DNA of 64,000 nucleotides from Candidatus Roseilinea sp. GTDB lineage: Bacteria; Chloroflexota; Anaerolineae; J036; Brachytrichaceae. The stretch is taken from NCBI GenBank assembly GCA_026003755.1, contig BPHV01000005.1, forward strand, positions 62,001-126,000, given 5' to 3'. The position numbers were made by a program, and so were the translations under genes. Of the stretch, positions 1 to 64,000 are shown one piece after another (the stretch's first letter is position 1; the number at the start of each line of letters is the position of its first letter). The notes under the pieces were generated by a model. The model saw only the letters and a list, made by a program, of their open reading frames with translations. It made no database searches and was not told where the DNA came from.

Positions 1-2
1 GG

Positions 3-1697
3 CCCCCCACGCCGGCCGATGCCGACCCGGAACTTCATGCCCAAATGTTGCGCTCGATGTGGGAGAATCGCTACTGGGAGTATTTGGGCTTTCGCCGCCC
101 GGATCAGCCGCCCAAGCGCATTTTGCCGGGGGGCTGGACCGCCGGCGGGGCGATTCCGGACACGGCGGTGGTTGACGATGCCTATGTGTATGCCTTCAGC
201 CAGTTGCAGAACAGCACGCCGGCCTATTACGCTATGCTGGCGCCGGTGCAGGCGCTGGTAGTGCATTGGCCGATTGATGACCAGTTGCGCGCGTTGCGCC
301 TGGCCTCGCGGGTGATTTTTGCGCTGGGGGTGGCGTTCATCGTGCTGACCGCTGGCGAGGTGATGGGCTGGCGCACCTGGCCGGTGCTGGGCGCCGGCGC
401 CTTTGCCGTGTTGCAGCCGATGTTTGTGTACATCGGCAGCGGGGTGAACAACGACAACGGGGTGATGCTGTTTGCCTCGGCGGCGGCGTGGCAGTTGGCG
501 GCCGGCTGGCGGCGCGGTTACTCTTGGCGGCGGGTGGCGTTGATCGCGGTGTTGATCGCGCTGGCGGTGCTGGCCAAGCGCACGGGGGTGTTTCTGGTGG
601 CATGGGCGCCGCTGGTGCTGGGGGCGTGGTGGTTGCGCCGCCGAGCGCCGGCGACGCGCCGGCGGGTCTTGCTGGCGGCCGGCGCCTTGGGAGTGAGCGT
701 GCTGGCGTTGGCCGGCGCGCTTTACTTCGTCCCCGGCCCGGTCCCGGCCAACTGGCGCAGCGCGGCGCGCTGGGAGCCGGCCTGGACGCAGGAAGCAGCC
801 CGCGATGGCGGGCGGGCGTTTCGCCTGCGCGCCGGCGCAGCGCCTTCCGCCGCCTGGGTGCGCACTACCGTGCGGCGGCCGGTGGGCTTGGCCGATGGCG
901 CGATGCTGACGCTGGAGGGCTGGGCGCTGGGATGGGCGGCGGTGCGGCTGGATGACGACGTGGGCAATACGGCGCGCGTTAGCCTAGAGGCCGCCGGCTG
1001 GCGGCCGCTGCGCGCGACTATGCCGCTGGACCCGCGCGCGACGCGCCTGACGGTGTGGCTGATGGCGGGCGAGCCGGGGCGGACGGCGTTGTTTGACGGC
1101 TTGACGCTGCGCGCCGGCGATGTGCGGTTGCCCCTGCCCAATCCGTCTGCCGAGACGGCGCGGCCTTTGTTGGCCGAGCTGTTGCTGGCGGTGGCCGAGC
1201 CGTTGGGGGTGTATGGCCAGATGGTGCGTTTCGTCAATGACTATCGGGCCAACCTGGCGGCTTTTGGGGAACGCCTGCCGACGGCGATTGCGTTTGTGCA
1301 ACAGAGCTTCTGGGGCAAGTTTGGCATCTTTGCGCGGGCGGCCAATCCCACCCTACCCATGGGCTGGGTGACCTTGCTGGCGATGGGCGTTGGGGCGGCG
1401 TTGGCGCTGGCGGCGCGCGACGTGGTCGAGCGCCGGCCTGATCCCGACGCGGCGGCGCTGTTGGCGCTGTGGGGCGTGGGTCTGGGCTTGCTGGTGGCGC
1501 AGACCTTCGCGCCGCTGCTCAGCTTCGCCGCCGAGGGCACCTGGCTGCCGCAGGGCCGGTATCTGTTCGGGGGGATGGCGGTGCTGAGCCTGATGGTCGC
1601 AAAAGAGAGTCGCCTATCGCTGATCGCGGTCGTCCTCGTCCTCGCTATACTCAGCCTGAGGCTGTTTGGGGATGCGGTACGCTTTTTCTACAGGTAG
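3..1697 (+). CDS. DUF2142-like polytopic membrane protein (5' end outside window)
   Basis: The reading frame is open from the first bases of the window, upstream of the first ATG at 45, so this is the 3' part of a longer gene. The product has many hydrophobic segments, a central soluble loop (roughly residues 230-400 of the visible part) that looks like a beta-sandwich, and the sequence YIGSGVNNDNGVM at the end of one helix. That NND signature after a Pro-Gln-rich helix start is typical of DUF2142 and related GT-C-fold proteins, which are suspected of cell-surface polysaccharide assembly. It converges with, and overlaps by 10 nt, the minus-strand hydrolase that follows. Family assignment is by motif memory; substrate unknown. 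Confidence 0.7.
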   Translation, partial: PPTPADADPELHAQMLRSMWENRYWEYLGFRRPDQPPKRILPGGWTAGGAIPDTAVVDDAYVYAFSQLQNSTPAYYAMLAPVQALVVHWPIDDQLRALRLASRVIFALGVAFIVLTAGEVMGWRTWPVLGAGAFAVLQPMFVYIGSGVNNDNGVMLFASAAAWQLAAGWRRGYSWRRVALIAVLIALAVLAKRTGVFLVAWAPLVLGAWWLRRRAPATRRRVLLAAGALGVSVLALAGALYFVPGPVPANWRSAARWEPAWTQEAARDGGRAFRLRAGAAPSAAWVRTTVRRPVGLADGAMLTLEGWALGWAAVRLDDDVGNTARVSLEAAGWRPLRATMPLDPRATRLTVWLMAGEPGRTALFDGLTLRAGDVRLPLPNPSAETARPLLAELLLAVAEPLGVYGQMVRFVNDYRANLAAFGERLPTAIAFVQQSFWGKFGIFARAANPTLPMGWVTLLAMGVGAALALAARDVVERRPDPDAAALLALWGVGLGLLVAQTFAPLLSFAAEGTWLPQGRYLFGGMAVLSLMVAKESRLSLIAVVLVLAILSLRLFGDAVRFFYR

Positions 1698-3193
1698 CCT
1701 AGCTGGCGCAGGCGTTGCTCAATGATGGCTTGGTCTTCAGGCGAGACGAAGGATTGCTCCTGAATATCGCTCTCTTGTCGTTGTGAAGTGGAACCTGATA
1801 TATTGAGCGCGTGCAGCAATCCGGGAGCAATATCAAGAATGCTCTTAGCGCCTTGTAGCGTGCCCAGTGTCGTCCACAAAATTCCGGTGGGGCGGTGGGT
1901 GCCGCTCAAGCCGGCTGATATCGGTGCAACAACTCCGTATTCGCGGAAGTGGCTATCAATCAGGAATCCTGCTTCGGCCTGGATAATCGCGTAGTGACGC
2001 CATGCGCTCGTCTGCGGGAGATTCCATAGTTCTGTCGGGAAGAGCACAGCCTTGATCAAGTTATGACCACTCACAGGGTGTCTCGCTTGTAAGAGCACAT
2101 CTCGGACTGTTGCCTCGAAGCCGGGTTGAATTTTCACCAGCCCGCAGTAGCCTCCAGAAAAGACGTAAGCAGGTGAGCGTTCCTCATCAACAAGCTCATC
2201 TCTCATGAGGCGACTGAGATTTCTCGTTGTCACACGCGGCTGGGCGGAGAACTTCATGCGTGCGCGCAGATTGAACACATCTAAGCGTTTGAGCAATCGC
2301 TGAATTTGCAGGGATCGGCGCAAGTGCTTTTCGCTAACCGACAAAGTAAGCAGTCCATGTTGAAGCAACAGCGGGTTGGGGCAAACTGCTTCATAAGCTG
2401 ATCCAAATCCGTGATCGGATAGGATAACAATCTCTTGAGGGTTTAAATTTTCAATCAGTTGGCGCAGCGCTTCGTCCAGCGTCGTGAAGAAGCGTGCAGC
2501 GCGTTGACGTTCATGCTCTGGACGGGAGGAGAAACGATAATCATTTGGATCAATCCATGCCCAGAACATGTGCTGGAAGGCGTCTAGAGCTTGGAATTGA
2601 ACACCAAACACGTCCCAGCCTCCTCCACCGAACTCCTTGTGCGCCGCCAGCGCAGCTTGTGCGACGGCGCGAATGTGGCGTTCGAGACGCGAGATGCTTC
2701 TTTCAGGGTTAACGATCGGCGAAGACATCTCTGGGTCTGGCAAGAAACCAGGAATGCTCTTTAAGCGTGCATCAAATTCAGGCGGCCAACTCCAGAGCGC
2801 TCCTTGGTGCGGCGCCGGTAGTCCGCTGACCATCACACCATTGATAGGCTTGGGTGGGTAGGTAAGCGGGAAGGCAATCATCGCGATGCGCCGGTCTTGT
2901 GCGGAAAGGCGTTGCCAAAAAGGCTCAGCTTTTAGCGACGTGCTGTTCACCAGGTGTTTGCCTGGAACCGTCGGATCTACAAAGTCGAGCACGCCGTGAT
3001 CGGCCGGCGTCACGCCGGTATAAATGGAAGCCCAAGCGGCTGGCGTGGCGTAAGGAGGGATAGATTCCAGAGCGCGTAGGGGGGCTTTAGCAAATAGACC
3101 ATCTAAGAAAGGCATGTGCCCTTGCGCTGCGAACTGGCGCAGTACATCGGCGCTGCCGCCATCTAATCCAATCAGAAGGATTTTTGTGCGCAT
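1688..3193 (-). CDS. Alkaline phosphatase superfamily (type I phosphodiesterase/nucleotide pyrophosphatase) protein
   Basis: A 501-residue metal-dependent hydrolase of the AlkP superfamily. The N-terminus carries the first metal ligand Asp11 in LIGLDGG and the presumed nucleophile Thr50 in PPYATPAAW; later DAFQH and LSDHGFG supply further metal-binding Asp/His residues. No signal peptide is visible, so it is probably cytoplasmic or acts on lipid-linked or nucleotide substrates. The open frame extends to 3346, but the start at 3193 (MRTKILLIG) matches the family N-terminus and leaves 113 nt to the divergent sulfotransferase gene. Base composition is visibly less GC-rich than in the core genes. 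Substrate (phospho- or sulfo-ester) cannot be told from sequence. Confidence 0.85.
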   Translation of the reverse strand: MRTKILLIGLDGGSADVLRQFAAQGHMPFLDGLFAKAPLRALESIPPYATPAAWASIYTGVTPADHGVLDFVDPTVPGKHLVNSTSLKAEPFWQRLSAQDRRIAMIAFPLTYPPKPINGVMVSGLPAPHQGALWSWPPEFDARLKSIPGFLPDPEMSSPIVNPERSISRLERHIRAVAQAALAAHKEFGGGGWDVFGVQFQALDAFQHMFWAWIDPNDYRFSSRPEHERQRAARFFTTLDEALRQLIENLNPQEIVILSDHGFGSAYEAVCPNPLLLQHGLLTLSVSEKHLRRSLQIQRLLKRLDVFNLRARMKFSAQPRVTTRNLSRLMRDELVDEERSPAYVFSGGYCGLVKIQPGFEATVRDVLLQARHPVSGHNLIKAVLFPTELWNLPQTSAWRHYAIIQAEAGFLIDSHFREYGVVAPISAGLSGTHRPTGILWTTLGTLQGAKSILDIAPGLLHALNISGSTSQRQESDIQEQSFVSPEDQAIIEQRLRQLGYL

Positions 3194-3306
3194 GTTCTTG
3201 TTGTTGAGGCTTGAGCGATGACCCTTCGGTTGACCGGGAAGATCGTCGGTAAATCTATGGTATGGTTGTTTCTCGCTGAAGCCTGGACATTCAGTCGGAA
3301 CGACAG

Positions 3307-4266
3307 ATGGAGTATTGTAATCAACCCGCTGATGGCAGTCATACACCCGTGGTCCTTCTTATCGTTAGTGCATCGCGTAGTGGCAGCACCGTCCTGTGTA
3401 ATCTGCTGGGCCAGACTAAAGGTGCGTTTGGGGTGGGTGAACTACACCGTCTGTGGGATACAGATGCATTCCCTAATCGCATGTGTAGCTGCGGGGAACT
3501 CGTTTCACAGTGTTCGGTCTGGCGCTCAGTGCTGGAAGCGTGCTATGGCTCGTCTGAGCCAAATTCGTTACGAGCGGTCTTTGCTGAAATTCAACGTCAT
3601 CGCGATGCCTGCACGCGCGTGCGCCATATGCTTGCGCCGTTTCAACCCTCTCAGCTACGCGCGCATCGCCAGCATTATTTGAGTGCGCTTGAAGCGATCT
3701 ACGCGGCGATTCAGAAGACGACCGGTTGTCGAGTCGTGGTGGATGCTTCTAAGCTGCCTGCCTATGCAGCCGTTCTGCTCGATTCTTGCAAGTTGGACGT
3801 GCGCGTTGTATTCTTGGTGCGCGATGCACGGGCTACTGCCTTCTCCTGGCGGCGGCGCAAGAGCACCACGGTTCGGGGGCGTGTGTTCACCACAGCGCAA
3901 TACAGCCCGCTGATGAGCGCTAAAGAATGGCTCATCACCAACTGGGCAGCGGAGCGCTTGGTTAGCCGGTTGAAGCCCGACCGGTATGTGCGCCTGCGTT
4001 ACGAAGATCTGATGCGCCGCCCTCGGCAGTGTTTGTGTCAGATCGCGCGCTGGGCCGGCATGAATGAGGACGACCTGCCGTTGCGCGGCCTTGATCAAGC
4101 GTTCCTGTCCACCGCACACCTGCTGGCCGGCAACCAGAATCGCTTCCATACCGGCTTGATCTCGTTGCGCCCTGACGAAGAATGGCGTAGCGCGATGGGT
4201 CGTTCAGAACGCTGGCTGGTGAGCTTGCTGACTGGGCCTTTGCTACGACGCTATGGATACCTATGA
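3307..4266 (+). CDS. Sulfotransferase family protein
   Basis: A 319-residue protein with the PAPS 5'-phosphosulfate-binding loop near the N-terminus (SASRSGSTVLCNLLG, about residues 21-35) and a second conserved stretch VVFLVRDARATAFSW resembling the 3'-phosphate-binding region, followed by VRLRYEDLMRRP, a common sulfotransferase signature. It probably transfers sulfate from PAPS to a glycan or lipid. The divergent AlkP-superfamily gene next door could act on a related ester (inference). The start at 3307 gives a complete family N-terminus. Confidence 0.85.
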   Translation: MEYCNQPADGSHTPVVLLIVSASRSGSTVLCNLLGQTKGAFGVGELHRLWDTDAFPNRMCSCGELVSQCSVWRSVLEACYGSSEPNSLRAVFAEIQRHRDACTRVRHMLAPFQPSQLRAHRQHYLSALEAIYAAIQKTTGCRVVVDASKLPAYAAVLLDSCKLDVRVVFLVRDARATAFSWRRRKSTTVRGRVFTTAQYSPLMSAKEWLITNWAAERLVSRLKPDRYVRLRYEDLMRRPRQCLCQIARWAGMNEDDLPLRGLDQAFLSTAHLLAGNQNRFHTGLISLRPDEEWRSAMGRSERWLVSLLTGPLLRRYGYL

Positions 4267-4314
4267 CCAGGATCGTCTGAGCCGCAGTTGCTGCTGGAAC
4301 TAAAGGAGAGCGAT

Positions 4315-5406
4315 TTGGCTTTGATAATTAAGGCTGTGTTTGCCCGTATCCTCTGCACCATTCGACAGGTTTTAATTTTTGCCGCCGGCGTTGTGTTGAT
4401 CGGTTGCACCGCCGATCACAACTCCCCTGGCGTGCCGACGGCTTCGCCTGCTGTTACACAGTCTGCTATGGCATCGAGCGCCGAGAGCTTGGCACAGACT
4501 CGCGCCCGATGTGAGCGTGAGCCTCTTGAGCAAGGTCGCATCCTGTTCACGCGCGCCTTCACTGACACCGATGGTCGTGTGCGATACGATCTTTTCTACC
4601 TGGATTTGCAAACGCGCGCCCTCCAGCGCGCCCTGCGCACCCCTCCATCTGATCGTCTGCCGCCGAGCGGCAATACTGCCCAGGGTTTGTTGATCCCTGG
4701 GCGGGTGGGGGGAAGTCTCTCACCTGATGGAACGCGAATCGCTTACTTCGATTTGACTGCTATCGTCGTGGCCGATGCAGACGGTTCAAATCCCCAGGTG
4801 GTGGATACTTCACTGCTGCGGTTGCATGACAACATTCAATGGGCCCCTGATGGCTCACGCATTGCCTATGCGGATTTCGTCTCGCGCTCGGCACGCATCG
4901 CAAGCGTGATGCCTCCATTTGAAGTGCGCGATGTCAAACCAGATATCCGTATCTTGAGCATTGTCTCGCTGAGTTTTCCCCACCCGCCCCTGCAAGGCCG
5001 TTGGCTCTATGCCGCAGGCTGCCCCGTAATAGATTCACGGTGCCCATTCCGCATGAACGCTTATCTCACCCCCCTACGGGAAGGCTATGCCCCGCCGAAG
5101 TTGGTGGGCGCTAACGCCACTCTCCCTCGGCAATCTCCTGTGTCTGGGCTGATTGCCGCGCTGTGGGTGAGTGGCGATCCGCCTTACCTTAGGCCGGGCG
5201 TGATCGAGTCGCCCGGCGATGATCCCTGGGTGCCTGCCGAAGCGCTTGTCTCTGGCGGGCTGAGCTGGTCGCCAAATGGTTGCGCCTTGGTTGCGCCTAC
5301 TCTCGATCAGCGTGATCTGTTTCTGTTTGACCTTGGACGCAGCGCTGTTACTCTCATTGACGTCCCAGACAGCCTGCAAAGCTTGCATCCGCAATGGGTA
5401 AGATGA
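4315..5406 (+). CDS. TolB/WD40-like beta-propeller lipoprotein
   Basis: A 363-residue exported protein. The TTG at 4315 is the preferred start because AAAGGAG (4302-4308) lies six bases upstream; the longer TTG frame from 4288 lacks such a site. The N-terminus is a hydrophobic segment ending in a lipobox (LIGC), so it is a predicted lipoprotein. The body has the PD40-type blade pattern (SPDGTRIAYFD, APDGSRIAYAD, SPNGCALV). It is followed after six bases by another propeller lipoprotein gene, suggesting co-transcription and tandem origin. Function unknown; such propellers usually bind proteins or glycans. Confidence 0.75.
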   Translation: MALIIKAVFARILCTIRQVLIFAAGVVLIGCTADHNSPGVPTASPAVTQSAMASSAESLAQTRARCEREPLEQGRILFTRAFTDTDGRVRYDLFYLDLQTRALQRALRTPPSDRLPPSGNTAQGLLIPGRVGGSLSPDGTRIAYFDLTAIVVADADGSNPQVVDTSLLRLHDNIQWAPDGSRIAYADFVSRSARIASVMPPFEVRDVKPDIRILSIVSLSFPHPPLQGRWLYAAGCPVIDSRCPFRMNAYLTPLREGYAPPKLVGANATLPRQSPVSGLIAALWVSGDPPYLRPGVIESPGDDPWVPAEALVSGGLSWSPNGCALVAPTLDQRDLFLFDLGRSAVTLIDVPDSLQSLHPQWVR

Positions 5407-5412
5407 ATAATC

Positions 5413-6391
5413 ATGAAAACATCCTATAGATATTTGGTGGTCGGTCTCACACTCGCCGCAATGATGAGTGCCGTGGGCTGTGGTCCCGCATCGCCTTCGC
5501 CTGAACCATCTGCCCTGCCCTCACCGTTGGTCAGTCCCTTGAATCCCAGTCCATCATCAGATCCTCTGGCCGGCTATGATCTTGTCTATGCCAAGAAGAT
5601 GGGGGCCGGGTACCAGCTTGCGCTTCAGTTCCAAGATGGCACCACGCGCACGTTTCCTGAATTGGGCTTTGTAATAGAGCCGGCCTGGTCGCCAGATGGC
5701 CGGCGCATTGCCTACACCGCTAACACAGATGGAAGCAGCTATAGTATCTTTATAGTCAATCGTGACGGTACCCGGAGCCACCCCGATCCTCAGGCGTAAG
5801 TTCGGTTATACCTGGGCTGCAGAGTGGTCCCCCGATGGCAGCAAGGTGCTTTTCTCTTCGAACGTCGAGGGGTTCGCTCAAATTTACGTGGTTGATCTCG
5901 ATGGTACATCGCCGCAGCCGCTGACTGAACCTACTGCCAATAGCTTTTTTGCAAGTTGGTCGCCCGACGGTCGGCGCATTGCCTTTACCTCGGATCGCAG
6001 TGGAGAGGGCGATAACGAAATCTTTGTGATGAACAGTGACGGCAGTGCAGCGCAGCAGATCACAAATAATGCCTTTGACGATGCGGCGCCGAGCTGGTCG
6101 CCCGATGGTCGCTTGATCGCGTATCATTCTTATGCTCAGGGGGTAATGAACATCTACCTCTACGATTTGTCAAGCCGCCAGTCGCGTCCGCTCACTAAAG
6201 AATCCCTGCCGCTGCGCTTCCCACACTGGACGCCCGATGGGCGATACGTGCTTGCTACGCAAGAGGTTGTGGTTGACGCGCAGTTTGATGCCGTGGTCAT
6301 TGACGCTGGCACCGGCCAAATCGTGCAGCGCATCCCCAATGCGCAATGGCTGCGTGCTTATCTGAGCCAGGGTAGACCATCGAGTAAATGA
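5413..6391 (+). pseudogene. TolB-like beta-propeller lipoprotein, interrupted by a +1 frameshift
   Basis: The first part starts at ATG 5413 with a signal peptide and lipobox (MSAVGC), then a Pro/Ser-rich linker and a blade containing WSPDGRRIAYT. Its frame ends at 5799. The remaining blades (WSPDGSKVLFSS, WSPDGRRIAFTSDRS, WSPDGRLIAYHS, WTPDGRYVLAT) continue in another frame that overlaps from 5762 and ends at 6391. Removing one C from the CCC at 5771-5773 restores a continuous propeller of about 325 residues. Either the gene is broken or the assembly has an extra base. It is a tandem neighbour and likely paralogue of the lipoprotein upstream. Confidence 0.75.
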
Positions 6392-6527
6392 ACCGTTGCT
6401 TATGCGACGGTTGTGGGCGCTTGATCCCGATGACATGACGGCTGATCATCATAAATTGTGTAGCCCTTTCTGCCTCTCGAGCTAGAAGTCTGACGGGCGA
6501 TTAACCGTGTCTAACCCAAAAGCACTA

Positions 6528-6556
6528 TTGCATCTGCGCTCGATCTGGCTCATACT
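6528..6556 (+). promoter_or_regulatory. Putative sigma-70-type promoter for the four-repeat secreted protein
   Basis: TTGCAT (6528-6533) and CATACT (6551-6556) are separated by 17 bp in the 238-nt gap upstream of the gene at 6630. The leader then contains short inverted repeats (AGCTT...AAGCT and CTAG...CTAG) and a clear Shine-Dalgarno sequence. Prediction by eye only. Confidence 0.4.
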
Positions 6557-6629
6557 GAGCGCAGGCTATTTGAGGATAGCTGAAAGCTTATGTTTAAGCT
6601 CTAGTAAGTTCTAGAAGGAGTGAGTTTTG

Positions 6630-8264
6630 ATGAAGAAAAAGACCCTTATCTCAATCGGCGCGGCGGCGGCCTTGCTGGTCAACGCCGGCATGGCCATGGC
6701 AGCCCCGCCTAATCCCGGCAGCGGCACGTCTTTCGGCCGGGTGATGAATGCCAGCAGCAGTTCCGCCGCAGTGGTCGTTCAGTACATTGACAGCACCGGC
6801 ACCGTGGCTGCTTCGCGCAGCGTAAGCGGCTTGGCCCCTTATGGCGCCACCACCATTGCCCCAAGCGCCGGCGATGTCACTCCCGCCCTGCCCAGCAACT
6901 GGTCCGGCTCGGTCATCGCCTCTTCTGACCAGCCCCTCGTCGGCTTGACCTATATTAACTGGACCGGCGGCGGGGGCGGCGCAGGCTTTTGCCAGACTGC
7001 CACGGGCCTGTGCGGCGATGACAAGCACAGCGCCGACTACAATGCTACCACTGCGCCCAGCGACAACCTGTTCTTCCCCTCGGTCGCACGGCGTGATCAA
7101 GAAGCGGGCAAGCTGTATGTGCAAAACACCAACGCTCCGGGCGGCGCGTCGGCGACAGCTTACTTTAACTTCTATGATCGCTTTGGCAATGCCTTCTCGG
7201 GCAATCCGGTCATCCGCACCATCCCGGCCGGCGCACAAGTCACCCTCGATATGTTCACTGCGCCAGAGCTGAATGTTTCATTCTTCAACGACTTCCTCGG
7301 CTCGGTGTATGTGACGGCCACCCAACCCATCGCCGGCGCAGCCATTCACACCTGGTTCTACGGCTCGTTCGGCTACACCGCCAAGCCGCGCAGCTCCGCC
7401 AGCACCAACATCCTCTTCCCCAAAGTGGTGCGGCGCTGTCTGGCCGGCCAGGGCTGCACCAACGCGGCCAGCCTTACTGAGCCGAACTTCACCGACTCGA
7501 CGGGCATAGTGTGCGCCAATACTTCCGAGACCCTCTCGGCCAGCATCACCATCACCTTCACCAACCGCGCCGGCACGGTGGAGTCGGTGTACAGCGAGAA
7601 CATCGCCCCGCTTTCCTCGCGCGGTTACAACACCCGCTTCGGCGCTAATTTGCCGGCCGCGCAGCGCGACCTCATTCGCGGTCTGGATTTGGGCGGCACT
7701 CCGTCGCAGCCCGCCTTCATTGGCTCAGCGCAGGTCACCTCGAGTCAGCCCTTGATCTGCATCGCCAAGCAGATCTACGACAAAGACAGCACAGCGATTA
7801 ACACTGGCGCCGGCGATCCGGACAGCGTGTCGCGCCAGTCGCTGGGTTACAACGGCATTAACTTGAGCGACGCCAAGACCGAGATCCTCTTGCCGGTGGC
7901 CTGGCGCATCAACAATCAGCCTTCGTGCGGCTTTTGGCGTTACACCGGCTTGATCGTGCAGAACGCCGGCAGCAGCCCCGCCACCGTGACAGTGTATGCC
8001 TACAACACTGCCGGCGCACTGGTGAATACCTGGGTTGATCCCACCTCACTGAATCCGCTCACCCCGCGCGGCTACAATACCCGCTTCAATGCTGGATCGG
8101 GGTATGGAACAGATAGTGGAGTAATTGCTGCCTTGGGGGCTAACTTCGACGGCACGCTGCGCCTGGTCTCGACGCAGCCGCTGGTGGCTGTGGCCGAGAG
8201 CTGGCAGAACTGCAGCAGTGGTTCCAACCCGATGACCGACTCGAACATCACCGAGCTGAACTGA
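6630..8264 (+). CDS. Secreted protein with four internal repeats
   Basis: A 544-residue protein with a strong Sec signal peptide (MKKKTLISIGAAAALL, cleavage likely after AMA). AAGGAG at 6615-6620 lies nine bases before ATG 6630. The mature part contains four divergent copies of a domain of about 100-130 residues: each starts with an alternating beta-strand pattern (AVVVQYIDSTG; TAYFNFYDRFGN; SITITFTNRAGT; TVTVYAYNTAG), has a Gly/Pro turn with 'APYG', 'PAGAQ' or 'RGYNTRF', and ends with GS-V-(T/S)S-QP-(L/I) followed by an aromatic strand. The pattern suggests Ig-like surface domains. No catalytic motif or membrane anchor is seen. A strong terminator follows directly, so it is probably monocistronic. 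I do not recognise a named family. Confidence 0.8.
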   Translation: MKKKTLISIGAAAALLVNAGMAMAAPPNPGSGTSFGRVMNASSSSAAVVVQYIDSTGTVAASRSVSGLAPYGATTIAPSAGDVTPALPSNWSGSVIASSDQPLVGLTYINWTGGGGGAGFCQTATGLCGDDKHSADYNATTAPSDNLFFPSVARRDQEAGKLYVQNTNAPGGASATAYFNFYDRFGNAFSGNPVIRTIPAGAQVTLDMFTAPELNVSFFNDFLGSVYVTATQPIAGAAIHTWFYGSFGYTAKPRSSASTNILFPKVVRRCLAGQGCTNAASLTEPNFTDSTGIVCANTSETLSASITITFTNRAGTVESVYSENIAPLSSRGYNTRFGANLPAAQRDLIRGLDLGGTPSQPAFIGSAQVTSSQPLICIAKQIYDKDSTAINTGAGDPDSVSRQSLGYNGINLSDAKTEILLPVAWRINNQPSCGFWRYTGLIVQNAGSSPATVTVYAYNTAGALVNTWVDPTSLNPLTPRGYNTRFNAGSGYGTDSGVIAALGANFDGTLRLVSTQPLVAVAESWQNCSSGSNPMTDSNITELN

Positions 8265-8297
8265 ATCGGGCGACGGTTCCGACCGATGATCTTCGTG

Positions 8298-8338
8298 ATT
8301 GCACGGCGGTGCTGCGACAGCGCCGCCGTGCAATTTTT
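8298..8338 (+). terminator. Intrinsic terminator after the four-repeat secreted protein
   Basis: A near-perfect stem (left arm from ATTGCACGGCGG at 8298, right arm CCGCCGTGCAAT to 8334) with an inner GCTG/CAGC extension and a three-base loop is followed by a TTTTT tract. It lies 34 nt after the stop at 8264. Confidence 0.9.
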
Positions 8339-8398
8339 GTAGCGCGCTTTGGGTCCTCATCGGCGTCCGGCGCGAGTTTTGTGGCACAATCGGGCGGT

Positions 8399-9649
8399 AT
8401 GCGCATTTTGGCCATCACCCGCACCTACCGCGTTACCGGCGGAGCCGACAGCTACGCCCTGGCCGTGCAGGCGGCGCTGGAGGCGCGCGGGCATGTGGTC
8501 ATCCCGTTTGCGGCGCGGCATCCGGCCAACCGCCCCACGCCCTGGGCGCGCTATTTCCCGCCCGATCTGGGGTTCAGCCATTACGGCGCGCGTGACAAGC
8601 TGCGCGCGCTGGTGCGCGCGCTGAGCGGCGGCCCGGCGGTGCGCGCGCTGGGCCGATTGCTTGAGGCGACGCCCGTAGATGTGGCGCACGTCCACACCAC
8701 TTTTCATCAGGTGATGCCGCCGGCGGCGTTTGCCCTGCTGCGCCGGCGTGGCGTGCCTGTGGTGATGACCGTCCACGACTATAAGCTGGTGTGTCCCACT
8801 TATTGGCAGTATGTGGCCGATGAAGATGTCATCTGTCGGCGTTGCGGCGGACGGCGCTTTTACCATGCCGCGCTGCGCGGCTGCACTGGCCGCGGCCTGG
8901 GCGGTTTTTTGAAGGGCGTGCTGCTCGCGCTCGAGGCGTATTGGGCGCGCTGGACGGGCGCCTACAACAGTGTGGCCTGCTTCATCTGTCCCAGCCAAGC
9001 CATGCGCGATCAGCTTATGACTTACGGTTTGGCCGAACATCGAGTGTGCCAGTTGCCCTACTTGGTGGCGCCGGCAACCGGTCAAGACTTAGGCTTGACC
9101 GAAGAAGACCCCCGCTTGTTGCTCTTCGTGGGTCGGCTGGTGCCGGAGAAGGGCGCGCTGTGGCTGGCGCAGGCGCTGGCGGGCGGCCCCTGGCAATTGG
9201 TGATCGTGGGCGACGGCCCTCAGCGCGCGGCCATCGAGGCGTTGGCGGGGCAGTTCCCCAACCTGCGCTGCGTGGGATGGGCGGGGCCTGCGGCGGTGCA
9301 AGTCTGGATGCGCCGCGCGACCGCCCTGATCGTGCCCTCGCTGTGGCCGGAAAATTCGCCGATGGTGATCTACGAAGCCTGTGCGCTGGGGCTGCCGGTG
9401 ATCGCCGCTCAAGTAGGCGGCATCCCGGAGCTGGTGCGCGACGGCGAGAACGGACTGTTGTTCGCGCGCGGCGACGCCGAAGGGCTGCGCGCTTGTTTAC
9501 ACCGTCTGGCTAATGAAGCGGGGCTACGCGCGCGGCTGAGCGCGGGCGCGCAGGCGCATGCCGCCGAGTGGAGCCCAGAGCATCATCTGGAGCGCCTGCT
9601 GAGCATTTATGAACACGCCATCGCTGCCGGCCGTGCTGGCCGTGAATAA
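8399..9649 (+). CDS. Glycosyltransferase family 4 protein
   Basis: A 416-residue GT-B-fold retaining glycosyltransferase. N-terminal acceptor domain MRILAITRTY with a GGAD loop; the C-terminal donor domain has VGRLVPEKG and the E-x7-E pair (Glu318, Glu326) in ENSPMVIYEACALGLP. A cysteine cluster (Cys146, Cys149, Cys162) sits between the domains, a known feature of one GT4 subgroup. The frame is open from 8309, but that would begin inside the terminator; ATG 8399 gives the standard family N-terminus. The next GT4 gene overlaps its 3' end by 41 nt, so the two are probably translated from one mRNA. Likely role: surface polysaccharide assembly in the cytoplasm. Confidence 0.9.
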   Translation: MRILAITRTYRVTGGADSYALAVQAALEARGHVVIPFAARHPANRPTPWARYFPPDLGFSHYGARDKLRALVRALSGGPAVRALGRLLEATPVDVAHVHTTFHQVMPPAAFALLRRRGVPVVMTVHDYKLVCPTYWQYVADEDVICRRCGGRRFYHAALRGCTGRGLGGFLKGVLLALEAYWARWTGAYNSVACFICPSQAMRDQLMTYGLAEHRVCQLPYLVAPATGQDLGLTEEDPRLLLFVGRLVPEKGALWLAQALAGGPWQLVIVGDGPQRAAIEALAGQFPNLRCVGWAGPAAVQVWMRRATALIVPSLWPENSPMVIYEACALGLPVIAAQVGGIPELVRDGENGLLFARGDAEGLRACLHRLANEAGLRARLSAGAQAHAAEWSPEHHLERLLSIYEHAIAAGRAGRE

Positions 9650-10886
9650 GTTCCATTACCGCTTCAGCGGGGTAGAGACCTACCATTTGGGCCTGATAGA
9701 CCTATTGGAGCAGCGCGGGCACCGCGTAGCGGCGTTTGCGATGCGCCACCCGCGCAACGAGCCTTCGCCCTGGGCGCGCTTCTTCGTCAGCCAGGTGGAT
9801 TATGCCGATCCGCGCCCGTCGGCGCGGCTGCGCGCGGCGGCGCGCGCCTTGTATTCGCTCGAGGCGCGCCGCAAGCTGGGCGCGCTGTTGGCCGAATTTC
9901 GGCCTGATATAGCCCACCTGCAACATATTTATCGTCAACTGTCGCCTTCTGTATTGGATGTGTTGGCAGCCCATGATGTGCCTGTGGTGCAGACGGTGCA
10001 TGACTACTGGATGGTCTGCCCAAGCCGGCAGCTATACCTCTATTCTCGCCAGGAGATGTGCTATCGCTGTAAGGGGGGGAAATTCCATCAGGCAGCCCGC
10101 CATCGCTGTGTGCAATATGGGTGGCTTGCCAGCGCTCTGGCTGCGCTGGAGGCTTATTTGGCGCGCTGGATGCGCATTTATCAGCGACGCGTGAAACTCT
10201 TCGTTGTACCGTCTGAGTTCCTGCGCCAAAAACTGATTGAGGGGGGCATTCCTGCGGAGCGCACGCTGCGGCTGCCGTATTTCATCGCTGCAGTGCAGTA
10301 CTCGCCGACATTTGAGGGCCAAGGCGTACTCTATTTGGGCCGATTGGAGGTAGAGAAAGGCCCTACCGTGCTGATCGAGAGCGCGCGTGCGCTGTCGAAT
10401 GTCTCCTTTCAGATAGCCGGTTCAGGGCGATTGGAGGTAATGCTACGTCGGCGCGCGGCGCAGTTGGGCAATGTGCGCTTTATGGGTCAGCTCACTCCAG
10501 AGGGCGCGCGTCGGGCTTTGCAAACAGCGCGCCTGGTGGTGTTACCCTCCACTTGTCACGATGTTGCGCCGTTGGTGTTATTGGAGGCGTTTGCCAGCGG
10601 CAAGCCGGTGGTGGCCTCGGCGGTGGGGGGCATCCCGGAGATCGTGCGCCATGGCGAGACGGGGCTGCTCGTCCCGCCTAATGATGCGGCGGCGCTGGCC
10701 GAGGCCATCGCCGCTTTGTATCACGATCCGGCGCGTTGCGCGGCGATGGGGCGCGCGGCGCGGGATTACGTGGCCCGCGCGCATGACCCGCAGCGCCACT
10801 ACGAGGCGCTGATGGCGATCTACCAGGCGGCGCGGGAAGGGCGCCCGGCCCCGACGCTTGAGCCGGCGTATCCTTATGGCGGTTGA
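9609..10886 (+). CDS. Glycosyltransferase family 4 protein (tandem paralogue)
   Basis: A 425-residue GT4 enzyme resembling the preceding gene along its length: similar N-terminus with SGVET, VQTVHDYWMVCPS matching VMTVHDYKLVCPT, the same Cys151/Cys154/Cys167 cluster, and GRLEVEKGP in the donor domain. In the E-x7-E position the first residue is Asp (CHDVAPLVLLEAF), a conservative change that may affect donor binding. It begins inside the upstream gene and ends 11 nt inside the downstream GT26 gene if that starts at 10876, typical of a tight operon. Probably arose by tandem duplication and acts in the same glycan pathway. Confidence 0.9.
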   Translation: MNTPSLPAVLAVNKFHYRFSGVETYHLGLIDLLEQRGHRVAAFAMRHPRNEPSPWARFFVSQVDYADPRPSARLRAAARALYSLEARRKLGALLAEFRPDIAHLQHIYRQLSPSVLDVLAAHDVPVVQTVHDYWMVCPSRQLYLYSRQEMCYRCKGGKFHQAARHRCVQYGWLASALAALEAYLARWMRIYQRRVKLFVVPSEFLRQKLIEGGIPAERTLRLPYFIAAVQYSPTFEGQGVLYLGRLEVEKGPTVLIESARALSNVSFQIAGSGRLEVMLRRRAAQLGNVRFMGQLTPEGARRALQTARLVVLPSTCHDVAPLVLLEAFASGKPVVASAVGGIPEIVRHGETGLLVPPNDAAALAEAIAALYHDPARCAAMGRAARDYVARAHDPQRHYEALMAIYQAAREGRPAPTLEPAYPYGG

Positions 10887-11655
10887 TCTTCGACCGACAC
10901 TGCTGCCCGAGCGGGTGCGTGTGGGCGCTGCGGCGGTGACGCCGCTGCGTCTCGAGGCGTTGCTCACCTGGCTGGCCGAACGGCTGGCATCGCATCAGCA
11001 ATGCGCTGTGCTGTACGTGAATGCACATGCGGTGGTGCTGGCCGAGACGGACGCCGATTTTCGCCGCGCGTTGGCGGCAGCCGAAGTGGTGTTTTGCGAT
11101 GGTGTGGGGGTGTGGCTGGCGGCCCGTTGGCTGGGCGCGCCGCTGCCCGAACGCTTCACCCCGCCCGATTGGGTGGATCGGCTGGGGCGGCTCTGCGCGG
11201 CGCATGGCCGGTCGGTGTTTATGCTGGGTGGGACCCACGACGCCGTGTCGCGCGCTGCGGCAGCCCTGCGCAAGCGTGTGCCGGAGCTTGAGGTGCATGT
11301 TCATCATGGTTACTTCGATAAAAGCGGCCCGGAGAACGAGCGGGTGATTGCCGCGATTAACGCTGCGCAGCCTGGCGCGTTGCTGGTGGGGTTTGGCATG
11401 CCGGCGCAAGAGCTATGGATCACGGCGCACCGCGCGCGATTGAATGCCACGCTCATCTTGGCCGTGGGGGGCATGTTCGACTATTTGGGTGGATCAAAGC
11501 CACGCGGCCCGCGCTGGTTGACCGACCACGGCTTTGAATGGCTGTGGCGGTTGGCTACCGAGCCGCGCCGGTTGTGGCGGCGCTATGTGCTGGGCCTGCC
11601 GCGCTTTGCCTGGATTGTGCTCAAGCAAAAAAAACGAGCGGGGGCAAAGAATTGA
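10876..11655 (+). CDS. WecG/TagA/CpsF family glycosyltransferase (GT26)
   Basis: About 259 residues from ATG 10876; the frame is also open from a TTG at 10858. Family features are VLYVNAHAVVLAE near residue 45, FCDGVGVWLAARWLG, the FMLGG...AA segment and the C-terminal LLVGFGMPAQE, AVGGMFDYLGG and PRGPRWL motifs. These enzymes transfer a sugar (ManNAc, ManNAcA or Glc in studied members) to an undecaprenyl-diphosphate-linked acceptor at the inner membrane face. It sits directly after two GT4 genes and before GT-C proteins, fitting assembly of a lipid-linked repeat unit. Donor sugar unknown. Confidence 0.9.
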   Translation: MAVDLRPTLLPERVRVGAAAVTPLRLEALLTWLAERLASHQQCAVLYVNAHAVVLAETDADFRRALAAAEVVFCDGVGVWLAARWLGAPLPERFTPPDWVDRLGRLCAAHGRSVFMLGGTHDAVSRAAAALRKRVPELEVHVHHGYFDKSGPENERVIAAINAAQPGALLVGFGMPAQELWITAHRARLNATLILAVGGMFDYLGGSKPRGPRWLTDHGFEWLWRLATEPRRLWRRYVLGLPRFAWIVLKQKKRAGAKN

Positions 11656-13106
11656 TCGCGCGTTCCTCTACTGCGGCGGGCTATTCTGTGCTGAAACCGC
11701 TGGCGTTAATCTTACTTGGCTTTGCGCTGCGCACCGTCAACTTGGGCGCCTTTGACTTCTGGTTCGATGAGGTCGGGCAGGTGTTGGCCGGTCGGTCGGC
11801 GTCGCCGGTGGAGGCGGTTCAGGCAGCAGCGGGGCATCTGGGGGCCGCGCCATTGGACTATCTGGTGACCTGGGCCGGCGTCCGCGCCCTGGGCGAGAGC
11901 GAGTTTGGGTTGCGCTGGATTACCGTGTGTTGGGGCACGCTCACCCTAGCGCTGATTTACGCAGCCGGCGAGCGCATACAACGTGGTATTGGGGCATGGG
12001 CTGCTTTGCTGGCGGCGCTATCGCCGTTGGCAACGCGTTACGCGCAGGAGGTGCGCTTCTATGCCCTATCGCTCATGCTATGCGCGCTTGTCCTGTGGAT
12101 CGGGGTGCGCTGGCAAGCATGGGGAAGAGGGTGGACTGTGGCCATGGCCGCGTGCATGACGCTGGGCCTGTATGCTCATGCCTACACTGCGCTGGTGTGG
12201 CCATTTGTTGGCTGGGTGTTGATCGTGTTAGCAGAGGGCGCGCGTCGTTGGGCGCTGGCGCAGTTTATCCTTGCTGCAGCGTTCGCCCTGGTGTGCTTTT
12301 CGCCCTGGTTGTTTGGCGAGTTGTTGACAGAGCGCCTGCCGAACTTCGCAGATGTTGCCGGCTTCAACCTTGAAACAGCGCGTCGAGTTCTAGCCGGCTG
12401 GGAAATGCCGAACTTTTCGCCCGTGGCGCCGAGGAATACTGCTGGCCAGCCGCTGCCTTATCTGATCGGCGGCTTACACCTTATCGCGCTGTTTGAGGCG
12501 GTAAGGCGGGTGCGCACAACGCCGCTTTGGTTGGGTACGCTGGTCATCTATGGGCTGGCGACGCTGATGGTCGTAGTCAATGACATGCGCGTGGGCTACT
12601 TCTTTGCGCCACGCCAGATTCTGAACTTGCTGCTGCTGCGCGCGATGTTCGGCGGGTGGGTGTTGCGTCAGTTGGCCGAGTTGGCGCAGCGCCGATTGGG
12701 CAGGCCGGCGGGTTTGATTTTGGCCGGCGCCGTGCTCGTTCTCTCAATCCCCTCGCTGCTTGCATACTACTCAAACTGGCGTGATAAGTCCAACGCCGGC
12801 CAGGTCGCGGCGTTGATTGCGGAATGGAAGCCGCAGCACCTCTGGATTGCCCCAGCCTACGATCAACTCACCATGAATTATTACCTGGAACGGCGAGGTT
12901 ACTCGGCTGCTGTATGGCAGAGCCTGCTCGACGCGCAGGATGCTCTGCCGGCATTGCGGGTGGATGGGTCGGCCGTAGTAGTATTGCAAGCCGCGTACGC
13001 TGAACCGGAAACGGTGCTCATGCTGCGAGAGGCAGGGTTCGTCGTTGCATGGCCGGAGTCTGGAGTGACGGGTAATGAACACTTCGTGGTATTCGCGCGG
13101 CGTTAA
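11652..13106 (+). CDS. GT39/PMT-like GT-C membrane glycosyltransferase
   Basis: About 484 residues from a TTG start at 11652 that overlaps the stop of the GT26 gene (TTGA); GTG codons slightly downstream are alternatives. The first extracytoplasmic loop has FWFDEVGQ with Asp39-Glu40, the catalytic acidic pair of GT39/ArnT-type polyprenyl-phosphate-dependent enzymes, followed by 10 or so hydrophobic helices and QEVRFYALS, a common GT39 loop motif. It would transfer a sugar from a polyprenyl-phosphate donor outside the cytoplasmic membrane. The next GT-C gene overlaps its 3' end by 32 nt. Confidence 0.75.
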   Translation: MIARSSTAAGYSVLKPLALILLGFALRTVNLGAFDFWFDEVGQVLAGRSASPVEAVQAAAGHLGAAPLDYLVTWAGVRALGESEFGLRWITVCWGTLTLALIYAAGERIQRGIGAWAALLAALSPLATRYAQEVRFYALSLMLCALVLWIGVRWQAWGRGWTVAMAACMTLGLYAHAYTALVWPFVGWVLIVLAEGARRWALAQFILAAAFALVCFSPWLFGELLTERLPNFADVAGFNLETARRVLAGWEMPNFSPVAPRNTAGQPLPYLIGGLHLIALFEAVRRVRTTPLWLGTLVIYGLATLMVVVNDMRVGYFFAPRQILNLLLLRAMFGGWVLRQLAELAQRRLGRPAGLILAGAVLVLSIPSLLAYYSNWRDKSNAGQVAALIAEWKPQHLWIAPAYDQLTMNYYLERRGYSAAVWQSLLDAQDALPALRVDGSAVVVLQAAYAEPETVLMLREAGFVVAWPESGVTGNEHFVVFARR

Positions 13107-14469
13107 AAGTAAGTTGATGCGCCGGCTGGGGATCTATGCGGCGTTATTGATGGTGTTTTACCGGGCGGTAGCCGGCCTGGCCAGTGTGCCCTTGCACGTA
13201 GATGAGTTCGTTTACATCCATCACAGCAACTGGTTGAACGAGCTGGGGCGGGCGGGCGCAGCGGTGTATCAGGTGAGCGGCGATACGCTGCGTGACCCGC
13301 CGATTACACCGTTGTTAATTGGGCTGTCGTTGCGCGCCGGCGGATATACCAGCGCTCCGGCTTATGCGCCGGGCGATGTGTCCTCGAGCGGAGAGGTGGT
13401 GGGGGCATACCTACCCGATGCGCCACAGTTGTGGCTCATTCGTTTTCCGATGGCTGCCCTGTTCACGCTGAGTGCTGCGCTGAGCGCCGGGGTGCTGCTG
13501 CGCGCGGCGGGCTTCGGCGGCGCATTTGTGGGGCTATTGGCCTTGGCGGGGTCGGCGTACCTGCTGTTGCATGCGCGCCGCGCGATGACCGAGGCGCCAA
13601 TGTTGCTGTTCTTGGTGGCCCTGATCTGGGCAGCCGGCAAAGGGTGGGATGCGCTGCGCCGCGCGGGCTGGAAGCGCGCGCTGTTGCTGGCAGCCGGCTT
13701 GGGCGGGTTGGCCGGCTTGGGCGTGGCCAGCAAGCACAACGCAGCCATCAACCTCGTCGTGCTGGGGGGATGGATTGCTTTGGCGCGCGCATGGTCTGAC
13801 TGGCAACTTGCACGCGCCAAAGTTGCGGCAGCCATCTTGCTTGCCGGCGTTGCTATCCTGGCCGGCCTGGCGACATTCGTCGTGCTGACTCCAATGCTGC
13901 ATGCCGCGCCTGCGGAGCGTCTGATGATGATGCTCGCCGAGCGCCAGCACCTGCTGGCCCGTCAGCAGGCCGCAAATGACCGGTTCCGTCTGGTCAGTGT
14001 AGAGCAGCGTCTGACGGTCAGCTTTCAGCGCGTGCTGAATCATTATCTGCCGGCCAATTGCGCGCTCAATCCCGGCCAACAACTGTTCTGGGACTCCAAC
14101 GCCAGGGCATATCGAGCGTCGGCCGGTGGTGTGCCTAGTCCGCTGGTTGGCACACCGCTGTGCGCCTCATTGCTGGGATGGGTAACCCCGCTGGCTGTGA
14201 TTCATATCGGCCTCATTGCGCTGGGTGGGTGGCGGCTGTGGCGCGCCGGCAGCGTAGCTCCCCTGGCAAGGGCGTTGTTGGTCTTTGGCGGTGTTAATGT
14301 GGCGTTCACCATGCTGCTTATCCCGCTGGACTGGGATCGCTATCACCTGCTGACGGTATTCTTCGGCACACTGCTGGCCGCAGTAGGCACTGCAGAGGCG
14401 GCATGTCGTCTGGTGAATCGAGTTGCCGCGCCGTGGGCGCGCAAGCGAGAATCCGTAAGCCGGGTCTAG
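13075..14469 (+). CDS. GT39/PMT-like GT-C membrane protein
   Basis: A 464-residue polytopic protein. The first loop carries VPLHVDEFVYIHHSN with Asp43-Glu44 in the GT-C catalytic position; later segments alternate hydrophobic helices with short basic loops, and ARRAMTEAPMLLFL resembles the arginine-containing loop of PMT-type enzymes. It overlaps the preceding GT-C gene, so both are probably co-translated. Role inferred: transfer of a lipid-linked sugar onto a glycan or protein at the outer face of the membrane. Acceptor unknown. Confidence 0.75.
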   Translation: MNTSWYSRGVKSKLMRRLGIYAALLMVFYRAVAGLASVPLHVDEFVYIHHSNWLNELGRAGAAVYQVSGDTLRDPPITPLLIGLSLRAGGYTSAPAYAPGDVSSSGEVVGAYLPDAPQLWLIRFPMAALFTLSAALSAGVLLRAAGFGGAFVGLLALAGSAYLLLHARRAMTEAPMLLFLVALIWAAGKGWDALRRAGWKRALLLAAGLGGLAGLGVASKHNAAINLVVLGGWIALARAWSDWQLARAKVAAAILLAGVAILAGLATFVVLTPMLHAAPAERLMMMLAERQHLLARQQAANDRFRLVSVEQRLTVSFQRVLNHYLPANCALNPGQQLFWDSNARAYRASAGGVPSPLVGTPLCASLLGWVTPLAVIHIGLIALGGWRLWRAGSVAPLARALLVFGGVNVAFTMLLIPLDWDRYHLLTVFFGTLLAAVGTAEAACRLVNRVAAPWARKRESVSRV

Positions 14470-14556
14470 CGCATATCGCTCTAAATGAGCCGAATACTTA
14501 CATGAACCAACATACTGCTGTAGGGGCCTAAATCGCCGAACATCTTGTAGAGACAA

Positions 14557-16785
14557 ATGGCTTTTGCTATCAATATCAATCGGCTCAGAGACATGTTAGC
14601 CGGGCTTGCACAGCGGTTGCGTTGGTCCAGGCTCGTGCACCTGGCCGGATGGGGGGCGTTTATTGCCGTTCTGGTGTGGTTCTATCGCATCCCGCCGTGG
14701 ATGTGGGCGACGCATATGCCGCCTCCTCCAGACCCGCTGGAGGCGCTGTGGCAGATTGAATTCTGGCGTCATGCTGTACTGACGGCAGATTTTGATCTGG
14801 TGTCCGTCACGGCGATGTACCCGTTGGGCTTGCATCAGATGACTATCGCCCACAGCGGCACCGGTCTGCTGCTACTGCCCATTGCGTTGCTTGTCGGCAG
14901 CGCGACTGCGCTGAATGTTGGTTTTGTCGGTGGGCAAATCCTTTGCTTCGTGGGTGCGCGATACTTTCTCAAGCAACTCGTCGCTTCTACAAGCCTCACT
15001 TACATCGGTGCAATTGTTTTTACCTTCGCTCTGGGACGCACCGTTCATACCCGCATTCATCTCAATATGCTGCTGGGCTCTGCGTTGAGCGTGTGGATGG
15101 CGGCATTGTTGCTGCGCTTGGGCCGCCAAGAGCACGCCCATCGTGCGCGTGGTCTGGCTATTGCCAGCGGTGTGTTGTGGGGAATGGCCATTCTGGCGCA
15201 GGCATACGCGCTCTTTCACAATCTCCCCCTGTTCGTGTTACTGGGACGACGATGGCGCGCATGGAAGTATCTGCCCCTGATTGGCGCGACAGCGTTGGTG
15301 GTGAGCGGGCCGTTCCTGTATGCCCTTTTCCAGGGCAGCGCCTACATGTCATTCATCGGGCCGTCACTGGCGTCGATTGTTTACTTCCAGTCCGCGCCGG
15401 CAAGCTTTGTGGGTTGGGGGCCGTTCAGCAATTGGCGTCTGCTGGCCGATTGGACTGCTGCCTGGAGACAGGTGCTCGCGGAGCAACATGCCCAGAATTG
15501 GGGTGTAGTTGCGCCTGCGCTGGCTGTGATCGGTGGCATCATAAGCTGGCGAGCGAAGTGGGCGCGCTCGCTTGTTATTCTGCTCCTGGTGAGTGCGGTG
15601 CTTGCTTTTGGGCCTTTGTGGGAGAGTCCGCCATTGGTGGGACGAGGAGCCTTCGCTTCGATCAACGAGTCAATCTGGCAGGTGGGGCGTCAGCTCAAGC
15701 CACGCCTGTTCAGTCCCCGTTCAGAAAGCCTGAAGGCCGATACCATGCCGCTGCCTTCCATGGCGTTGCTTGTCTTCGTGCCGCGTTACGAGTTTGCCAG
15801 GGTGCCAGGGCGCTACGCGATATGGTTCGGTCTGGCCGTCGTGGCGCTGACCGTCGCTGCGCTGGGTCGCTTACCCGGCCGATGGGGCGTTGCTATCGGC
15901 TGCCTGTGGCTGCTGGAGCTGCTGCCTCTGCCGCAGGCCGCCCATCCTGTGCCGACACGCCCACATCCTGCGCATGCGTGGGCAGCCGAGTGGCTGCGGG
16001 CACAACCGCGCACTGATTTGGGGGTGTACAGCCCGCCGGGAATCATTTCTACCTACTCGCACTATCTGTCAGGTGATCTGCCTGGCGCCATCACATTTGG
16101 GTCGTTTGTTGCGGCTCATCTGCGATATACACGACCGTGGATCACATTCGCGCACATCCCGGTTGACCCGCCCGTCGAAGCGCTTGCCGACCCGTCGAAT
16201 GCAGCTATCCTGCGCCGCGCTCAGATCGGCCTGGTGTTGCTCAGGCCAAAGGCGGCAGCGCTGGCAAAACAAAATACGGCGCTGCGCTTTGTGCGATGTT
16301 TCGATCCCGGCCCCGAAGTTGAGACATACTATCCCTATCCCCTGTGCGCTTTCGAGGTATTACCCAGGGATGATGACTTCTTCAACATCCAGCCGGTCAA
16401 TGGTTTTGGAGAATTCAACGCCAACTCTACGCGGGTAGTGGAGACCCACGCCGGCACCGGCTGGCGCACGACTTGGCCGGCGCCTCATATTGTTGAGCTG
16501 ATCTTGCACCCTCGCTGCCCCTTGGATAGTCAGCTCTCCGTGCAAGTCTATCTTAACGGTCGTCTGCTTGGTGCGCATACCTGGCCCAGTGCTGATAGTT
16601 GCGGTGAGCCTTGGGTGGCTTCATTGGGGGTTAACGCAGCACAACTGAAGTCTGGCTGGAATGCTCTTGAATTGCGGGTTGTGCTTGGTTCCTCGGATGA
16701 GGCCAATCTCATTCAACCGCCTTATCTCGAAGTAAAGCGTCTACGGGTCTCGCGCCAGGATGATTTGCCAGGCTTAGAACGATAA
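14557..16785 (+). CDS. Large GT-C-like membrane protein with C-terminal beta-sandwich module
   Basis: A 742-residue protein with about 11-13 predicted helices and then a soluble C-terminal part of about 270 residues. Characteristic stretches include WMWATHMPPPPDPLEALWQ, MYPLGLHQM, FARVPGRYAIW and VYSPPGIISTYSHYL. The last ~90 residues (LSVQVYLNGRLLGAHTWP, then LKSGWNALELRV) form a beta-rich module. The whole protein is clearly homologous to the minus-strand gene ending at 19586, and only the last module resembles the C-terminus of the AftB-like protein between them. Chosen start is ATG 14557, 87 nt after the upstream stop. Function unknown; the context suggests glycan assembly. Confidence 0.75.
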   Translation: MAFAININRLRDMLAGLAQRLRWSRLVHLAGWGAFIAVLVWFYRIPPWMWATHMPPPPDPLEALWQIEFWRHAVLTADFDLVSVTAMYPLGLHQMTIAHSGTGLLLLPIALLVGSATALNVGFVGGQILCFVGARYFLKQLVASTSLTYIGAIVFTFALGRTVHTRIHLNMLLGSALSVWMAALLLRLGRQEHAHRARGLAIASGVLWGMAILAQAYALFHNLPLFVLLGRRWRAWKYLPLIGATALVVSGPFLYALFQGSAYMSFIGPSLASIVYFQSAPASFVGWGPFSNWRLLADWTAAWRQVLAEQHAQNWGVVAPALAVIGGIISWRAKWARSLVILLLVSAVLAFGPLWESPPLVGRGAFASINESIWQVGRQLKPRLFSPRSESLKADTMPLPSMALLVFVPRYEFARVPGRYAIWFGLAVVALTVAALGRLPGRWGVAIGCLWLLELLPLPQAAHPVPTRPHPAHAWAAEWLRAQPRTDLGVYSPPGIISTYSHYLSGDLPGAITFGSFVAAHLRYTRPWITFAHIPVDPPVEALADPSNAAILRRAQIGLVLLRPKAAALAKQNTALRFVRCFDPGPEVETYYPYPLCAFEVLPRDDDFFNIQPVNGFGEFNANSTRVVETHAGTGWRTTWPAPHIVELILHPRCPLDSQLSVQVYLNGRLLGAHTWPSADSCGEPWVASLGVNAAQLKSGWNALELRVVLGSSDEANLIQPPYLEVKRLRVSRQDDLPGLER

Positions 16786-16892
16786 GCTGCCATACGGGCA
16801 CCGGCATGTTCTGAATGTGGCAGGTGCCTCAACGATGCTGCTTTCGCCTTGATCGAGGCGATCGCGTCATGCCGACGGAAGCGGCTTCTCAT

Positions 16893-19298
16893 TCAATTGA
16901 TCCCTGTGCGGAGGCTGAGCCTGCGGATCCCGATGGTACAGGTGGGCGAATGCTTGCTGAGATGGATCTCTAACAAATTCCAACCTGTCTTGATGTGTGC
17001 AGGGGGCAGGGAGAGGGTTGGCGTCCAGTGCGCTGATTGATTGAAGGCGTGAGAAGCGATCCTGTGAGAGTTAAGGTACACCTCGGCACTGAGGTTACCC
17101 TCATTGCATAGCGAAAGCGCGTCGAGTGAGAGGGTGTACTGCGTGGACGCGCCTGCCCACCACACTCCGCCCATCATGTCTGTGATCAGTTTAAGATGGT
17201 CTTGTGACTTTGCCCAAAGTGGACCCTCCAGGCCGATGGTCTGCGAGAGCGTGATGCGGTAATTGAGCAGTTGGGGGGCGACAACTTCGCGCGCAAATTG
17301 TCCGAGCTGTCGCACATAGCCAGCCGCAGGCGCAGGGCCGGGGTGCTGGGGCTTGAGACGGAGGATGCCGGGTTGTGCGTTGGTGCTTTCGGGTATTGCG
17401 ACGAACCGGATCACTGCTTTGCTGGAGGGTTCGACAGCAGGCAGAGTAAACGTAAGCTGGCTATGCTCATCTTCATCCTCGTAACCTGCAAGGCTCAGGG
17501 TGTAGCTTGTCGCTGCGTCGGTGTAAAGCAGAATGCCATCGAGCCGGTCGTTGCTGCGCCGCACAATAGTCAGCCCCTCCGGATAGGGAACCTCAAGCCA
17601 TTTTGCAGCAAGGCTATTAACGTCTTGGTCGCGCGGCGTTCGGCTTAAGGCAGATAAACTGATTTGGGGTGGACGCAGATTGATCCTGATGATTGATTCG
17701 AGTCGTTTTGTATCCCACAGCGGGCCACGTGTGATGAGGTCCAGCTCATCGTAGAGCCAGCGAAGGGTTTCGTCGCTCAGGTAATTGCGACCATACAGGC
17801 GGGATAGGAGATAGCCGTCGGGCATAGGGCGCGTAATATGCCCAACTCGCCAATTATGGGCGTCGAGGGTGGGCAGTCTGGCCATCAGGGCATCGGCCAG
17901 TGCGAAAGCATCTATCGTGCGAAGCTGCGCGCCCCCATAGAAGCCGTGTAATCCTATCCCAAGAGTGTGACTAACTCTGGCGTTATGCTTGCGTAGCCAT
18001 TTGGCTTCCTGTACCTCTGGGCGGGAATCGAGTGTCGTGGCTTCAGTCAGGTACCTCCAAAGGCTGGTAGCGTGAAAGAAAGACTGTCGCTCATCAACGA
18101 TGTCTCGAAAGGATTGCAATCGGGGGAACCGGAGCGTCTGATATAGACCAATTGTCCTCTTGCTCGCGCTTGTCCACACAGATGGGTGAGTAAGATTCCC
18201 CGTTTGTGGGTTGGTGAAGGCCCAGGTTGGGGTGGGATAACCGAGCAGGCTGAGCGCGAACAAACCAGCGACTCCGACTGGTGCCAGGCGTAGTTGGCGC
18301 TCGCACAGGCTGGCGGCCAAGCAGAACAGCGCGATTACAAACGCTGGCGTGAACATGCGTCCTTGCATAAAGTCCCCGCCGATCCAGACGACGTAAACGG
18401 CATAAACCAGACCGCCGAGCGCAAGCGGCCACATGGCAGGTTGGCGATGTGTAAGGGCCAGGGGCAGGCTCAACAGGATCACCACAGCCGTGAGTGGGTC
18501 GTGTAACAGCAGGCTGAGGGTGTAGGCCAGGCCACGCTCGATGAACTCGATACGCGGGATGCCGGCCGCTTGCTTGGCGTAGTAGGTGTTGGGGAACGGG
18601 AAGCCGTAGTAGAACGTAGAGAAGACCAGCCAGGCGAGTACGGGAGCAAAAGCGAAGAGTGCCAGACGAAAGCGAACGGGCCAGGAGTCGAGGCGCAACA
18701 GGCGCTCGGTGAGAGCAGGGACAACGAGCAGGCCAAGGTCAAGGCGGTTGAGCATGAGCGCAGCAGAGCACACGCCGAGCGGCAAGACAGTCTGTGAGTT
18801 CTGGCGAGCGCGCCGGTAGGCCAGGGCGAAGAGGACGATGAGCAGGTGGGTGAGCGGATTTTCCAGGCCGGAGGTGGAGTAGTCCACGAACGCCTTGGAG
18901 CCGATGGCAGCGACGCCGATGAGCAGGGTAAGCCAGAAGTGGCCAGCGGTGATGCGCAGGAGTGCGGCGAAGGTGACGATGGAGATGATTAGGCAAAGCG
19001 CGAGGGTGGTGAAGTAAGGCTCACGAGTGAGGGCGTAGGGCAGGCTAAGGACGAAGAGCCAGAGGGGGTGGGTGTAAGTCTGGACGCGCTCGTCGGTATT
19101 CCAGGTGAGTCCTAAACCGTTGACAAAGTTATCCACGACGCGGAGGGTGATGAAAGCATCATCGCCAGTCCAGGCAGTTCGCAGCAGGATGAAGGTGAAA
19201 AGGAGCAGCAGTACGAGAGCCGCAACGAACTGCCGCCGAGTTAGTCGAGAAGTTACCTGCGTAGTGCGTTGTAAGTTCATGTGCACAATCGCGAGCAT
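16893..19298 (-). CDS. AftB-like GT-C membrane glycosyltransferase
   Basis: An 801-residue protein. After the first helix the loop reads TGDDAFITLRVVDNF with Asp46-Asp47, followed by LTWNTDERVQTYTHPLW; with TSGLENPLTH and LNRLDLGLLV these match the GT-C family that includes mycobacterial AftB-like arabinofuranosyltransferases. About 10-11 helices are followed by a long soluble part ending in a module (VYLNSHRIASHAF, IKTGWNLLEIHL) shared with two neighbouring proteins. A start at 19280 (MNLQ) is an alternative. No arabinogalactan pathway is visible here, so only the fold and mechanism (polyprenyl-phospho-sugar donor, extracytoplasmic acceptor) should be inferred. Confidence 0.75.
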   Translation of the reverse strand: MLAIVHMNLQRTTQVTSRLTRRQFVAALVLLLLFTFILLRTAWTGDDAFITLRVVDNFVNGLGLTWNTDERVQTYTHPLWLFVLSLPYALTREPYFTTLALCLIISIVTFAALLRITAGHFWLTLLIGVAAIGSKAFVDYSTSGLENPLTHLLIVLFALAYRRARQNSQTVLPLGVCSAALMLNRLDLGLLVVPALTERLLRLDSWPVRFRLALFAFAPVLAWLVFSTFYYGFPFPNTYYAKQAAGIPRIEFIERGLAYTLSLLLHDPLTAVVILLSLPLALTHRQPAMWPLALGGLVYAVYVVWIGGDFMQGRMFTPAFVIALFCLAASLCERQLRLAPVGVAGLFALSLLGYPTPTWAFTNPQTGNLTHPSVWTSASKRTIGLYQTLRFPRLQSFRDIVDERQSFFHATSLWRYLTEATTLDSRPEVQEAKWLRKHNARVSHTLGIGLHGFYGGAQLRTIDAFALADALMARLPTLDAHNWRVGHITRPMPDGYLLSRLYGRNYLSDETLRWLYDELDLITRGPLWDTKRLESIIRINLRPPQISLSALSRTPRDQDVNSLAAKWLEVPYPEGLTIVRRSNDRLDGILLYTDAATSYTLSLAGYEDEDEHSQLTFTLPAVEPSSKAVIRFVAIPESTNAQPGILRLKPQHPGPAPAAGYVRQLGQFAREVVAPQLLNYRITLSQTIGLEGPLWAKSQDHLKLITDMMGGVWWAGASTQYTLSLDALSLCNEGNLSAEVYLNSHRIASHAFNQSAHWTPTLSLPPAHIKTGWNLLEIHLSKHSPTCTIGIRRLSLRTGIN

Positions 19299-19585
19299 TC
19301 TACTCGTTCGTCAAACTTATTTGACTGAGCAGATGAATTGTTGAAGATGCCGGTTGCCGCGTCTGTCTCCTTGAGCCGCGGCAGCTCGAGTTCTTTCCGA
19401 CTGAGGCTGTGGCTGTAGCTTGATCTGCTTTCTCGGCCAGTTTATTTGCGCTTGCTAAGAACAGCGGGCTTGCCTTTTGTGGGACAGCCTTCCAGGCTGT
19501 CTAGGACGGGCCAGAAGTCCTGTCCTGCGTTTGGCTGTTTCATGCGGTTGGAAGGCAGGCCGCGCTTGCCAGGGAGTGTTGCAGT
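19299..19585. other. Intergenic gap between two minus-strand membrane genes
   Basis: 287 nt with no convincing ORF. It contains the structured repeat at 19478-19525 described separately. Short open frames here have no start signal or recognisable product. Confidence 0.6.
19478..19525. repeat. Structured dispersed repeat, copy 1
   Basis: Starts TGTGGGACAGCCTTCCAGGC and ends GTCCTGTCC. It holds a perfect inverted repeat GACAGCCT-tcc-AGGCTGTC (19483-19501) and a second arm pair AGGAC...GTCCT. A nearly identical copy lies at 39189-39238, 20 kb away, after galM. Both copies are intergenic and lie on the same strand in this window. Likely a REP/MITE-like element or a mobile terminator; which one cannot be told from two copies. 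Confidence 0.75.
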
Positions 19586-21818
19586 TCATCGCGATTCAGG
19601 TTGCTCTGTATTCACTGGTATTACCCGCAGTCGCTCGATCATCACTGACAATGTACGACGGTCAGCGTTGTTTGGATCGTGCAAGTAAGGCTGTGCGGCT
19701 GAGTCCGCCTCAATCTCGATAAAGTTCAACCCCGGCTTTAACAGTTCAGGAGCAACGCTGAGCGTGGTGCCCCCAAGCATCCCAGCAATTTTTCGACCAC
19801 TCATGCGAGGTAATAGACCGGCCGTTGATCTTCACTATCACTGCTTGTTTGTTTGTAGCGGGGCAGTAGGCCCGCATAGAGATTTCGATCATGTGTGGTC
19901 TGGGGTAGCTGATTCGCCAGGCTGACCAAGCGCGTTTGCCTTCGACCCATACCGACGCCGGCTCGAAGAACGAGAAGCCGGTCAGAGGCTGGACAGTGAA
20001 GAAATTATCCGGATCTGGCAGCACGTCGAAAGCGCACAATGTGTCCTCGTAGTACGGCTGGGAAGGTGCCGGCTCGAAACACCGTACGAAACGCAAAGCC
20101 GTATTTTTTTGCGCTGCTTCAGCCGCTGCGGGCCGTAACAACACTATTCCTACCTGGGCCCGTCTTAGGATCGAGACATAAGCTGGGTCAGTCAAAGCTA
20201 TTTCCGGAGGATCAATCGAGTGATTGTCAAAAGTGATCCATGGGTAGCCTGACAATGTGTAGGTTGACGCGAACGGCCCGTTCACGTTTGCCCCTGCCAA
20301 ATTCTTAGCAAGATAATGCGAGTAGATCGATAGCATACCAGGCGGGCTGTAGACAGAGCGATCCTGCCCCGCGATTTGTTGCGCTGCCCAGGCGTGTGCA
20401 GGATGTGGTGTTTGGGGGAAAGGTGCAGGCTGACGTGGCTTTGGCAGCATTTCGAGCGCTAAGAGGCAAACTAGAACGATTGCCCATCTTCTCGGTAGGC
20501 AGTTCAGGGCTGCTATTACCAGGATGACTGCTGCCAGGCTAACCAGAATAGAGTAACGACCGGCCACACGCGCAAATTCATAGCCTGGTAATAGTAAGAT
20601 CGGTAGCATCCCGGGCAGAGGCAGGGAATTCTCCCCAAGGCTCAGCGTTGAATTATTGAACATGGCTGGCTTCAGCCTGTTTCCCAGCAGCCATATCACA
20701 TTATTGATGTGCTTGACAAAATCATTGGGAGAGTCGATCAACACGAGTGGCCCCATCGAGAGCACACCCGCGGTCGCCAACACAACGATAATTGCACGCA
20801 TTGATTTTGTGCGCCAGGCTTGAAGAGCGCCAGCAATTGCAAGGGCAGGAGTTATGACGCCCCAATTTTGCACGTCTGCCTCGGACAGCATTCGCCGCCA
20901 TCCAATACTTAGATCAGCCAAGCCCCTCCAGACAGTCAGTCTTCCCCAGCCTAGATAGCTGCCGGGTGTGGCGCTAAAGGCGTGTAGTGTCTTCAGACTA
21001 GGCGGCAATGAGCCCATGTATGCGGAACCTTGTGCTACCAGCAGCAAGAACGGGCCACATGTTGCCAGCGCGACAAACAAGACAAGTGGTGCGTATTTCC
21101 ACGCCGTGCGCTGTGTTCCGAGCAGGAGCATGAGCACGGCGTTCAAAAAGGCAAAATATGGCTGGGCAATGGCGGATATTCCCCAGCATATCCCGCTCCC
21201 AACCGCCCATCGCCAGACGTGCTGTTTGCCCATGTGTTTGCGCAGTCCCATCAACAGGGCTGCCATCCATACACTAGCTGTTGAAGCCACTGCTACGTTT
21301 ATGTGGAAGTGAATATGAAAAGTGCGTCCCAGCCCAAAGGTGAATACTATAGCTCCTATTGAAGCTAACAAGGGTGAGGATGTGAAGTGTTTCAAAAGCG
21401 ATTTACCGCCGACGAAGGTCAAAACTATTCCTACGATAAATCCTAAATTGATCGCTACAGCACTATTGGTCATCAACGCAATTGGCAGTAACAGCAAACC
21501 AACACCCGCATGCGCTAAAACCATTTGATGCATTCCAAGCGGGTACATTACCTCCAGGCTTACAAGTTGGAATGAGCCGCTTAGCGCTGCATTGCGCCAG
21601 AACTCGGTCTGCCATAGTGCTTCGAGGAAATCGCCTGGTGCTGGTAAATGGGTTGCCCACATCCAGGGTGGGTTCCGGTAAAACCATGCCAGTGTGCCTA
21701 TGAAGGCCAACCATCCCAGCAACTGTTCTATACGTTTTTGCTGCAATAAAGCAGACCAATTCTTTGTGTATCTGAGCATTGCAGCCAGTGTGTCACTGAG
21801 GGTCCTTTGGCGCGACAT
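19586..21818 (-). pseudogene. GT-C-like membrane protein, paralogue of the 14557-16785 gene, +1 frameshift near the 3' end
   Basis: From ATG 21818 the frame encodes about 690 residues that follow the 14557-16785 product closely (WMWATHLPAPGDFLEALWQ, MYPLGMHQM, FARVAGRYSI, VYSPPGMLSIYSHYL). It then ends at 19746 just after NGRSITSHEWSKNCWDAWG. The rest of the C-terminal module (TTLSVAPELLKPGLNFIEIE) lies in another frame that ends at 19586. Deleting one base from the run of five C at 19770-19774 rejoins them. The loss removes only the last strands, so the shortened protein could still fold; an assembly error is equally possible. The start codon overlaps the stop of the sugar transferase gene by one base (TAATG), so it is translationally coupled. 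Confidence 0.75.
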
Positions 21819-23200
21819 TAAAACGCCCCTCGCCCGCTCAGCACCGTCGGCACGGTCTTCAGCAAGATCAGCACATCCAGCCATAGCGAGTAGTGGCGGA
21901 TGTAATACAGGTCATCCTCGACGTGCAGGTGCATCGGACGGTCGCTGCGCCCGTTGACCTGCCACCAGCCGGTCATGCCGGGCGGCACGGCAAAACGCCG
22001 GCGCTGCCAGGTCTCGTAGCGATCCACCAGCCAAGGCAGCTCTGGGCGCGGCCCGACCAGGCTCATCTCGCCTTTCAGCACATTGATCAACTGCGGCAAT
22101 TCGTCCAGGCTGTAGCGGCGCAGAAAGCGCCCCAGCCGCGTCACGCGCGGGTCGTCCCGCCGCTTGTGCGGCAAGCTATGCTCTGCGTTGTGCTGCGCAT
22201 CGGCGCGCATGGTGCGGAACTTCAACATCTCGAACAACCGGCCATTCTCACCCACCCGCTGCTGGCGAATGAGCGCCGGGCCTGGCGAGTCGAGCTTGAT
22301 CAGCAACGCGATCAGCGCCATGAGCGGGCTGGCCAACGCCAGCCCTAGGGTCGAGAGCGCAATGTCCATCACGCGCTTCACTGCCCGCGCCGGCCCGTCC
22401 AGCGGCGACTCGCGCAGCCGCAACAGCGGGATGCCGTTGAGGTCCTCCACCCGCGTCATGAACCAGGCCAGGTCTAGCACATCGGGGGCCAGGCTGACCT
22501 GGATGGGCAACGCCTCCATCTGCGCGATCAGCGTCAACAGGCGGGCTTGGGCGTCGCGCGGCAGCGCCAGGATGACTTCCGATGCGCCGGCCTCGACGGC
22601 CACGCGCGGCGCATCGTCAATTCGTCCCAGCACGGGCGCGCCGGCGCAGACTGGAGTGTGTTTCGGGAGGTGATCGTCCAGAAAGCCGATCACCAGCGCC
22701 TCGCCCGGCGCGCCGGCCATGATGCGCTCGGCCAGTTCGCGCCCGATGCCCGTTGCGCCGACGATCAGCACGCGCCAGGCGTCGCGCGCGGCGCCCGACC
22801 GCCGGCGCAAGAAGCGGACGCCATGCGCGGCGTTCAATAACGCGATGTTGATCACGCCGAAATAGATAAACTGTAAGCGCGAGACCTGTCGGAAGCTCAA
22901 ATACAACGCGCCGGCCAAAATCAGCAGCGCGGTCAGCACGGCCAAGGTCAACGCGCGCGATTCTTCCCGAAAGCGCGCACGGCGTCGCGAGTATAGATTG
23001 AACTGGGCCAGCACGATCCCCCAGATTACTGCGGCCAACGCATACACAGGCCAGCCTAACGCTACATTGGGTGCACTCAGGTCCTGTCCAAACGGCAACC
23101 ACAACCGTATCTGCGCCGACAGCCAGAGTGATATGAGGGTTAATCCCAGGTCCAGCCCGATAGCGATCAGCACGCGATTGGTTTTGATCGGGATGCTCAT
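21818..23200 (-). CDS. Undecaprenyl-phosphate sugar phosphotransferase (WcaJ/PNPT-type)
   Basis: A 460-residue initiating enzyme of exopolysaccharide synthesis. The N-terminus has about four helices and a CoA-binding-like central domain (VGATGIGRELAERI...). The C-terminal bacterial sugar transferase domain begins with a membrane segment (KRVMDIALSTLGLALASPL) and shows GPALIRQQRVGENGR, FKMR-like FKFRTM variant LKFRTMRADA, RRYSLDELPQLINVL, SLVGPRP and PGMTGWWQVNGR. It transfers a sugar-1-phosphate from a nucleotide sugar to undecaprenyl phosphate. Its presence makes the locus a genuine lipid-linked glycan pathway. Downstream GT-C gene starts within its stop codon. Confidence 0.93.
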   Translation of the reverse strand: MSIPIKTNRVLIAIGLDLGLTLISLWLSAQIRLWLPFGQDLSAPNVALGWPVYALAAVIWGIVLAQFNLYSRRRARFREESRALTLAVLTALLILAGALYLSFRQVSRLQFIYFGVINIALLNAAHGVRFLRRRSGAARDAWRVLIVGATGIGRELAERIMAGAPGEALVIGFLDDHLPKHTPVCAGAPVLGRIDDAPRVAVEAGASEVILALPRDAQARLLTLIAQMEALPIQVSLAPDVLDLAWFMTRVEDLNGIPLLRLRESPLDGPARAVKRVMDIALSTLGLALASPLMALIALLIKLDSPGPALIRQQRVGENGRLFEMLKFRTMRADAQHNAEHSLPHKRRDDPRVTRLGRFLRRYSLDELPQLINVLKGEMSLVGPRPELPWLVDRYETWQRRRFAVPPGMTGWWQVNGRSDRPMHLHVEDDLYYIRHYSLWLDVLILLKTVPTVLSGRGAF

Positions 23201-23224
23201 CGTGCCTGCTCCGCTGCACCAGAG

Positions 23225-24034
23225 TTAGCTGCTGGCGCTGGTGTAGCGCGACACGGCGGCTCGCCAGACGAGCGCGCTCAACACGAGCGCGGCGCCGGCC
23301 CACGCCAGGCCGTAGAGCGCCGTCGCCGGCGTGAGGCGTCCCAGCAACGCTTCAGCCGGCACAGTGCTGACGAAGGCAATCGGAATCACCAGCGAGATGA
23401 TCCCGCGCACCGGCTCGGGAAAGGCCTGCGCCGGAAAGCGCGCCACGTCCAGCACGCCGAACACCAGCTCCTCGATATTGGCAATATCCACCACCCAGAA
23501 GCATAACGCAGATAGCATGGCCATCAAGGCGTAAAGCAGAATCAGCGCGGCCAACCCCAGACCCAGAAAGGCGATCCATCGCTCTGTTCCGGGCCACAAG
23601 CGCAATTGGGCCAGCGCATACCCGATCAACGCCAGCCCAACCCCCAGGCTGGACAGCTTCTCCAGCCGGAAGCGGCGCAGGGTGGCGTGGAACATCGGAC
23701 TGATGGGCTTGATCAGCACATAGTCCATCGCGCCGGTGCGCACGGCTTCGATCACGTCGCGCAGGTTGGGTTGCAAGAAGGCATCCAAAAAGCCCGAGGC
23801 GATGAAAAACATGCCGACCACGACCAGCGCTTCTGGGAAGGTCCAGCCGCCGAGGGTGGCGCGATGGCTGTAAAACAACACCGCGCCGCCCACCGCCCAC
23901 AACGCGTCGAGCAGCGACATGAGCAGTGCGCCGGCGAAGTTGACGCGGTATTCCAGGTTAGTCAGCATGCTGTTGTGTGCAAACAGCTTCAGCAGGCCGA
24001 CGTAACGCGCAATGGTGCGCGGAATCGCGCGCAT
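23225..24034 (-). CDS. ABC-2 family transporter permease
   Basis: A 269-residue integral membrane protein with about six helices, starting MRAIPRTIARYVGLLKLF and containing LEYRVNFAGALL and the amphipathic stretch DYVLIKPISPMFHAT typical of the DUF990/COG3694 ABC-2 permease group. Two bases separate it from the other permease gene upstream, so the pair should form a heterodimeric channel. No ATPase gene is adjacent in this window, so the energising subunit must be elsewhere or lost. Substrate unknown; a surface glycan or lipid is plausible from context. Confidence 0.85.
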   Translation of the reverse strand: MRAIPRTIARYVGLLKLFAHNSMLTNLEYRVNFAGALLMSLLDALWAVGGAVLFYSHRATLGGWTFPEALVVVGMFFIASGFLDAFLQPNLRDVIEAVRTGAMDYVLIKPISPMFHATLRRFRLEKLSSLGVGLALIGYALAQLRLWPGTERWIAFLGLGLAALILLYALMAMLSALCFWVVDIANIEELVFGVLDVARFPAQAFPEPVRGIISLVIPIAFVSTVPAEALLGRLTPATALYGLAWAGAALVLSALVWRAAVSRYTSASS

Positions 24035-24036
24035 GG

Positions 24037-24843
24037 TCAGCCCCCCACCGCGCTATAGCTGTGCAGGCCGGCGCGCCAGAGCAAGCGCGCACCAAGCGCA
24101 ATCAGGGCGACCCAGGCTGCACCGATCGCCAGCCGCAGCAAGCTCTGTTCTGCGCTCAGCCGGCCGGTCAGGATTTCCACCGGCAGCGCCACGCTGCTCT
24201 GAAAGGGCAGCCAGGTGAGCAAGCCGGACACGGCGGGCGGGAACAGCGCGAGCGGCACGATGTAGCCGCCCAAGAATGCTTTGACGAACTGGTAAGCCGC
24301 CGCGATGCCCTGCGTTTGCACGATCCAAAAAGCCAGGCCGGAGAGCAGCCACTGAGCGTAGAACTCAAAGAGCAGCCCAATCCCACAACTGAGGGCGAAG
24401 CGCATCAGCGTGGCCGGGCGCAGGTCAAATTGGGAGCCGGGAATCGCCAGGATGGCCAGCGCCACCGGCGCCAACAACATGGACGCCACCACAACTCGCC
24501 CGGTCAAGACGCGCGCGAAGAAGTGATGCACGACGTCCAGCGGGCGAAACAAATAGACGGACAATTCACCGCTCCTCACCAATCGCTCTGCGTCTTGCAC
24601 GATGCCGACGCCGGTGAGGCGACGGACCAAGACGGCGGCCAGGTAGTAGCCGGCGAAGTCAGGTGCGCTGAAACCGGCCACCGGTCCATCTTGCGCCATG
24701 CCAATCCAGATCGCCATCATCACCAGCGGGAAGATAGCGTTGAGCAGCGATACGGCGAACACGGCGCGATAGGCTACCGCGCGCTCCCAGTAGGCGCGCA
24801 AGAGGGCCGGGTAGATGACGAGCAGTCGCGTGAGCTTATGCAT
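24037..24843 (-). CDS. ABC-2 family transporter permease (partner)
   Basis: A 268-residue, roughly six-helix protein of the COG4587 type. The start at 24843 (MHKLTRLLVIYPALLRAYWE) is preferred over the longer frame from 24978 because it gives the family N-terminus. Conserved features are WERAVAYRAVF, YYLAAVLVRRLTG and SGELSVYLFRPLDVVHHFF, the last matching the 'L-x-P-x-D/S' interfacial helix of the partner. It probably pairs with the permease 2 nt downstream. Confidence 0.85.
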   Translation of the reverse strand: MHKLTRLLVIYPALLRAYWERAVAYRAVFAVSLLNAIFPLVMMAIWIGMAQDGPVAGFSAPDFAGYYLAAVLVRRLTGVGIVQDAERLVRSGELSVYLFRPLDVVHHFFARVLTGRVVVASMLLAPVALAILAIPGSQFDLRPATLMRFALSCGIGLLFEFYAQWLLSGLAFWIVQTQGIAAAYQFVKAFLGGYIVPLALFPPAVSGLLTWLPFQSSVALPVEILTGRLSAEQSLLRLAIGAAWVALIALGARLLWRAGLHSYSAVGG

Positions 24844-24848
24844 AGAGC

Positions 24849-25103
24849 CTATGGCTGCTGCGGCGCATCGGATGCCTGACGTGCAATACCCTGCGCTGGC
24901 GACGTGGCACGCACGCAGCGACCAATAATTATCAGGCATAAAATCAGGCACAGGCCCCAGAGAACAAACAGCCGCCAATCTGCGCCGAGCCGGTCGGCCA
25001 TCGCGCTGAATGCCGCCCCGGCGTCAAAGGCTCGCAGAAGTGTGAGCGCGGCCAGGCCGTTCTGCGCCTGTTCAGCATAGTGAACGTTGTAAAGAACGCC
25101 CAA
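24849..25103 (-). CDS. Small hypothetical protein with one membrane segment
   Basis: An 84-residue frame from TTG 25103 that ends five bases before the permease start at 24843 and follows the methyltransferase gene by 22 nt; an in-frame TAG lies 12 nt upstream of the TTG, limiting extension. A single helix (LFVLWGLCLILCLIIIGR) lies in the second half. No strong Shine-Dalgarno site and no recognised family. It could be a genuine small operon member, or a remnant. Confidence 0.35.
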   Translation of the reverse strand: MGVLYNVHYAEQAQNGLAALTLLRAFDAGAAFSAMADRLGADWRLFVLWGLCLILCLIIIGRCVRATSPAQGIARQASDAPQQP

Positions 25104-25125
25104 TCCGTCTTTCTAGTGCCCTGGC

Positions 25126-26388
25126 TCATCTCTTGCGAAAAGCCATGATCAACTCGCCGCGCAAGATGTAGCGTGTCGCTTCGTGCGCGAATCCACGTGA
25201 CTCAAAGAAATCCAACAGTTCCTGCCGGCTGTAATGCGCGATGTGCTCATCGGCATACCCGCCCGGCGCAAAGGTCGCATACAACCTTTCGGTGACGCGC
25301 CATTCCCAGTGCCCATAATCCGGCGTGCCGATCACCAGACGCCCGCCCGGCTTTAACACACGGCATAGCTCGCTCAAAATTGGTGACGACTTCGGCACAT
25401 GCTCGATCACCTGCGAGCAAACAACACAGGGAAATGCCCCATCGGCCACCGGCAGATGAAAGCCCGATGCCTGGATCAGTGTCGTCTTGAAGCGCCGCGC
25501 ATAGCGCAGCTTGCGGAGCAGGATGTCCACGCCGATGCTGCCTTCCGGCAAGGCGCTGAGGATGCGGCTGGAGCCGCACCCGACATCGAGCACGGCGCCC
25601 TCTCCCGCGATCAACTCCGTGATCAAGCGGTAGCGTTGACGCTGCCAGTAGCGCTGTAGCGGGATGATGCTGTCGTAGGCGCGGTCGTCGTAATCAGCCG
25701 ATAGAATCGAGTTGCGCCGTTGCCACAATGACGCCAGATGGCGCAGCTTGGGCCAGGCAGAACCCCCTTCCATTGCACGGGCCGGCGCTTGCCCGGCAAC
25801 ATTGACCTCATACGCTTGATAACCCTCTGCGGCGATGTGCAACAACAGTTCGAGATTCGCCGCCGCTCCACTTTCCTGTGGCAGCCGGCTGCGCAGCGCC
25901 GTCAGCATATCTCGACGGTACAAGCGCCAGGGGCTGAATACATCTCGCACAGGCAAACTCAACACCCGTCGGAGCAGCCGCCCTTGGAAGCCGGCCCAAC
26001 CCCTCACACCCCTGTTCGGAAAACGACCGGCGATTACCAGATCAGCGCAATGGCGATGGCGCCACATTGCCGCGATCACCTCGACAGGAGGCAATATGTG
26101 ATCCTTCGCTACACAAGCCAACGCAAATGGCTGCGTTGCATGCACGCTGGCAACGCGGGCCAGCGTAGCTGGGGATGTCCCGGCTGCATGCACAAATTCT
26201 GCCCCGCACTGGGTAGCGGCCTGCTCGGCGCGCCGGTCGCCAGGGGGAGCAACCACCACAAGCTGCAATCGGCCTGTGACCCCCGGCAGCGCAACGCGAA
26301 TCTGATCCAGCCAGCCATTCAGCCCGGCAGGTGAATGCACCCCTCCGATGACAATTGTCAACCCGGCGCAGTCGTTCTGATCGGTCAT
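25126..26388 (-). CDS. GT2-like glycosyltransferase fused to SAM-dependent methyltransferase
   Basis: A 420-residue two-domain protein. The first ~200 residues (LTIVIGGVHSPAGLNGWLDQ, VVVAPPGD, AGTSPATLARVASV, VAKDHILPP) look like a GT-A/GT2 nucleotide-sugar domain in which the usual DxD is KDH. The second half is a type 11 methyltransferase: VLDVGCGSSRIL is the SAM-binding glycine loop, followed by SIGVDI, VVCSQVIEHVP and LCRVLKPGGRLVIGTPDYG. Its start codon overlaps the YfhO-like gene's... downstream stop arrangement is ATGA with the gene at 26385, indicating coupling. Likely modifies a glycan or lipid-linked sugar; the GT half may be non-catalytic. Confidence 0.75.
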   Translation of the reverse strand: MTDQNDCAGLTIVIGGVHSPAGLNGWLDQIRVALPGVTGRLQLVVVAPPGDRRAEQAATQCGAEFVHAAGTSPATLARVASVHATQPFALACVAKDHILPPVEVIAAMWRHRHCADLVIAGRFPNRGVRGWAGFQGRLLRRVLSLPVRDVFSPWRLYRRDMLTALRSRLPQESGAAANLELLLHIAAEGYQAYEVNVAGQAPARAMEGGSAWPKLRHLASLWQRRNSILSADYDDRAYDSIIPLQRYWQRQRYRLITELIAGEGAVLDVGCGSSRILSALPEGSIGVDILLRKLRYARRFKTTLIQASGFHLPVADGAFPCVVCSQVIEHVPKSSPILSELCRVLKPGGRLVIGTPDYGHWEWRVTERLYATFAPGGYADEHIAHYSRQELLDFFESRGFAHEATRYILRGELIMAFRKR

Positions 26389-28829
26389 GAAGGCCTCGAA
26401 GCCGAACGGCGCAGCCCTTGCGACACAACCAGCACCCCGGCCAGCCCTAATCCGAGGACGCTCATGGCAACCCCTGTCTTGAAAGAGTCTGGATCGTAAT
26501 AGAACTCGACTACGCTCTCGCCGGCCGGCAGTGGTATGGCGCTAAAGGTGTAGTTGGCGCGCAACACAGGCTGCATCCCGCCGTTGACTTTGGCTTTCCA
26601 ACCAGGATAGTGGGTCATGGCCAGGACAAGGTATCCCGGCCGGTCGCGCGTTGCTCTAAGCTGAACGTAGTTTCCCGCGTCAACGATGACTTGCGCCGGA
26701 CGCGCGGGGCCGGCTTGTCCGGCGCCCCCGGACAAAGCGGGCGCTTCATCGGCCATCAACAGTACGAAGCGCGAGGGGTCGAATTCCGCAGATTGCGCGA
26801 TCTGCCATGCTTGCGCCTGATCGGCGGCCGGCACAAAATCATCTACCATGAAATAGCGCGTCAGGCTTTTTGTAAACCGATACAAGCGCACCTGGCCTTC
26901 TTGCCACAACAATTCAAAATCGGGACTATTGGCGATTTCTGAATTCTCTTGGCCGATTGTCGCAACGAACTCCACGCCGAACATTTGCAGCGCGCGTGGA
27001 TCAGCCCGGCCAGAAGGGATCAGCGCGCTCGGTGGCGCATCGAACAGGACACGATACAGCCGCCGCTGCGCGCGTCCCCAGAAGCCATCATAGTTCGTGA
27101 GCATCCTCAGCCGGTAGACCAGATTGACATTCGGCGGGATGGTGTCCTGCCCCACGATTACAAGCGTTGCGTCTCCGACATCGCGTTGCAAGCGCTGTAA
27201 TGCTGCGGGACGAGGATAGAACAGCGCTTCTCTGGCAATTGGGTTGTATGGCTTGAATACATAGCCGCCCTGATAGAACACGAGCACAATCAGCGCGCTG
27301 GCCACAACCCCTTTCCAACGACGATTGGAAATGAGAAACAGGGCTGCCGTGAGCGTCATGCCCAGCGCAAATGAGACGCTCACGGTAGCCAGATGCGTCA
27401 GGCTATGCTCCACGAACGCAGTCCCATTCTGGAGTGCTCTGTCAGCGAATTGGCGCAGCAAGGTAACTGCTCCCAGCCAGGCCGACGCCAGCAGCGCTGT
27501 TCCTGCTCCCATCACGGCCATCACCCACTTGGGGCGAGCCGCTCTGGACTGCAGTGCGTGGTCAAGGAACAGCGCGGCGCTGCAACTTACGCTGAAGAGC
27601 CAGATATCGTAGGTTCTGATCGGCAATACGATAGATGCGCCCGGAATTAGTTTGAACCACGCTCGCGTTGAGAACAGGTCAAAGACATACACCAGCCACA
27701 GCAATGCAGCCAGCCCGAAAAATCGCGCCGGCCAACTGCGGCGCGCCAGAGGCAGCGATGCTACCGCCAGCATTAATGTGATTCCACCCAGGTAGAGGCT
27801 GTTGCTCTCTGGGAAATTCCACAGCGCGTCTTGGGTCTGGAGGATCGGATGATAAGGCCCCGATGGGTTGCCCAAGAGGTTGGGGAAGACCAACAACGGC
27901 AGTATGCTCAGCGGCAGCGCCACCTGTGATTTGCCGGTCGGATTGCCCATGCTGTGACTCAGATATTCCAAAAAAGGCAGCAACTGCGCGCCGGCAATGA
28001 GCGGGACGATCAACGCTGCTGCCATGAATTGACCGCCCGTCACCAGCGTTTTCACCACGGCCTGCCTGCTCCAGCCCAGATGCCTCAGCCGGCGGATTAA
28101 GCCAAAGGCGACATAGGCTGCGGTCAATACCAGGGCGGCGTAAAAAGTCTCCGGGTGGCCGGCCAACAACCCAACCAGCAGACTGCCGCTAAAGCCGGCC
28201 AGCAGCCAGAAAATGCCTTTCTTCTCCTTCTCCTCGGCGGCCTCCAGACGATTAAAAATTGCCTGGCTAAAAAACAGAGCTGCCGGCAACGCCACACCCG
28301 AACCAACCAGCGGCAGCCAGCCTAGCCAGATAACATGGTACCCGCCAAACATGTAAGCGATTCCCCCCATCAGCGCCGCTGCCTGATGCAGGCGAAGCTG
28401 TTTCAAGAAGGCAAAGGCAAAGAAGCCGTGTCCCAACAGCGCCAAAAATGAGGCGACCAGCACGGCCGCTTTGAAATCCAAAACGTAGAACGGCAGTGTG
28501 AATACCGAGAAGATAGCCGACTGAAAGTTGGCCAGATGGGGCGCGCCGTTTCCGTTATACGGATTCCACAGCGGCAACTGGCCGGCCTGAAGGCTGTCGC
28601 GGTTATATAGCAGCCAAGGGTGAATGACGTACACCACATCGCCCAGATAAGGGTTCACCCAAGGCGGATTCTCGGTGAGGCGTGTCAGCGTATTGCTTTG
28701 CAACAAGCCCACCGGCGACAAGATGTGGTCTGGATAGTTAAGAATCGGCCAGCTCAGAAAGAAAAGGCAGATGGCGCTCAACACGCCGATTCCCTGGAGA
28801 TACTCGTTTCTGACCACACGTGACAGCAT
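26385..28829 (-). CDS. YfhO-like polytopic membrane protein
   Basis: An 814-residue protein with a dozen or more helices and a C-terminal soluble domain. Near the N-terminus PLWNPYNGNGAPHLANFQSAIF and later MGGIAYMFGGYHVIWLGW are hallmarks of the YfhO family (PF09586), and the C-terminus LVLAMTHYPGWKAKVNGG with AIPLPAGESVVEFYYDP is the family's final beta-domain. Gram-positive YfhO is implicated in glycosylating lipoteichoic acid, which makes a glycan-modifying role reasonable here. The stop overlaps the next start by four bases (ATGA), so the two genes are coupled. Confidence 0.85.
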   Translation of the reverse strand: MLSRVVRNEYLQGIGVLSAICLFFLSWPILNYPDHILSPVGLLQSNTLTRLTENPPWVNPYLGDVVYVIHPWLLYNRDSLQAGQLPLWNPYNGNGAPHLANFQSAIFSVFTLPFYVLDFKAAVLVASFLALLGHGFFAFAFLKQLRLHQAAALMGGIAYMFGGYHVIWLGWLPLVGSGVALPAALFFSQAIFNRLEAAEEKEKKGIFWLLAGFSGSLLVGLLAGHPETFYAALVLTAAYVAFGLIRRLRHLGWSRQAVVKTLVTGGQFMAAALIVPLIAGAQLLPFLEYLSHSMGNPTGKSQVALPLSILPLLVFPNLLGNPSGPYHPILQTQDALWNFPESNSLYLGGITLMLAVASLPLARRSWPARFFGLAALLWLVYVFDLFSTRAWFKLIPGASIVLPIRTYDIWLFSVSCSAALFLDHALQSRAARPKWVMAVMGAGTALLASAWLGAVTLLRQFADRALQNGTAFVEHSLTHLATVSVSFALGMTLTAALFLISNRRWKGVVASALIVLVFYQGGYVFKPYNPIAREALFYPRPAALQRLQRDVGDATLVIVGQDTIPPNVNLVYRLRMLTNYDGFWGRAQRRLYRVLFDAPPSALIPSGRADPRALQMFGVEFVATIGQENSEIANSPDFELLWQEGQVRLYRFTKSLTRYFMVDDFVPAADQAQAWQIAQSAEFDPSRFVLLMADEAPALSGGAGQAGPARPAQVIVDAGNYVQLRATRDRPGYLVLAMTHYPGWKAKVNGGMQPVLRANYTFSAIPLPAGESVVEFYYDPDSFKTGVAMSVLGLGLAGVLVVSQGLRRSASRPS

Positions 28830-28883
28830 GGGTATTTCTCAGCCTTATTGCTGCGTTAAGCCGGCCACGCCAAGTCGCACATC

Positions 28884-30351
28884 TCAGCGTCGTGGACATC
28901 CGTCCAGCACATACACCTTGCGGACGGCGTCAACGCCGGGCTGCTCCCGGGCGGCTGACATCGCCGCCATCGCGCTGACCCAGCGCGCTTGTTCGTCCTC
29001 GGTCATCTGGCGCGTGTTCAACACGATGTAGCGCGCGCCCCAAGAGCACAGCGCCGCCACGGCCTCCGGCGCCGGCAGTTGCTCGATGATAGCGCGCCGT
29101 TCCACGCCGGCCGCCGGCGGGAACGAGCCGCTCAATCCTAACACCAACGGTTGCTTGTGCTCGATGCGCGCGTACACACTCCGTCTCTGTGTGGCGTCGC
29201 GCAGCGGGAGTTCCAGCACTGCCCCAAGCGGCTGCCCGGCCAGCCAGCGATCCACCTCACGCGCCGTTAAGCGCACGGCCTGGTGCGGCTTCTGCCAGTA
29301 TTCCGCGATGATCAGCCCGCCGGCGCATAACACCAGCGCGGCCAGCGCCCAACGCGTGCGCTGTGACGTGCCTGTGCGCACAGACCAGCGCCGAACCCAC
29401 GCATCTGCGCTCAGCGCAGCCAGCCCGCACACGGCAAAGTTCATCAGAATGGCAAACCGCCCCACCGCCCGCATGGATGAGATGATCGGCAAGCGGTGCA
29501 ATAGCGCATAGGGCAGCGGCACCACCACACCTTGCCCGGCCCGCATGCCCGCGGCCACCTCTGGCCCGAACCATTGCCCGGCTGCTTCCACCACGCCGGC
29601 CTGCTCCAGCCAGCGCATCGTGGAAGCCGGCACAGCGATCCACACCGGCTGGCCGGTGTGATCCACCAGCACCGGCCCCATCGCCCCAATCACTCCCACG
29701 CCGGCCAGGCCGCACAACGCCCAGATCATGCGACGACGCCGGCGCAGGTGCGATCGGCTGATCGCCACGCCGGCGCCGGCAATCGCCAGCATCAGATAGC
29801 CGGGCATCACCACCCGCTCCACGATGTTCTGCTTTTGCGCAATGGGCAGGTGTGCGGCAGCCCATTCACCCCACAGCGGGTGTCGGATGCTGAGCGTCAC
29901 GAACTCCAGCGGGCTGATTGATCCGTGCATGATCTCGGCCGCCGATCGCGTGCGATCCTCGCTGCTTTGAGCGCGCAGATATGGCATGGCCACCGGTGCG
30001 ATTAGTGCAATGGCCGCCCGCTGCCCCTGCGATCGCATCGCGGCGGGCGGCGGACGTTCGCACAATCTGTCTCACGAGGCCAGGCGCGCGCAACAGCACA
30101 TACACCGGCAGCCCCAGCGCGATGAAAACCAGCGTGTACCATGACGACAGCGCATTCAACCCCACCATCACACCCACGCCGACGGCCCAGCGCGTTTGTC
30201 GTGTGCGTATGTAACGTTCGACCGCGTAGAAGCACAGGGGAATCCACTGCGTTGCCATCTGTGGCAGGTGACCGGGCAGATGCGCCAGACGATAGGGGAA
30301 GAACGCGCTGGCCAGGCCGAAGGCCAGCGCGACCACATTGTTGCCCGTCAT
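28884..30351 (-). pseudogene. Truncated and frameshifted polytopic membrane protein (YfhO/GT-C-like)
   Basis: The 5' part begins abruptly with MTGNNVVALAFGLASAFFPY followed by RLAHLPGHLPQ, a stretch that in such proteins lies after several N-terminal helices, so roughly the first 100-150 residues are missing. That frame then runs out of homology after IVRTSAARRDAIAG, while the rest of the protein (AAIALIAPVAMPYLRAQ onward) lies in the frame that ends at 28884. One surplus base in a C/G run, for example CCC at 30017-30019, explains the shift. Upstream, at about 30355, the sequence changes to a probable transposase relic on the other strand. The gene is very likely dead, though the 393-residue 3' part stays open. 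Confidence 0.7.
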
Positions 30352-30357
30352 CGCGCG

Positions 30358-30724
30358 GATCCGTGGGCAGGCGCTGGCAGCCCTGGAGCGGGAGCTCGAC
30401 GAGTCCGGCTTGGCGCTGGCGCAGCAAGTCTGGGCGAGGGTGCAGGCGCGCGCCCGACGGGGGCAAAGCGTTGGATGAGCGCATCGTCAGACCGTTGGGG
30501 CGCCGGCGCAGATCGCGCTGCGACGGTCGAAACCGCGGGAGCGGGACGTGCTGGAGCGGAGGCAGGCGGAGGCGCCGGCGACGCGCAATCGCGTTGAGCG
30601 GATGATCGGGCGGATTCGGCAGCGCCGGGTGGGGATGCGCGGGGTAAAGCGCGTGGCTGGACAAGAGCGGGCGATGGGGTTGTCGTTCGTGCAACCGGCC
30701 GAGATACCGCCTTGCGCTGGGTGA
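30358..30724 (+). pseudogene. Probable transposase relic
   Basis: In the plus direction one frame encodes QALAALERELDESGLALAQQ and VWARVQARARRGQSV before a stop at 30478; a second frame encodes AQIALRRSKPRERDVLERRQ and RNRVERMIGRIRQRR up to a stop at 30724. Both pieces resemble parts of DDE transposases (a helical segment, and the C-terminal R-x-x-VE-x-x-x-G-R-I-x-x-R region). They are out of frame and the catalytic core is gone. No inverted repeats were found. The left edge coincides with the missing 5' end of the membrane pseudogene, suggesting an insertion-deletion event. Family not assigned. Confidence 0.35.
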
Positions 30725-30797
30725 AGGAGCAGGTTGTCGGCGTAGTATGAAAGAAGAGAGCTGGGGTGTCGTCTGTCGTTTGCAGATGACATCAGTT

Positions 30798-30828
30798 GCG
30801 GCGGGTGCGCAAGAGGCGCACCCGCCGC
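30798..30828. terminator. Perfect 13-bp GC-rich hairpin, possible bidirectional terminator
   Basis: GCGGCGGGTGCGC (30798-30810), loop AAGAG, then GCGCACCCGCCGC (30816-30828). No T tract follows on either strand, so its role as a terminator is unproven; it separates the decayed locus from the regulator gene. Confidence 0.45.
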
Positions 30829-30969
30829 GAATCGCCGAGTGCAGCGAGGCTATGGCCTGCAGAGGCGCCCCTCTGCATGCTCAGGCGGCTCGCTGAGTGC
30901 GGTTTTAAGACGTTCTCGGATCGAACAACATCTCCGGCGTATTGGGGGGAAGCCAGGCCCCGTCCTGCC

Positions 30970-30995
30970 TTGCAAGCATCTTTCTCGCCTATACT
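30970..30995 (+). promoter_or_regulatory. Candidate promoter of the SARP-like regulator
   Basis: TATACT (30990-30995) is a good -10 and lies 14 bases before ATG 31010, which would give a nearly leaderless mRNA. TTGCAA (30970-30975) is a possible -35, but its 14-bp spacing is short. No GTGGACG heptamers are present here, so autoregulation by the same operator is not supported. Confidence 0.3.
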
Positions 30996-31009
30996 GCAAT
31001 TACTGCAAC

Positions 31010-34000
31010 ATGAACGCTGGCGCGGCATCTGCTTTTGATTTGGAGTTCAGGCTGTTCGGCCCGCCGCGCTTGATCGCCAACCAGCGCGAACTCACCTTTC
31101 GCCGGCGCCAACCGCTGGCAATCTTGTCGGTGTTGGCGCTGAACGAGCGGCCGATCACGCGCGATGAGCTGTGCTATCTCCTTTGGCCCGACGCCCCTCA
31201 AGACGTCGCCCGCCAGCGTCTGCGCCGCTCACTGTCCGAACTGCGCCGCGTGATCGGACCGCCGGCGACGCGGCTGCTCTTCGACGCAACAGGCTCGCGC
31301 AGCATTCTCCTCAAGCTTAATCCGCACCTGTGCCACGTGGACGCGCGCGATTTCATCCAGCTCTCCACACAAGCGCATCACATGCCCGACCCGTCCGGTC
31401 TGCGCGCCGCCGAACTGGCCGCCCGCATCGGCGCCGAACCGCTCTTGAAGGGATTTGAACTCGACGACGCGCCCGAATTCGAGAATTGGCTGCTGGAGCA
31501 GCGAGAACGCTTCACGCGTCTTAAGATGGACACGTTGCGCCGCATGATCAGGGGATATGTGGACCTCAAAGACTATCCCCGCGCGGTCGCTACCGTCGCA
31601 CAAGCCCTGGCGCTCGATGAGCTTGCGGAAGACCTCCACTGCAAGGCCATCTGGCTGTATGCCGCCATTGGCCGACGCAGCGAGGCCGTTCGCCAATTTG
31701 CCCGGTGCGCTAGCCTGCTCGAGCGCGAATTGGCCATCGAGCCGGACGAAGCGACGCGCGCCGTGTATCAGGCCGTGTTGGAAGGGCGAATTGACGAAGT
31801 GCGCCCGCTGGCCTTTGGCCTGACCTCCGGTGACGCGGACCGCCGCCCCACCTGGCTTGCGTCCTCGCCCGACGCCAACCCACCTTCGCCGGCTTATCAC
31901 CTGCGCTTGGCCGACATCGCCCCGCGCGCCGAGGCCGCCGAGCGTGAGCTGACCGAAGCCATCGCCCAAGCGCTGCAGCACATGTCCAACGTGCTGTGGA
32001 TACAAGGGCCGACCGGCGCGCCGGCAAGCGCCCTGGTTGAGCAAGCCGTGAAGACCGTGCGCAAGCGACAGCCGGATTTGAACGTTTGGGAAGTCAGCGG
32101 CCACGCCATCACAGCGGATGCGCCTCTCGATCTCATGTGCCTCCTGCTCGATGCCGCCGCGCGCGAATACCTGACGCGCGTGCGCGAGTCCGCCACGTTG
32201 AACACAACGCCGCTCAACCTCTGGATGAGCGAAGCCGTGCGCCTGCTGCCGGAACTGCGCGCGATCTTCCCCCAACTCCCTCACCCGTCCGCTCTGCTCG
32301 AGGAAAAATCACCGACCACGGCATCACGCCGGCTGTTGCAGGCCCTGCCGCGGGTGTTGTTGGCGTTGACGGATGGCCGCCCGACCGCGGTGGTGTTGCG
32401 CGATGTGGATTGCGCCGACGCGGCATCTGTCGAAGCTATCGGCTGGTTAGCGCGCGGCCTTGCCGGTAGCCGCATGGCGCTGATCATCACCTGTCGCGAT
32501 GCGCCCCATGCTGCCCCTGAGGCGTTGCAGGCATTGCTCGGCGACCTACAAGCGCAGGATATGCTGCGCCTATGGTTTCTGCCGCCTCTCAGCCAAGCTG
32601 CCATCGCTACTCTGGTGCAGCGCTGCAACCTGCCGGCCGACTTTGCCGAGACGATCTGGGCTTGCACCGCTGGCGCGCCGCGCAGCGTGCTGGACATGCT
32701 GCGCGCAGCCTCAGCCCCCAACGCCCAGTTGCCAGATTCATGGCACGCCGCGATCCAAATCAACCTGAACACCCTCGACTCGACCACGCGCCAAGTGTTG
32801 GAGACTTTGGCCATCTTCGGCAACGCCACCGTGCCCGCGCTGGAGCACCTGAGCCGACGTGGCTTGGCCGACGTGGAGCGCGCGTGTGAGGCGTTGACCG
32901 AGGAATGGCACTGGCTCACCCGCTGCGGCGACCGTTATGCTATCGCCACGCCGGAAATACGGCACGCGGTGCTGGACGCGCTCTCCCCTGCGCGCCGCCA
33001 GCAATTGCACCGGCAAGCTGCTGATCTCCTCTATCGGCATCACGCTGATCCCAGCCGCATCGCACATCACCTGGCGGCCGCCGGCCAACCTAACCGCGCG
33101 GCTGCGCTATGGCTGGCAGCCGCGCGCCGCGCGCGCGAGCGCTACGCCTATCCGGCGGCGCTCGGCGCCATTCAGCGTGGCTTGGCCCTGGCCCGCAAGC
33201 CCGAGCTACAGTTCGACCTGCTGTGTTTGCAGGAAAGTCTGCTGCGCGAAAGCGGCCAACCCGAACAGCAAGCCATCGCCTTAGACGCCTTGCAACAACT
33301 CGCCAATGCTACGCCCCATTGCTCTGAGTGGCAGGCGGAAGTGCACTACCGACGCGGGCAGAACGCTTTGGCGCGCAGCGCTTGGGACGAAGCCATAGAT
33401 GCGCTGCAACGCGCTTCGGCGTGCACACTGCACAGAGACAGCCGCATCCTGATGGCCCTGGGGCGCGCCTTGGCGCAGCGCCACCGCTGGTCGGAAGCCG
33501 AGTCCACCTTCCAGCAAGCGCTGATGTCGGCCCGACAAGACGACCCCAACGCTCTGGCGCACGTTTGGCTGACCTGGGCGGAGATCGAACAACTGCGCGA
33601 GCGCTACGACGCTGCGAAGGCTGCGCTCAACCGGGCAGTCGCCCTGGTCGGCGCGCGTTCGCCGCTGTTGCCAAAGCTCATGCTCGCGCGAGGCACGCTG
33701 GCTTCGGTTTGTGGTGAATTCGCCACCGCCTTAACCTATGGCCAGGAGGCGCTGCGCCTGTTCGCACAGCGCGGCCTGCCCGATGCCGAAGCCAACGCCC
33801 AGACGCTGATCGCCCGCATGTGCGCTCGCTTGGGCCGGATCAACGAGGCGCTGGCTGCCTACGCCGCCGCCTACGCAGGCTACGCCGCGCTCGACCTGCG
33901 CCAGGGCATGGCCGCCGCGCGCGTCAACGCCAGCACACTGGCTCTGCGCAGCGGCGACTTTGAACAAGGCATCGCCTTGGCGCGCGAGGCATACGCGCTG

Positions 34001-34609
34001 TTCGAGGCGATTCAGGACGCGCGCGGGCTGTGCGTGGCGGCCAGCAATATCGGCGCGGCATACGTCTGGCTGGGACAGGGCGCGGAGGGCGAACGCTGGC
34101 TGCGCGAGTCGTATGCCCGCGCCAGCGAGGTTAATCTGCCGGCGCAACAGGCCGCCGCCCTGGCCAACTTGGGCGCGGCCTTGCTCCAGCAAGACCGCTT
34201 GGACGAAGCACGCGCGCGCATGGAGCAGGGCCTGGCCCTGCGCAGCGCACAGGGCCACCTGGACGTGAGCATAGACCGCGCCTTCCTGGCGATTGCCTGC
34301 CTGCGCCTGGGCGACCTACCGTCCGCCGATGCTCACAGCGCCCAGGCCATCGCTGATCTCGAGCGGATGCCACACGTCGAAAATCCCCAGCAGGTCTGGT
34401 TTGCGCGCGCTCAAGTGCTGCGGGCGAGCGACCAGGCCGGCGGCGAATCGCGCGCTGCCTTGGCACAAGCCGTCGCCCACCTCCAGCAAGTCGAGGCAGC
34501 ACTGCCCGAAACTCAGCGCGAGCATTACCGATCCGCTTTTGCCTTCAACCGCGCCATCCTGCGCGCCTTCAACGAGAACATCTGGCCCGATCCGCCGTCT
34601 CTGACGTAA
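31010..34609 (+). CDS. SARP/BTAD-type transcriptional regulator with NTPase-like and TPR domains
   Basis: A 1199-residue regulator; ATG 31010 (MNAGAASAFDLEFRLFG) fits the family N-terminus better than the frame open from 30839. Residues ~10-100 form an OmpR-like winged helix (FGPPRLIANQRELTFRRRQ, LLWPDAPQDVARQRLRRSLS); ~105-250 are the BTAD helices (DLKDYPRAVATVAQALALDE). A central P-loop NTPase-like domain follows with Walker B-like VVLRDVDCADAAS, but the Walker A position reads GPTGAPASALV without the Lys. From ~650 on there are many TPR helices. SARP regulators activate transcription by binding direct heptamer repeats upstream of -10 elements; such repeats precede the next two genes. Signal sensed by the TPR part is unknown. 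Confidence 0.88.
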   Translation: MNAGAASAFDLEFRLFGPPRLIANQRELTFRRRQPLAILSVLALNERPITRDELCYLLWPDAPQDVARQRLRRSLSELRRVIGPPATRLLFDATGSRSILLKLNPHLCHVDARDFIQLSTQAHHMPDPSGLRAAELAARIGAEPLLKGFELDDAPEFENWLLEQRERFTRLKMDTLRRMIRGYVDLKDYPRAVATVAQALALDELAEDLHCKAIWLYAAIGRRSEAVRQFARCASLLERELAIEPDEATRAVYQAVLEGRIDEVRPLAFGLTSGDADRRPTWLASSPDANPPSPAYHLRLADIAPRAEAAERELTEAIAQALQHMSNVLWIQGPTGAPASALVEQAVKTVRKRQPDLNVWEVSGHAITADAPLDLMCLLLDAAAREYLTRVRESATLNTTPLNLWMSEAVRLLPELRAIFPQLPHPSALLEEKSPTTASRRLLQALPRVLLALTDGRPTAVVLRDVDCADAASVEAIGWLARGLAGSRMALIITCRDAPHAAPEALQALLGDLQAQDMLRLWFLPPLSQAAIATLVQRCNLPADFAETIWACTAGAPRSVLDMLRAASAPNAQLPDSWHAAIQINLNTLDSTTRQVLETLAIFGNATVPALEHLSRRGLADVERACEALTEEWHWLTRCGDRYAIATPEIRHAVLDALSPARRQQLHRQAADLLYRHHADPSRIAHHLAAAGQPNRAAALWLAAARRARERYAYPAALGAIQRGLALARKPELQFDLLCLQESLLRESGQPEQQAIALDALQQLANATPHCSEWQAEVHYRRGQNALARSAWDEAIDALQRASACTLHRDSRILMALGRALAQRHRWSEAESTFQQALMSARQDDPNALAHVWLTWAEIEQLRERYDAAKAALNRAVALVGARSPLLPKLMLARGTLASVCGEFATALTYGQEALRLFAQRGLPDAEANAQTLIARMCARLGRINEALAAYAAAYAGYAALDLRQGMAAARVNASTLALRSGDFEQGIALAREAYALFEAIQDARGLCVAASNIGAAYVWLGQGAEGERWLRESYARASEVNLPAQQAAALANLGAALLQQDRLDEARARMEQGLALRSAQGHLDVSIDRAFLAIACLRLGDLPSADAHSAQAIADLERMPHVENPQQVWFARAQVLRASDQAGGESRAALAQAVAHLQQVEAALPETQREHYRSAFAFNRAILRAFNENIWPDPPSLT

Positions 34610-34681
34610 AACCTGCTCTCCTCTGCCCACCATCCCGCCAACCTGCAAACACGACAATGCACTAACAAGCCACTTACGCGT

Positions 34682-34714
34682 GTGGACGTTTTGTGGACGC
34701 CTCGACCACATACT
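34682..34714 (+). promoter_or_regulatory. Putative SARP operator/promoter of the lipoprotein gene
   Basis: Heptamer direct repeat GTGGACG (34682-34688) and GTGGACG (34693-34699) with a TTTT spacer gives an 11-bp period. Nine bases later CATACT (34709-34714) is a plausible -10; no -35 is needed in SARP-dependent promoters. AAGGAG at 34723-34728 precedes ATG 34740. An identical 19-base copy stands before the beta-helix gene. Confidence 0.6.
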
Positions 34715-34739
34715 GGCGGCTTAAGGAGAGACCAAACAA

Positions 34740-35657
34740 ATGAAGCGCGCTTATCTTGTTAGCCTTGCCTTGACGTTTATCTTGTCCGCCTGTTCATCGG
34801 GCGCGGCTACCGACTCGAGCGTTTCGCCCACAGGCAATGCCGAGCCGGCTGCCGCCTCAGTCGAGACGCCCACAGCCACCTCAGCAGCGACCGAAGTGCC
34901 GGCTGCGGCGCCTACAAGCGCATCTGCGCCAACTGAGGCGCCAACCGCGCCACCTACGGCCGCCCCCGCACCGACCGAAGCGCCTACAGCCGTCCCGCAG
35001 CCAACGGCAGAGGACGCATCGCAGGACGTCGGCGCGTGCGCGAATCGCTACCTGCCGGTGGCGCAGGGCGCATCGTGGGAGTATCGGATGAGCGGCCTGA
35101 GCGCCGGCACGTTCACACGCGTCGTCGCCAACGTCCGGCCGGATGGCTTCGATGATTATGACACCTTCGATGTCGGGGCCACGCGCGCCGGTAGCTGGGC
35201 GTGCCGAAACGGTGATCTGATCGCCCTGACGCCATCATCCAACCCGGTTGTTACCGCAGCAGACGCGCAGTTTGATTTCACCGTCGAGTCAAACGAAGGC
35301 GTTACCTTGCCGGCCGATCCTAAGCCGGGCCAGAGCTGGACGCATAAGGTGGTGTATCTGGGTGAGCAATCGGTCGGCGGCGTCACGCTGAAGTCCCGCA
35401 ACGTCGTAGAGACGTCGTGCAAAGCCGCCAACATCGAGGCTGTCGCCGTGCCGGCCGGCGAGTTTGAGGCGTTGCGAGTGAACTGCAAAACGACCCTCCA
35501 GATCACCCTCTCCGGCGGTCCGGCCGGTTTGCCCGGTCTCACGCTAAACATGACCGAGACGCGCTGGCTCGCGCCGGGCGTAGGGCTGGTCAAGTCGAGC
35601 AGCTCTAGCGACATGGGCGCTATAGAGATCGTCCTGCTGGCCTACCGCGCGCCATAG
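34740..35657 (+). CDS. Secreted lipoprotein with Thr/Pro/Ala-rich stalk
   Basis: A 305-residue protein with a signal peptide and lipobox ending at Cys18 (ILSAC). Residues ~20-95 are a low-complexity stalk of repeated PTA/APTEAP units, typical of spacers that lift a domain off the cell surface. The globular C-terminal ~200 residues start with CANRYLPVAQGASWEYRMSG and contain PKPGQSWTHKVVY and VPAGEFEALRVNC, a beta-rich pattern seen in uncharacterised bacterial surface domains. It has four or more cysteines that could pair outside the cell. It lies 130 nt after the SARP-like regulator and has a putative SARP operator. Function unknown. Confidence 0.75.
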   Translation: MKRAYLVSLALTFILSACSSGAATDSSVSPTGNAEPAAASVETPTATSAATEVPAAAPTSASAPTEAPTAPPTAAPAPTEAPTAVPQPTAEDASQDVGACANRYLPVAQGASWEYRMSGLSAGTFTRVVANVRPDGFDDYDTFDVGATRAGSWACRNGDLIALTPSSNPVVTAADAQFDFTVESNEGVTLPADPKPGQSWTHKVVYLGEQSVGGVTLKSRNVVETSCKAANIEAVAVPAGEFEALRVNCKTTLQITLSGGPAGLPGLTLNMTETRWLAPGVGLVKSSSSSDMGAIEIVLLAYRAP

Positions 35658-36027
35658 CTCCGCGGCGCCGTCAGCCGGCCCCCGGAATGTCTGCTACCGC
35701 CCCGCGTAGCAAGCAATGCAAGAAACATGCGGCGCTCTGCGGCGCGTTTGGAGGAGGATTCCTCGGTCATTTCGCGACAGGTGATGCGTCTGACCTGCCG
35801 ACTTGTGGGCGACCGGTGGCTGCCGCCTGCGTCGGCGCGCACACCCAGTCACCCATTATGTCTAAACAAGCAGGCATGGCGTTATACGGCGATGTCCACG
35901 TGGACGCCGGCGACCTGTGATCTGTGATGTGGACGTTTTGTGGACGTTTCCCCTATAGCATGGGGCATCTTGCTTCGGCAGGTGTCGAGACGGAACTTGC
36001 CGTTTCTTTACTTATGGAGGGTTTGAA
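35658..36027. other. 370-nt intergenic region with regulatory repeats
   Basis: No supported gene; two short overlapping open frames have no ribosome-binding site. The right half holds the palindrome and heptamers annotated separately. The beta-helix gene is then preceded by TGGAGGG close to its ATG. Confidence 0.55.
35894..35959 (+). promoter_or_regulatory. Putative SARP operator/promoter of the beta-helix gene
   Basis: GTGGACG at 35929-35935 and 35940-35946 (period 11, TTTT spacer) are identical to the copy at 34682-34699. Seven bases downstream TATAGC (35954-35959) can serve as -10. A third heptamer at 35900-35906 is part of the perfect 12-bp palindrome GTCCACGTGGAC (35894-35905), giving an additional inverted half-site. 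The spacing of this third site (29 bp) is off the 11-bp period. Confidence 0.6.
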
Positions 36028-37890
36028 ATGAGACTTGCCGCTCATCTTTCTAAACAAACGCTTTGGATTGCTCTCCTTGCACTGGGAGTCTGGTGGTGGC
36101 TGAGGGCCAGCCCGGCTCAGGCGCAGGAAATACCGCCCCAGGAGCGGGTGATCGTTCGTCCCGATTTGGCCTACCCGGCTGAATATCCAACTGAAACTCC
36201 GGAGCGGCGCACCGAAGAGGCCCGAACAGGCGAACGACCGACAACAGCCTCGTTGCCAAGTGATCGAAGGGCAGCCTCGCTGCGCGAGTGGGTGCAGCCG
36301 GCGCCCGACTGGTCATCTATCGCGCTGGCCGGCGCGCCGACGGGCGCGGGGCGCTATGCGCCGGCCGGGCCAACTGCCCCGCTGGCCGGCTTGTTTACGG
36401 TCAACACCACGGCGGATAACAATGCATTTGACAATTTCCTCTCCCTGCGCGAGGCAATGCTGGTGGCAAACGGTGCGCTTACCGGACCGTTTTCATCAGG
36501 CGAGCAGGCGCAGCTAAATGGGTGCAGCTTCGATGGAGCAGGTAACATCACGGGTGGGTGCGGCGCGAACATCCAGGATTCGATCTTCTTCGCCACTGCG
36601 CTGGGTTTTCGGCCGATCATCACTCTGGGCAGCCCGCTGCCGCCTATCAGCGACACGCAGCCCACGCTGCTGCTGGGCGCGTTCTTCAACAACGTGCAGC
36701 CGGTGATTAACGCGCAGAACCTCAGCGGCAGCACGCCGGGCCTGGTGGTCAACTCGAACGAGAACCAGATTGTCGCAGTCTCCGTTATCAATGCCCCTGC
36801 GGAAGGCATCCGGCTGAACGGCAATCAAAACCTGGTGGGGACGTGGACGATGGTGCGCAACAACAGCGGCAACGGTATCTACATCGTCGGGCTGACCAAC
36901 ACGGTGAGCAACAGCTACATCGGCGTGTTCTCCAACACGCTCACGAATCAGTTCGACTGCGCCGGCAACGCTTTAGAGGGAATTTATCTGGCGTCGAGCG
37001 CGCGCGCCACCACCATTCAGAAGAACCGGATCGGATGCAACAGCCGGGGTGGAATCTATATACGATCCACTGACAATCTGATCGGCGGGCCGACCTACAT
37101 CACGCATGGCAATTGGATTGAGAACAATGCGTGGGAGGGCATCTACATCGTCGGCAGCGATGCGCGCCGCAACGTGATCCAGAGCAATGACATCAACGTC
37201 AACGGCACATTCGGCGTGGTAATTAACGCCGGCCGGCAGAACACCATCACCAGTGGCCTATCCGGTTCTAACTACAACGATATCGCCGGCAACGGCTTGG
37301 ATGGTGTGCTGTTTCAATCGGGCGCGCAAGACAACCTGCTGGCCGGGGCAAGCATCAGGTACAACGGCCGGCACGGCGTGAACCTGGTGATCACAGGCAC
37401 GACCGGCAACCTGATTACGCGAACCCTGATCTTCAACAACGGGGACGACGGCATTCGTCAGGACCCCTACGCGGCAGCAAACATCTGGCGTGAAGTGTCC
37501 ATCTGGGACAATGGCGGGCTGGGCATTGACATCAATGCGGCAGGTGACTCCTCGAACACGCCCAATCCGCCCTATGTCTTCATCACCTCGGTGAACCCGA
37601 ACACCGGCCTGGTGCAGGGCAAGTCGAATGGCACGGCCTTTCTGGTAATCACGATTGTGGATTTGTACCGCATTGACCTTGACCCCAGCGGCTTTGGCGA
37701 GGGGGTTGAGTTCGTGGGATCGGACACTACCGATGCAAACGGCGACTGGAGCATCACCGACCCGAACCCATCCCTGTCGCGCGGCTGCTACACGGCTGTG
37801 GTGCGTGGCTTGGCAATTGTGGTGCCATACGCCACCGAGTTTAGCCGCAGCAACTGCTCGGTCTTCGCGCCGATCGTGCGCAAGCCTTAA
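36028..37890 (+). CDS. Secreted right-handed beta-helix repeat protein with CSLREA-like N-terminal motif
   Basis: A 620-residue exported protein. The signal peptide (LLALGVWWWLRASPAQA) is followed by a disordered Pro/Glu/Arg-rich region, then FTVNTTADNNAF and FLSLREAMLVANG, a variant of the 'CSLREA' motif found on bacterial beta-helix surface proteins. Residues ~190-520 are parallel beta-helix coils with repeating N-x-I-x-x-N-x-x-x-G-I-Y-I patterns (GNGIYIVG, EGIYLASS, GGIYIRST, EGIYIVGS, GLDGVLF). The last ~90 residues resemble an Ig-like domain (TSVNPNTGLVQG, DANGDWSITDP). TGGAGGG precedes the ATG. Sequence-related proteins bind or cleave polysaccharides, but no catalytic site is obvious. 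Confidence 0.8.
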   Translation: MRLAAHLSKQTLWIALLALGVWWWLRASPAQAQEIPPQERVIVRPDLAYPAEYPTETPERRTEEARTGERPTTASLPSDRRAASLREWVQPAPDWSSIALAGAPTGAGRYAPAGPTAPLAGLFTVNTTADNNAFDNFLSLREAMLVANGALTGPFSSGEQAQLNGCSFDGAGNITGGCGANIQDSIFFATALGFRPIITLGSPLPPISDTQPTLLLGAFFNNVQPVINAQNLSGSTPGLVVNSNENQIVAVSVINAPAEGIRLNGNQNLVGTWTMVRNNSGNGIYIVGLTNTVSNSYIGVFSNTLTNQFDCAGNALEGIYLASSARATTIQKNRIGCNSRGGIYIRSTDNLIGGPTYITHGNWIENNAWEGIYIVGSDARRNVIQSNDINVNGTFGVVINAGRQNTITSGLSGSNYNDIAGNGLDGVLFQSGAQDNLLAGASIRYNGRHGVNLVITGTTGNLITRTLIFNNGDDGIRQDPYAAANIWREVSIWDNGGLGIDINAAGDSSNTPNPPYVFITSVNPNTGLVQGKSNGTAFLVITIVDLYRIDLDPSGFGEGVEFVGSDTTDANGDWSITDPNPSLSRGCYTAVVRGLAIVVPYATEFSRSNCSVFAPIVRKP

Positions 37891-38130
37891 GCGGGGTATG
37901 ATGCCACCACAGGAGTCGGACTGTTCTGAGAAGTCCAACTCCTGTGGCGGCCGGGCCGGTTGGGGCAGGCGCTCAGGGGCATCGGGCGGGCGAGCCACAC
38001 GCCAGGCGTTGCGCGAATGAGAAGGGCGCGCCATGCGCATTGTTGTACACTGTTTGCAGGTCGTTTGCGCGTGGGGCGCAGCCCATCCGTCGCAGCGACC
38101 GGCAAATTTCCATCACGCTCAGGTTTACCG
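37891..38130. other. Intergenic region with a stable stem-loop
   Basis: 240 nt without a supported gene. CCACAGGAGT-C-GGACT (37907-37922) pairs with AGTCC-A-ACTCCTGTGG (37932-37947), one mismatch, nine-base loop. It starts 17 nt after the beta-helix stop. No T tract follows, so it may be an mRNA 3'-end stabiliser or a weak terminator. Confidence 0.5.
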
Positions 38131-39183
38131 ATGAACATTCGCAGCAATTGCTTCGGCCACCTGCCCGACGGCGCCACAGTTGATCAGTACACGCTCGAAA
38201 ACGACAACGGCATGAGCGTGCAGATCATCACCTATGGCGGCATCATCACCGCGCTGCGCGTCCCCGATCGCGCAGGCGACCTCGACGACGTAGTGCTGGG
38301 GTTCGATAACCTGGATGGCTATCTGGCCGGCCATCCGTATTTTGGCTGCATCGTGGGGCGCTTCGCCAACCGCATCGCCGGCGGGCGCTTCACCCTGGAC
38401 GGCCTGACGTATCAGCTCGCCGTGAACAACGGCCCGAATCACCTGCACGGCGGACTGGCCGGCTTCGACAAGAAGCTGTGGCGCGCGTCCATCGGTAGCA
38501 GCGACGGCGCGGTCAGCCTGGCGCTGTCCTATCTCAGCCCGGACGGCGAGGAGAACTATCCGGGCAACCTGCATGTGACGGTGACTTACACGCTGACGCA
38601 CGACAACGCACTGCGCATTGGCTATCGCGCGCACACCGACAAGCCCACCATCCTCAACCTCACCAACCACACCTACTTCAACCTCGCCAGCCAAGGGGAC
38701 ATCCTCGACCACGAGATCATGATCAACGCCGACCACTTCACGCCGGTGAACGAGGCGCTCATCCCCACCGGCGAGCTGCAACCGGTCGCGGGCACGCCGC
38801 TGGACTTTCGGCAGCCGATGCGCATCGGCGCGCGGATTGACGACCCGCATGAACAAATCGCCCGTGCCGGCGGCTACGATCACAACTTCGTCATCAACGG
38901 CGCAATGGGCGAACTGCGCTTCGCTGCGCGCGTTTATGAGCCGTCGAGCGGCCGCACGCTGGAGGTGCACACCACCGAGCCGGGCATGCAGTTCTACAGC
39001 GGCAACTTCCTTTCCGGCGCAATCGCCGGCAAGGGCGGAAGGGTCTATGGTCGGCGCGCCGGCTTGTGCCTGGAGACGCAGCACTTCCCCGATTCGCCCA
39101 ACCAGCCGGGCTTCCCGAGCGTCGTGCTGCGGCCGGGCGAGCGCTTCGCGTCCACGACGGTCTTCCGGTTCTCCACGCGCTGA
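38131..39183 (+). CDS. galM: Aldose 1-epimerase (galactose mutarotase)
   Basis: A 350-residue cytosolic enzyme interconverting alpha and beta anomers of galactose/glucose. Conserved stretches: GCIVGRFANRIAGGRF, NNGPNHLHGGLAGFDK (with the general-acid His), LTNHTYFNL (second His), TEPGMQFYSGNF and LCLETQHFPDSPNQPGFPS (catalytic Glu in the CLETQ segment). The frame is open from 37960, but ATG 38131 matches the family start. Six bases after its stop begins copy 2 of the structured repeat. No gal operon partners are nearby. Confidence 0.93.
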   Translation: MNIRSNCFGHLPDGATVDQYTLENDNGMSVQIITYGGIITALRVPDRAGDLDDVVLGFDNLDGYLAGHPYFGCIVGRFANRIAGGRFTLDGLTYQLAVNNGPNHLHGGLAGFDKKLWRASIGSSDGAVSLALSYLSPDGEENYPGNLHVTVTYTLTHDNALRIGYRAHTDKPTILNLTNHTYFNLASQGDILDHEIMINADHFTPVNEALIPTGELQPVAGTPLDFRQPMRIGARIDDPHEQIARAGGYDHNFVINGAMGELRFAARVYEPSSGRTLEVHTTEPGMQFYSGNFLSGAIAGKGGRVYGRRAGLCLETQHFPDSPNQPGFPSVVLRPGERFASTTVFRFSTR

Positions 39184-39188
39184 TCAAC

Positions 39189-39238
39189 TGTGGGACGGCC
39201 TTCCAGGCTGTCTAGGACAGGCCGGCAGTCCTGTCCCA
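39189..39238. repeat. Structured dispersed repeat, copy 2
   Basis: Starts TGTGGGACGGCCTTCCAGGC and ends with GTCCTGTCCCA, differing at only a few positions from copy 1 at 19478-19525; some changes keep the stem (G-U pair in GACGGCCT/AGGCTGTC). The gap 39239-39451 that follows has another GC palindrome (39418-39434) and an AT-rich TATATAT just before the next gene, but no ORF. Confidence 0.75.
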
Positions 39239-39451
39239 AGGGGGGCAGCAGAGGACGGTGGGCGGCGTCGCGCGCTGCGCACATCACGGTCGCAGTGCGT
39301 TATTGTGAGCGCCGGTGAGCATGTATGGATTGGAGCGCGGAAGAGGGTCGAATGAATTGATTCGGTTGCCGACGGAGCGACCGCGCGGGGCTGTGTTGAG
39401 CACGCGGCCGTTGAGCCGCGCGGGGCCCCCGCGCTGATATATATTCGCCCT

Positions 39452-39979
39452 GTGATCCCATTCTGGCTGAGCCCGCAGGACGCGGCGCAAGCGCTGGGCG
39501 TCGCGCTGATTGCCATCGGCATCGTCGGCGTGTTCATCCCTGTGCTCCCCGGCCCGCTGATGATTTGGATCGGCGCGCTGGTGTGGGCCTTTGGCGATGG
39601 TTTCCAGCGCATCGGCTGGCCGGCGCTGCTTGCGATGGGGCTGATCGTGGTCGCCGCCTGGGGCAGCAACCTGGCGATGACGGCCTACTTCACCCGCCGC
39701 AGCAGCGCGTCGTGGAAGACGGTCGCCGGCGCCATCGTCGGCGGCGTCGCCGGCGGCGCGCTGCTGACGTTCGGCATACCGCTGATCGGCTCGGCGATCG
39801 GCGCCGTGGTGGGTGCCGTGCTGGGCGTGCTGATCGTTGAACTGCTGCGCCAGCGCCGGCTGCGCCTGGCGTTACGTTCCGGCGGACAGTATCTGGTCGG
39901 TTGCGTCTTCGGTCAGATGGTCGAACTCTTGTTCGCCTTGATGATGCTCCTGATCTTCATCTGGCAGGCGACGCGCTAG
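39452..39979 (+). CDS. DUF456 family membrane protein
   Basis: A 175-residue protein with four to five helices, GTG start at 39452. The order VALIAIGIVGVFIPVLPGPL, a Trp-rich second helix, a Gly/Ala-rich pair (GAIVGGVAGGALLTFG, IGSAIGAVVGAVLGVL) and a final hydrophobic segment are diagnostic of DUF456. Function is not known. It converges on ychF with a 50-nt gap containing a small GC hairpin. Confidence 0.85.
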   Translation: MIPFWLSPQDAAQALGVALIAIGIVGVFIPVLPGPLMIWIGALVWAFGDGFQRIGWPALLAMGLIVVAAWGSNLAMTAYFTRRSSASWKTVAGAIVGGVAGGALLTFGIPLIGSAIGAVVGAVLGVLIVELLRQRRLRLALRSGGQYLVGCVFGQMVELLFALMMLLIFIWQATR

Positions 39980-40029
39980 CCCATAGCATCCCCGACCCGC
40001 GACTTACACCATGCGCGCGCTAACGCGCC

Positions 40030-41136
40030 TCACACATTGAACAGGAAGTGCATGATGTCGCCATCGCGCACGATGTACTCCTTGCCTTCCAGTCGTAATT
40101 TCCCGGCGGCGCGAATCGCGGCCTCGGTTTTGTAGGTGCGCAGGTCGTCCAGCGTATATACCTCGGCGCGGATGAAGCCGCGCTCGAAGTCGGAGTGAAT
40201 GACGCCCGCGGCCTGCGGCGCCTTTGCGCCGATGGGGATCGTCCAGGCGCGGATTTCCTTTGGCCCCGCCGTGAAGAACGACTGCAGGCCGAGCAGCTTG
40301 TAGGTCGCGCGCGCCAGCCGATTCAGCCCTGATTCCGCGAGTCCCAGGCCGGCCAGGAACTCGCGCCGTTCTTCCGCGCGCTCCAACGCGGCGATCTCTG
40401 CTTCGATGGCGCCGGAGATGACGACCATCTCCCCGTTGTGCGCCGCGACCCAGTCCCGCAGCCGCGCCACGTGGGGGTTCGATGCGCCGGTCGGGTCGTG
40501 CTCATCTACGTTGGCCACGTAAAGCACCGGCTTGGCAGTGACGAAGCCGAGCGATTTGGCCAGCCTCTGCGCGGCGGCGTCCATGCCGGCCAGCGCCAGG
40601 CGCGAGGGCTTGCCCTCTTTCAACAGCGCCACCATCGGCTCCAGCACGGCCACCCGCTGAATCGCTTCCGGATCGCGCTGCGCCGCGGCGCGCTTGTTCT
40701 TCTCCAGTTGCCGCTCGGCGCTCTCCAAATCGGCCAGCACGAGTTCCAGCTCGATGATCTCCACGTCGCGCACCGCATCCACCGATCCATCCACATGCAC
40801 GACGTCGGGGTTCTCGAAGCACCGCACGACGTGCAGGAGGGCGTCCACCGCCCGGATGTGGCTGAGGAACTGATTGCCCAGCCCCTCCCCTTGCGATGCG
40901 CCCTTCACCAGGCCGGCGATGTCCACGACCTCGATCGTGGCCGGCACGATGCGTTCCGTCTTAATGTGCTGCGCGATCTCGTCCAGCCGTGGGTCGGGCA
41001 CAGGCACAATGCCGGTGTTCGGCTCGATTGTGGCGAAGGGGTAGTTCGCGGCCAACGCGCCGGCTGCGGTCAAGGCGTTAAAAATCGTGGACTTGCCGAC
41101 GTTCGGCAACCCCACAATGCCGGTTGAGAGTCCCAT
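40030..41136 (-). CDS. ychF: Redox-regulated ATPase YchF (Obg-related)
   Basis: A 368-residue TRAFAC-class P-loop protein. G1 GLPNVGKST, G2/G3 region with TIEVVDIAGLVKGASQGEGLGN, the switch QFLSHIRAVDALLHVVRCF, the non-canonical G4 (VLYVANVDEHD in place of NKxD) that makes YchF prefer ATP, a coiled-coil insertion, and the C-terminal TGS domain ending GDIMHFLFNV. It binds ribosomes and takes part in stress and translation control. Start at 41136 (MGLSTGIVG); the longer frame from 41160 adds eight unconserved residues. Divergent from the TPR gene with 56 nt between. Confidence 0.96.
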   Translation of the reverse strand: MGLSTGIVGLPNVGKSTIFNALTAAGALAANYPFATIEPNTGIVPVPDPRLDEIAQHIKTERIVPATIEVVDIAGLVKGASQGEGLGNQFLSHIRAVDALLHVVRCFENPDVVHVDGSVDAVRDVEIIELELVLADLESAERQLEKNKRAAAQRDPEAIQRVAVLEPMVALLKEGKPSRLALAGMDAAAQRLAKSLGFVTAKPVLYVANVDEHDPTGASNPHVARLRDWVAAHNGEMVVISGAIEAEIAALERAEERREFLAGLGLAESGLNRLARATYKLLGLQSFFTAGPKEIRAWTIPIGAKAPQAAGVIHSDFERGFIRAEVYTLDDLRTYKTEAAIRAAGKLRLEGKEYIVRDGDIMHFLFNV

Positions 41137-41192
41137 GATGCTGCGACGCAAGAATAGCACATCGGCTTACAGCTCGGTAGAATCTCTGCAGG

Positions 41193-42134
41193 ATGAGCAA
41201 GCTGCAGCAGGAAGTGGGCATCCTCAACCAGGGCGATGTGCTGCGCGCCTGGATTGCGGAGTCGGAGAAGGCGCTCGTCGCCATCACGCCGGAGAACGTC
41301 CGCGCGTTGTTGACCCACGTGGCCCAGGCGCATCGGCTGCTCGATGAGCTGCGCGCGTCTGGCGCGGATATGCGCGCCGAAGAAGCGCGCCTGCGGTCGG
41401 TGGAAGAGCGCCTGATCAAACAAGCGAAGCCGATCGTCGCTGCGGCCGGCGGGGAGCGATCGTTCGTCGCCCTGCGGCGCGCCATCGCCCCCGATTTGCA
41501 AGCGCCGTGGTGGGCGCTGGAGGAAGTGGTAGCGGCCCACCGTCGCCGGCGCCTCAAGCAATTCGCTGCCGGCCTGGCTATCGTTGCGGCGATCGGCGTG
41601 GTCGGCTTTTTGCTGCGCGATGTGCTCTTTCCGCCCAACCCAGTGGGCGACGCGCTGTTTGCCGCCCAGGCCGCGCTGGGCGAGGGCGACGTGGCGCGCG
41701 CGTCCCAGGCGATCGAGCGCGGCCTAGAAGCCGCGCCGTCCAACCCGACCCTGCTCGTGTGGAAGGGCGCGTTGCTCGAACGACAAAACGACCCGGCCAA
41801 CGCGGCTGCGTTCGAGTCCGCCCGCGCCATCCTGGGCGAGCGGGACTTTCTGATCGAAAGAGCGCAGGTCTACTTGATGCTGGGTGAGCACGATCGGGTG
41901 ATCGCCGACATGACGCGCCTGATCGCGACTGAGCCTGACGCCGCCGAGGCCTACCTCACCCGCGCTACGGCGTACGAGAACGTCAATCAGCTTGGGCGGG
42001 CGATCCAGGACCTGGAGGCGGCCGCCGAGATCGCGCAGCGCACCGGCAACGATACGCTGTTCGCGACGGCGCGCGTGCGCCTGGGCGTGCTGATGCAAAG
42101 CGCCGGCGCGATCGCGCCGACCGCGACGCCGTGA
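41193..42134 (+). CDS. TPR-repeat protein with one membrane helix
   Basis: A 313-residue protein: an N-terminal alpha-helical cytoplasmic part (~120 residues, LTHVAQAHRLLDELRASG), one transmembrane helix (FAAGLAIVAAIGVVGFLL) and about four TPR units outside (AAQAALGEGDVARASQAIER, VWKGALLERQNDPANAAAFE, AEAYLTRATAYENVNQLGRA). It is probably a scaffold for protein interactions. TAGAAT stands about 14 nt before the ATG, so the mRNA may be nearly leaderless. Converges with the aminotransferase gene with four bases between stops. Confidence 0.75.
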   Translation: MSKLQQEVGILNQGDVLRAWIAESEKALVAITPENVRALLTHVAQAHRLLDELRASGADMRAEEARLRSVEERLIKQAKPIVAAAGGERSFVALRRAIAPDLQAPWWALEEVVAAHRRRRLKQFAAGLAIVAAIGVVGFLLRDVLFPPNPVGDALFAAQAALGEGDVARASQAIERGLEAAPSNPTLLVWKGALLERQNDPANAAAFESARAILGERDFLIERAQVYLMLGEHDRVIADMTRLIATEPDAAEAYLTRATAYENVNQLGRAIQDLEAAAEIAQRTGNDTLFATARVRLGVLMQSAGAIAPTATP

Positions 42135-42138
42135 TGGC

Positions 42139-43245
42139 TCACGCGTTCAAGAATGCGTCAATTGCGTCGAAGAGCGCCTGCATATCCGACTCGGTGGCGT
42201 CGGCCATGTGCGCGATGCGGAAAGTCTTGCCTTTCAGGCTGCCGTAGCCGTCGGAGATGTGCATGCCGCGATTGGCCAGGAAGGTGTTCAGCGCGCTCAC
42301 ATCTATACCGCGCGTGTTCCTCACACACGTGACCGTGTCCGATTCGTAGCCATGTTCGGCGAACAGCCCGAACCGCGCCCTCGCCCATGCGCGGGTGAGC
42401 TGCGCCAGGCGAGCGTGTCGCGCAAAACGGTTCTCCAGCCCCTCGGCGAGCAAGTCGTCCAGTTGCCGGTCCAGCGCGAACATCAGCGAGATGGCCGGCG
42501 TGGCGGGCGTGTGATTCTTCTGCAAGAACTTCTCCAGCTCGACGAAGTCGAAGTAGTAGCCGCGATGTTTGATCGTCTTGGCCTTGGCCAGCGCGCGATC
42601 GCTCACCGCAGCGAATGCCAGGCCGGGCGGCAGGCCGAGGCACTTCTGCGACGAGGTCAGCAGCACGTCCAGGCCGAGGCCGTCGAAGTCAATCTTCACC
42701 CCGCCCAGCGAGCTGACGGCGTCCACCAGGATCAGCGTGTCGGGGGAGAGCGTTTTGACTACGGCCACAATCTCGGCGAGTGGGTTCATCACGCCGCAAC
42801 TGGTTTCGTTGTGCACGATGGCGATGGCTTCAAACGGCTTCTTGCTCGGGTCGGCGGCGCGGGCCAGCAGGGCCTCGCGCACCAACTCGGGCTTGATCGC
42901 CTTGCCCTCTTCGACGCGCAACCAGACGGTCGCTTTGCCGTTGCGCTCGAACACGTCGGCCCAGCGTTCGCTGAACGCGCCGCACACCGTCGCCAGCACG
43001 CCGGCGTCTGGGTCGTCGCTCACGCAGTTGCGCGCTGCGGCCTCCCACAGCCCTGTGCCAGATGAGGTGCTGAGGAAGACGCGGCTGCGCGTGAAGAACA
43101 CCTGGCGCAGCTTCGCTTGAATGCGCGCGAACAGCGCCTCGAACGCCGCGCCGCGATGGCCGATCATCCATTGCGTCTGCGCATTGAGGATCTCGCTGCG
43201 CACTTCGACCGGGCCGGGAATGAACAGCTTGATGTGATCGCTCAT
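42139..43245 (-). CDS. Class V aminotransferase (serine-glyoxylate/alanine-glyoxylate type)
   Basis: A 368-residue PLP enzyme. N-terminal LFIPGPVEVRSEIL, TSSGTGLWEAAARN (cofactor phosphate loop), VHNETSCGVMNPL, LVDAVSSLGG (Asp binding the pyridine nitrogen) and the Schiff-base Lys in TSSQKCLGLPPGLAF define the purine/serine-glyoxylate branch. It could interconvert serine and glyoxylate/pyruvate, or make phosphoserine-pathway intermediates. The gene lies just downstream of glmS on the same strand (24-nt gap), which is not a known functional pairing. Confidence 0.85.
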   Translation of the reverse strand: MSDHIKLFIPGPVEVRSEILNAQTQWMIGHRGAAFEALFARIQAKLRQVFFTRSRVFLSTSSGTGLWEAAARNCVSDDPDAGVLATVCGAFSERWADVFERNGKATVWLRVEEGKAIKPELVREALLARAADPSKKPFEAIAIVHNETSCGVMNPLAEIVAVVKTLSPDTLILVDAVSSLGGVKIDFDGLGLDVLLTSSQKCLGLPPGLAFAAVSDRALAKAKTIKHRGYYFDFVELEKFLQKNHTPATPAISLMFALDRQLDDLLAEGLENRFARHARLAQLTRAWARARFGLFAEHGYESDTVTCVRNTRGIDVSALNTFLANRGMHISDGYGSLKGKTFRIAHMADATESDMQALFDAIDAFLNA

Positions 43246-43269
43246 GGTGCTGCAAGCATAGCCGCCTTC

Positions 43270-45153
43270 TTATTCCACGGTCACGCTCTTGGCCAGGTTG
43301 CGCGGTTGATCCACGTCGCAGCCCAGGTGCGTGGCCATCTCGTAGGCCAGGCGTTGCATGGGGATCGCGGTGAGCGCCGGCGTCAGCAGTGCTGGCGCCG
43401 CCGGCACGTTGATCACATAGTCCGCCTTCTGCCGGATGAAGTCATCGCCTTCGGTGGCGATGGCGATGACGATGCCGCCGCGCGCTTTCACCTGCTCGAT
43501 CTGCGAGATCATCTTCTCGTATACGCCGTCTCGCACGGCGACGCATACGACGGGCATGGTCTCGTCAATGAGCGCGATCGGGCCGTGCTTCATCTCGCCG
43601 GCCGGGTAGCCCTCGGCATGGATGTAGCTGATCTCCTTCAGCTTGAGCGCGCCTTCCAGCGCGATGGGGTAGTTGATCCCACGCCCCAGGAAGAGGAAGT
43701 GCCGGCGGTCGTGGAAGCGATGGGCCAACGCCTCGTAGATCGGATTGGGCTTGAGCGTCTGGCTGATGAGGCCGGGCAGAAGCGCTAAATCCTTCGCCAG
43801 CGCATACGGGTCGGGCCGACCGTCGGCGTCCGACCTGCGCACGCGCTGCGCCAGCGCGCAGGCCAGCAGATACTGATCGACGATGGAGGTGAGGAAGGTC
43901 TTGGTGCTGCACACGCCGATCTCCGGCCCGGCGCGCATGGGGATGACGCCCTCGGCCATGCGCTCGGCCTGCGAGCCGATCGCGTTGACGATGGCCCATA
44001 CGCGCGCGCCGCGCGCTTTGCCCAGCGCCGCCATCGCCGCCAGCGTATCGGCAGTCTCGCCGGATTGGGTGATGCCCAACACAGCGGTGCCCGGCGCGAT
44101 GATTGGATCGCGGTAGCGATACTCGCTGCCGTAGTCCACCTCGACGGCCACCCGCGCGATGCGCTCGATGAAGAATTTGCCGATCAGCCCGGCGTGCTGG
44201 GACGTGCCGCAGGCGACGGTGTGGATGCGCGCCGGAATCCCCTCGGCGTGGCCTGTGCCCACTTCCAGGCTCTCCAGCGCGACTTCCCCGGTCTCGAAGT
44301 TGACCCGGCCGCGCAGCGTGTCGGTCACGGCGCGGGCCTGCTCGAAGATTTCCTTCTGCATGAAGTGCCGATACTCGCCCTTCTCGACGCTGACCGGGTC
44401 CCAAGCAATCGCCGTGTGTTGCTTGTTCACCGGCGCGCCGTCCAAGCGATACACGCGGACCTGGCCGGCCTGGGCGATGGCCCACTCGCCGTCTTCTAGG
44501 AAGATCACGTTGCGCGTGTAATCCAGGATGCCGGGGATGTCGGAAGCCACGAAAGTCTCGTCGGGGTTGACGCCGATGACGATGCCGCCCGCGTGGCCCA
44601 GCCGCGCGGCGATCAACTTGTCCGGCTCCTGCGCGCTCATCATGACGACGGCGTTCGAGCCTTGCAGCCTGGCGATGGCAGCGAATGCGGCGCGCGCGAA
44701 GGGCATGCCGGCCTTCATGTACAGGTCCACCAGGTGAGGGATCACCTCGGTGTCCGTCTCGCTGCGGAAGCGTATTCCTTCGGCGAGCAGCTCGCTTTTC
44801 AGCTCGATGAAGTTCTCGACGATGCCGTTCTGGATAACGGCGAGCGTGCCGGCGTCGTTCAGGTGAGGGTGCGCGTTGTGCTCCGTCACGCCGCCGTGCG
44901 TGGCCCAGCGCGTATGACCGATGCCGATTGAGTGTGGCGCATCGCGCGTGGCGAATGAAGGGCGGTCTCCTCCTTGCTGCAATCTCGATTCCAAATTCGA
45001 CAGCTTGCCTACGGCGCGGGTGACGCGAATGCCGTTGTCGCTGAGGATGGCGATGCCGGCGGAGTCGTAGCCGCGATATTCCAGGCGTCGGAGGCCGTTG
45101 AGGATGACCGAAGTCGCGTTGCGCGGGCCGATGTAACCGATGATGCCGCACAT
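43270..45153 (-). CDS. glmS: Glutamine-fructose-6-phosphate aminotransferase (isomerizing)
   Basis: A 627-residue cytosolic enzyme making glucosamine-6-phosphate, the entry to peptidoglycan and amino-sugar glycans. Cys2 after Met1 (MCGIIGYIGPRNA) is the glutaminase nucleophile; GIGHTRWATHGG and NGIVENFIELK complete the class II amidotransferase domain. Two SIS domains follow: CGTSQHAGLIGKFFIE, GITQSGETADTLAA, and FLGRGINYPIALEGALKLKE near the C-terminus, ending KSVTVE. Length is normal. No glmS ribozyme-like leader was recognised upstream. Confidence 0.97.
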   Translation of the reverse strand: MCGIIGYIGPRNATSVILNGLRRLEYRGYDSAGIAILSDNGIRVTRAVGKLSNLESRLQQGGDRPSFATRDAPHSIGIGHTRWATHGGVTEHNAHPHLNDAGTLAVIQNGIVENFIELKSELLAEGIRFRSETDTEVIPHLVDLYMKAGMPFARAAFAAIARLQGSNAVVMMSAQEPDKLIAARLGHAGGIVIGVNPDETFVASDIPGILDYTRNVIFLEDGEWAIAQAGQVRVYRLDGAPVNKQHTAIAWDPVSVEKGEYRHFMQKEIFEQARAVTDTLRGRVNFETGEVALESLEVGTGHAEGIPARIHTVACGTSQHAGLIGKFFIERIARVAVEVDYGSEYRYRDPIIAPGTAVLGITQSGETADTLAAMAALGKARGARVWAIVNAIGSQAERMAEGVIPMRAGPEIGVCSTKTFLTSIVDQYLLACALAQRVRRSDADGRPDPYALAKDLALLPGLISQTLKPNPIYEALAHRFHDRRHFLFLGRGINYPIALEGALKLKEISYIHAEGYPAGEMKHGPIALIDETMPVVCVAVRDGVYEKMISQIEQVKARGGIVIAIATEGDDFIRQKADYVINVPAAPALLTPALTAIPMQRLAYEMATHLGCDVDQPRNLAKSVTVE

Positions 45154-45196
45154 GGTATTGTTGAATCGTTGTCGGTGAGCGTGTGTATAAATAATG

Positions 45197-45226
45197 AAGC
45201 GAGAAGCAGCCGGCTGCCTCTCGCTT
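45197..45226. terminator. Hairpin terminator downstream of the SH3b-glycosidase gene
   Basis: AAGCGAGA-a-GCAGCC / GGCTGC-c-TCTCGCTT, one mismatch, tight loop. On the minus strand it lies 35 nt after the glycosidase stop and is followed by an AT-rich tract; on the plus strand TTTTGCTTT follows. It probably insulates the gene from glmS. Confidence 0.65.
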
Positions 45227-45260
45227 TTGCTTTACAACGACACGGCCTTCCGCTCTGCGT

Positions 45261-46766
45261 CTAACGTCCCATCACCGCCCTCAGCGCAGCGCAGGCGGGA
45301 CATGAGCCATCCGGCCGGAAGATCGAGTAGCCGGCTTGAGGGTCTTCGGCGTCGTATTGCCGGCGATCCATGTTCCAGATGATCATCAAGCGCACTTTGC
45401 CGCTCTCGCGCGAGAGTTGCGCAGCGCGCGCCAGCCATTGCGCCTGCTGCGCCAGCGTGATGTTGTTGCCCCACTGGAAGTTCGGCGCGACGATGGGGCC
45501 GATGCCTTCCGGCGTGAGATAACCCAGCTCAGTCCAGCAGACCGGCACCTGGCCGCCGAAGGCGTTGTACGTGACGTTCAGCGTCCCCCAGAAATACCAT
45601 TGATGGTGGTCGTTAGCGACCGGCGCGCCGCTGGTCTGGTCCGGGCCGACCATCGTGCCGTTGTGGTGTGCGCCGATGCAGTCCATCCACTGCGCTGCGC
45701 CGGCTGCCGCTAAGCGCTGCAGGAAGGGCGCGTCATCGCAGCCGGCGTTGGTGCAGTTGCCCCCGAAGTAGCCTGTAGGGGCCATCGCTGCGCCGATCAC
45801 CAGGACGTTAGGATTGGCCGCCTTGATCGCGATATAGGCCTCGCGCAGCATGTTGGCATAGTTCTCCGGGTTAACCTGCCCGTTGCCAGGCCCGCCATAC
45901 TCGCGGTCGAGGTTGGGTTCATTCCACACCTCGATGCCGTCCACGCCTTGTTGGACCAATGTGGCCAGATAAGCAGCAAATTCCTTGTGGTAGTTGGGAT
46001 CGGCGGCGCGGGCGCGGTCGCCGACGGCGCCGATCAACACCTTGAGGCCGTTGGCCTTTGCAGCAGCGATGCGCCCGGGGATATCCGTGTCTTGCGTCTG
46101 GAACTTCACCCAGGTCATGCCGATGTCGCGCATTTGGGGGAAGACGTTGGTGCTGCCCATGTGCCCGCCGAGTTCAAATGTCCAGTTGCCGCGTGGGGTC
46201 ACCGGCGCAGGCGCCGAAGCTACGGGCGCCGCTGCACCGCCGAATGAGGTGTACGACGCGAAGATATAGGCGGTCTGATTGTTGTAACTGATTTGCAGCC
46301 ACTTGCCGTCGGCGGTTCTGGCCGTCGCTTGCACCTTGTCGCCGCGCTTGAGTCGTCCGATGATCTGACCGCTTAGGCTCGGCGCGCTGCGCACGTTTAA
46401 GAACTCGGAGATCACGGTGACGTTGCCGTTGCCGGCTGCCGGCGCAGGCGCCGCTGGCGCTGCGCCGGGAGTCGCACAGCTACCGCCGGGGACAGCGAAC
46501 TGCGCGAAGACGAAACCGGCGCGTCCGTTGAAGTTGATCCGGTACCAAGCGCCGTCAATCGTCTTGGCGTCGGCGATCACCTTCTGGCCACAGGTGAGTT
46601 GTCCGATGATGCTGTCGCCGGTGCTGGGCGCGCTCCGGACGTTGAGCCTGGGCGACACCACGACTAATTCGACCCCTTGGAATTGAGCGCGGGCACTCTG
46701 GGCTCCGCCGATGATAAGCGTGGCCACCAGGGCCAGGATAACCCTTCGATTCTTTATGGTTCGCAT
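45261..46766 (-). CDS. Secreted protein with two SH3b domains and a GH-A-clan glycosidase-like domain
   Basis: A 501-residue exported protein. Signal peptide MRTIKNRRVILALVATLIIG, cut after ARA. Two bacterial SH3 domains (VVSPRLNVRSAPSTGDSIIG about 35-95; VISEFLNVRSAPSLSGQIIG about 115-175), joined by Ala/Pro linkers, likely bind peptidoglycan or glycans. The remaining ~310 residues are a TIM-barrel glycosidase-like domain: MTWVKFQTQ, GLKVLIGAVG, GIEVWNEPNLD with the acid/base Glu, a second candidate Glu in VPVCWTELGYLT and IIWNMDRR. This suits GH39/GH5-like clan A. Substrate not predictable. Confidence 0.82.
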   Translation of the reverse strand: MRTIKNRRVILALVATLIIGGAQSARAQFQGVELVVVSPRLNVRSAPSTGDSIIGQLTCGQKVIADAKTIDGAWYRINFNGRAGFVFAQFAVPGGSCATPGAAPAAPAPAAGNGNVTVISEFLNVRSAPSLSGQIIGRLKRGDKVQATARTADGKWLQISYNNQTAYIFASYTSFGGAAAPVASAPAPVTPRGNWTFELGGHMGSTNVFPQMRDIGMTWVKFQTQDTDIPGRIAAAKANGLKVLIGAVGDRARAADPNYHKEFAAYLATLVQQGVDGIEVWNEPNLDREYGGPGNGQVNPENYANMLREAYIAIKAANPNVLVIGAAMAPTGYFGGNCTNAGCDDAPFLQRLAAAGAAQWMDCIGAHHNGTMVGPDQTSGAPVANDHHQWYFWGTLNVTYNAFGGQVPVCWTELGYLTPEGIGPIVAPNFQWGNNITLAQQAQWLARAAQLSRESGKVRLMIIWNMDRRQYDAEDPQAGYSIFRPDGSCPACAALRAVMGR

Positions 46767-46828
46767 AGCCTAGATTTAATTGTAATGCCTTGCGCGGTAC
46801 GGCTTTGGTCGGCGCGTTGCGCTGAAGG

Positions 46829-48229
46829 CTACAAGTATTTCTCGATTGCCCAGCCGCCTTCCCGAGCGATCGGCAATTGGGCCCCGTCTGCCTGAGGCAT
46901 GAAGACAAGTCTATTCTTCCCCGTAAGCGCGTCTACGACGTCACCCATACAATCGGCCAACGCAACGGGTCTGTTTAGGGCGCGGGCGATGTCCGTGGGC
47001 GATACGTCGTCTAGCGCAATGCCGTTGGGGTGGTCGAACATGATGCGCGGAAGGATGATCAGCTCCCCTGCGGCGCCGGTGAGTTGGCCGATGACGTCCT
47101 CGCCGCATAACAGGCCGGCGACGGTGATCGTTTCGCCTAGCCGCCGGTTCTTCACCGGCACGACGCGCAGCGGAACGCCAGTGGTTTGTGTAAACTCGCG
47201 CGCAGCCTTGGTTAAAACCGGCGCGAATAGGGTGCCCGTGACCAGTGTGGCGTCTCGGAATGGCGAGTCGAAAGTTGGAAGCCGAGAAGGTTCGGGCGCC
47301 GCTAATTCTGCGCGCCGCACGCGCTTCCATTCGTCGAGGAAATCGCGCACCATGCCCAAGCCGTTTTCTTGGAGCGCGAGGCCGTCGTAGGCGCGCTTGG
47401 GCGGCACACGGCGGCCGGTGACGAGATACCATTCGTCGGTTGCATACACGAAGCGGACGCCGAACGATCGGCGAAACTCGGCCTGCCAGGCCTCGACGCG
47501 TTTGAGCATGTCGGCGGCCTCTGCCTTCGTGTGCGGGCGATAGCCGTATTTGTGATGCTGGGTCAAGCCGACCGGCACCACGCTCACCGACATCACGTGG
47601 GGGTAGAGCGTCGCCAGTTGGCGCACGGTTTCTTCCAAGCGTTCGCCGTCGTTCAGCCCGGGCGTGACGACCACCTGGGTGTGCGTGGCAATGCCGTGGT
47701 CGGCCAGCCAGCGCAATTGCGCCATGATGTCCGGCGCATTGGGATTGCGCAGGCACTTGCGCCGCGTCTCCAGGTCGGTGGCGTGCACGCTCACGTAGAG
47801 CGGCGTCAGCCGTTGTTCGGCGATGCGCGCCCAGTCCTCGTCGCTCAGGTTGGTCAGCGTGACGAAGTGGCCGAACAGGAAGGAATAGCGATAGTCGTCG
47901 TCTTTGATGTAAAGCGCGCGGCGCATGCGGGGCGCGTTCTGCAACACGAAGCAAAACGGGCACAAGTTGTTGCAGCGCCGGATGTCAATGTCGAAGGTGG
48001 GGTGCTGGAAGGTGATGCCCAGGGACTGGCCGAAGTCGCGCTGCGCGGCGACTTCGTGTTCTACGCCGGCGCGCGCGAAGCGGAAGATCACGCGATCCTC
48101 TGCGCCGTAGAACTGCGCATCAATCACATCGCGCAGCCGGTGGCCGTTGATGGCGATCAGGTCGTCGCCAGCGCGCAATCCGGCGCGGTCGGCCAGGCTG
48201 CCCGGTTCAACAGATTGGATGATCCCCAT
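46829..48229 (-). CDS. DUF512 / PDZ-containing radical-SAM-like Fe-S protein
   Basis: A 466-residue protein: an N-terminal PDZ-like domain (VEPGSLADRAGLRAGDDLIA), then RRCNNLCPFCFVLQNAPRMR, the cysteine motif of this family, YIKDDDYRYSFLFGHF, VTLTNLSDEDW, TQVVVTPGLNDG and a long C-terminal DUF512 region (YATDEWYLVTGRRVPP, GTLFAPVL, LTGKNRLV). The family is widespread in Firmicutes, Cyanobacteria and Chloroflexota but has no firm function. It ends a minus-strand run scpB-rluB-cmk-plsC, 20 nt after plsC. Confidence 0.9.
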   Translation of the reverse strand: MGIIQSVEPGSLADRAGLRAGDDLIAINGHRLRDVIDAQFYGAEDRVIFRFARAGVEHEVAAQRDFGQSLGITFQHPTFDIDIRRCNNLCPFCFVLQNAPRMRRALYIKDDDYRYSFLFGHFVTLTNLSDEDWARIAEQRLTPLYVSVHATDLETRRKCLRNPNAPDIMAQLRWLADHGIATHTQVVVTPGLNDGERLEETVRQLATLYPHVMSVSVVPVGLTQHHKYGYRPHTKAEAADMLKRVEAWQAEFRRSFGVRFVYATDEWYLVTGRRVPPKRAYDGLALQENGLGMVRDFLDEWKRVRRAELAAPEPSRLPTFDSPFRDATLVTGTLFAPVLTKAAREFTQTTGVPLRVVPVKNRRLGETITVAGLLCGEDVIGQLTGAAGELIILPRIMFDHPNGIALDDVSPTDIARALNRPVALADCMGDVVDALTGKNRLVFMPQADGAQLPIAREGGWAIEKYL

Positions 48230-48249
48230 CGTCGCTCGGATGCGGCGCG

Positions 48250-48954
48250 TTACACGTCGGCGTAGACGCCGCGCATGGGCGCCGGCAAGATCGCGGCCAG
48301 TCGGCGCATCGCGTAGTCGGTCAGCTCCCGGAGCCGCTCGTGCGAGAGTTTCTCATGGCCCGGATCGAGCTTGAACGGCTCACCCAGGGTGATTGTAACT
48401 TCTGCCCGACGCAGCCTTTTGAGCGCGGGCAAGATCTCCGGCGTCCCGACGATGCCGGTGGGCACGACCCATGCGCCGGTGTGCGTCGCCAGAAAGGCCA
48501 GGCCTTCCTGCGCGTGAATCAATGCGCCGGTGTTGCTGCGCGTGCCTTCCGGCGCGATGAGCACGGCGCCGCCTGCGCGCAGCACTTCGGTCGCCGATTT
48601 GATCGCTTGCAGGTCCACCGCGCCGCGATGGACCGGGATTGCGCCGTAGGGTTCCACCAACCAGCGCACGCGCCAATCCTCGAAGGCTTCTACTTTGGCC
48701 ATCGGCGTGATCGGCCGGCCCAGCGCCGCCAGCACCACAAACGGATCGGCCCAGTGGATATGGTTGATCATCACGATCGCCCCGCCGGTCTTCGGCATGT
48801 GTTCCGGGTGGATGACGCGATGTCTCATGCCGAGCACGTACCAAGCGCGCAGCCAGCCGTTGTAGAGGCCGCGCAGCGGCGCGCGTTTGTTCCATTTCCA
48901 GCGCCGGGTGAACGTGGATTGTTTGCCGGGGGCGCGCATGGCGGATTGCGTCAT
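48250..48954 (-). CDS. plsC: 1-acyl-sn-glycerol-3-phosphate acyltransferase
   Basis: A 234-residue membrane-associated enzyme making phosphatidic acid. It carries the HX4D motif in INHIHWADPFV, then PMAKVEAFED, AIPVHRGAVD, and the substrate-binding FPEGTRS variant IAPEGTRSNTG. Start ATG 48954 overlaps the cmk stop by four bases (ATGA); the longer frame from 49080 would lie inside cmk. The cmk-plsC coupling is a classic arrangement. No N-terminal transmembrane anchor is obvious. Confidence 0.92.
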   Translation of the reverse strand: MTQSAMRAPGKQSTFTRRWKWNKRAPLRGLYNGWLRAWYVLGMRHRVIHPEHMPKTGGAIVMINHIHWADPFVVLAALGRPITPMAKVEAFEDWRVRWLVEPYGAIPVHRGAVDLQAIKSATEVLRAGGAVLIAPEGTRSNTGALIHAQEGLAFLATHTGAWVVPTGIVGTPEILPALKRLRRAEVTITLGEPFKLDPGHEKLSHERLRELTDYAMRRLAAILPAPMRGVYADV

Positions 48955-49712
48955 CGGTCGTTCTCCGGTGTGACGGCGACGCCGGCCGGCTGCGCCTGTG
49001 TGACCGAGCGGGCGGCGTTCTGTTCGGCCACGAGTGAGATCACCCGGGCGAGCGTCTCGTCGGCGTCCAGGTGTGTGCAATCCACGATGAAGGCGTCCTG
49101 CGCCGGGCGGAGCGGCGAAGTGGCCCGCGAAAGGTCCAGTTCGTCGCGCTGCTTCATGCTGTTCAGCACATCGGCATAGCTGCTCGGCGTGCCACGACTT
49201 TCTAACTCGCGATAGCGCCGCCAGGCGCGCGCCTCCAGGCTGGCATCCAGGTAGATCTTCAGGTCGGCGTCCGGCATGACCACCGTGCCGATGTCGCGGC
49301 CGACCATCACCAGGTTGCCGTCGCGCGCGATGCGCCGCTGCTGGGCGACCATCGCCTGGCGCACGCGCGGAAAGGCCGACACAACGGACACCGCAGCGTC
49401 TACGTCCGGTCGCCGGATGGCCCAGGTCACGTCCTGGCCGTCCAGGCGAACGGTGTATTGCCGGCCGTCGTCCACGCGCGGCGGCAAGACCTCAATCAAG
49501 ACGTTTTCGGCGAGCTGCGACACGGCGTCTTCGTCATCCGGCGCAATCTGGCGTTGCAACGCCGCCAGCGTCACCGCGCGATACATGACGCCGGTGTCGA
49601 AATACAAAAACCCCAGGTGCTTGGCCAGCCCCAGGCCGATGGTGCTCTTGCCCGCGCCGGCCGGGCCGTCAATCGCGATTGTGCGGATGGGGCGGTTGGG
49701 TGAGTCTGCCAT
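48951..49712 (-). CDS. cmk: Cytidylate kinase
   Basis: A 253-residue CMP/dCMP kinase. P-loop IDGPAGAGKSTIGLGLAK, YFDTGVMYRAVTLAAL, the central NMP-binding insert, VMVGRDIGTVVMPDADLKIYL and RAWRRYRELESRG are all family signatures. The C-terminal ~20 residues are an unconserved tail. The start lies 44 nt inside the rluB reading frame, and its stop overlaps plsC. Part of the scpB-rluB-cmk-plsC run. Confidence 0.95.
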   Translation of the reverse strand: MADSPNRPIRTIAIDGPAGAGKSTIGLGLAKHLGFLYFDTGVMYRAVTLAALQRQIAPDDEDAVSQLAENVLIEVLPPRVDDGRQYTVRLDGQDVTWAIRRPDVDAAVSVVSAFPRVRQAMVAQQRRIARDGNLVMVGRDIGTVVMPDADLKIYLDASLEARAWRRYRELESRGTPSSYADVLNSMKQRDELDLSRATSPLRPAQDAFIVDCTHLDADETLARVISLVAEQNAARSVTQAQPAGVAVTPENDR

Positions 49713-50439
49713 CGGTGCTGTGTCGCGCCAGCGCTGCCACTTCGCCGACCGTCAGCCTGCGCCACTGACCCGATTCTAAACCACCCAGCGTCACGCATCC
49801 AACGCGCACCCGGATCAGTCGGAGCACCGGATGGCCGAGCAACCCGGCGACTCGGCGGATTTGTCGCTTGCGCCCCTCGCGCATGACGACGCGCAGCCAG
49901 ACGCCCCCCCTCGCCTCTGGGGGGACGTCGGGTTGAGGGCGCAGCACTTGCACGTCGGCGGGCGCCGTGAGCGCAGTCTCGCCCGGCAGCAACACGCCCG
50001 ATCGCCACCGTTGCAGCGCCGTTTCGCTCGGCCGACCGGCTACGAGGACGTGATATTCTTTCTCGTGCTCGAATTTGGGGTGAGTCAGCCGGTAGGCGAA
50101 TTCCCCATCGTTGGTGAGCAGAATCAAGCCGCTGCTGTCCTTATCCAGCCGGCCTACGGCAAACAGCCGCTGTGGGACCCGAACGAGGTCGAAGACCGTT
50201 TTGTTGCGTGGGTTGCTGCGGTCGGAAGCGTAGCCGACCGGTTTGTGCAAGGCGATGTAGACCTTCTCCTCCGGCGGGGCGATGGGTTTGCCGTCTAGGC
50301 GCACGTCGTCGCCAGGCGAGACGGTGGCGCCGAGTTGAGCAACCTGGCCGTTGACGGTGACCCGCCCGGCGACGATCAGCGCTTCGCACTTGCGCCGCGC
50401 GCCGAAGCCCGACTGAGCGAGCAACTTTTGCAGGCGCAT
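49669..50439 (-). CDS. rluB: Pseudouridine synthase, RsuA/RluB family
   Basis: A 256-residue rRNA modification enzyme. The N-terminal S4 RNA-binding domain (MRLQKLLAQSGFGARRKCE) is followed by KVYIALHKPVGYAS, the catalytic-Asp motif GRLDKDSSGLILLTNDG and EGRKRQIRRVAGLLGHPV. It would modify a large- or small-subunit rRNA uridine; its place between scpB and cmk favours RluB. Ten bases or fewer separate it from scpB. The C-terminal tail is Pro/His-rich and overlaps the cmk start. Confidence 0.93.
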   Translation of the reverse strand: MRLQKLLAQSGFGARRKCEALIVAGRVTVNGQVAQLGATVSPGDDVRLDGKPIAPPEEKVYIALHKPVGYASDRSNPRNKTVFDLVRVPQRLFAVGRLDKDSSGLILLTNDGEFAYRLTHPKFEHEKEYHVLVAGRPSETALQRWRSGVLLPGETALTAPADVQVLRPQPDVPPEARGGVWLRVVMREGRKRQIRRVAGLLGHPVLRLIRVRVGCVTLGGLESGQWRRLTVGEVAALARHSTDGRLTQPPHPHNRD

Positions 50440-50448
50440 CGTTCGAGG

Positions 50449-51132
50449 CTAACGGTCAGCGTCCAGAGTTGGCGGCGTTGCAGGGGCGGCGGCGGGCTCG
50501 GAAGTGGAAGTGGAAGCGCCGGCCGCCGTTTCCTGCGCGGCGCGTGAGAGCGGCAGGGCGTCCAGCCTTTCAACCGGCGGCAGCTCGTGCACGCCGCGCA
50601 GCCCGAAATGGTTGAGGAAATCGAACGACACGCCATAGCGCATGGGATGTCCCACGGTATCGGCGCGGCCTAACTCTTGCACCAGGTTGCGGGCAAGCAA
50701 CGTGTTGATCACGCCGTCGCAGTTCACGCCACGGATCGCCTCCAACTGCGGCTTGGTGATCGGTTGGTTGTAGGCGATGATGGCGAGCGTCTCCAGCGCT
50801 GCTTGCGAAAGGCGATTCCCCTCTTCCAAACCCAGGAATTTCTGGATGCGTGCGCCCATCTCGGGCGCAGTGACCAGCCGCACGCGGTTGCCCAGACGTT
50901 GCAGGCGGATGCCGCGCGCCTGGTATTGGGCGGAGAGTTCTTCGAGCGCAGCCTCGATCTCGCCAGGCGTCGCGTCAAGCGCTGCGGCAAGCGCGTTGAG
51001 CGTCGCGGGTTCACTCGCCACGTAGAGCAAGCTTTCGAGCTGTGCAGCCAACGAAAGTGGAAAGGGCACCTCGGCGGGGGCGGCCTCGGCCGCAGTTGAG
51101 ACGACGACGGTGACGGGTTCGCAGGTTTCCAT
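50449..51132 (-). CDS. scpB: Segregation and condensation protein B
   Basis: A 227-residue winged-helix partner of the SMC complex. Conserved: LAAQLESLLYVASEPATL, LVTAPEMGARIQKFLG, LSQAALETLAIIAYNQPITKPQ cut across two helices, IRGVNCDGVINTLLARNLV and the MRYGVSFDFLNHFGL end. Residues 180-227 are an Ala/Ser/Thr-rich tail. The usual upstream partner scpA is absent; an AmaP-like gene precedes it instead. Start ATG 51132 is followed by a ~25-residue acidic leader. Confidence 0.93.
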   Translation of the reverse strand: METCEPVTVVVSTAAEAAPAEVPFPLSLAAQLESLLYVASEPATLNALAAALDATPGEIEAALEELSAQYQARGIRLQRLGNRVRLVTAPEMGARIQKFLGLEEGNRLSQAALETLAIIAYNQPITKPQLEAIRGVNCDGVINTLLARNLVQELGRADTVGHPMRYGVSFDFLNHFGLRGVHELPPVERLDALPLSRAAQETAAGASTSTSEPAAAPATPPTLDADR

Positions 51133-51153
51133 CGTGTGCTGTGCGGCGCAGCG

Positions 51154-51870
51154 TCAGGCTGGCTGCCGTGGTTCGGGATCGTGGCTATCAGGCGGCGTGC
51201 GCTCCAGCTCCGTCGCCGCAGGCGGCAGATAGGGCGTCTCTTCCTCGGACAGGATCGGCGTCGGCGGAAGCGCAGGGGCGGGCGCAGGCTGCGCGGGAAC
51301 CGGCAGCGGTTTGGCGATGACGGGCCTGCCCGCTTTGGCCTTGATAGCCACCTGCGGCTTACCGGCCAGCCGGAGCCCGAGCTGATCTTGTACGACCTGC
51401 CGCGCGACCGCGGCCACCTCTTCGGCTTTGGCGACGAGGTCCAACTCTTTCGTCACGGACACGTCCAGGCTCAGTTCAACGGTCCGGTTGCGGCCGGTGG
51501 CGCGCACTCTGGATTCGAGCACGCCGGCGATGGCGTCCACTTGTTCCTTCACCTTTTCTTGCACGGCCGCGGTGCTGATGCGGATGGTGCTGCCGCCGGT
51601 GTAGCGAGCAATTTCGATGGTGCGCGATCCGGGTCGGCGCAATTCCCACCACAGCAGCAAACCGATCAGGGCCACCCAAACGATCGCCAGGATCAGGCGC
51701 ACGAGCACGCGCCCGGTATCCGAATATGCGGCGAATACGGTGCCGCGAAACCAGTGAGCAATGGCCTGCATCAGGGCGAGGAAGCCGGCCGGCGTCACCA
51801 GCGCGAATGCGCCGAGGACGAGCAGCATGCTCAGCATGGCGATGACAAAGACGCGGTTAAACGTGTTCAT
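51154..51870 (-). CDS. AmaP/Asp23-like membrane protein
   Basis: About 238 residues: two N-terminal helices (FVIAMLSMLLVLGAFALV; LVRLILAIVWVALIGLLLWW), then a soluble domain with TIRISTAAVQEKVKEQVDAI and VELSLDVSVTKELDLVAKAE, close to the Asp23/Gls24 fold, and a Pro-rich tail. In Firmicutes AmaP anchors alkaline-shock protein Asp23 to the membrane and contributes to envelope stress tolerance. The start could also be 51885 or 51906. Divergent from corA. Confidence 0.65.
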   Translation of the reverse strand: MNTFNRVFVIAMLSMLLVLGAFALVTPAGFLALMQAIAHWFRGTVFAAYSDTGRVLVRLILAIVWVALIGLLLWWELRRPGSRTIEIARYTGGSTIRISTAAVQEKVKEQVDAIAGVLESRVRATGRNRTVELSLDVSVTKELDLVAKAEEVAAVARQVVQDQLGLRLAGKPQVAIKAKAGRPVIAKPLPVPAQPAPAPALPPTPILSEEETPYLPPAATELERTPPDSHDPEPRQPA

Positions 51871-51951
51871 AGTCGCATGCGCCATCGCGAGCGCGAGAGA
51901 CGACACTGTGCATTGTAGTATCTATTTTCGCCGGGACGATAATTCGCTGCT

Positions 51952-52953
51952 ATGGTGCGCGTGTTATGCGGTGATGGTCAAAGCCCGCCCGCCGAGTATC
52001 CCGGCGACGTGGACATTCGAAGACTGATCGCCGATCCATCCAACGTGTTATGGGTGGACGTCTACGACCCAGAAGATGAGAACGGGGCACATCCTGAAGC
52101 CCTGCACATCCTGCATGACGTGTTTGAGTTTCATCCGCTGGCGATCGAGGATGCCTTGGTCGAAAGCCATGCGCCCAAGGTGGATGATTGGGGATCGTAT
52201 CTCTACATCGTCCTGCATGCCGTTCATTTCGAGCGCGGCAAGGAGCAATTGGAGACGCGCGAACTCGACATCTTCGTCGGTCCGAACTACCTGGTGACGT
52301 ATCGGACGGAAGCAGTCCGCGCCCTGGAACAACAATGGCGCATCACCCAGCGCGATGCGCGCCATACCCGTCGCGGCGTGGACTACTTGCTGTATGAGCT
52401 CTGTGACGCCATCGCGACCGATTACTTGCCGGTGATGGATGCGATGGATGAAGCCGTGGATTCGCTGCAAGACGAGGTGTTTGAACGCACGGACGCGCAC
52501 CTGGTCGAACGCATCTTCAGGCTCAAGCGTGCCGTGCTGAATTTGCGGCGCGTGCTCAGCCCACAACGCGAGGTGCTCAACAAGCTCTCGCGCGGCGACT
52601 TCGTAGTCATAGACAACAAGGACCGCGTGTATTTTCGTGATGTGTATGACCACTTTGTGCGCCTGGTGGACTTGAACGAGTCGCTGCGCGACGTGGTGAG
52701 CGGCGTGCTCGACACCTATCTATCGGTCGCCGCCAATCGCACCAACGCCATCATGAAGACGTTGACGATCGTGTCGCTGATGTTTCTGCCGCTGACGTTC
52801 CTTACCGGCTTCTTCGGCATGAATTTCTTCGGCGGCAGCATCGAGTTGATCTTCGAGACAAACCCCTGGTTGTTCTTTCTCGCCGGCATGTTGATGATGA
52901 TTGGGATGCCGCTGGCCATGCTGTTGTATATTCGCCGACGTGGCTGGTGGTGA
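51952..52953 (+). CDS. corA: CorA-type Mg2+/Co2+ transporter
   Basis: A 333-residue pentameric metal channel. The N-terminal cytoplasmic domain contains LWVDVYDPEDEN and FEFHPLAIEDALVESHAPKVDD, followed by a long stalk helix, and the C-terminus has two helices around the GMN selectivity motif (LTGFFGMNFFGG). The short acidic loop after GMN is replaced by SIELIFETNP. The next gene begins before its stop (14-nt overlap). Confidence 0.94.
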   Translation: MVRVLCGDGQSPPAEYPGDVDIRRLIADPSNVLWVDVYDPEDENGAHPEALHILHDVFEFHPLAIEDALVESHAPKVDDWGSYLYIVLHAVHFERGKEQLETRELDIFVGPNYLVTYRTEAVRALEQQWRITQRDARHTRRGVDYLLYELCDAIATDYLPVMDAMDEAVDSLQDEVFERTDAHLVERIFRLKRAVLNLRRVLSPQREVLNKLSRGDFVVIDNKDRVYFRDVYDHFVRLVDLNESLRDVVSGVLDTYLSVAANRTNAIMKTLTIVSLMFLPLTFLTGFFGMNFFGGSIELIFETNPWLFFLAGMLMMIGMPLAMLLYIRRRGWW

Positions 52954-53854
52954 CGCCCTCGCTCGCGCGCTCGATGGGTTTGCCGCAGCCTGCTACCGTC
53001 TGCGGCAAAGCAACCTCGCCCGCTGGGCGTTCATCCTGCTCGTCGCCGTCGCACTCGGCCTCATGCTCTTCGCTCGCCCAGGGCAGCTCGAAAATCAGAC
53101 CGTCCGCGATGTCGCCATCGGCGACATCTCGATAGCTAGCGTTAACACCTATGTGCGCGTCAGCGGCATCCTCGACCCGACCGGCGCCTATCGCACCCGC
53201 TACAACCTGGGCGGGTTCGAGTGGTATGGCAGCCGTTACGTTCCGCTGATGGCGCCGGGCACGTCCGATGCGATCTGGGTCGCCGATGAAAATCTCCCCG
53301 CGCGCGATTCTGCGGGATACGTCACGCTGGTTGCGCAAGTGATGATGGGGCAGGGGATGCAACAGCCGGTGCTTTATCTTCAGGTCGGCTATCCGCCGAA
53401 CGTCGTGCTCGCGAATCTGCTCTCTCGGCTGGGTGCGATGCTGTTGATCGTGTTAATGGCCGCGGCGTTCATCGGGCGACTGGTCGAGCGCCTGGACTAT
53501 GCGATCCCGCTACCTTGGAGCGCCGGCCTGGCTGCGAATCCGCCGGCGCTGCTATGGTTCGGCGCGCTGGGCCGCCCATTCGACGATCTGGTATTGCGCA
53601 GCGTCCCGGCGCGATTCAGCGCCACGCCCCACGAGGCGCGTTTCGAGTCCACGGATTCGGCCAGCCCGTGGTCGGTCGCCATCCGACGGCTGAGGCAGGT
53701 GCAACTCTTCGATGTGGCGACGCAGTATGGCGGCATGCCGGCGGCTCGCCTGCGCTTCGAGGACGAGCGCGGTCTTCAACGGCATGGGGTGATCGCCGCC
53801 GGTTCGGTCGAGTCGCGCGACGCTATCCTGCATGTGCTCAGCCTGATTCGCTGA
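52940..53854 (+). CDS. Hypothetical membrane protein with two helices
   Basis: About 304 residues from GTG 52940, which overlaps the corA stop; upstream codons to 52901 are unlikely to be used. A helix at ~25-45 (WAFILLVAVALGLMLFA), an extracytoplasmic beta-rich domain of ~100 residues (IASVNTYVRVSGILDPTGAY, NLGGFEWYGSRYVPLMAPG), a second helix (LGAMLLIVLMAAAFIGRLV) and a cytoplasmic C-terminal part. Probably co-translated with corA. I do not recognise the family. Converges with the M23 gene, 17 nt between stops. Confidence 0.6.
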   Translation: MAGGDALARALDGFAAACYRLRQSNLARWAFILLVAVALGLMLFARPGQLENQTVRDVAIGDISIASVNTYVRVSGILDPTGAYRTRYNLGGFEWYGSRYVPLMAPGTSDAIWVADENLPARDSAGYVTLVAQVMMGQGMQQPVLYLQVGYPPNVVLANLLSRLGAMLLIVLMAAAFIGRLVERLDYAIPLPWSAGLAANPPALLWFGALGRPFDDLVLRSVPARFSATPHEARFESTDSASPWSVAIRRLRQVQLFDVATQYGGMPAARLRFEDERGLQRHGVIAAGSVESRDAILHVLSLIR

Positions 53855-53871
53855 TGCCGCCGGCGGTGCGC

Positions 53872-55401
53872 TCACCGCATGATGCCGTTTAGGTCGGGAC
53901 GCTTGCACTGGCACGGCTCGCGCCTCAGGTCCCCCCGCACCAGTGCGCCGTCGTATTCGCGCGGGCCTTCCACGGCAGCCCAGCCCTCCAGATTGAACGG
54001 CGTCGCGCCTTGCGCATTGATCCATTCGCCGTTGTACTTGCGCGCCAGGTGGAGGTGAGCCGCTTGCGCTAGCCCACCCTCGCATGAAGGATGGCCGATC
54101 GGGTCGCCAGCCTTGACCTGCGCGCCGACAGGGACGCGCTCCCGACTGCCGATGTGCAGATACAACACGCTCCAGCCGATGCGCTCGTCGCCGCCGGGGT
54201 CGAGCGACTGGACGACCTCACCGCGCGCGCTGCGCGCGATGATGCCGTCGGCCACAGCCGTTACCCAGTCCTGCAGTTCGGTGCAGCCGGCTACGTTGGC
54301 CGACGTGAAATCGAGCGCGCCCCAGGGGGTGCCTGGACCCCAGGCGCTATGCGGTCCGCCGGTGAAGTACCACATCTCGCCCTGGCGCCAAGGCAGCGCC
54401 AAGGGCGGTTGACGAAGGTCTGCAGGGATAAGCGGGCCGAAATCGTATTGCCAGGGATTGCCGAAGAGCCGCCGATAGGTGCGCATGAACGCGCGTTCGC
54501 CGTCGCTTTCAGCGATGGCCGGCCAGTCTGAGATCGTGCTGATCGCTGCCAGGTAGTTCTGCAGTCCGGCTGTGCCGGCATTCACCCCGGAGCCGATGGC
54601 GAGGTAAGCGCCGTCATCCAGCCGCACATAGCCGCGTGTGTTCAAGCGCCAACCATAATAGCCTTCGTTCAGGCGGAGCGCAGCCCAGTTCAACTGCACG
54701 TTCAGCCCTTCCAAGTTCGTGCGCTTATAGCCGAGCGGGTAGCGCAGTTGAGCCTCGGTCGGTTGCGCCTGCGTCACCCATCCGCCCACGTATTCCAGCG
54801 CAGCCAGCAGGACGCGCGGGTGCACGCTGAACTGTTCGGCCACGCGCTCCACGATCTGCGCTCCGGTCAGCAACTCTCCGGCGACGACTTCGGTATAGCG
54901 GCTGAGGTAGCCGCCCTGCCGCGCGATGAAGGCGCCCGCGTCAAACGCGGCCGCCGTTGGGCCGTTGACCAGTTCGCTATCGGGGATCAGCTTGATGGAC
55001 GGCGCGCGCCCCTCGATCTGGCGACGGATGAGAAGTTGCTGGCCAACCTGTAGGGCGTTTGGATTGCGCAGGCCGTTCAGTCGCTGCAATTCTTCCGGCG
55101 TCGTGCCGGTGGCGTATGCAATGCCGACGAGCGTGTCGCCGCGTCGCACGGTATAGGTGAGGGTCAATACGCTGCCCGATTGGACGGGACGCGGCGGGTC
55201 GAGTGTGGGCGTGCCGATGGGGATCGGATGTCGCGTTGCAGTGGGTGTCGGCGTCGGCGACTGCGTCGCGCCGGACTGGATGGTAGCCCAGATGGCCGGC
55301 GTCGGATCGCGGGTGGTCGTTTCGGGGGACGGTTCGCCGGCGCAGGCGAGGAGGAGCGTCGCGCATGCGACGCTGCAAGCCAAACTGATCCGAGGTTTCA
55401 T
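53872..55401 (-). CDS. LysM and M23 peptidase-like lipoprotein
   Basis: A 509-residue exported protein. Lipobox LLLACAGE (Cys20), then a Thr/Pro spacer (PTPTPTATRHP), a LysM domain (YTVRRGDTLVGIAYATGTTP...LNGLRNP about 85-130), a helical middle region of ~170 residues and a C-terminal M23-type domain with HSAWGPGTPWGALDF, AVADGIIARSARGEVV, VLYLHIGSRERV and AAHLHLAR (HxH zinc ligands). It probably binds and trims peptidoglycan at the cell surface; the long spacing between first His and Asp is atypical for M23. Confidence 0.85.
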   Translation of the reverse strand: MKPRISLACSVACATLLLACAGEPSPETTTRDPTPAIWATIQSGATQSPTPTPTATRHPIPIGTPTLDPPRPVQSGSVLTLTYTVRRGDTLVGIAYATGTTPEELQRLNGLRNPNALQVGQQLLIRRQIEGRAPSIKLIPDSELVNGPTAAAFDAGAFIARQGGYLSRYTEVVAGELLTGAQIVERVAEQFSVHPRVLLAALEYVGGWVTQAQPTEAQLRYPLGYKRTNLEGLNVQLNWAALRLNEGYYGWRLNTRGYVRLDDGAYLAIGSGVNAGTAGLQNYLAAISTISDWPAIAESDGERAFMRTYRRLFGNPWQYDFGPLIPADLRQPPLALPWRQGEMWYFTGGPHSAWGPGTPWGALDFTSANVAGCTELQDWVTAVADGIIARSARGEVVQSLDPGGDERIGWSVLYLHIGSRERVPVGAQVKAGDPIGHPSCEGGLAQAAHLHLARKYNGEWINAQGATPFNLEGWAAVEGPREYDGALVRGDLRREPCQCKRPDLNGIMR

Positions 55402-55419
55402 CTGAACACATTATTCCAT

Positions 55420-55449
55420 GCGCTTCGCGCGCAGCCCAGCGCGAAGCGC
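55420..55449. repeat. 11-bp inverted repeat between divergent genes
   Basis: GCGCTTCGCGC (55420-55430), eight-base loop, GCGCGAAGCGC (55439-55449). It sits 19 nt upstream of the M23 lipoprotein start and 133 nt upstream of the thioredoxin-like gene. It could be an operator or simply a structured GC element. Confidence 0.4.
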
Positions 55450-55582
55450 GCGATTCTGGGATGCTGGCCGTCGCTCCTGTAGCGCGCCCCTCTTGTCCTC
55501 AGCGCGCGTGCGGCGCCGGGATTGGGTCAGTTTGCACAAGTACATTCGACTATACTCATCATGCTCTCATCCAAGATCAGCG

Positions 55583-56230
55583 ATGACCACATTAAAACAG
55601 TTCGAGATGGGCTTGCGCCTCGATCAATACATGGCCACCATGGCTCAAGGCAAAGAGCATTTTCGAGCCAATTTCGTCAAGGCAACCGAGGCGTTTAGCG
55701 CGGATGACCTGGCCTTCTTTCGAGGTCTGCCAATCCCGATCAACGTCGCCGTTGCGACTGAGGATGCCAATCTCGACGCCTTGCGCGATGTGCCAATCAT
55801 CGGCCGGCTGTCCGTCCAAGTGCGGAAGTTGGTCTTGCGCCTGTTCCGGCCAACGACGCACGCCGACGTGGTTCGGGCTATCGTGCAGGATGCGTCGTCG
55901 CTGACGACGGACGGGACTGATGGCGATGTGCAACTGCCGATCATCGCGTTCTACACGCCGGAGATGCAACTGATCGGCGTGCATGTGCGCCGCCTGCCCG
56001 AGCTGAGCGCCGAGATGAATCGCCGCCGAGCGGCGTGGATCGAGAGCCATCCCGAGGTCTTGGATGCGCGCGCGCCGATGGATAAGATGACGCCCATCAC
56101 GCGCACACGCCTGACGCAGGCCATGTATGCGCTGACCTCGGAGGAGCGCGCGACGTGGGGGCGACGGACTGTGCAGTATTGGCGGCGCATCCTCCGTGAG
56201 ACATCCCCGCGGTCGAGCCGGTCCAACTGA
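55583..56230 (+). CDS. Thioredoxin-family-like protein without cysteines
   Basis: A 215-residue protein starting at ATG 55583 (MTTLKQFEMGLRLDQYM). Layout matches the 'thioredoxin_9' type: an N-terminal helical region (GKEHFRANFVKATEAF), PINVAVATEDANLDALRDVP where the family has a Cys in EDWC, a second strand pair, LPIIAFYTPEMQLIGVHVRR (cis-Pro loop and following strand) and a helical end. The whole protein contains no cysteine, so it cannot act as a dithiol or monothiol redox enzyme. The C-terminal 40 residues are basic. Possibly a binding or structural derivative. Confidence 0.6.
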   Translation: MTTLKQFEMGLRLDQYMATMAQGKEHFRANFVKATEAFSADDLAFFRGLPIPINVAVATEDANLDALRDVPIIGRLSVQVRKLVLRLFRPTTHADVVRAIVQDASSLTTDGTDGDVQLPIIAFYTPEMQLIGVHVRRLPELSAEMNRRRAAWIESHPEVLDARAPMDKMTPITRTRLTQAMYALTSEERATWGRRTVQYWRRILRETSPRSSRSN

Positions 56231-56495
56231 GGATCGGCGCACGGCAACGTCGTCGCACGTCCGTGGCGACCTGCGAAGATGCTGCGATCGCGCCGTATTG
56301 GCGCTTAGCGCGTGCATCGCGCGAGAAGGCCGGCGCCGGTCATCGCGCCGTCACGCGTGGAGACTCCGCATGGGTTGCATACATCTGCCGTGGAGGCGCG
56401 AGATTGAGATGAAATCGAGCGCCCGCGCGGGGTGAAGTTGTCGGTTACAATCCAGAGGGAGACTCTGATTCAAGATAGCCAGGAGGGAGCAGCCT
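56231..56495. other. Intergenic region upstream of ssb
   Basis: 265 nt without a supported gene. TTACAAT just after 56440 is a possible -10 element for ssb, and AGGAGGG (56481-56487) is a strong ribosome-binding site before ATG 56496. Confidence 0.4.
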
Positions 56496-56909
56496 ATGTA
56501 CCAAAGTATAACGGTTGTCGGGCGCCTTGGCCGCGATCCAGAAATGCGCTACATGCCGAGCGGCGAGCCGGTCACGTCATTCAGCCTTGCAACCGACCGC
56601 GTCTGGAGCGATAAGGACGGGCAACGGCAAAAGGAGACGACCTGGTTCCGCGTCTCCGTATTCGGCAAGTCGGCGGAGACGGTAAACCAGTATCTCAGTA
56701 AAGGCAAGATGGTGCTCGTGGAAGGCCGTCTGCGCGTTGATCCAAAGACCGGCGGCCCCGCGGTCTTCACCCGACAGGATGGGACGGTTGGCGCGAGCTT
56801 TGAAATCATCGCAAACACAGTGCGCTTTTTAAGCCCGCGTGATGAGGCCGAGTCCGGCCATTCGGAGAGCGACAGCGGCGATCAGCCCGCTGAAGATATT
56901 CCCTTCTAA
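56496..56909 (+). CDS. ssb: Single-stranded DNA-binding protein
   Basis: A 137-residue OB-fold protein. MYQSITVVGRLGRDPEMRY, TSFSLATDRVW, ETTWFRVSVFGKSAETVNQY and GKMVLVEGRLRVD match bacterial SSB. The acidic C-terminus ends EDIPF, the canonical partner-interaction tip. A Gly/Ser/Glu linker is short. A strong Shine-Dalgarno site lies eight bases before the ATG, unlike most genes in this window, suggesting high expression. Confidence 0.96.
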   Translation: MYQSITVVGRLGRDPEMRYMPSGEPVTSFSLATDRVWSDKDGQRQKETTWFRVSVFGKSAETVNQYLSKGKMVLVEGRLRVDPKTGGPAVFTRQDGTVGASFEIIANTVRFLSPRDEAESGHSESDSGDQPAEDIPF

Positions 56910-56954
56910 CCCCTCATTTGCGCTAACGCATGCGCTCAGCCGTTTGTTTACGCC

Positions 56955-57281
56955 ATGACTCCGCCACAATCAGTTCAGCCGCTTCCCCATGCGTCCGGCC
57001 CACCAGGACTGCAAATCGAACTGCCGGCGCATTTAGATGCGACGTATTCCAACCTCGTCGTCATCCAGCATACGCCCTCGGAGTTCGTGCTGGACTTCGC
57101 GCGCATCTTGCCCAACATGCCCACTGCGCGCGTCGGCGCGCGGATCGTGACCACGCCGATGCATGCCAAACTGCTGCTGCGCGCGTTGCAGCAGAATATC
57201 GAGCGTTTCGAGGCGCAGTTCGGTCCGATCTACGTCCCTCAGCAAGGCGAGGCTTTGGCAAACCAGTTGTTCGGCAGTTGA
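56955..57281 (+). CDS. DUF3467 family protein
   Basis: A 108-residue protein with the family core DATYSNLVVIQHTPSEFVLD, FARILPNMPTARVGARI, TTPMHAKLLLRALQQNIERF and FGPIYVP. Small, soluble, no cysteine. DUF3467 proteins are common across bacteria and have no established role. It starts 45 nt after ssb and may share its transcript. Confidence 0.88.
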   Translation: MTPPQSVQPLPHASGPPGLQIELPAHLDATYSNLVVIQHTPSEFVLDFARILPNMPTARVGARIVTTPMHAKLLLRALQQNIERFEAQFGPIYVPQQGEALANQLFGS

Positions 57282-57479
57282 GCGTCGGCTTCATCCACCG
57301 GCCGACGCTGAAGCGATGTAAGGCGCGCGCACAGGTTTGAGGCCTGGAGATGCGCTCGTCGCCCGAAGGCCGGGCGTTGCTCACTTGCCCCACGCTGCAA
57401 CCGACGGTGAAGCCGCTCGCGTGGTGAGTCGCCCTCTGCTCCTCCCGCCGGGGCGTGAGATTCCGACGCCCGGCTCGTT

Positions 57480-57671
57480 TTATGCTCGATCCTGGTTGCG
57501 CCGGCTCGTCGCCAGCGCGGCGACGAGCAACGCTGCGAGCGCCAGCGCAATTCCCATCAGCGCGATGAACACGGCGTCGAACAGCCCCGGCAATGTGGAG
57601 AAGGGCAGGGTCAGGAACAGAACGATGGGGATCAGGATCGGCCATGCGCCGTTCAAGTTGATGCGTTTCAT
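57480..57671 (-). CDS. Small membrane protein with two helices
   Basis: About 63 residues from ATG 57671 (MKRINLNGAWP); the frame also has an in-frame GTG at 57689. Two hydrophobic segments (ILIPIVLFLTLPFSTLPG; AVFIALMGIALALAALLVAAL) and a basic tail (TSRRNQDRA). No family recognised. The composition and two clean helices make a real gene likely despite a weak start signal. Confidence 0.5.
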   Translation of the reverse strand: MKRINLNGAWPILIPIVLFLTLPFSTLPGLFDAVFIALMGIALALAALLVAALATSRRNQDRA

Positions 57672-58022
57672 AAGGGAATCTCGGTTCACGGACGACTACT
57701 GCGCTTGAGACCATGGCTTCGCTGCACGCGGCGGTTCGCGCCGGTCGCGCGTCTTGCGCGCCGGCGCGAATCCTCGGCGGCAGCGGTGCAATCACGCGCC
57801 ATTTGTTATACTTCAGATTGGCCGGGTAAGTCGGTTGGGCTTAAAAGTATCCTGCCAGCTTACCAGACCCTTTCGTCCTAATCGTCCTTTTGCGGATCAC
57901 CCACTCCGAATTCAATTTGGTAGGGAGCATGGCGGTGCTCCCTACTGCGCTTTCCATGCTTGCGCGCAAGCATGATCGAAAGGTCAAATCGGAGAGTTCA
58001 AGATTTGTCCAAGGGAGCAATC
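57672..58022. other. Leader/intergenic region upstream of pyrG
   Basis: 351 nt without a supported gene. It holds two consecutive perfect stem-loops, annotated below, and AAGGGAG shortly before the pyrG ATG. Nothing else recognisable. Confidence 0.6.
57920..57974 (+). promoter_or_regulatory. Two adjacent stem-loops in the pyrG leader
   Basis: Hairpin 1: GTAGGGAGCA (57920-57929), six-base loop, TGCTCCCTAC (57936-57945), perfect. Hairpin 2: palindrome CATGCTTGCGCGCAAGCATG (57955-57974), perfect. The second ends 48 nt before ATG 58023. Hairpin 1 followed by TGCGCTTTCC could act as an attenuator; pyrG is attenuator-controlled in some bacteria, but the U-tract here is short. Hairpin 2 could also be a dimer operator. 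Confidence 0.45.
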
Positions 58023-59750
58023 ATGCCTAAGTTCATTTTTTGCACCGGCGGCGTCGTCAGCTCGGTAGGCAAAGGCGTGACGGCGGCTGCCATCGGCCGC
58101 GTGCTGAAGGCGCGCAGTTTGCGCGTTGCGATCCAGAAGCTTGACCCGTATCTCAACGTGGATCCGGGCACGATGTCGCCCTATCAGCACGGCGAAGTCT
58201 TCGTGACCGAAGACGGCGCCGAGACCGACCTCGATCTAGGCCACTACGAGCGCTTCATTGACGAGAACCTGACGCGCGCATGCAACGTGACCACCGGCCA
58301 GGTCTACAACGAGGTCATCAGCAAGGAGCGCCGGGGCGACTATCTGGGCAAGACCATCCAGGTGGTGCCGCATGTGACGAACGAGATCAAGCGGCGGATC
58401 TCACTGGTGGCCAAAAGCAGCACCGCCGATGTGGTGATCGTCGAAGTGGGCGGCACGGTCGGCGACATCGAGGCCATGCCGTTTATCGAGGCCATCCGGC
58501 AGATGCGTCGCGATGTGGGGCGCGACAGCACGTTTTACGTGCACGTCACTTTCCTGCCCAAGGTGGGCGCTACCGGCGAATTGAAGACCAAGCCCACGCA
58601 ACACAGCGTGCGCGATCTGCGCAGCGCGGGCATCCAACCCGACGCCATCATCGCGCGCAGCGACGAGCCGGTAGATGACGCGCTGCGCGAGAAGATCGCC
58701 CTGTTTTGCGACGTCGAGCCGCGCGCGGTGTTGCCCATGGTGACCACGAACTACCTCTACGAAGTGCCGCTGATGCTGGAGGACATGGGCTTTGGGGATT
58801 ACCTGTGTGAGCGGTTGCAGTTGAGCTGCCCGTCGGCCGATCTGAGCGCGTGGCGGGCGATGTGCGCGGAGATGCGTCGGCCCAAGCCGCCGCTGCATAT
58901 CGCCATCGTGGGCAAGTATGTCGAGCTACATGATGCCTACATGAGCGTGCGCGAAGCGCTCTATCACGCCGGCATAGCCTGTGGGCGCGATGTCCAGTTG
59001 GTTTGGCTCAACAGCGAGGCGCTCGAACGCGGCGAGGGGCGAGATCGCCTGGAGCGTGTGGCCGGCGTTGTGGTGCCGGGCGGGTTCGGTTATCGCGGCA
59101 TCGAGGGCAAGATCATCGCGGCCCAATATGCGCGCGAAAATGCGGTGCCCTACCTGGGGCTATGCCTGGGCATGCAGGTGATGTGCATCGAGTTCGCCCG
59201 CTTTGTGCTGAACAGCCGCGAACCGAACAGCACTGAGTTCAACCACACCACCCCCTATCCGGTGATTGACTTGATGCCCGATCAGCGCGACATCAGCGAC
59301 ATGGGCGGGACGATGCGCCTGGGGGTGTATCCGTGCCAGCTCGTGCCCGGCACCCGCGCGCATCGCGCCTACGTGAGCGGGCTGGACAAAGGCGAGTTAT
59401 CCAGCGCGAACCCCGTCAACGGCATGCGCGGCGGCTCGGCGGTCGGCGCCGTCGTCGTGCACGAGCGTCATCGCCATCGCTTCGAGTTCAACAATGAGTT
59501 CCGCAAATCGTTGGGCGCCGCCGGCCTGGTATTTAGCGGTCTTTCGCCGGACGGCCGGCTGGTGGAGATCTGCGAATTGCGGGACCACCCGTTCATGTTG
59601 GGCAGTCAGTTCCACCCAGAGTTCAAGAGCCGGCCGAATCGCCCGCATCCGCTGTTCAAGGCGTTTATCGAGGCAGCGATCGAATACGACAAGGGGGCGC
59701 CGCTGATCAAACCGATGATCGTCGAGTCTCCGACGCCGTCGGCCGAGTAA
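58023..59750 (+). CDS. pyrG: CTP synthase
   Basis: A 575-residue cytosolic enzyme making CTP from UTP, ATP and glutamine. [20 protein letters not shown] is the canonical N-terminus with the P-loop; [30 protein letters not shown] and [14 protein letters not shown] follow. The glutaminase domain has [24 protein letters not shown] with the nucleophilic Cys, and FHPEFKSRP (His-Glu). The frame is open from 57960 but ATG 58023 with AAGGGAG upstream is the start. Full length, so functional. Confidence 0.97.
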
Positions 59751-59828
59751 GTCGCAGCGGCCCAGGCTCCCTGGCGCCCGGCCTTCGGCGTCACGCCGAT
59801 GGCCGATGCGCGCGCGGCGTGCGGCCGG

Positions 59829-62462
59829 TCACAGGAGCTTCTTCAACTCGTAGAGCGCCGTCAGCGCTTCCAGCGGGCTGAGCGCGTTGGGATCGAGTTG
59901 CTTGAGCTTCTCCAGCGCCGGCGACGACTCGGCGAAGAGCGACATCTGCGCCGGGCGATCCTCAGTCGGCGTTGGGCGTTCATGCGCTCGTTGCCCGTTC
60001 TCCAGTTCCTTCAGCACGTCCTGTGCGCGGTGCACGACGGCCGGCGGCAGGCCGGCCAACTGTGCCACATGGATGCCATACGATCGGTCGGCGCCGCCGG
60101 CGATCACCTTGTGCAGAAAGACGATCTGTCCGCCTTCCTCGCTCACCGCAACGTTGTAGTTGCGCACGTGGGGCAGCACATCGGCCAGTCGGATCAGCTC
60201 GTGATAGTGTGTGGCGAATAGCGTCAATGGGCGGTGCTCGGGGTGGTTGTGCAGATACTCGACGACGGCCCAGGCGATGGCCAGGCCATCGTAAGTGCTG
60301 GTGCCGCGACCGATTTCGTCGAGGATGACCAGGCTGCGCGATGTGCAGTGGTGCAGGATGTTGGCCGTCTCCACCATCTCGACCATGAAGGTGCTCTGGC
60401 CGGCGGCCAGCTCGTCCTGGGCGCCGATGCGGGTGAAGATGCGGTCCACGATGCACAGGTCGGCCTCGCGCGCCGGCACGTAGCTGCCGATTTGCGCCAT
60501 CAACGCGATCAACGCCACCTGGCGCATGTAGCTGCTCTTGCCGCTCATGTTCGGGCCGGTGATGATCAGAATGCGCGCGTCGCGGTCGAGATGGGCGTCG
60601 TTCGGCGTGAACGGGGTTTCGCGCAGCAAATGCTCGATGACCGGATGCCGGCCGTCTTTGATCGCGATGCGGCCTTCGTCGTTGAAGCGCGGGCGACAGT
60701 AATGGTTGCGGGCGGCCACTTCGGCCAAGGCCGCAGCCACATCCAGGCGCGCAATGACGTGCGCCGCCTCCCGCAGCGCCCGGGCGTGCGCGGCGACGGC
60801 CTGGTTGATCTCGATGAGCAAGCGCCGTTCAATCTCGGCGATGCGCTCGTCGGCGTTCAGGATGAGCGCCTCGTACTCCTTCAACTGCGGCGTGATGTAG
60901 CGCTCGGCGTTCGTCAGCGTTTGTTTGCGGATGTAGTCGCCGGGGACGGCGTCGCGGTGCGCGTGCGTCACCTCGATGTAGTAGCCAAAGACCTTGTTGT
61001 AGCCGACCTTGAGCGACTTGATGCCGGTGCGTTCCCGCTCGACCCGCTCGAGGTTGGCCACCCAGTGCTTGGCGTCGCGCGCGGCGCGATGCACGCCGTC
61101 CAGCTCGGCGCTGAAGCCGGGCTTGATGAAGCCGTCGTCATCTGGCTCGTCCTTGATCGCCGCAGCGATCAGGTCGGCGACGGCGCGCAGGCCGGCAATG
61201 AGGGGATGGAGATCGGAGATGAGAGACTGGGGATTGGAAGATGGGCGATGCTCAATCTCCAATTCCAATCTCCAATCTCCAATCTCTACGACGCGCGTGC
61301 ACGCCGCCTTCAAATTCAACAGGTCGCGTGGCGTAGCGATGCCACCGAGCGCGCGCATCGTCAGCCGCTCCAGGTCGGGCATGTGCTTGAGCGCATCGCG
61401 CAGCTTGGCCCGCAACAGCGCGTCGCCAAACAGCGCATCCACCTGGGCCAGGCGCGCTTCGATGGCTGCCTGGTCGAGCAACGGCTGGGCAATCCAGGCG
61501 CGCAGCAGGCGCGCGCCCATCGGCGAGAGCGTCTTGTCGAGCACGCCCAATAGCGTTGGCGCCGTCTTGCCGCCGCCGGCGGCCGGCCGGAGCGGCTCGA
61601 GCAGCTCCAGATTGCGGCGCGTCACGGCATCCAACCCCATGAACTGCGACACGGCATAGGTGCGCAACTCGCGGAGTTGGCTCAACGCCGCCGGCTGGGT
61701 CTCGCGCAGGTAGGCGATGATGGCGCCGGCAGCGCGCAGGGCATACGGCTTCTCCTCTATCCCGAACCCCTGTAGCGTGCTGACCTTGAAATGGTCGAGC
61801 AATGCCTGGCGCGCGGTGCTCAACTCGAAACGGTAGGGGGGGAGCGGGGTGATGGGGTAGGGCGAATCGTCTCGCCCGGCCGGCGTCGGGCGTCGCCCGT
61901 CGTCCGGCGTGAGCATTTCACGCGGCTGGATGCGCGCCAGCTCGCGCTCCAACTCGGCCCTGCTCTCCAGTTGCGTGGCGCAGAACTCGCCGGTGGTGAT
62001 GTCGCAGTAGGCCAGGCCGATGGGCGATTGCGTCGTGGCCTGTCGCTCGTCGTTCGCCGCTGCGCCGATGACCGCAGACAGGTAGTTGGGGCGCGTCGCG
62101 TCCAGCATGCCCGGCTCGACGACGGTGCCGGGGGTGATGACGCGGCGCACTTCGCGGGGCATCAGGCCGTTGATCGCTTCGCTGCCGACCTGGTCGGCGA
62201 TGGCAACCCGATAGCCGCGCGCGATCAGTCGCGCGATGTAGCCCTCGGCGGCGTGATGGGGCACGCCGGCCATCGGGATGCGCACGTCTTTGGCCACCGG
62301 ACGCGAGGTCAGCACCACGTCCAGTTCGCGCGCCACCAGCTCGGCGTCGGCGTCGAAGGTCTCGTAAAAATCGCCGAGTCGGAAGAACAGGATGCAATCG
62401 GGATATTGGCGCTTGAGTTCGAGGTATTGCCGGCGGATCGGCGTCGCGCTTGCTTCGGACAT
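59829..62462 (-). CDS. mutS: DNA mismatch repair protein MutS (with repeat-derived insertion)
   Basis: An 877-residue mismatch sensor. N-terminal RRQYLELKRQYPDCILFFR and GDFYETFDADAE carry the mismatch-reading Phe-x-Glu (FYETF); the connector and lever domains follow, and the C-terminal ATPase has TGPNMSGKSSYMRQVAL, LVILDEIGRGTSTYDGLAIA and the FATHYHEL signature. Residues ~391-419 (GDWRLELEIEHRPSSNPQSL) are an in-frame insertion made of GATTGGAGA/TCTCCAATC-type repeats (61204-61290). Catalytic parts are intact. Divergent from the thioesterase gene (26 nt). Confidence 0.96.
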   Translation of the reverse strand: MSEASATPIRRQYLELKRQYPDCILFFRLGDFYETFDADAELVARELDVVLTSRPVAKDVRIPMAGVPHHAAEGYIARLIARGYRVAIADQVGSEAINGLMPREVRRVITPGTVVEPGMLDATRPNYLSAVIGAAANDERQATTQSPIGLAYCDITTGEFCATQLESRAELERELARIQPREMLTPDDGRRPTPAGRDDSPYPITPLPPYRFELSTARQALLDHFKVSTLQGFGIEEKPYALRAAGAIIAYLRETQPAALSQLRELRTYAVSQFMGLDAVTRRNLELLEPLRPAAGGGKTAPTLLGVLDKTLSPMGARLLRAWIAQPLLDQAAIEARLAQVDALFGDALLRAKLRDALKHMPDLERLTMRALGGIATPRDLLNLKAACTRVVEIGDWRLELEIEHRPSSNPQSLISDLHPLIAGLRAVADLIAAAIKDEPDDDGFIKPGFSAELDGVHRAARDAKHWVANLERVERERTGIKSLKVGYNKVFGYYIEVTHAHRDAVPGDYIRKQTLTNAERYITPQLKEYEALILNADERIAEIERRLLIEINQAVAAHARALREAAHVIARLDVAAALAEVAARNHYCRPRFNDEGRIAIKDGRHPVIEHLLRETPFTPNDAHLDRDARILIITGPNMSGKSSYMRQVALIALMAQIGSYVPAREADLCIVDRIFTRIGAQDELAAGQSTFMVEMVETANILHHCTSRSLVILDEIGRGTSTYDGLAIAWAVVEYLHNHPEHRPLTLFATHYHELIRLADVLPHVRNYNVAVSEEGGQIVFLHKVIAGGADRSYGIHVAQLAGLPPAVVHRAQDVLKELENGQRAHERPTPTEDRPAQMSLFAESSPALEKLKQLDPNALSPLEALTALYELKKLL
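61204..61290. repeat. GATTGGAGA-type repeat block inside mutS
   Basis: Plus strand shows GGAGAT/GGGGATTGG units on the left and CTCCAATT, CTCCAATC, CTCCAATC, CTC on the right, giving an imperfect inverted arrangement. It is translated as a low-complexity Trp/Glu/Ile segment of MutS and keeps the frame (length a multiple of three as inserted). Confidence 0.6.
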
Positions 62463-62488
62463 CGGCGCGATGATGATAGCATGTGGCT

Positions 62489-62968
62489 ATGACTATGCGC
62501 CCGCGCGAAGTGACCCTGCGCTTCTTTGCCCAGCCCACGGAGCAGAACGTGCTCGGCAAGGTGCATGGCGGTGCAGTGATGAAGTGGATTGACGAGGCCG
62601 GCGCGGCCGTCGCCATCGGTTGGAGCGGCCAGACCTGCGTCACGGTCTACGTCGGCGGCATTCGCTTTGTCAAGCCAATCCGCATCGGCAGCCTGGTAGA
62701 GGTACACGCCCGGTTGATCCACACCGGCCGCACCAGCATGCACGTCGCAGTGGATGTGCGCGCCAGCGATCCGCGCGACGGCGTCTACACCCAGACCACG
62801 CACTGCATCATCGGCTATGTGGCGATAGACGCAGAAGGCCGGCCGATGGCGGTGCCGCAGTGGCAACCGCAGACGCCGGAGGACATCGCCTTGCAACAGC
62901 ACGCCGTGAATGCCATGGCGCTCAGCAAGCGCATCGAAGAAGAGATGCGCCGGTTTATGCAGGTGTAA
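62489..62968 (+). CDS. Hotdog-fold acyl-CoA thioesterase (YciA/BACH-like)
   Basis: About 159 residues from ATG 62489. LGKVHGGAVMKWIDEAGAAVA is the conserved hotdog helix with the catalytic Asp; TVYVGGIRFVKPIRIGSLVE and VHARLIHTGRTSMHVAVDVR are the following strands, with the GRTS motif common in YciA/ACOT-type enzymes. It hydrolyses acyl-CoA thioesters in the cytoplasm. Further starts at 62483 (GTG) or 62495 are possible. Confidence 0.88.
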   Translation: MTMRPREVTLRFFAQPTEQNVLGKVHGGAVMKWIDEAGAAVAIGWSGQTCVTVYVGGIRFVKPIRIGSLVEVHARLIHTGRTSMHVAVDVRASDPRDGVYTQTTHCIIGYVAIDAEGRPMAVPQWQPQTPEDIALQQHAVNAMALSKRIEEEMRRFMQV

Positions 62969-63010
62969 GGAACTCAGGCCGCAGACGGCAGCCCGCCTGC
63001 GCGCGCGATG

Positions 63011-64000
63011 CTACTTGAGGATGTAGTATGTCCCGCGTTTGTCTCCGATGCGCAGGATCAGTCCGCGCTCCACCATGTCCACGAAGTCGCGCCGGAGCGT
63101 CTCCGGGTTCACATCGGGACATAGCTCCTGGTAATCGCGGTTGGTGATGCGTCCGTTGGCCTTCAGATAGGCCAGCATCTTCTGCCAGCGCTGTTGCTGC
63201 GCCGTCTGTGGCGCGGGGAGGGCGTCCGACTCGATAGACTTGGCGTAGAGCGTCACGGCGAAGCCGGCTTCGGTCTCCTCGAACGCCGGTGGGGGTTGGT
63301 CGGCTTCCTTCATGGCGCGCACCATGCGGTCTATGCCATAGCCCAGCCGTTCGATGAAGCCCATGTCGGCCAACACTTGGACGATCGCTTCGTTGCGCGA
63401 GTAGCGTTCGCGCAGCAGGTTTTTCAAGGTGATGTGGCCGGGCAAGCGGCCGGGGCTGCGCACCTCCACGCGGTCGCTGAACATCAGCACGTGAATTGGG
63501 TTGCCGGTCAGGCGGTAGTCGCGGTGAGCGACGGCGTTGACCACGGCCTCGCGCAACACGCCGGGTGGGTAGAGCGGCTCGTCGCTGCGCTGCCAGTGGC
63601 GCAGCCGCGCGCGGTGCGGCAAGTGCTCGGCCAGGAAGGCCTCGGCGCGGCGGATCTGTTCCGGCAAGGTCCCGCCGATGGTCTGCCGAGCGAAGACATC
63701 GCCCATCTCGCTGCCGCCGAAGCGCGCGCAGAGGATCTCCGCACTGCGCACCCAGCGCTGGGGCTGCCGGCCGAATAACAACAGCCCGGCGAAGGTGGGC
63801 TTGACCTGGGGGCCGCGCTTGACCAGGCACCCGCGCCGCAGCAGCACGTCCTCCGCGTCCTCATCGCCGACCGCCGCCTGCTGCGCATAGGCCTCCACCT
63901 TCGGCCAGTCCAGGTCGTCGCGCCCCGCGCCGCTCGGCGTGGCCGACTCCCACGTGCCCTCGCCGCGCAGGAGCATCAGCTCGCGCAGCGCCCGCGCCCC
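63011..64000 (-). CDS. AlbA_2/HATPase_c_4-type DNA-binding regulator (5' end outside window)
   Basis: The frame stays open past the last ATG (63976) to the window edge, so the gene is 5'-truncated. The visible part shows a conserved PTFAGLLLFGRQPQRW, then LREAVVNAVAHRDYRLTG (the degenerate HATPase_c_4 segment of COG2865/Schlafen-related regulators), VEVRSPGRLPGHIT, a helical region, and a C-terminal winged helix (GRITNRDYQELCPDVNPETL, RRDFVDMVERGLI). Such proteins are thought to be transcriptional regulators; targets unknown. Converges with the thioesterase gene. Confidence 0.85.
   Translation of the reverse strand, partial: GARALRELMLLRGEGTWESATPSGAGRDDLDWPKVEAYAQQAAVGDEDAEDVLLRRGCLVKRGPQVKPTFAGLLLFGRQPQRWVRSAEILCARFGGSEMGDVFARQTIGGTLPEQIRRAEAFLAEHLPHRARLRHWQRSDEPLYPPGVLREAVVNAVAHRDYRLTGNPIHVLMFSDRVEVRSPGRLPGHITLKNLLRERYSRNEAIVQVLADMGFIERLGYGIDRMVRAMKEADQPPPAFEETEAGFAVTLYAKSIESDALPAPQTAQQQRWQKMLAYLKANGRITNRDYQELCPDVNPETLRRDFVDMVERGLILRIGDKRGTYYILK

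What the first reader, a model, noticed from the sequence alone, without database searches (positions are those of the whole stretch)
34682..35959. A SARP-type regulator next to two secreted-protein genes that share identical SARP-geometry operators
Seen: the 19-base sequence TGTGGACGTTTTGTGGACG occurs identically upstream of the lipoprotein gene (34681-34699) and the beta-helix gene (35928-35946). It consists of two GTGGACG heptamers with an 11-bp period, 7-9 bp upstream of -10-like hexamers (CATACT, TATAGC). A third heptamer at 35900-35906 lies in a 12-bp palindrome. Known: actinobacterial SARP proteins bind heptamer direct repeats with 11-bp period about 8 bp upstream of -10 elements. Inferred: the 1199-residue BTAD regulator encoded at 31010-34609 controls the two surface proteins, forming a sensing-to-surface module.
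Basis: partly seen in the sequence, partly recalled or inferred. Interest (0 to 1): 0.85.

Follow-up and report, generated by a model that had tools for sequence, protein, structure and literature searches.

The report
SARP-type switch for exported proteins
An uncultured Anaerolineae bacterium (phylum Chloroflexota) carries a relative of the antibiotic-cluster activators of Streptomyces that most likely switches on a small set of exported proteins through a paired DNA repeat, and related regulator-plus-repeat pairs with other repeat sequences occur across the class.

Summary
TGTGGACG-N3-TGTGGACG occurs twice in the 3.34 Mb genome, at 34681-34699 and 35928-35946, each exactly 9 bp upstream of a -10-like hexamer. 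A third heptamer pair in the genome is coding. Across 28 genomes of the family, exact pairs occur only where the regulator's ortholog exists (8/10 genomes against 0/18). All 17 are intergenic; the 16 whose downstream gene is readable precede exported-protein or lipoprotein genes, several unlinked to the regulator. The regulator's first 277 residues fold as the AfsR/EmbR SARP domain. The geometry generalises: 11-bp-period repeats are enriched next to other SARP genes in Anaerolineae (15 vs about 1.3 per other period; 5 vs 0.6 in a second set; 1 vs 1.2 in controls). A second operator type, TGTAGCCA-N3-TGTAGCCA (30 hits in 298 genomes, 0 in the reversed control), lies next to SARPs sharing one recognition helix. 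New: operator type tracks the recognition helix, and downstream genes were exchanged between genomes, once exactly at the operator. No binding or expression data exist; regulation is inferred.

The parts
31010..34609 (+). Large SARP-type regulator, 1199 aa: winged helix + BTAD (about 10-270), NTPase-like domain with eroded P-loop, C-terminal TPR array
   Evidence: Pfam BTAD 2.3e-14, AAA_16, TPR_12; AF2 model pLDDT 91 matches AfsR 8k60 Z 20.2 and EmbR 2ff4 Z 19.4; close orthologs start at the same ATG
31220..31249 (+). Codons 71-80 of the regulator: recognition helix LRRSLSELRR
   Evidence: Alignment to AfsR W74-K95; LRRSLS(E/Q)LR in all orthologs
34681..34699 (+). Operator 1: TGTGGACG-TTT-TGTGGACG, 11-bp period
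   Evidence: Sequence; co-occurs with the regulator ortholog across the family
34709..34714 (+). -10-like hexamer CATACT, 9 bp after operator 1
   Evidence: Offset 9 shared by 20 of 25 operator contexts
34740..35657 (+). Lipoprotein gene, 305 aa, lipobox LSAC, DUF3108-like domain
   Evidence: PF21347, 3.1e-7; sequence; homologs behind the same operator in G004 and G015
35894..35905 (.). Palindrome GTCCACGTGGAC containing the start of the third heptamer (35900-35906); probably not part of the operator
   Evidence: Sequence; 29 bp from the next heptamer, out of 11-bp phase; otherwise seen only in the near-identical G015 copy
35928..35946 (+). Operator 2: TGTGGACG-TTT-TGTGGACG
   Evidence: Sequence
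35956..35961 (+). -10-like hexamer TAGCAT, 9 bp after operator 2
36028..37890 (+). Exported right-handed beta-helix protein, 620 aa, C-terminus FAPIVRKP
   Evidence: Pfam Beta_helix 2e-12; homologs behind the same operator in G006, G015 and G024

Best explanation
The 1199-residue protein is a large SARP-type transcription activator. Two copies of its N-terminal winged-helix/BTAD domain bind side by side on the two TGTGGACG octamers (11 bp apart, one turn of DNA), with the upstream octamer covering the -35 position and the downstream one ending 9 bp before the -10. They thereby recruit RNA polymerase to promoters that have a weak -10 and no good -35. The direct targets in this genome are the adjacent lipoprotein gene and beta-helix gene; in relatives, further exported proteins at other places carry the same operator. 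Shown by sequence comparison: the operator, its spacing, its linkage to the ortholog, the SARP fold and the exported look of the targets. Inferred: binding, activation, the transcription start, and any signal that releases the regulator through its NTPase-like and TPR parts.
For: Fold: AfsR 8k60 Z 20.2 over 243 residues, EmbR Z 19.4, next unrelated rows Z 11.6. Co-occurrence in the family: 8/10 genomes with the ortholog have exact pairs vs 0/18 without, Fisher 1.4e-5 (relatedness not corrected). All 17 exact family sites are intergenic; in 16 the following ORF looks exported and in one (G004:C127:125) it is cut by the contig end. The -10 sits at offset 9 in 20/25 contexts, at most 2 at any other offset. 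The geometry agrees with published SARP and AfsR rules: 11-bp direct repeats, first 8 bp contacted, 3' repeat 8 bp from the -10, upstream repeat over the -35 (PMC10936776). Backbone-contacting AfsR residues Q48, W74, R87, S91, R94 are kept as Q34, W59, R72, S76, R79, while the base-contacting T88 and R92 are R73 and E77, which fits a different operator sequence. Other SARPs of the class stand next to 11-bp repeats, and the operator type tracks the recognition helix.
Against: No binding, expression or TSS data. G010 has the ortholog but no operator (its contig ends 2 bp after the regulator's stop), G017 has only a one-mismatch site, and in G022, G017 and G024 the operators are not beside the regulator. 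Most paralogous SARPs in the class have no recognised operator nearby, so the arrangement is common but not universal. The gap counted from the octamer is 9 bp, not the 8 bp quoted for Streptomyces. Export was judged by eye from signal sequences and lipoboxes, not with a predictor.
Confidence: 0.9

Rival explanations
1. The repeats are the binding site of another regulator (for example a different SARP or a tandem-binding response regulator such as PhoP) and the neighbouring SARP is a bystander.
For: AfsR and PhoP are known to share sites in Streptomyces (PMC10972967). A G020 site lies 827 bp from a different SARP paralog with helix LRTTLARIRR.
Against: Exact repeats follow the ortholog's presence across 28 genomes. 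Unlinked sites in several genomes share octamer and spacing. The octamer type changes together with the recognition helix of the adjacent SARP.
Confidence: 0.06
2. The second copy is a recent duplication of a promoter fragment or an exchanged cassette, and the identity reflects shared history, not selection on an operator.
For: Window and G015 share about 97% identical DNA from about 33,760 through the lipoprotein gene into the beta-helix promoter although the rest of the regulator is about 60% identical, so those two genomes are not independent.
Against: The two window operators have unrelated flanks outside the 19 bases. In G003, G004, G006, G020, G022 and G024 the octamers stay fixed while spacer, flanks and downstream genes differ.
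Confidence: 0.03
3. The regulator binds the repeats but represses: a SARP-like protein sitting over the -35 blocks RNA polymerase.
For: The upstream octamer overlaps the -35 position, which is also where repressors sit (inference); no expression data exist.
Against: AfsR and PimR, the SARPs with this kind of site that I read about, are activators (PMC10936776, PMC5930380). The -10 hexamers are weak and no -35 is preserved, as expected for activator-dependent promoters.
Confidence: 0.07

Closest known systems
AfsR of Streptomyces coelicolor (large SARP: SARP-NOD-TPR) and the afs box
   Same: Same domain order; SARP domain superposes at Z 20.2; 11-bp direct repeats, 8 bp contacted, upstream repeat over the -35 (PMC10936776)
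   Different: Only about 23% identical; base-contacting residues T88/R92 are R/E here; operator TGTGGACG instead of CGTT(T/C)ATCG; P-loop eroded; targets are exported proteins, not afsS
PimR and other SARP-LAL regulators
   Same: SARP domain plus ATPase and large C-terminal half; heptamer direct repeats with 4-bp spacers, at least two needed for binding (PMC5930380)
   Different: PimR's main operator has three CGGCAAG heptamers and does not overlap the -35; it controls an antibiotic cluster
EmbR of Mycobacterium tuberculosis
   Same: SARP domain fold, Z 19.4; a SARP-domain protein that is not an antibiotic-cluster regulator (own knowledge)
   Different: C-terminal FHA domain instead of NTPase/TPR

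Membership tests
SARP family (BTAD-containing activators) | N-terminal winged-helix DNA-binding domain followed by BTAD | tested here: met
   PF03704 2.3e-14 at 110-257; AF2 model of 1-277 matches AfsR and EmbR over the whole SARP domain
SARP family (BTAD-containing activators) | Operator of direct repeats with 11-bp (or 22-bp) period, 3' repeat about 8 bp from the -10, overlapping the -35 | tested here: met
   11-bp period; 9 bp from the octamer to the -10 in 20/25 contexts; -35 overlap follows from the spacing; rule from PMC10936776
SARP family (BTAD-containing activators) | Protein binds the repeats and activates transcription | not testable with these tools
   Needs EMSA and in vitro transcription
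SARP family (BTAD-containing activators) | Customary association, not a defining feature of the fold: regulates antibiotic/secondary-metabolite genes in actinobacteria (EmbR also lacks it, own knowledge) | tested here: not met
   Orthologs come from Anaerolineae; targets are lipoproteins and exported proteins. The review PMC10972967 calls SARPs exclusive to actinobacteria
Large SARP of the AfsR type (SARP-NOD-TPR) | NTPase (NOD) domain and TPR array after the SARP domain | tested here: met
   AAA_16 at its gathering score 32.6 and TPR_12 5.9e-21
Large SARP of the AfsR type (SARP-NOD-TPR) | Intact ATP-binding P-loop GxxxxGK(S/T) (ATP relieves autoinhibition in AfsR) | tested here: not met
   GPTGAPAS here; GPTGAGKR or GPAGAGKN-type in six orthologs; intact GAGGAGKS only in G022. 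So it is filed as a SARP, not as an ATP-gated AfsR ortholog

The most novel reading that the evidence does not exclude
Anaerolineae carry many separate SARP-operator pairs, each a large SARP followed by its own 11-bp-period operator and exported-protein genes. The operator sequence can be read from the recognition helix (LRRxL with RGACG; HLLTHL with TGTAGCCA). Neighbouring cargo genes and the regulator's C-terminal part are exchanged between genomes by recombination, with the operator as one junction.
Probability: 0.55. Interest if true: 0.8.

Novelty: new variant of a known kind. Interest (0 to 1): 0.7.

Why it matters
SARPs are described in a 2024 review (PMC10972967) as exclusive to actinobacteria and are studied as antibiotic-cluster switches. 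Here the same promoter logic appears in another phylum, driving exported proteins of uncultured bacteria, with compact regulons that can be listed from sequence. The two operator classes that track two recognition-helix classes give a natural data set for a SARP DNA-recognition code, directly testable with short probes and purified domains. Exported proteins of uncertain role, including DUF7452 and DUF3108-like families, gain a regulatory context.

Tried and rejected
The third exact heptamer pair of the genome (C5:277260) was rejected as an operator: it is coding in a phosphoribosyltransferase-like gene, as are the related hits in G008 and G024. The other single-mismatch hits in genomes without the ortholog (G005, G018, G011) also lie in coding sequence. 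Weaker matches (up to 2 mismatches) in the own genome do not exceed the reversed control (55 vs 71), so no further targets are claimed there. The third heptamer/palindrome was rejected as out of phase. G036's GGGGACG-GAGGACG-GAAGACG triple (L103 6169) was seen but not followed. Several period-11 hits near SARPs look like chance AT-rich matches (for example L240, L241 and L180) and are not counted as operators. Literature searches for BTAD/SARP regulators in Chloroflexi found nothing in the held open-access library, which does not prove absence elsewhere. Other classes of the phylum were not scanned.

Full report
WHAT IS THERE. The window (G000:C5:62001-126000) encodes a 1199-aa regulator (31010-34609), a 305-aa lipoprotein (34740-35657) and a 620-aa exported beta-helix protein (36028-37890). 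The 19-mer TGTGGACGTTTTGTGGACG lies at 34681-34699 and 35928-35946. It is the only such pair in the 3.34 Mb genome outside a coding match. The flanks of the two copies are unrelated apart from a -10-like hexamer 9 bp downstream: CATACT at 34709 and TAGCAT at 35956. Orthologs with source names come from Anaerolineae MAGs, one labelled Thermoflexales.

THE REGULATOR. Pfam finds BTAD (2.3e-14), an AAA_16-type NTPase domain at its gathering score and a TPR array. phmmer against PDB finds EmbR (9.2e-7) and AfsR (2.2e-4). An AlphaFold2 model of residues 1-277 built from 17 SARP domains (A1) has mean pLDDT 91. Its best matches are AfsR in its transcription complex (8k60, Z 20.2, rmsd 3.2, 243 aligned) and EmbR (2ff4, Z 19.4), well above the TPR proteins that follow at Z 11.6 (Foldseek). 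Aligned with AfsR, the backbone contacts Q48, W74, R87, S91, R94 are Q34, W59, R72, S76, R79. The two base-contacting residues T88 and R92 are R73 and E77. The P-loop is GPTGAPAS; the six closest orthologs have GK followed by R or N, and only G022 keeps GAGGAGKS. ATP gating as in AfsR is therefore doubtful in this clade.

CO-OCCURRENCE IN THE FAMILY. The ortholog (47-85% identity, or partial/split genes) is in 10 of 28 family genomes. Exact TGTGGACG-N3-TGTGGACG occurs in 8 of these 10 and in none of the other 18 (Fisher 1.4e-5, 4.1e-5 without the own genome; relatedness is not corrected for). The two exceptions: G010's contig stops 2 bp after the regulator's stop codon, and G017 has a one-mismatch site. 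All 17 exact sites are intergenic. In 16 the next ORF begins with a signal sequence or lipobox; in the remaining one (G004:C127:125) the gene is cut off by the contig end. Targets include DUF3108-like lipoproteins, beta-helix proteins, an NBR1-Ig plus DUF7452 lipoprotein, an ILPQWR-type lipoprotein, a small lipoprotein and TAT-like lipoproteins. One-mismatch hits in genomes lacking the ortholog lie in coding sequence.

PROMOTER GEOMETRY. In 25 distinct operator contexts (two with one mismatch), YANNNT begins exactly 9 bp after the second octamer in 20; no other offset has more than 2. If the -10 occupies -12 to -7, the octamers occupy about -40 to -33 and -29 to -22. This is the register of the afs box: 11-bp repeats from -40, first 8 bp contacted, upstream repeat over the -35 (PMC10936776).

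BEYOND THE FAMILY. In 396 Anaerolineae genomes the exact TGTGGACG pair occurs 25 times against 2 in the reversed control. Outside the family the sites are in one genus (G102, G179, G194) and in G132. Some lie beside SARPs with helix LRRHLHDL, and exported-looking ORFs follow several of them. I then scanned intergenic DNA of 40 neighbourhoods of paralogous SARPs for octamer repeats at any period followed by a -10. Period 11 gave 15 sites against 0-3 for each of the other periods; 20 further SARP neighbourhoods gave 5 against 0-2; 19 control stretches without SARPs gave 1 against 0-4 (Poisson 1.6e-11, 4e-4 and 0.7). Some hits in these counts look like chance, and about eight to ten are convincing.

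HELIX AND OPERATOR CHANGE TOGETHER. SARPs with LRRxL at the recognition helix stand next to RGACG-type repeats in 4 of 6 testable cases; other SARPs in 1 of 44 (classes defined after seeing some of the data). A second operator seen beside two SARPs, TGTAGCCA-N3-TGTAGCCA, was then searched in 298 genomes: 30 hits in 20 genomes, 0 in the reversed control. The SARPs with a readable helix found beside these hits and not used to define the class (G066, G074, G087, G097, G114, G133, G207) all have HLLTHL in the helix, against 4 of 57 in the general set (p about 8e-9; relatedness not corrected). In the combined set of 36 sites, 23 have the -10 at offset 9. Several GTAGCCA sites have no SARP on the short contig, and at least two (L299, L300) look unlike promoters.

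EXCHANGE OF CARGO. Window and G015 (another genus) are about 50-70% identical over most of the regulator, then about 95-100% for most of the stretch from about 33,760 (inside the C-terminal third) through the lipoprotein gene to the beta-helix promoter. G006 and G020 jump from about 0.6 to about 0.88 identity in the same third of the gene, stay high to the operator, and fall to about 0.35 directly after it, where different cargo genes begin. The regulator's C-terminal part and the downstream genes thus appear to be exchanged, in one case with the operator as junction. This is inferred from two pairs of draft genomes.

CONCLUSION. The regulator belongs to the SARP family by fold and operator geometry; it is not an ATP-gated AfsR ortholog. 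Binding, activation, signal and surface location remain to be shown. All genomes are single representatives, many of them fragmented drafts.

Noticed in passing
37857-37890; L096, L215, L216, L219, L091: Operator-linked cargo proteins often end in a short motif P(I/V)(V/T)R(K)P. The pattern occurs in 11 of 1131 ORFs checked, six of them operator-linked cargo. It may be a sorting signal.
   Followed up: partly
32006-32029: Walker A motif of the regulator's NTPase domain is eroded in this clade and has lost the lysine in the window's own copy.
   Followed up: yes
33760-36000 and L091 7418-8492: Identity steps between genomes show exchange of the regulator's C-terminal third with downstream cargo; in G006/G020 the right end lies at the operator.
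   Followed up: partly
L171 5479-7221, L211, L217, L323: DUF7452-type proteins recur as neighbours of SARP operators in different regulator groups (L323 judged by eye).
   Followed up: no
L103 6169-6205 (G036): Three heptamers GGGGACG, GAGGACG, GAAGACG at 11-bp period before GGATAATC, about 1.4 kb upstream of a homolog of the lipoprotein.
   Followed up: no
G011, many contigs: Dispersed tandem arrays of an 11-bp unit TGTGGGCGCAA; look-alikes of the operator, nature unknown.
   Followed up: no
30990-31010: TATACT lies 14 bp before the regulator's ATG, so its transcript may be nearly leaderless; no TGTGGACG pair there, hence no sign of autoregulation.
   Followed up: no
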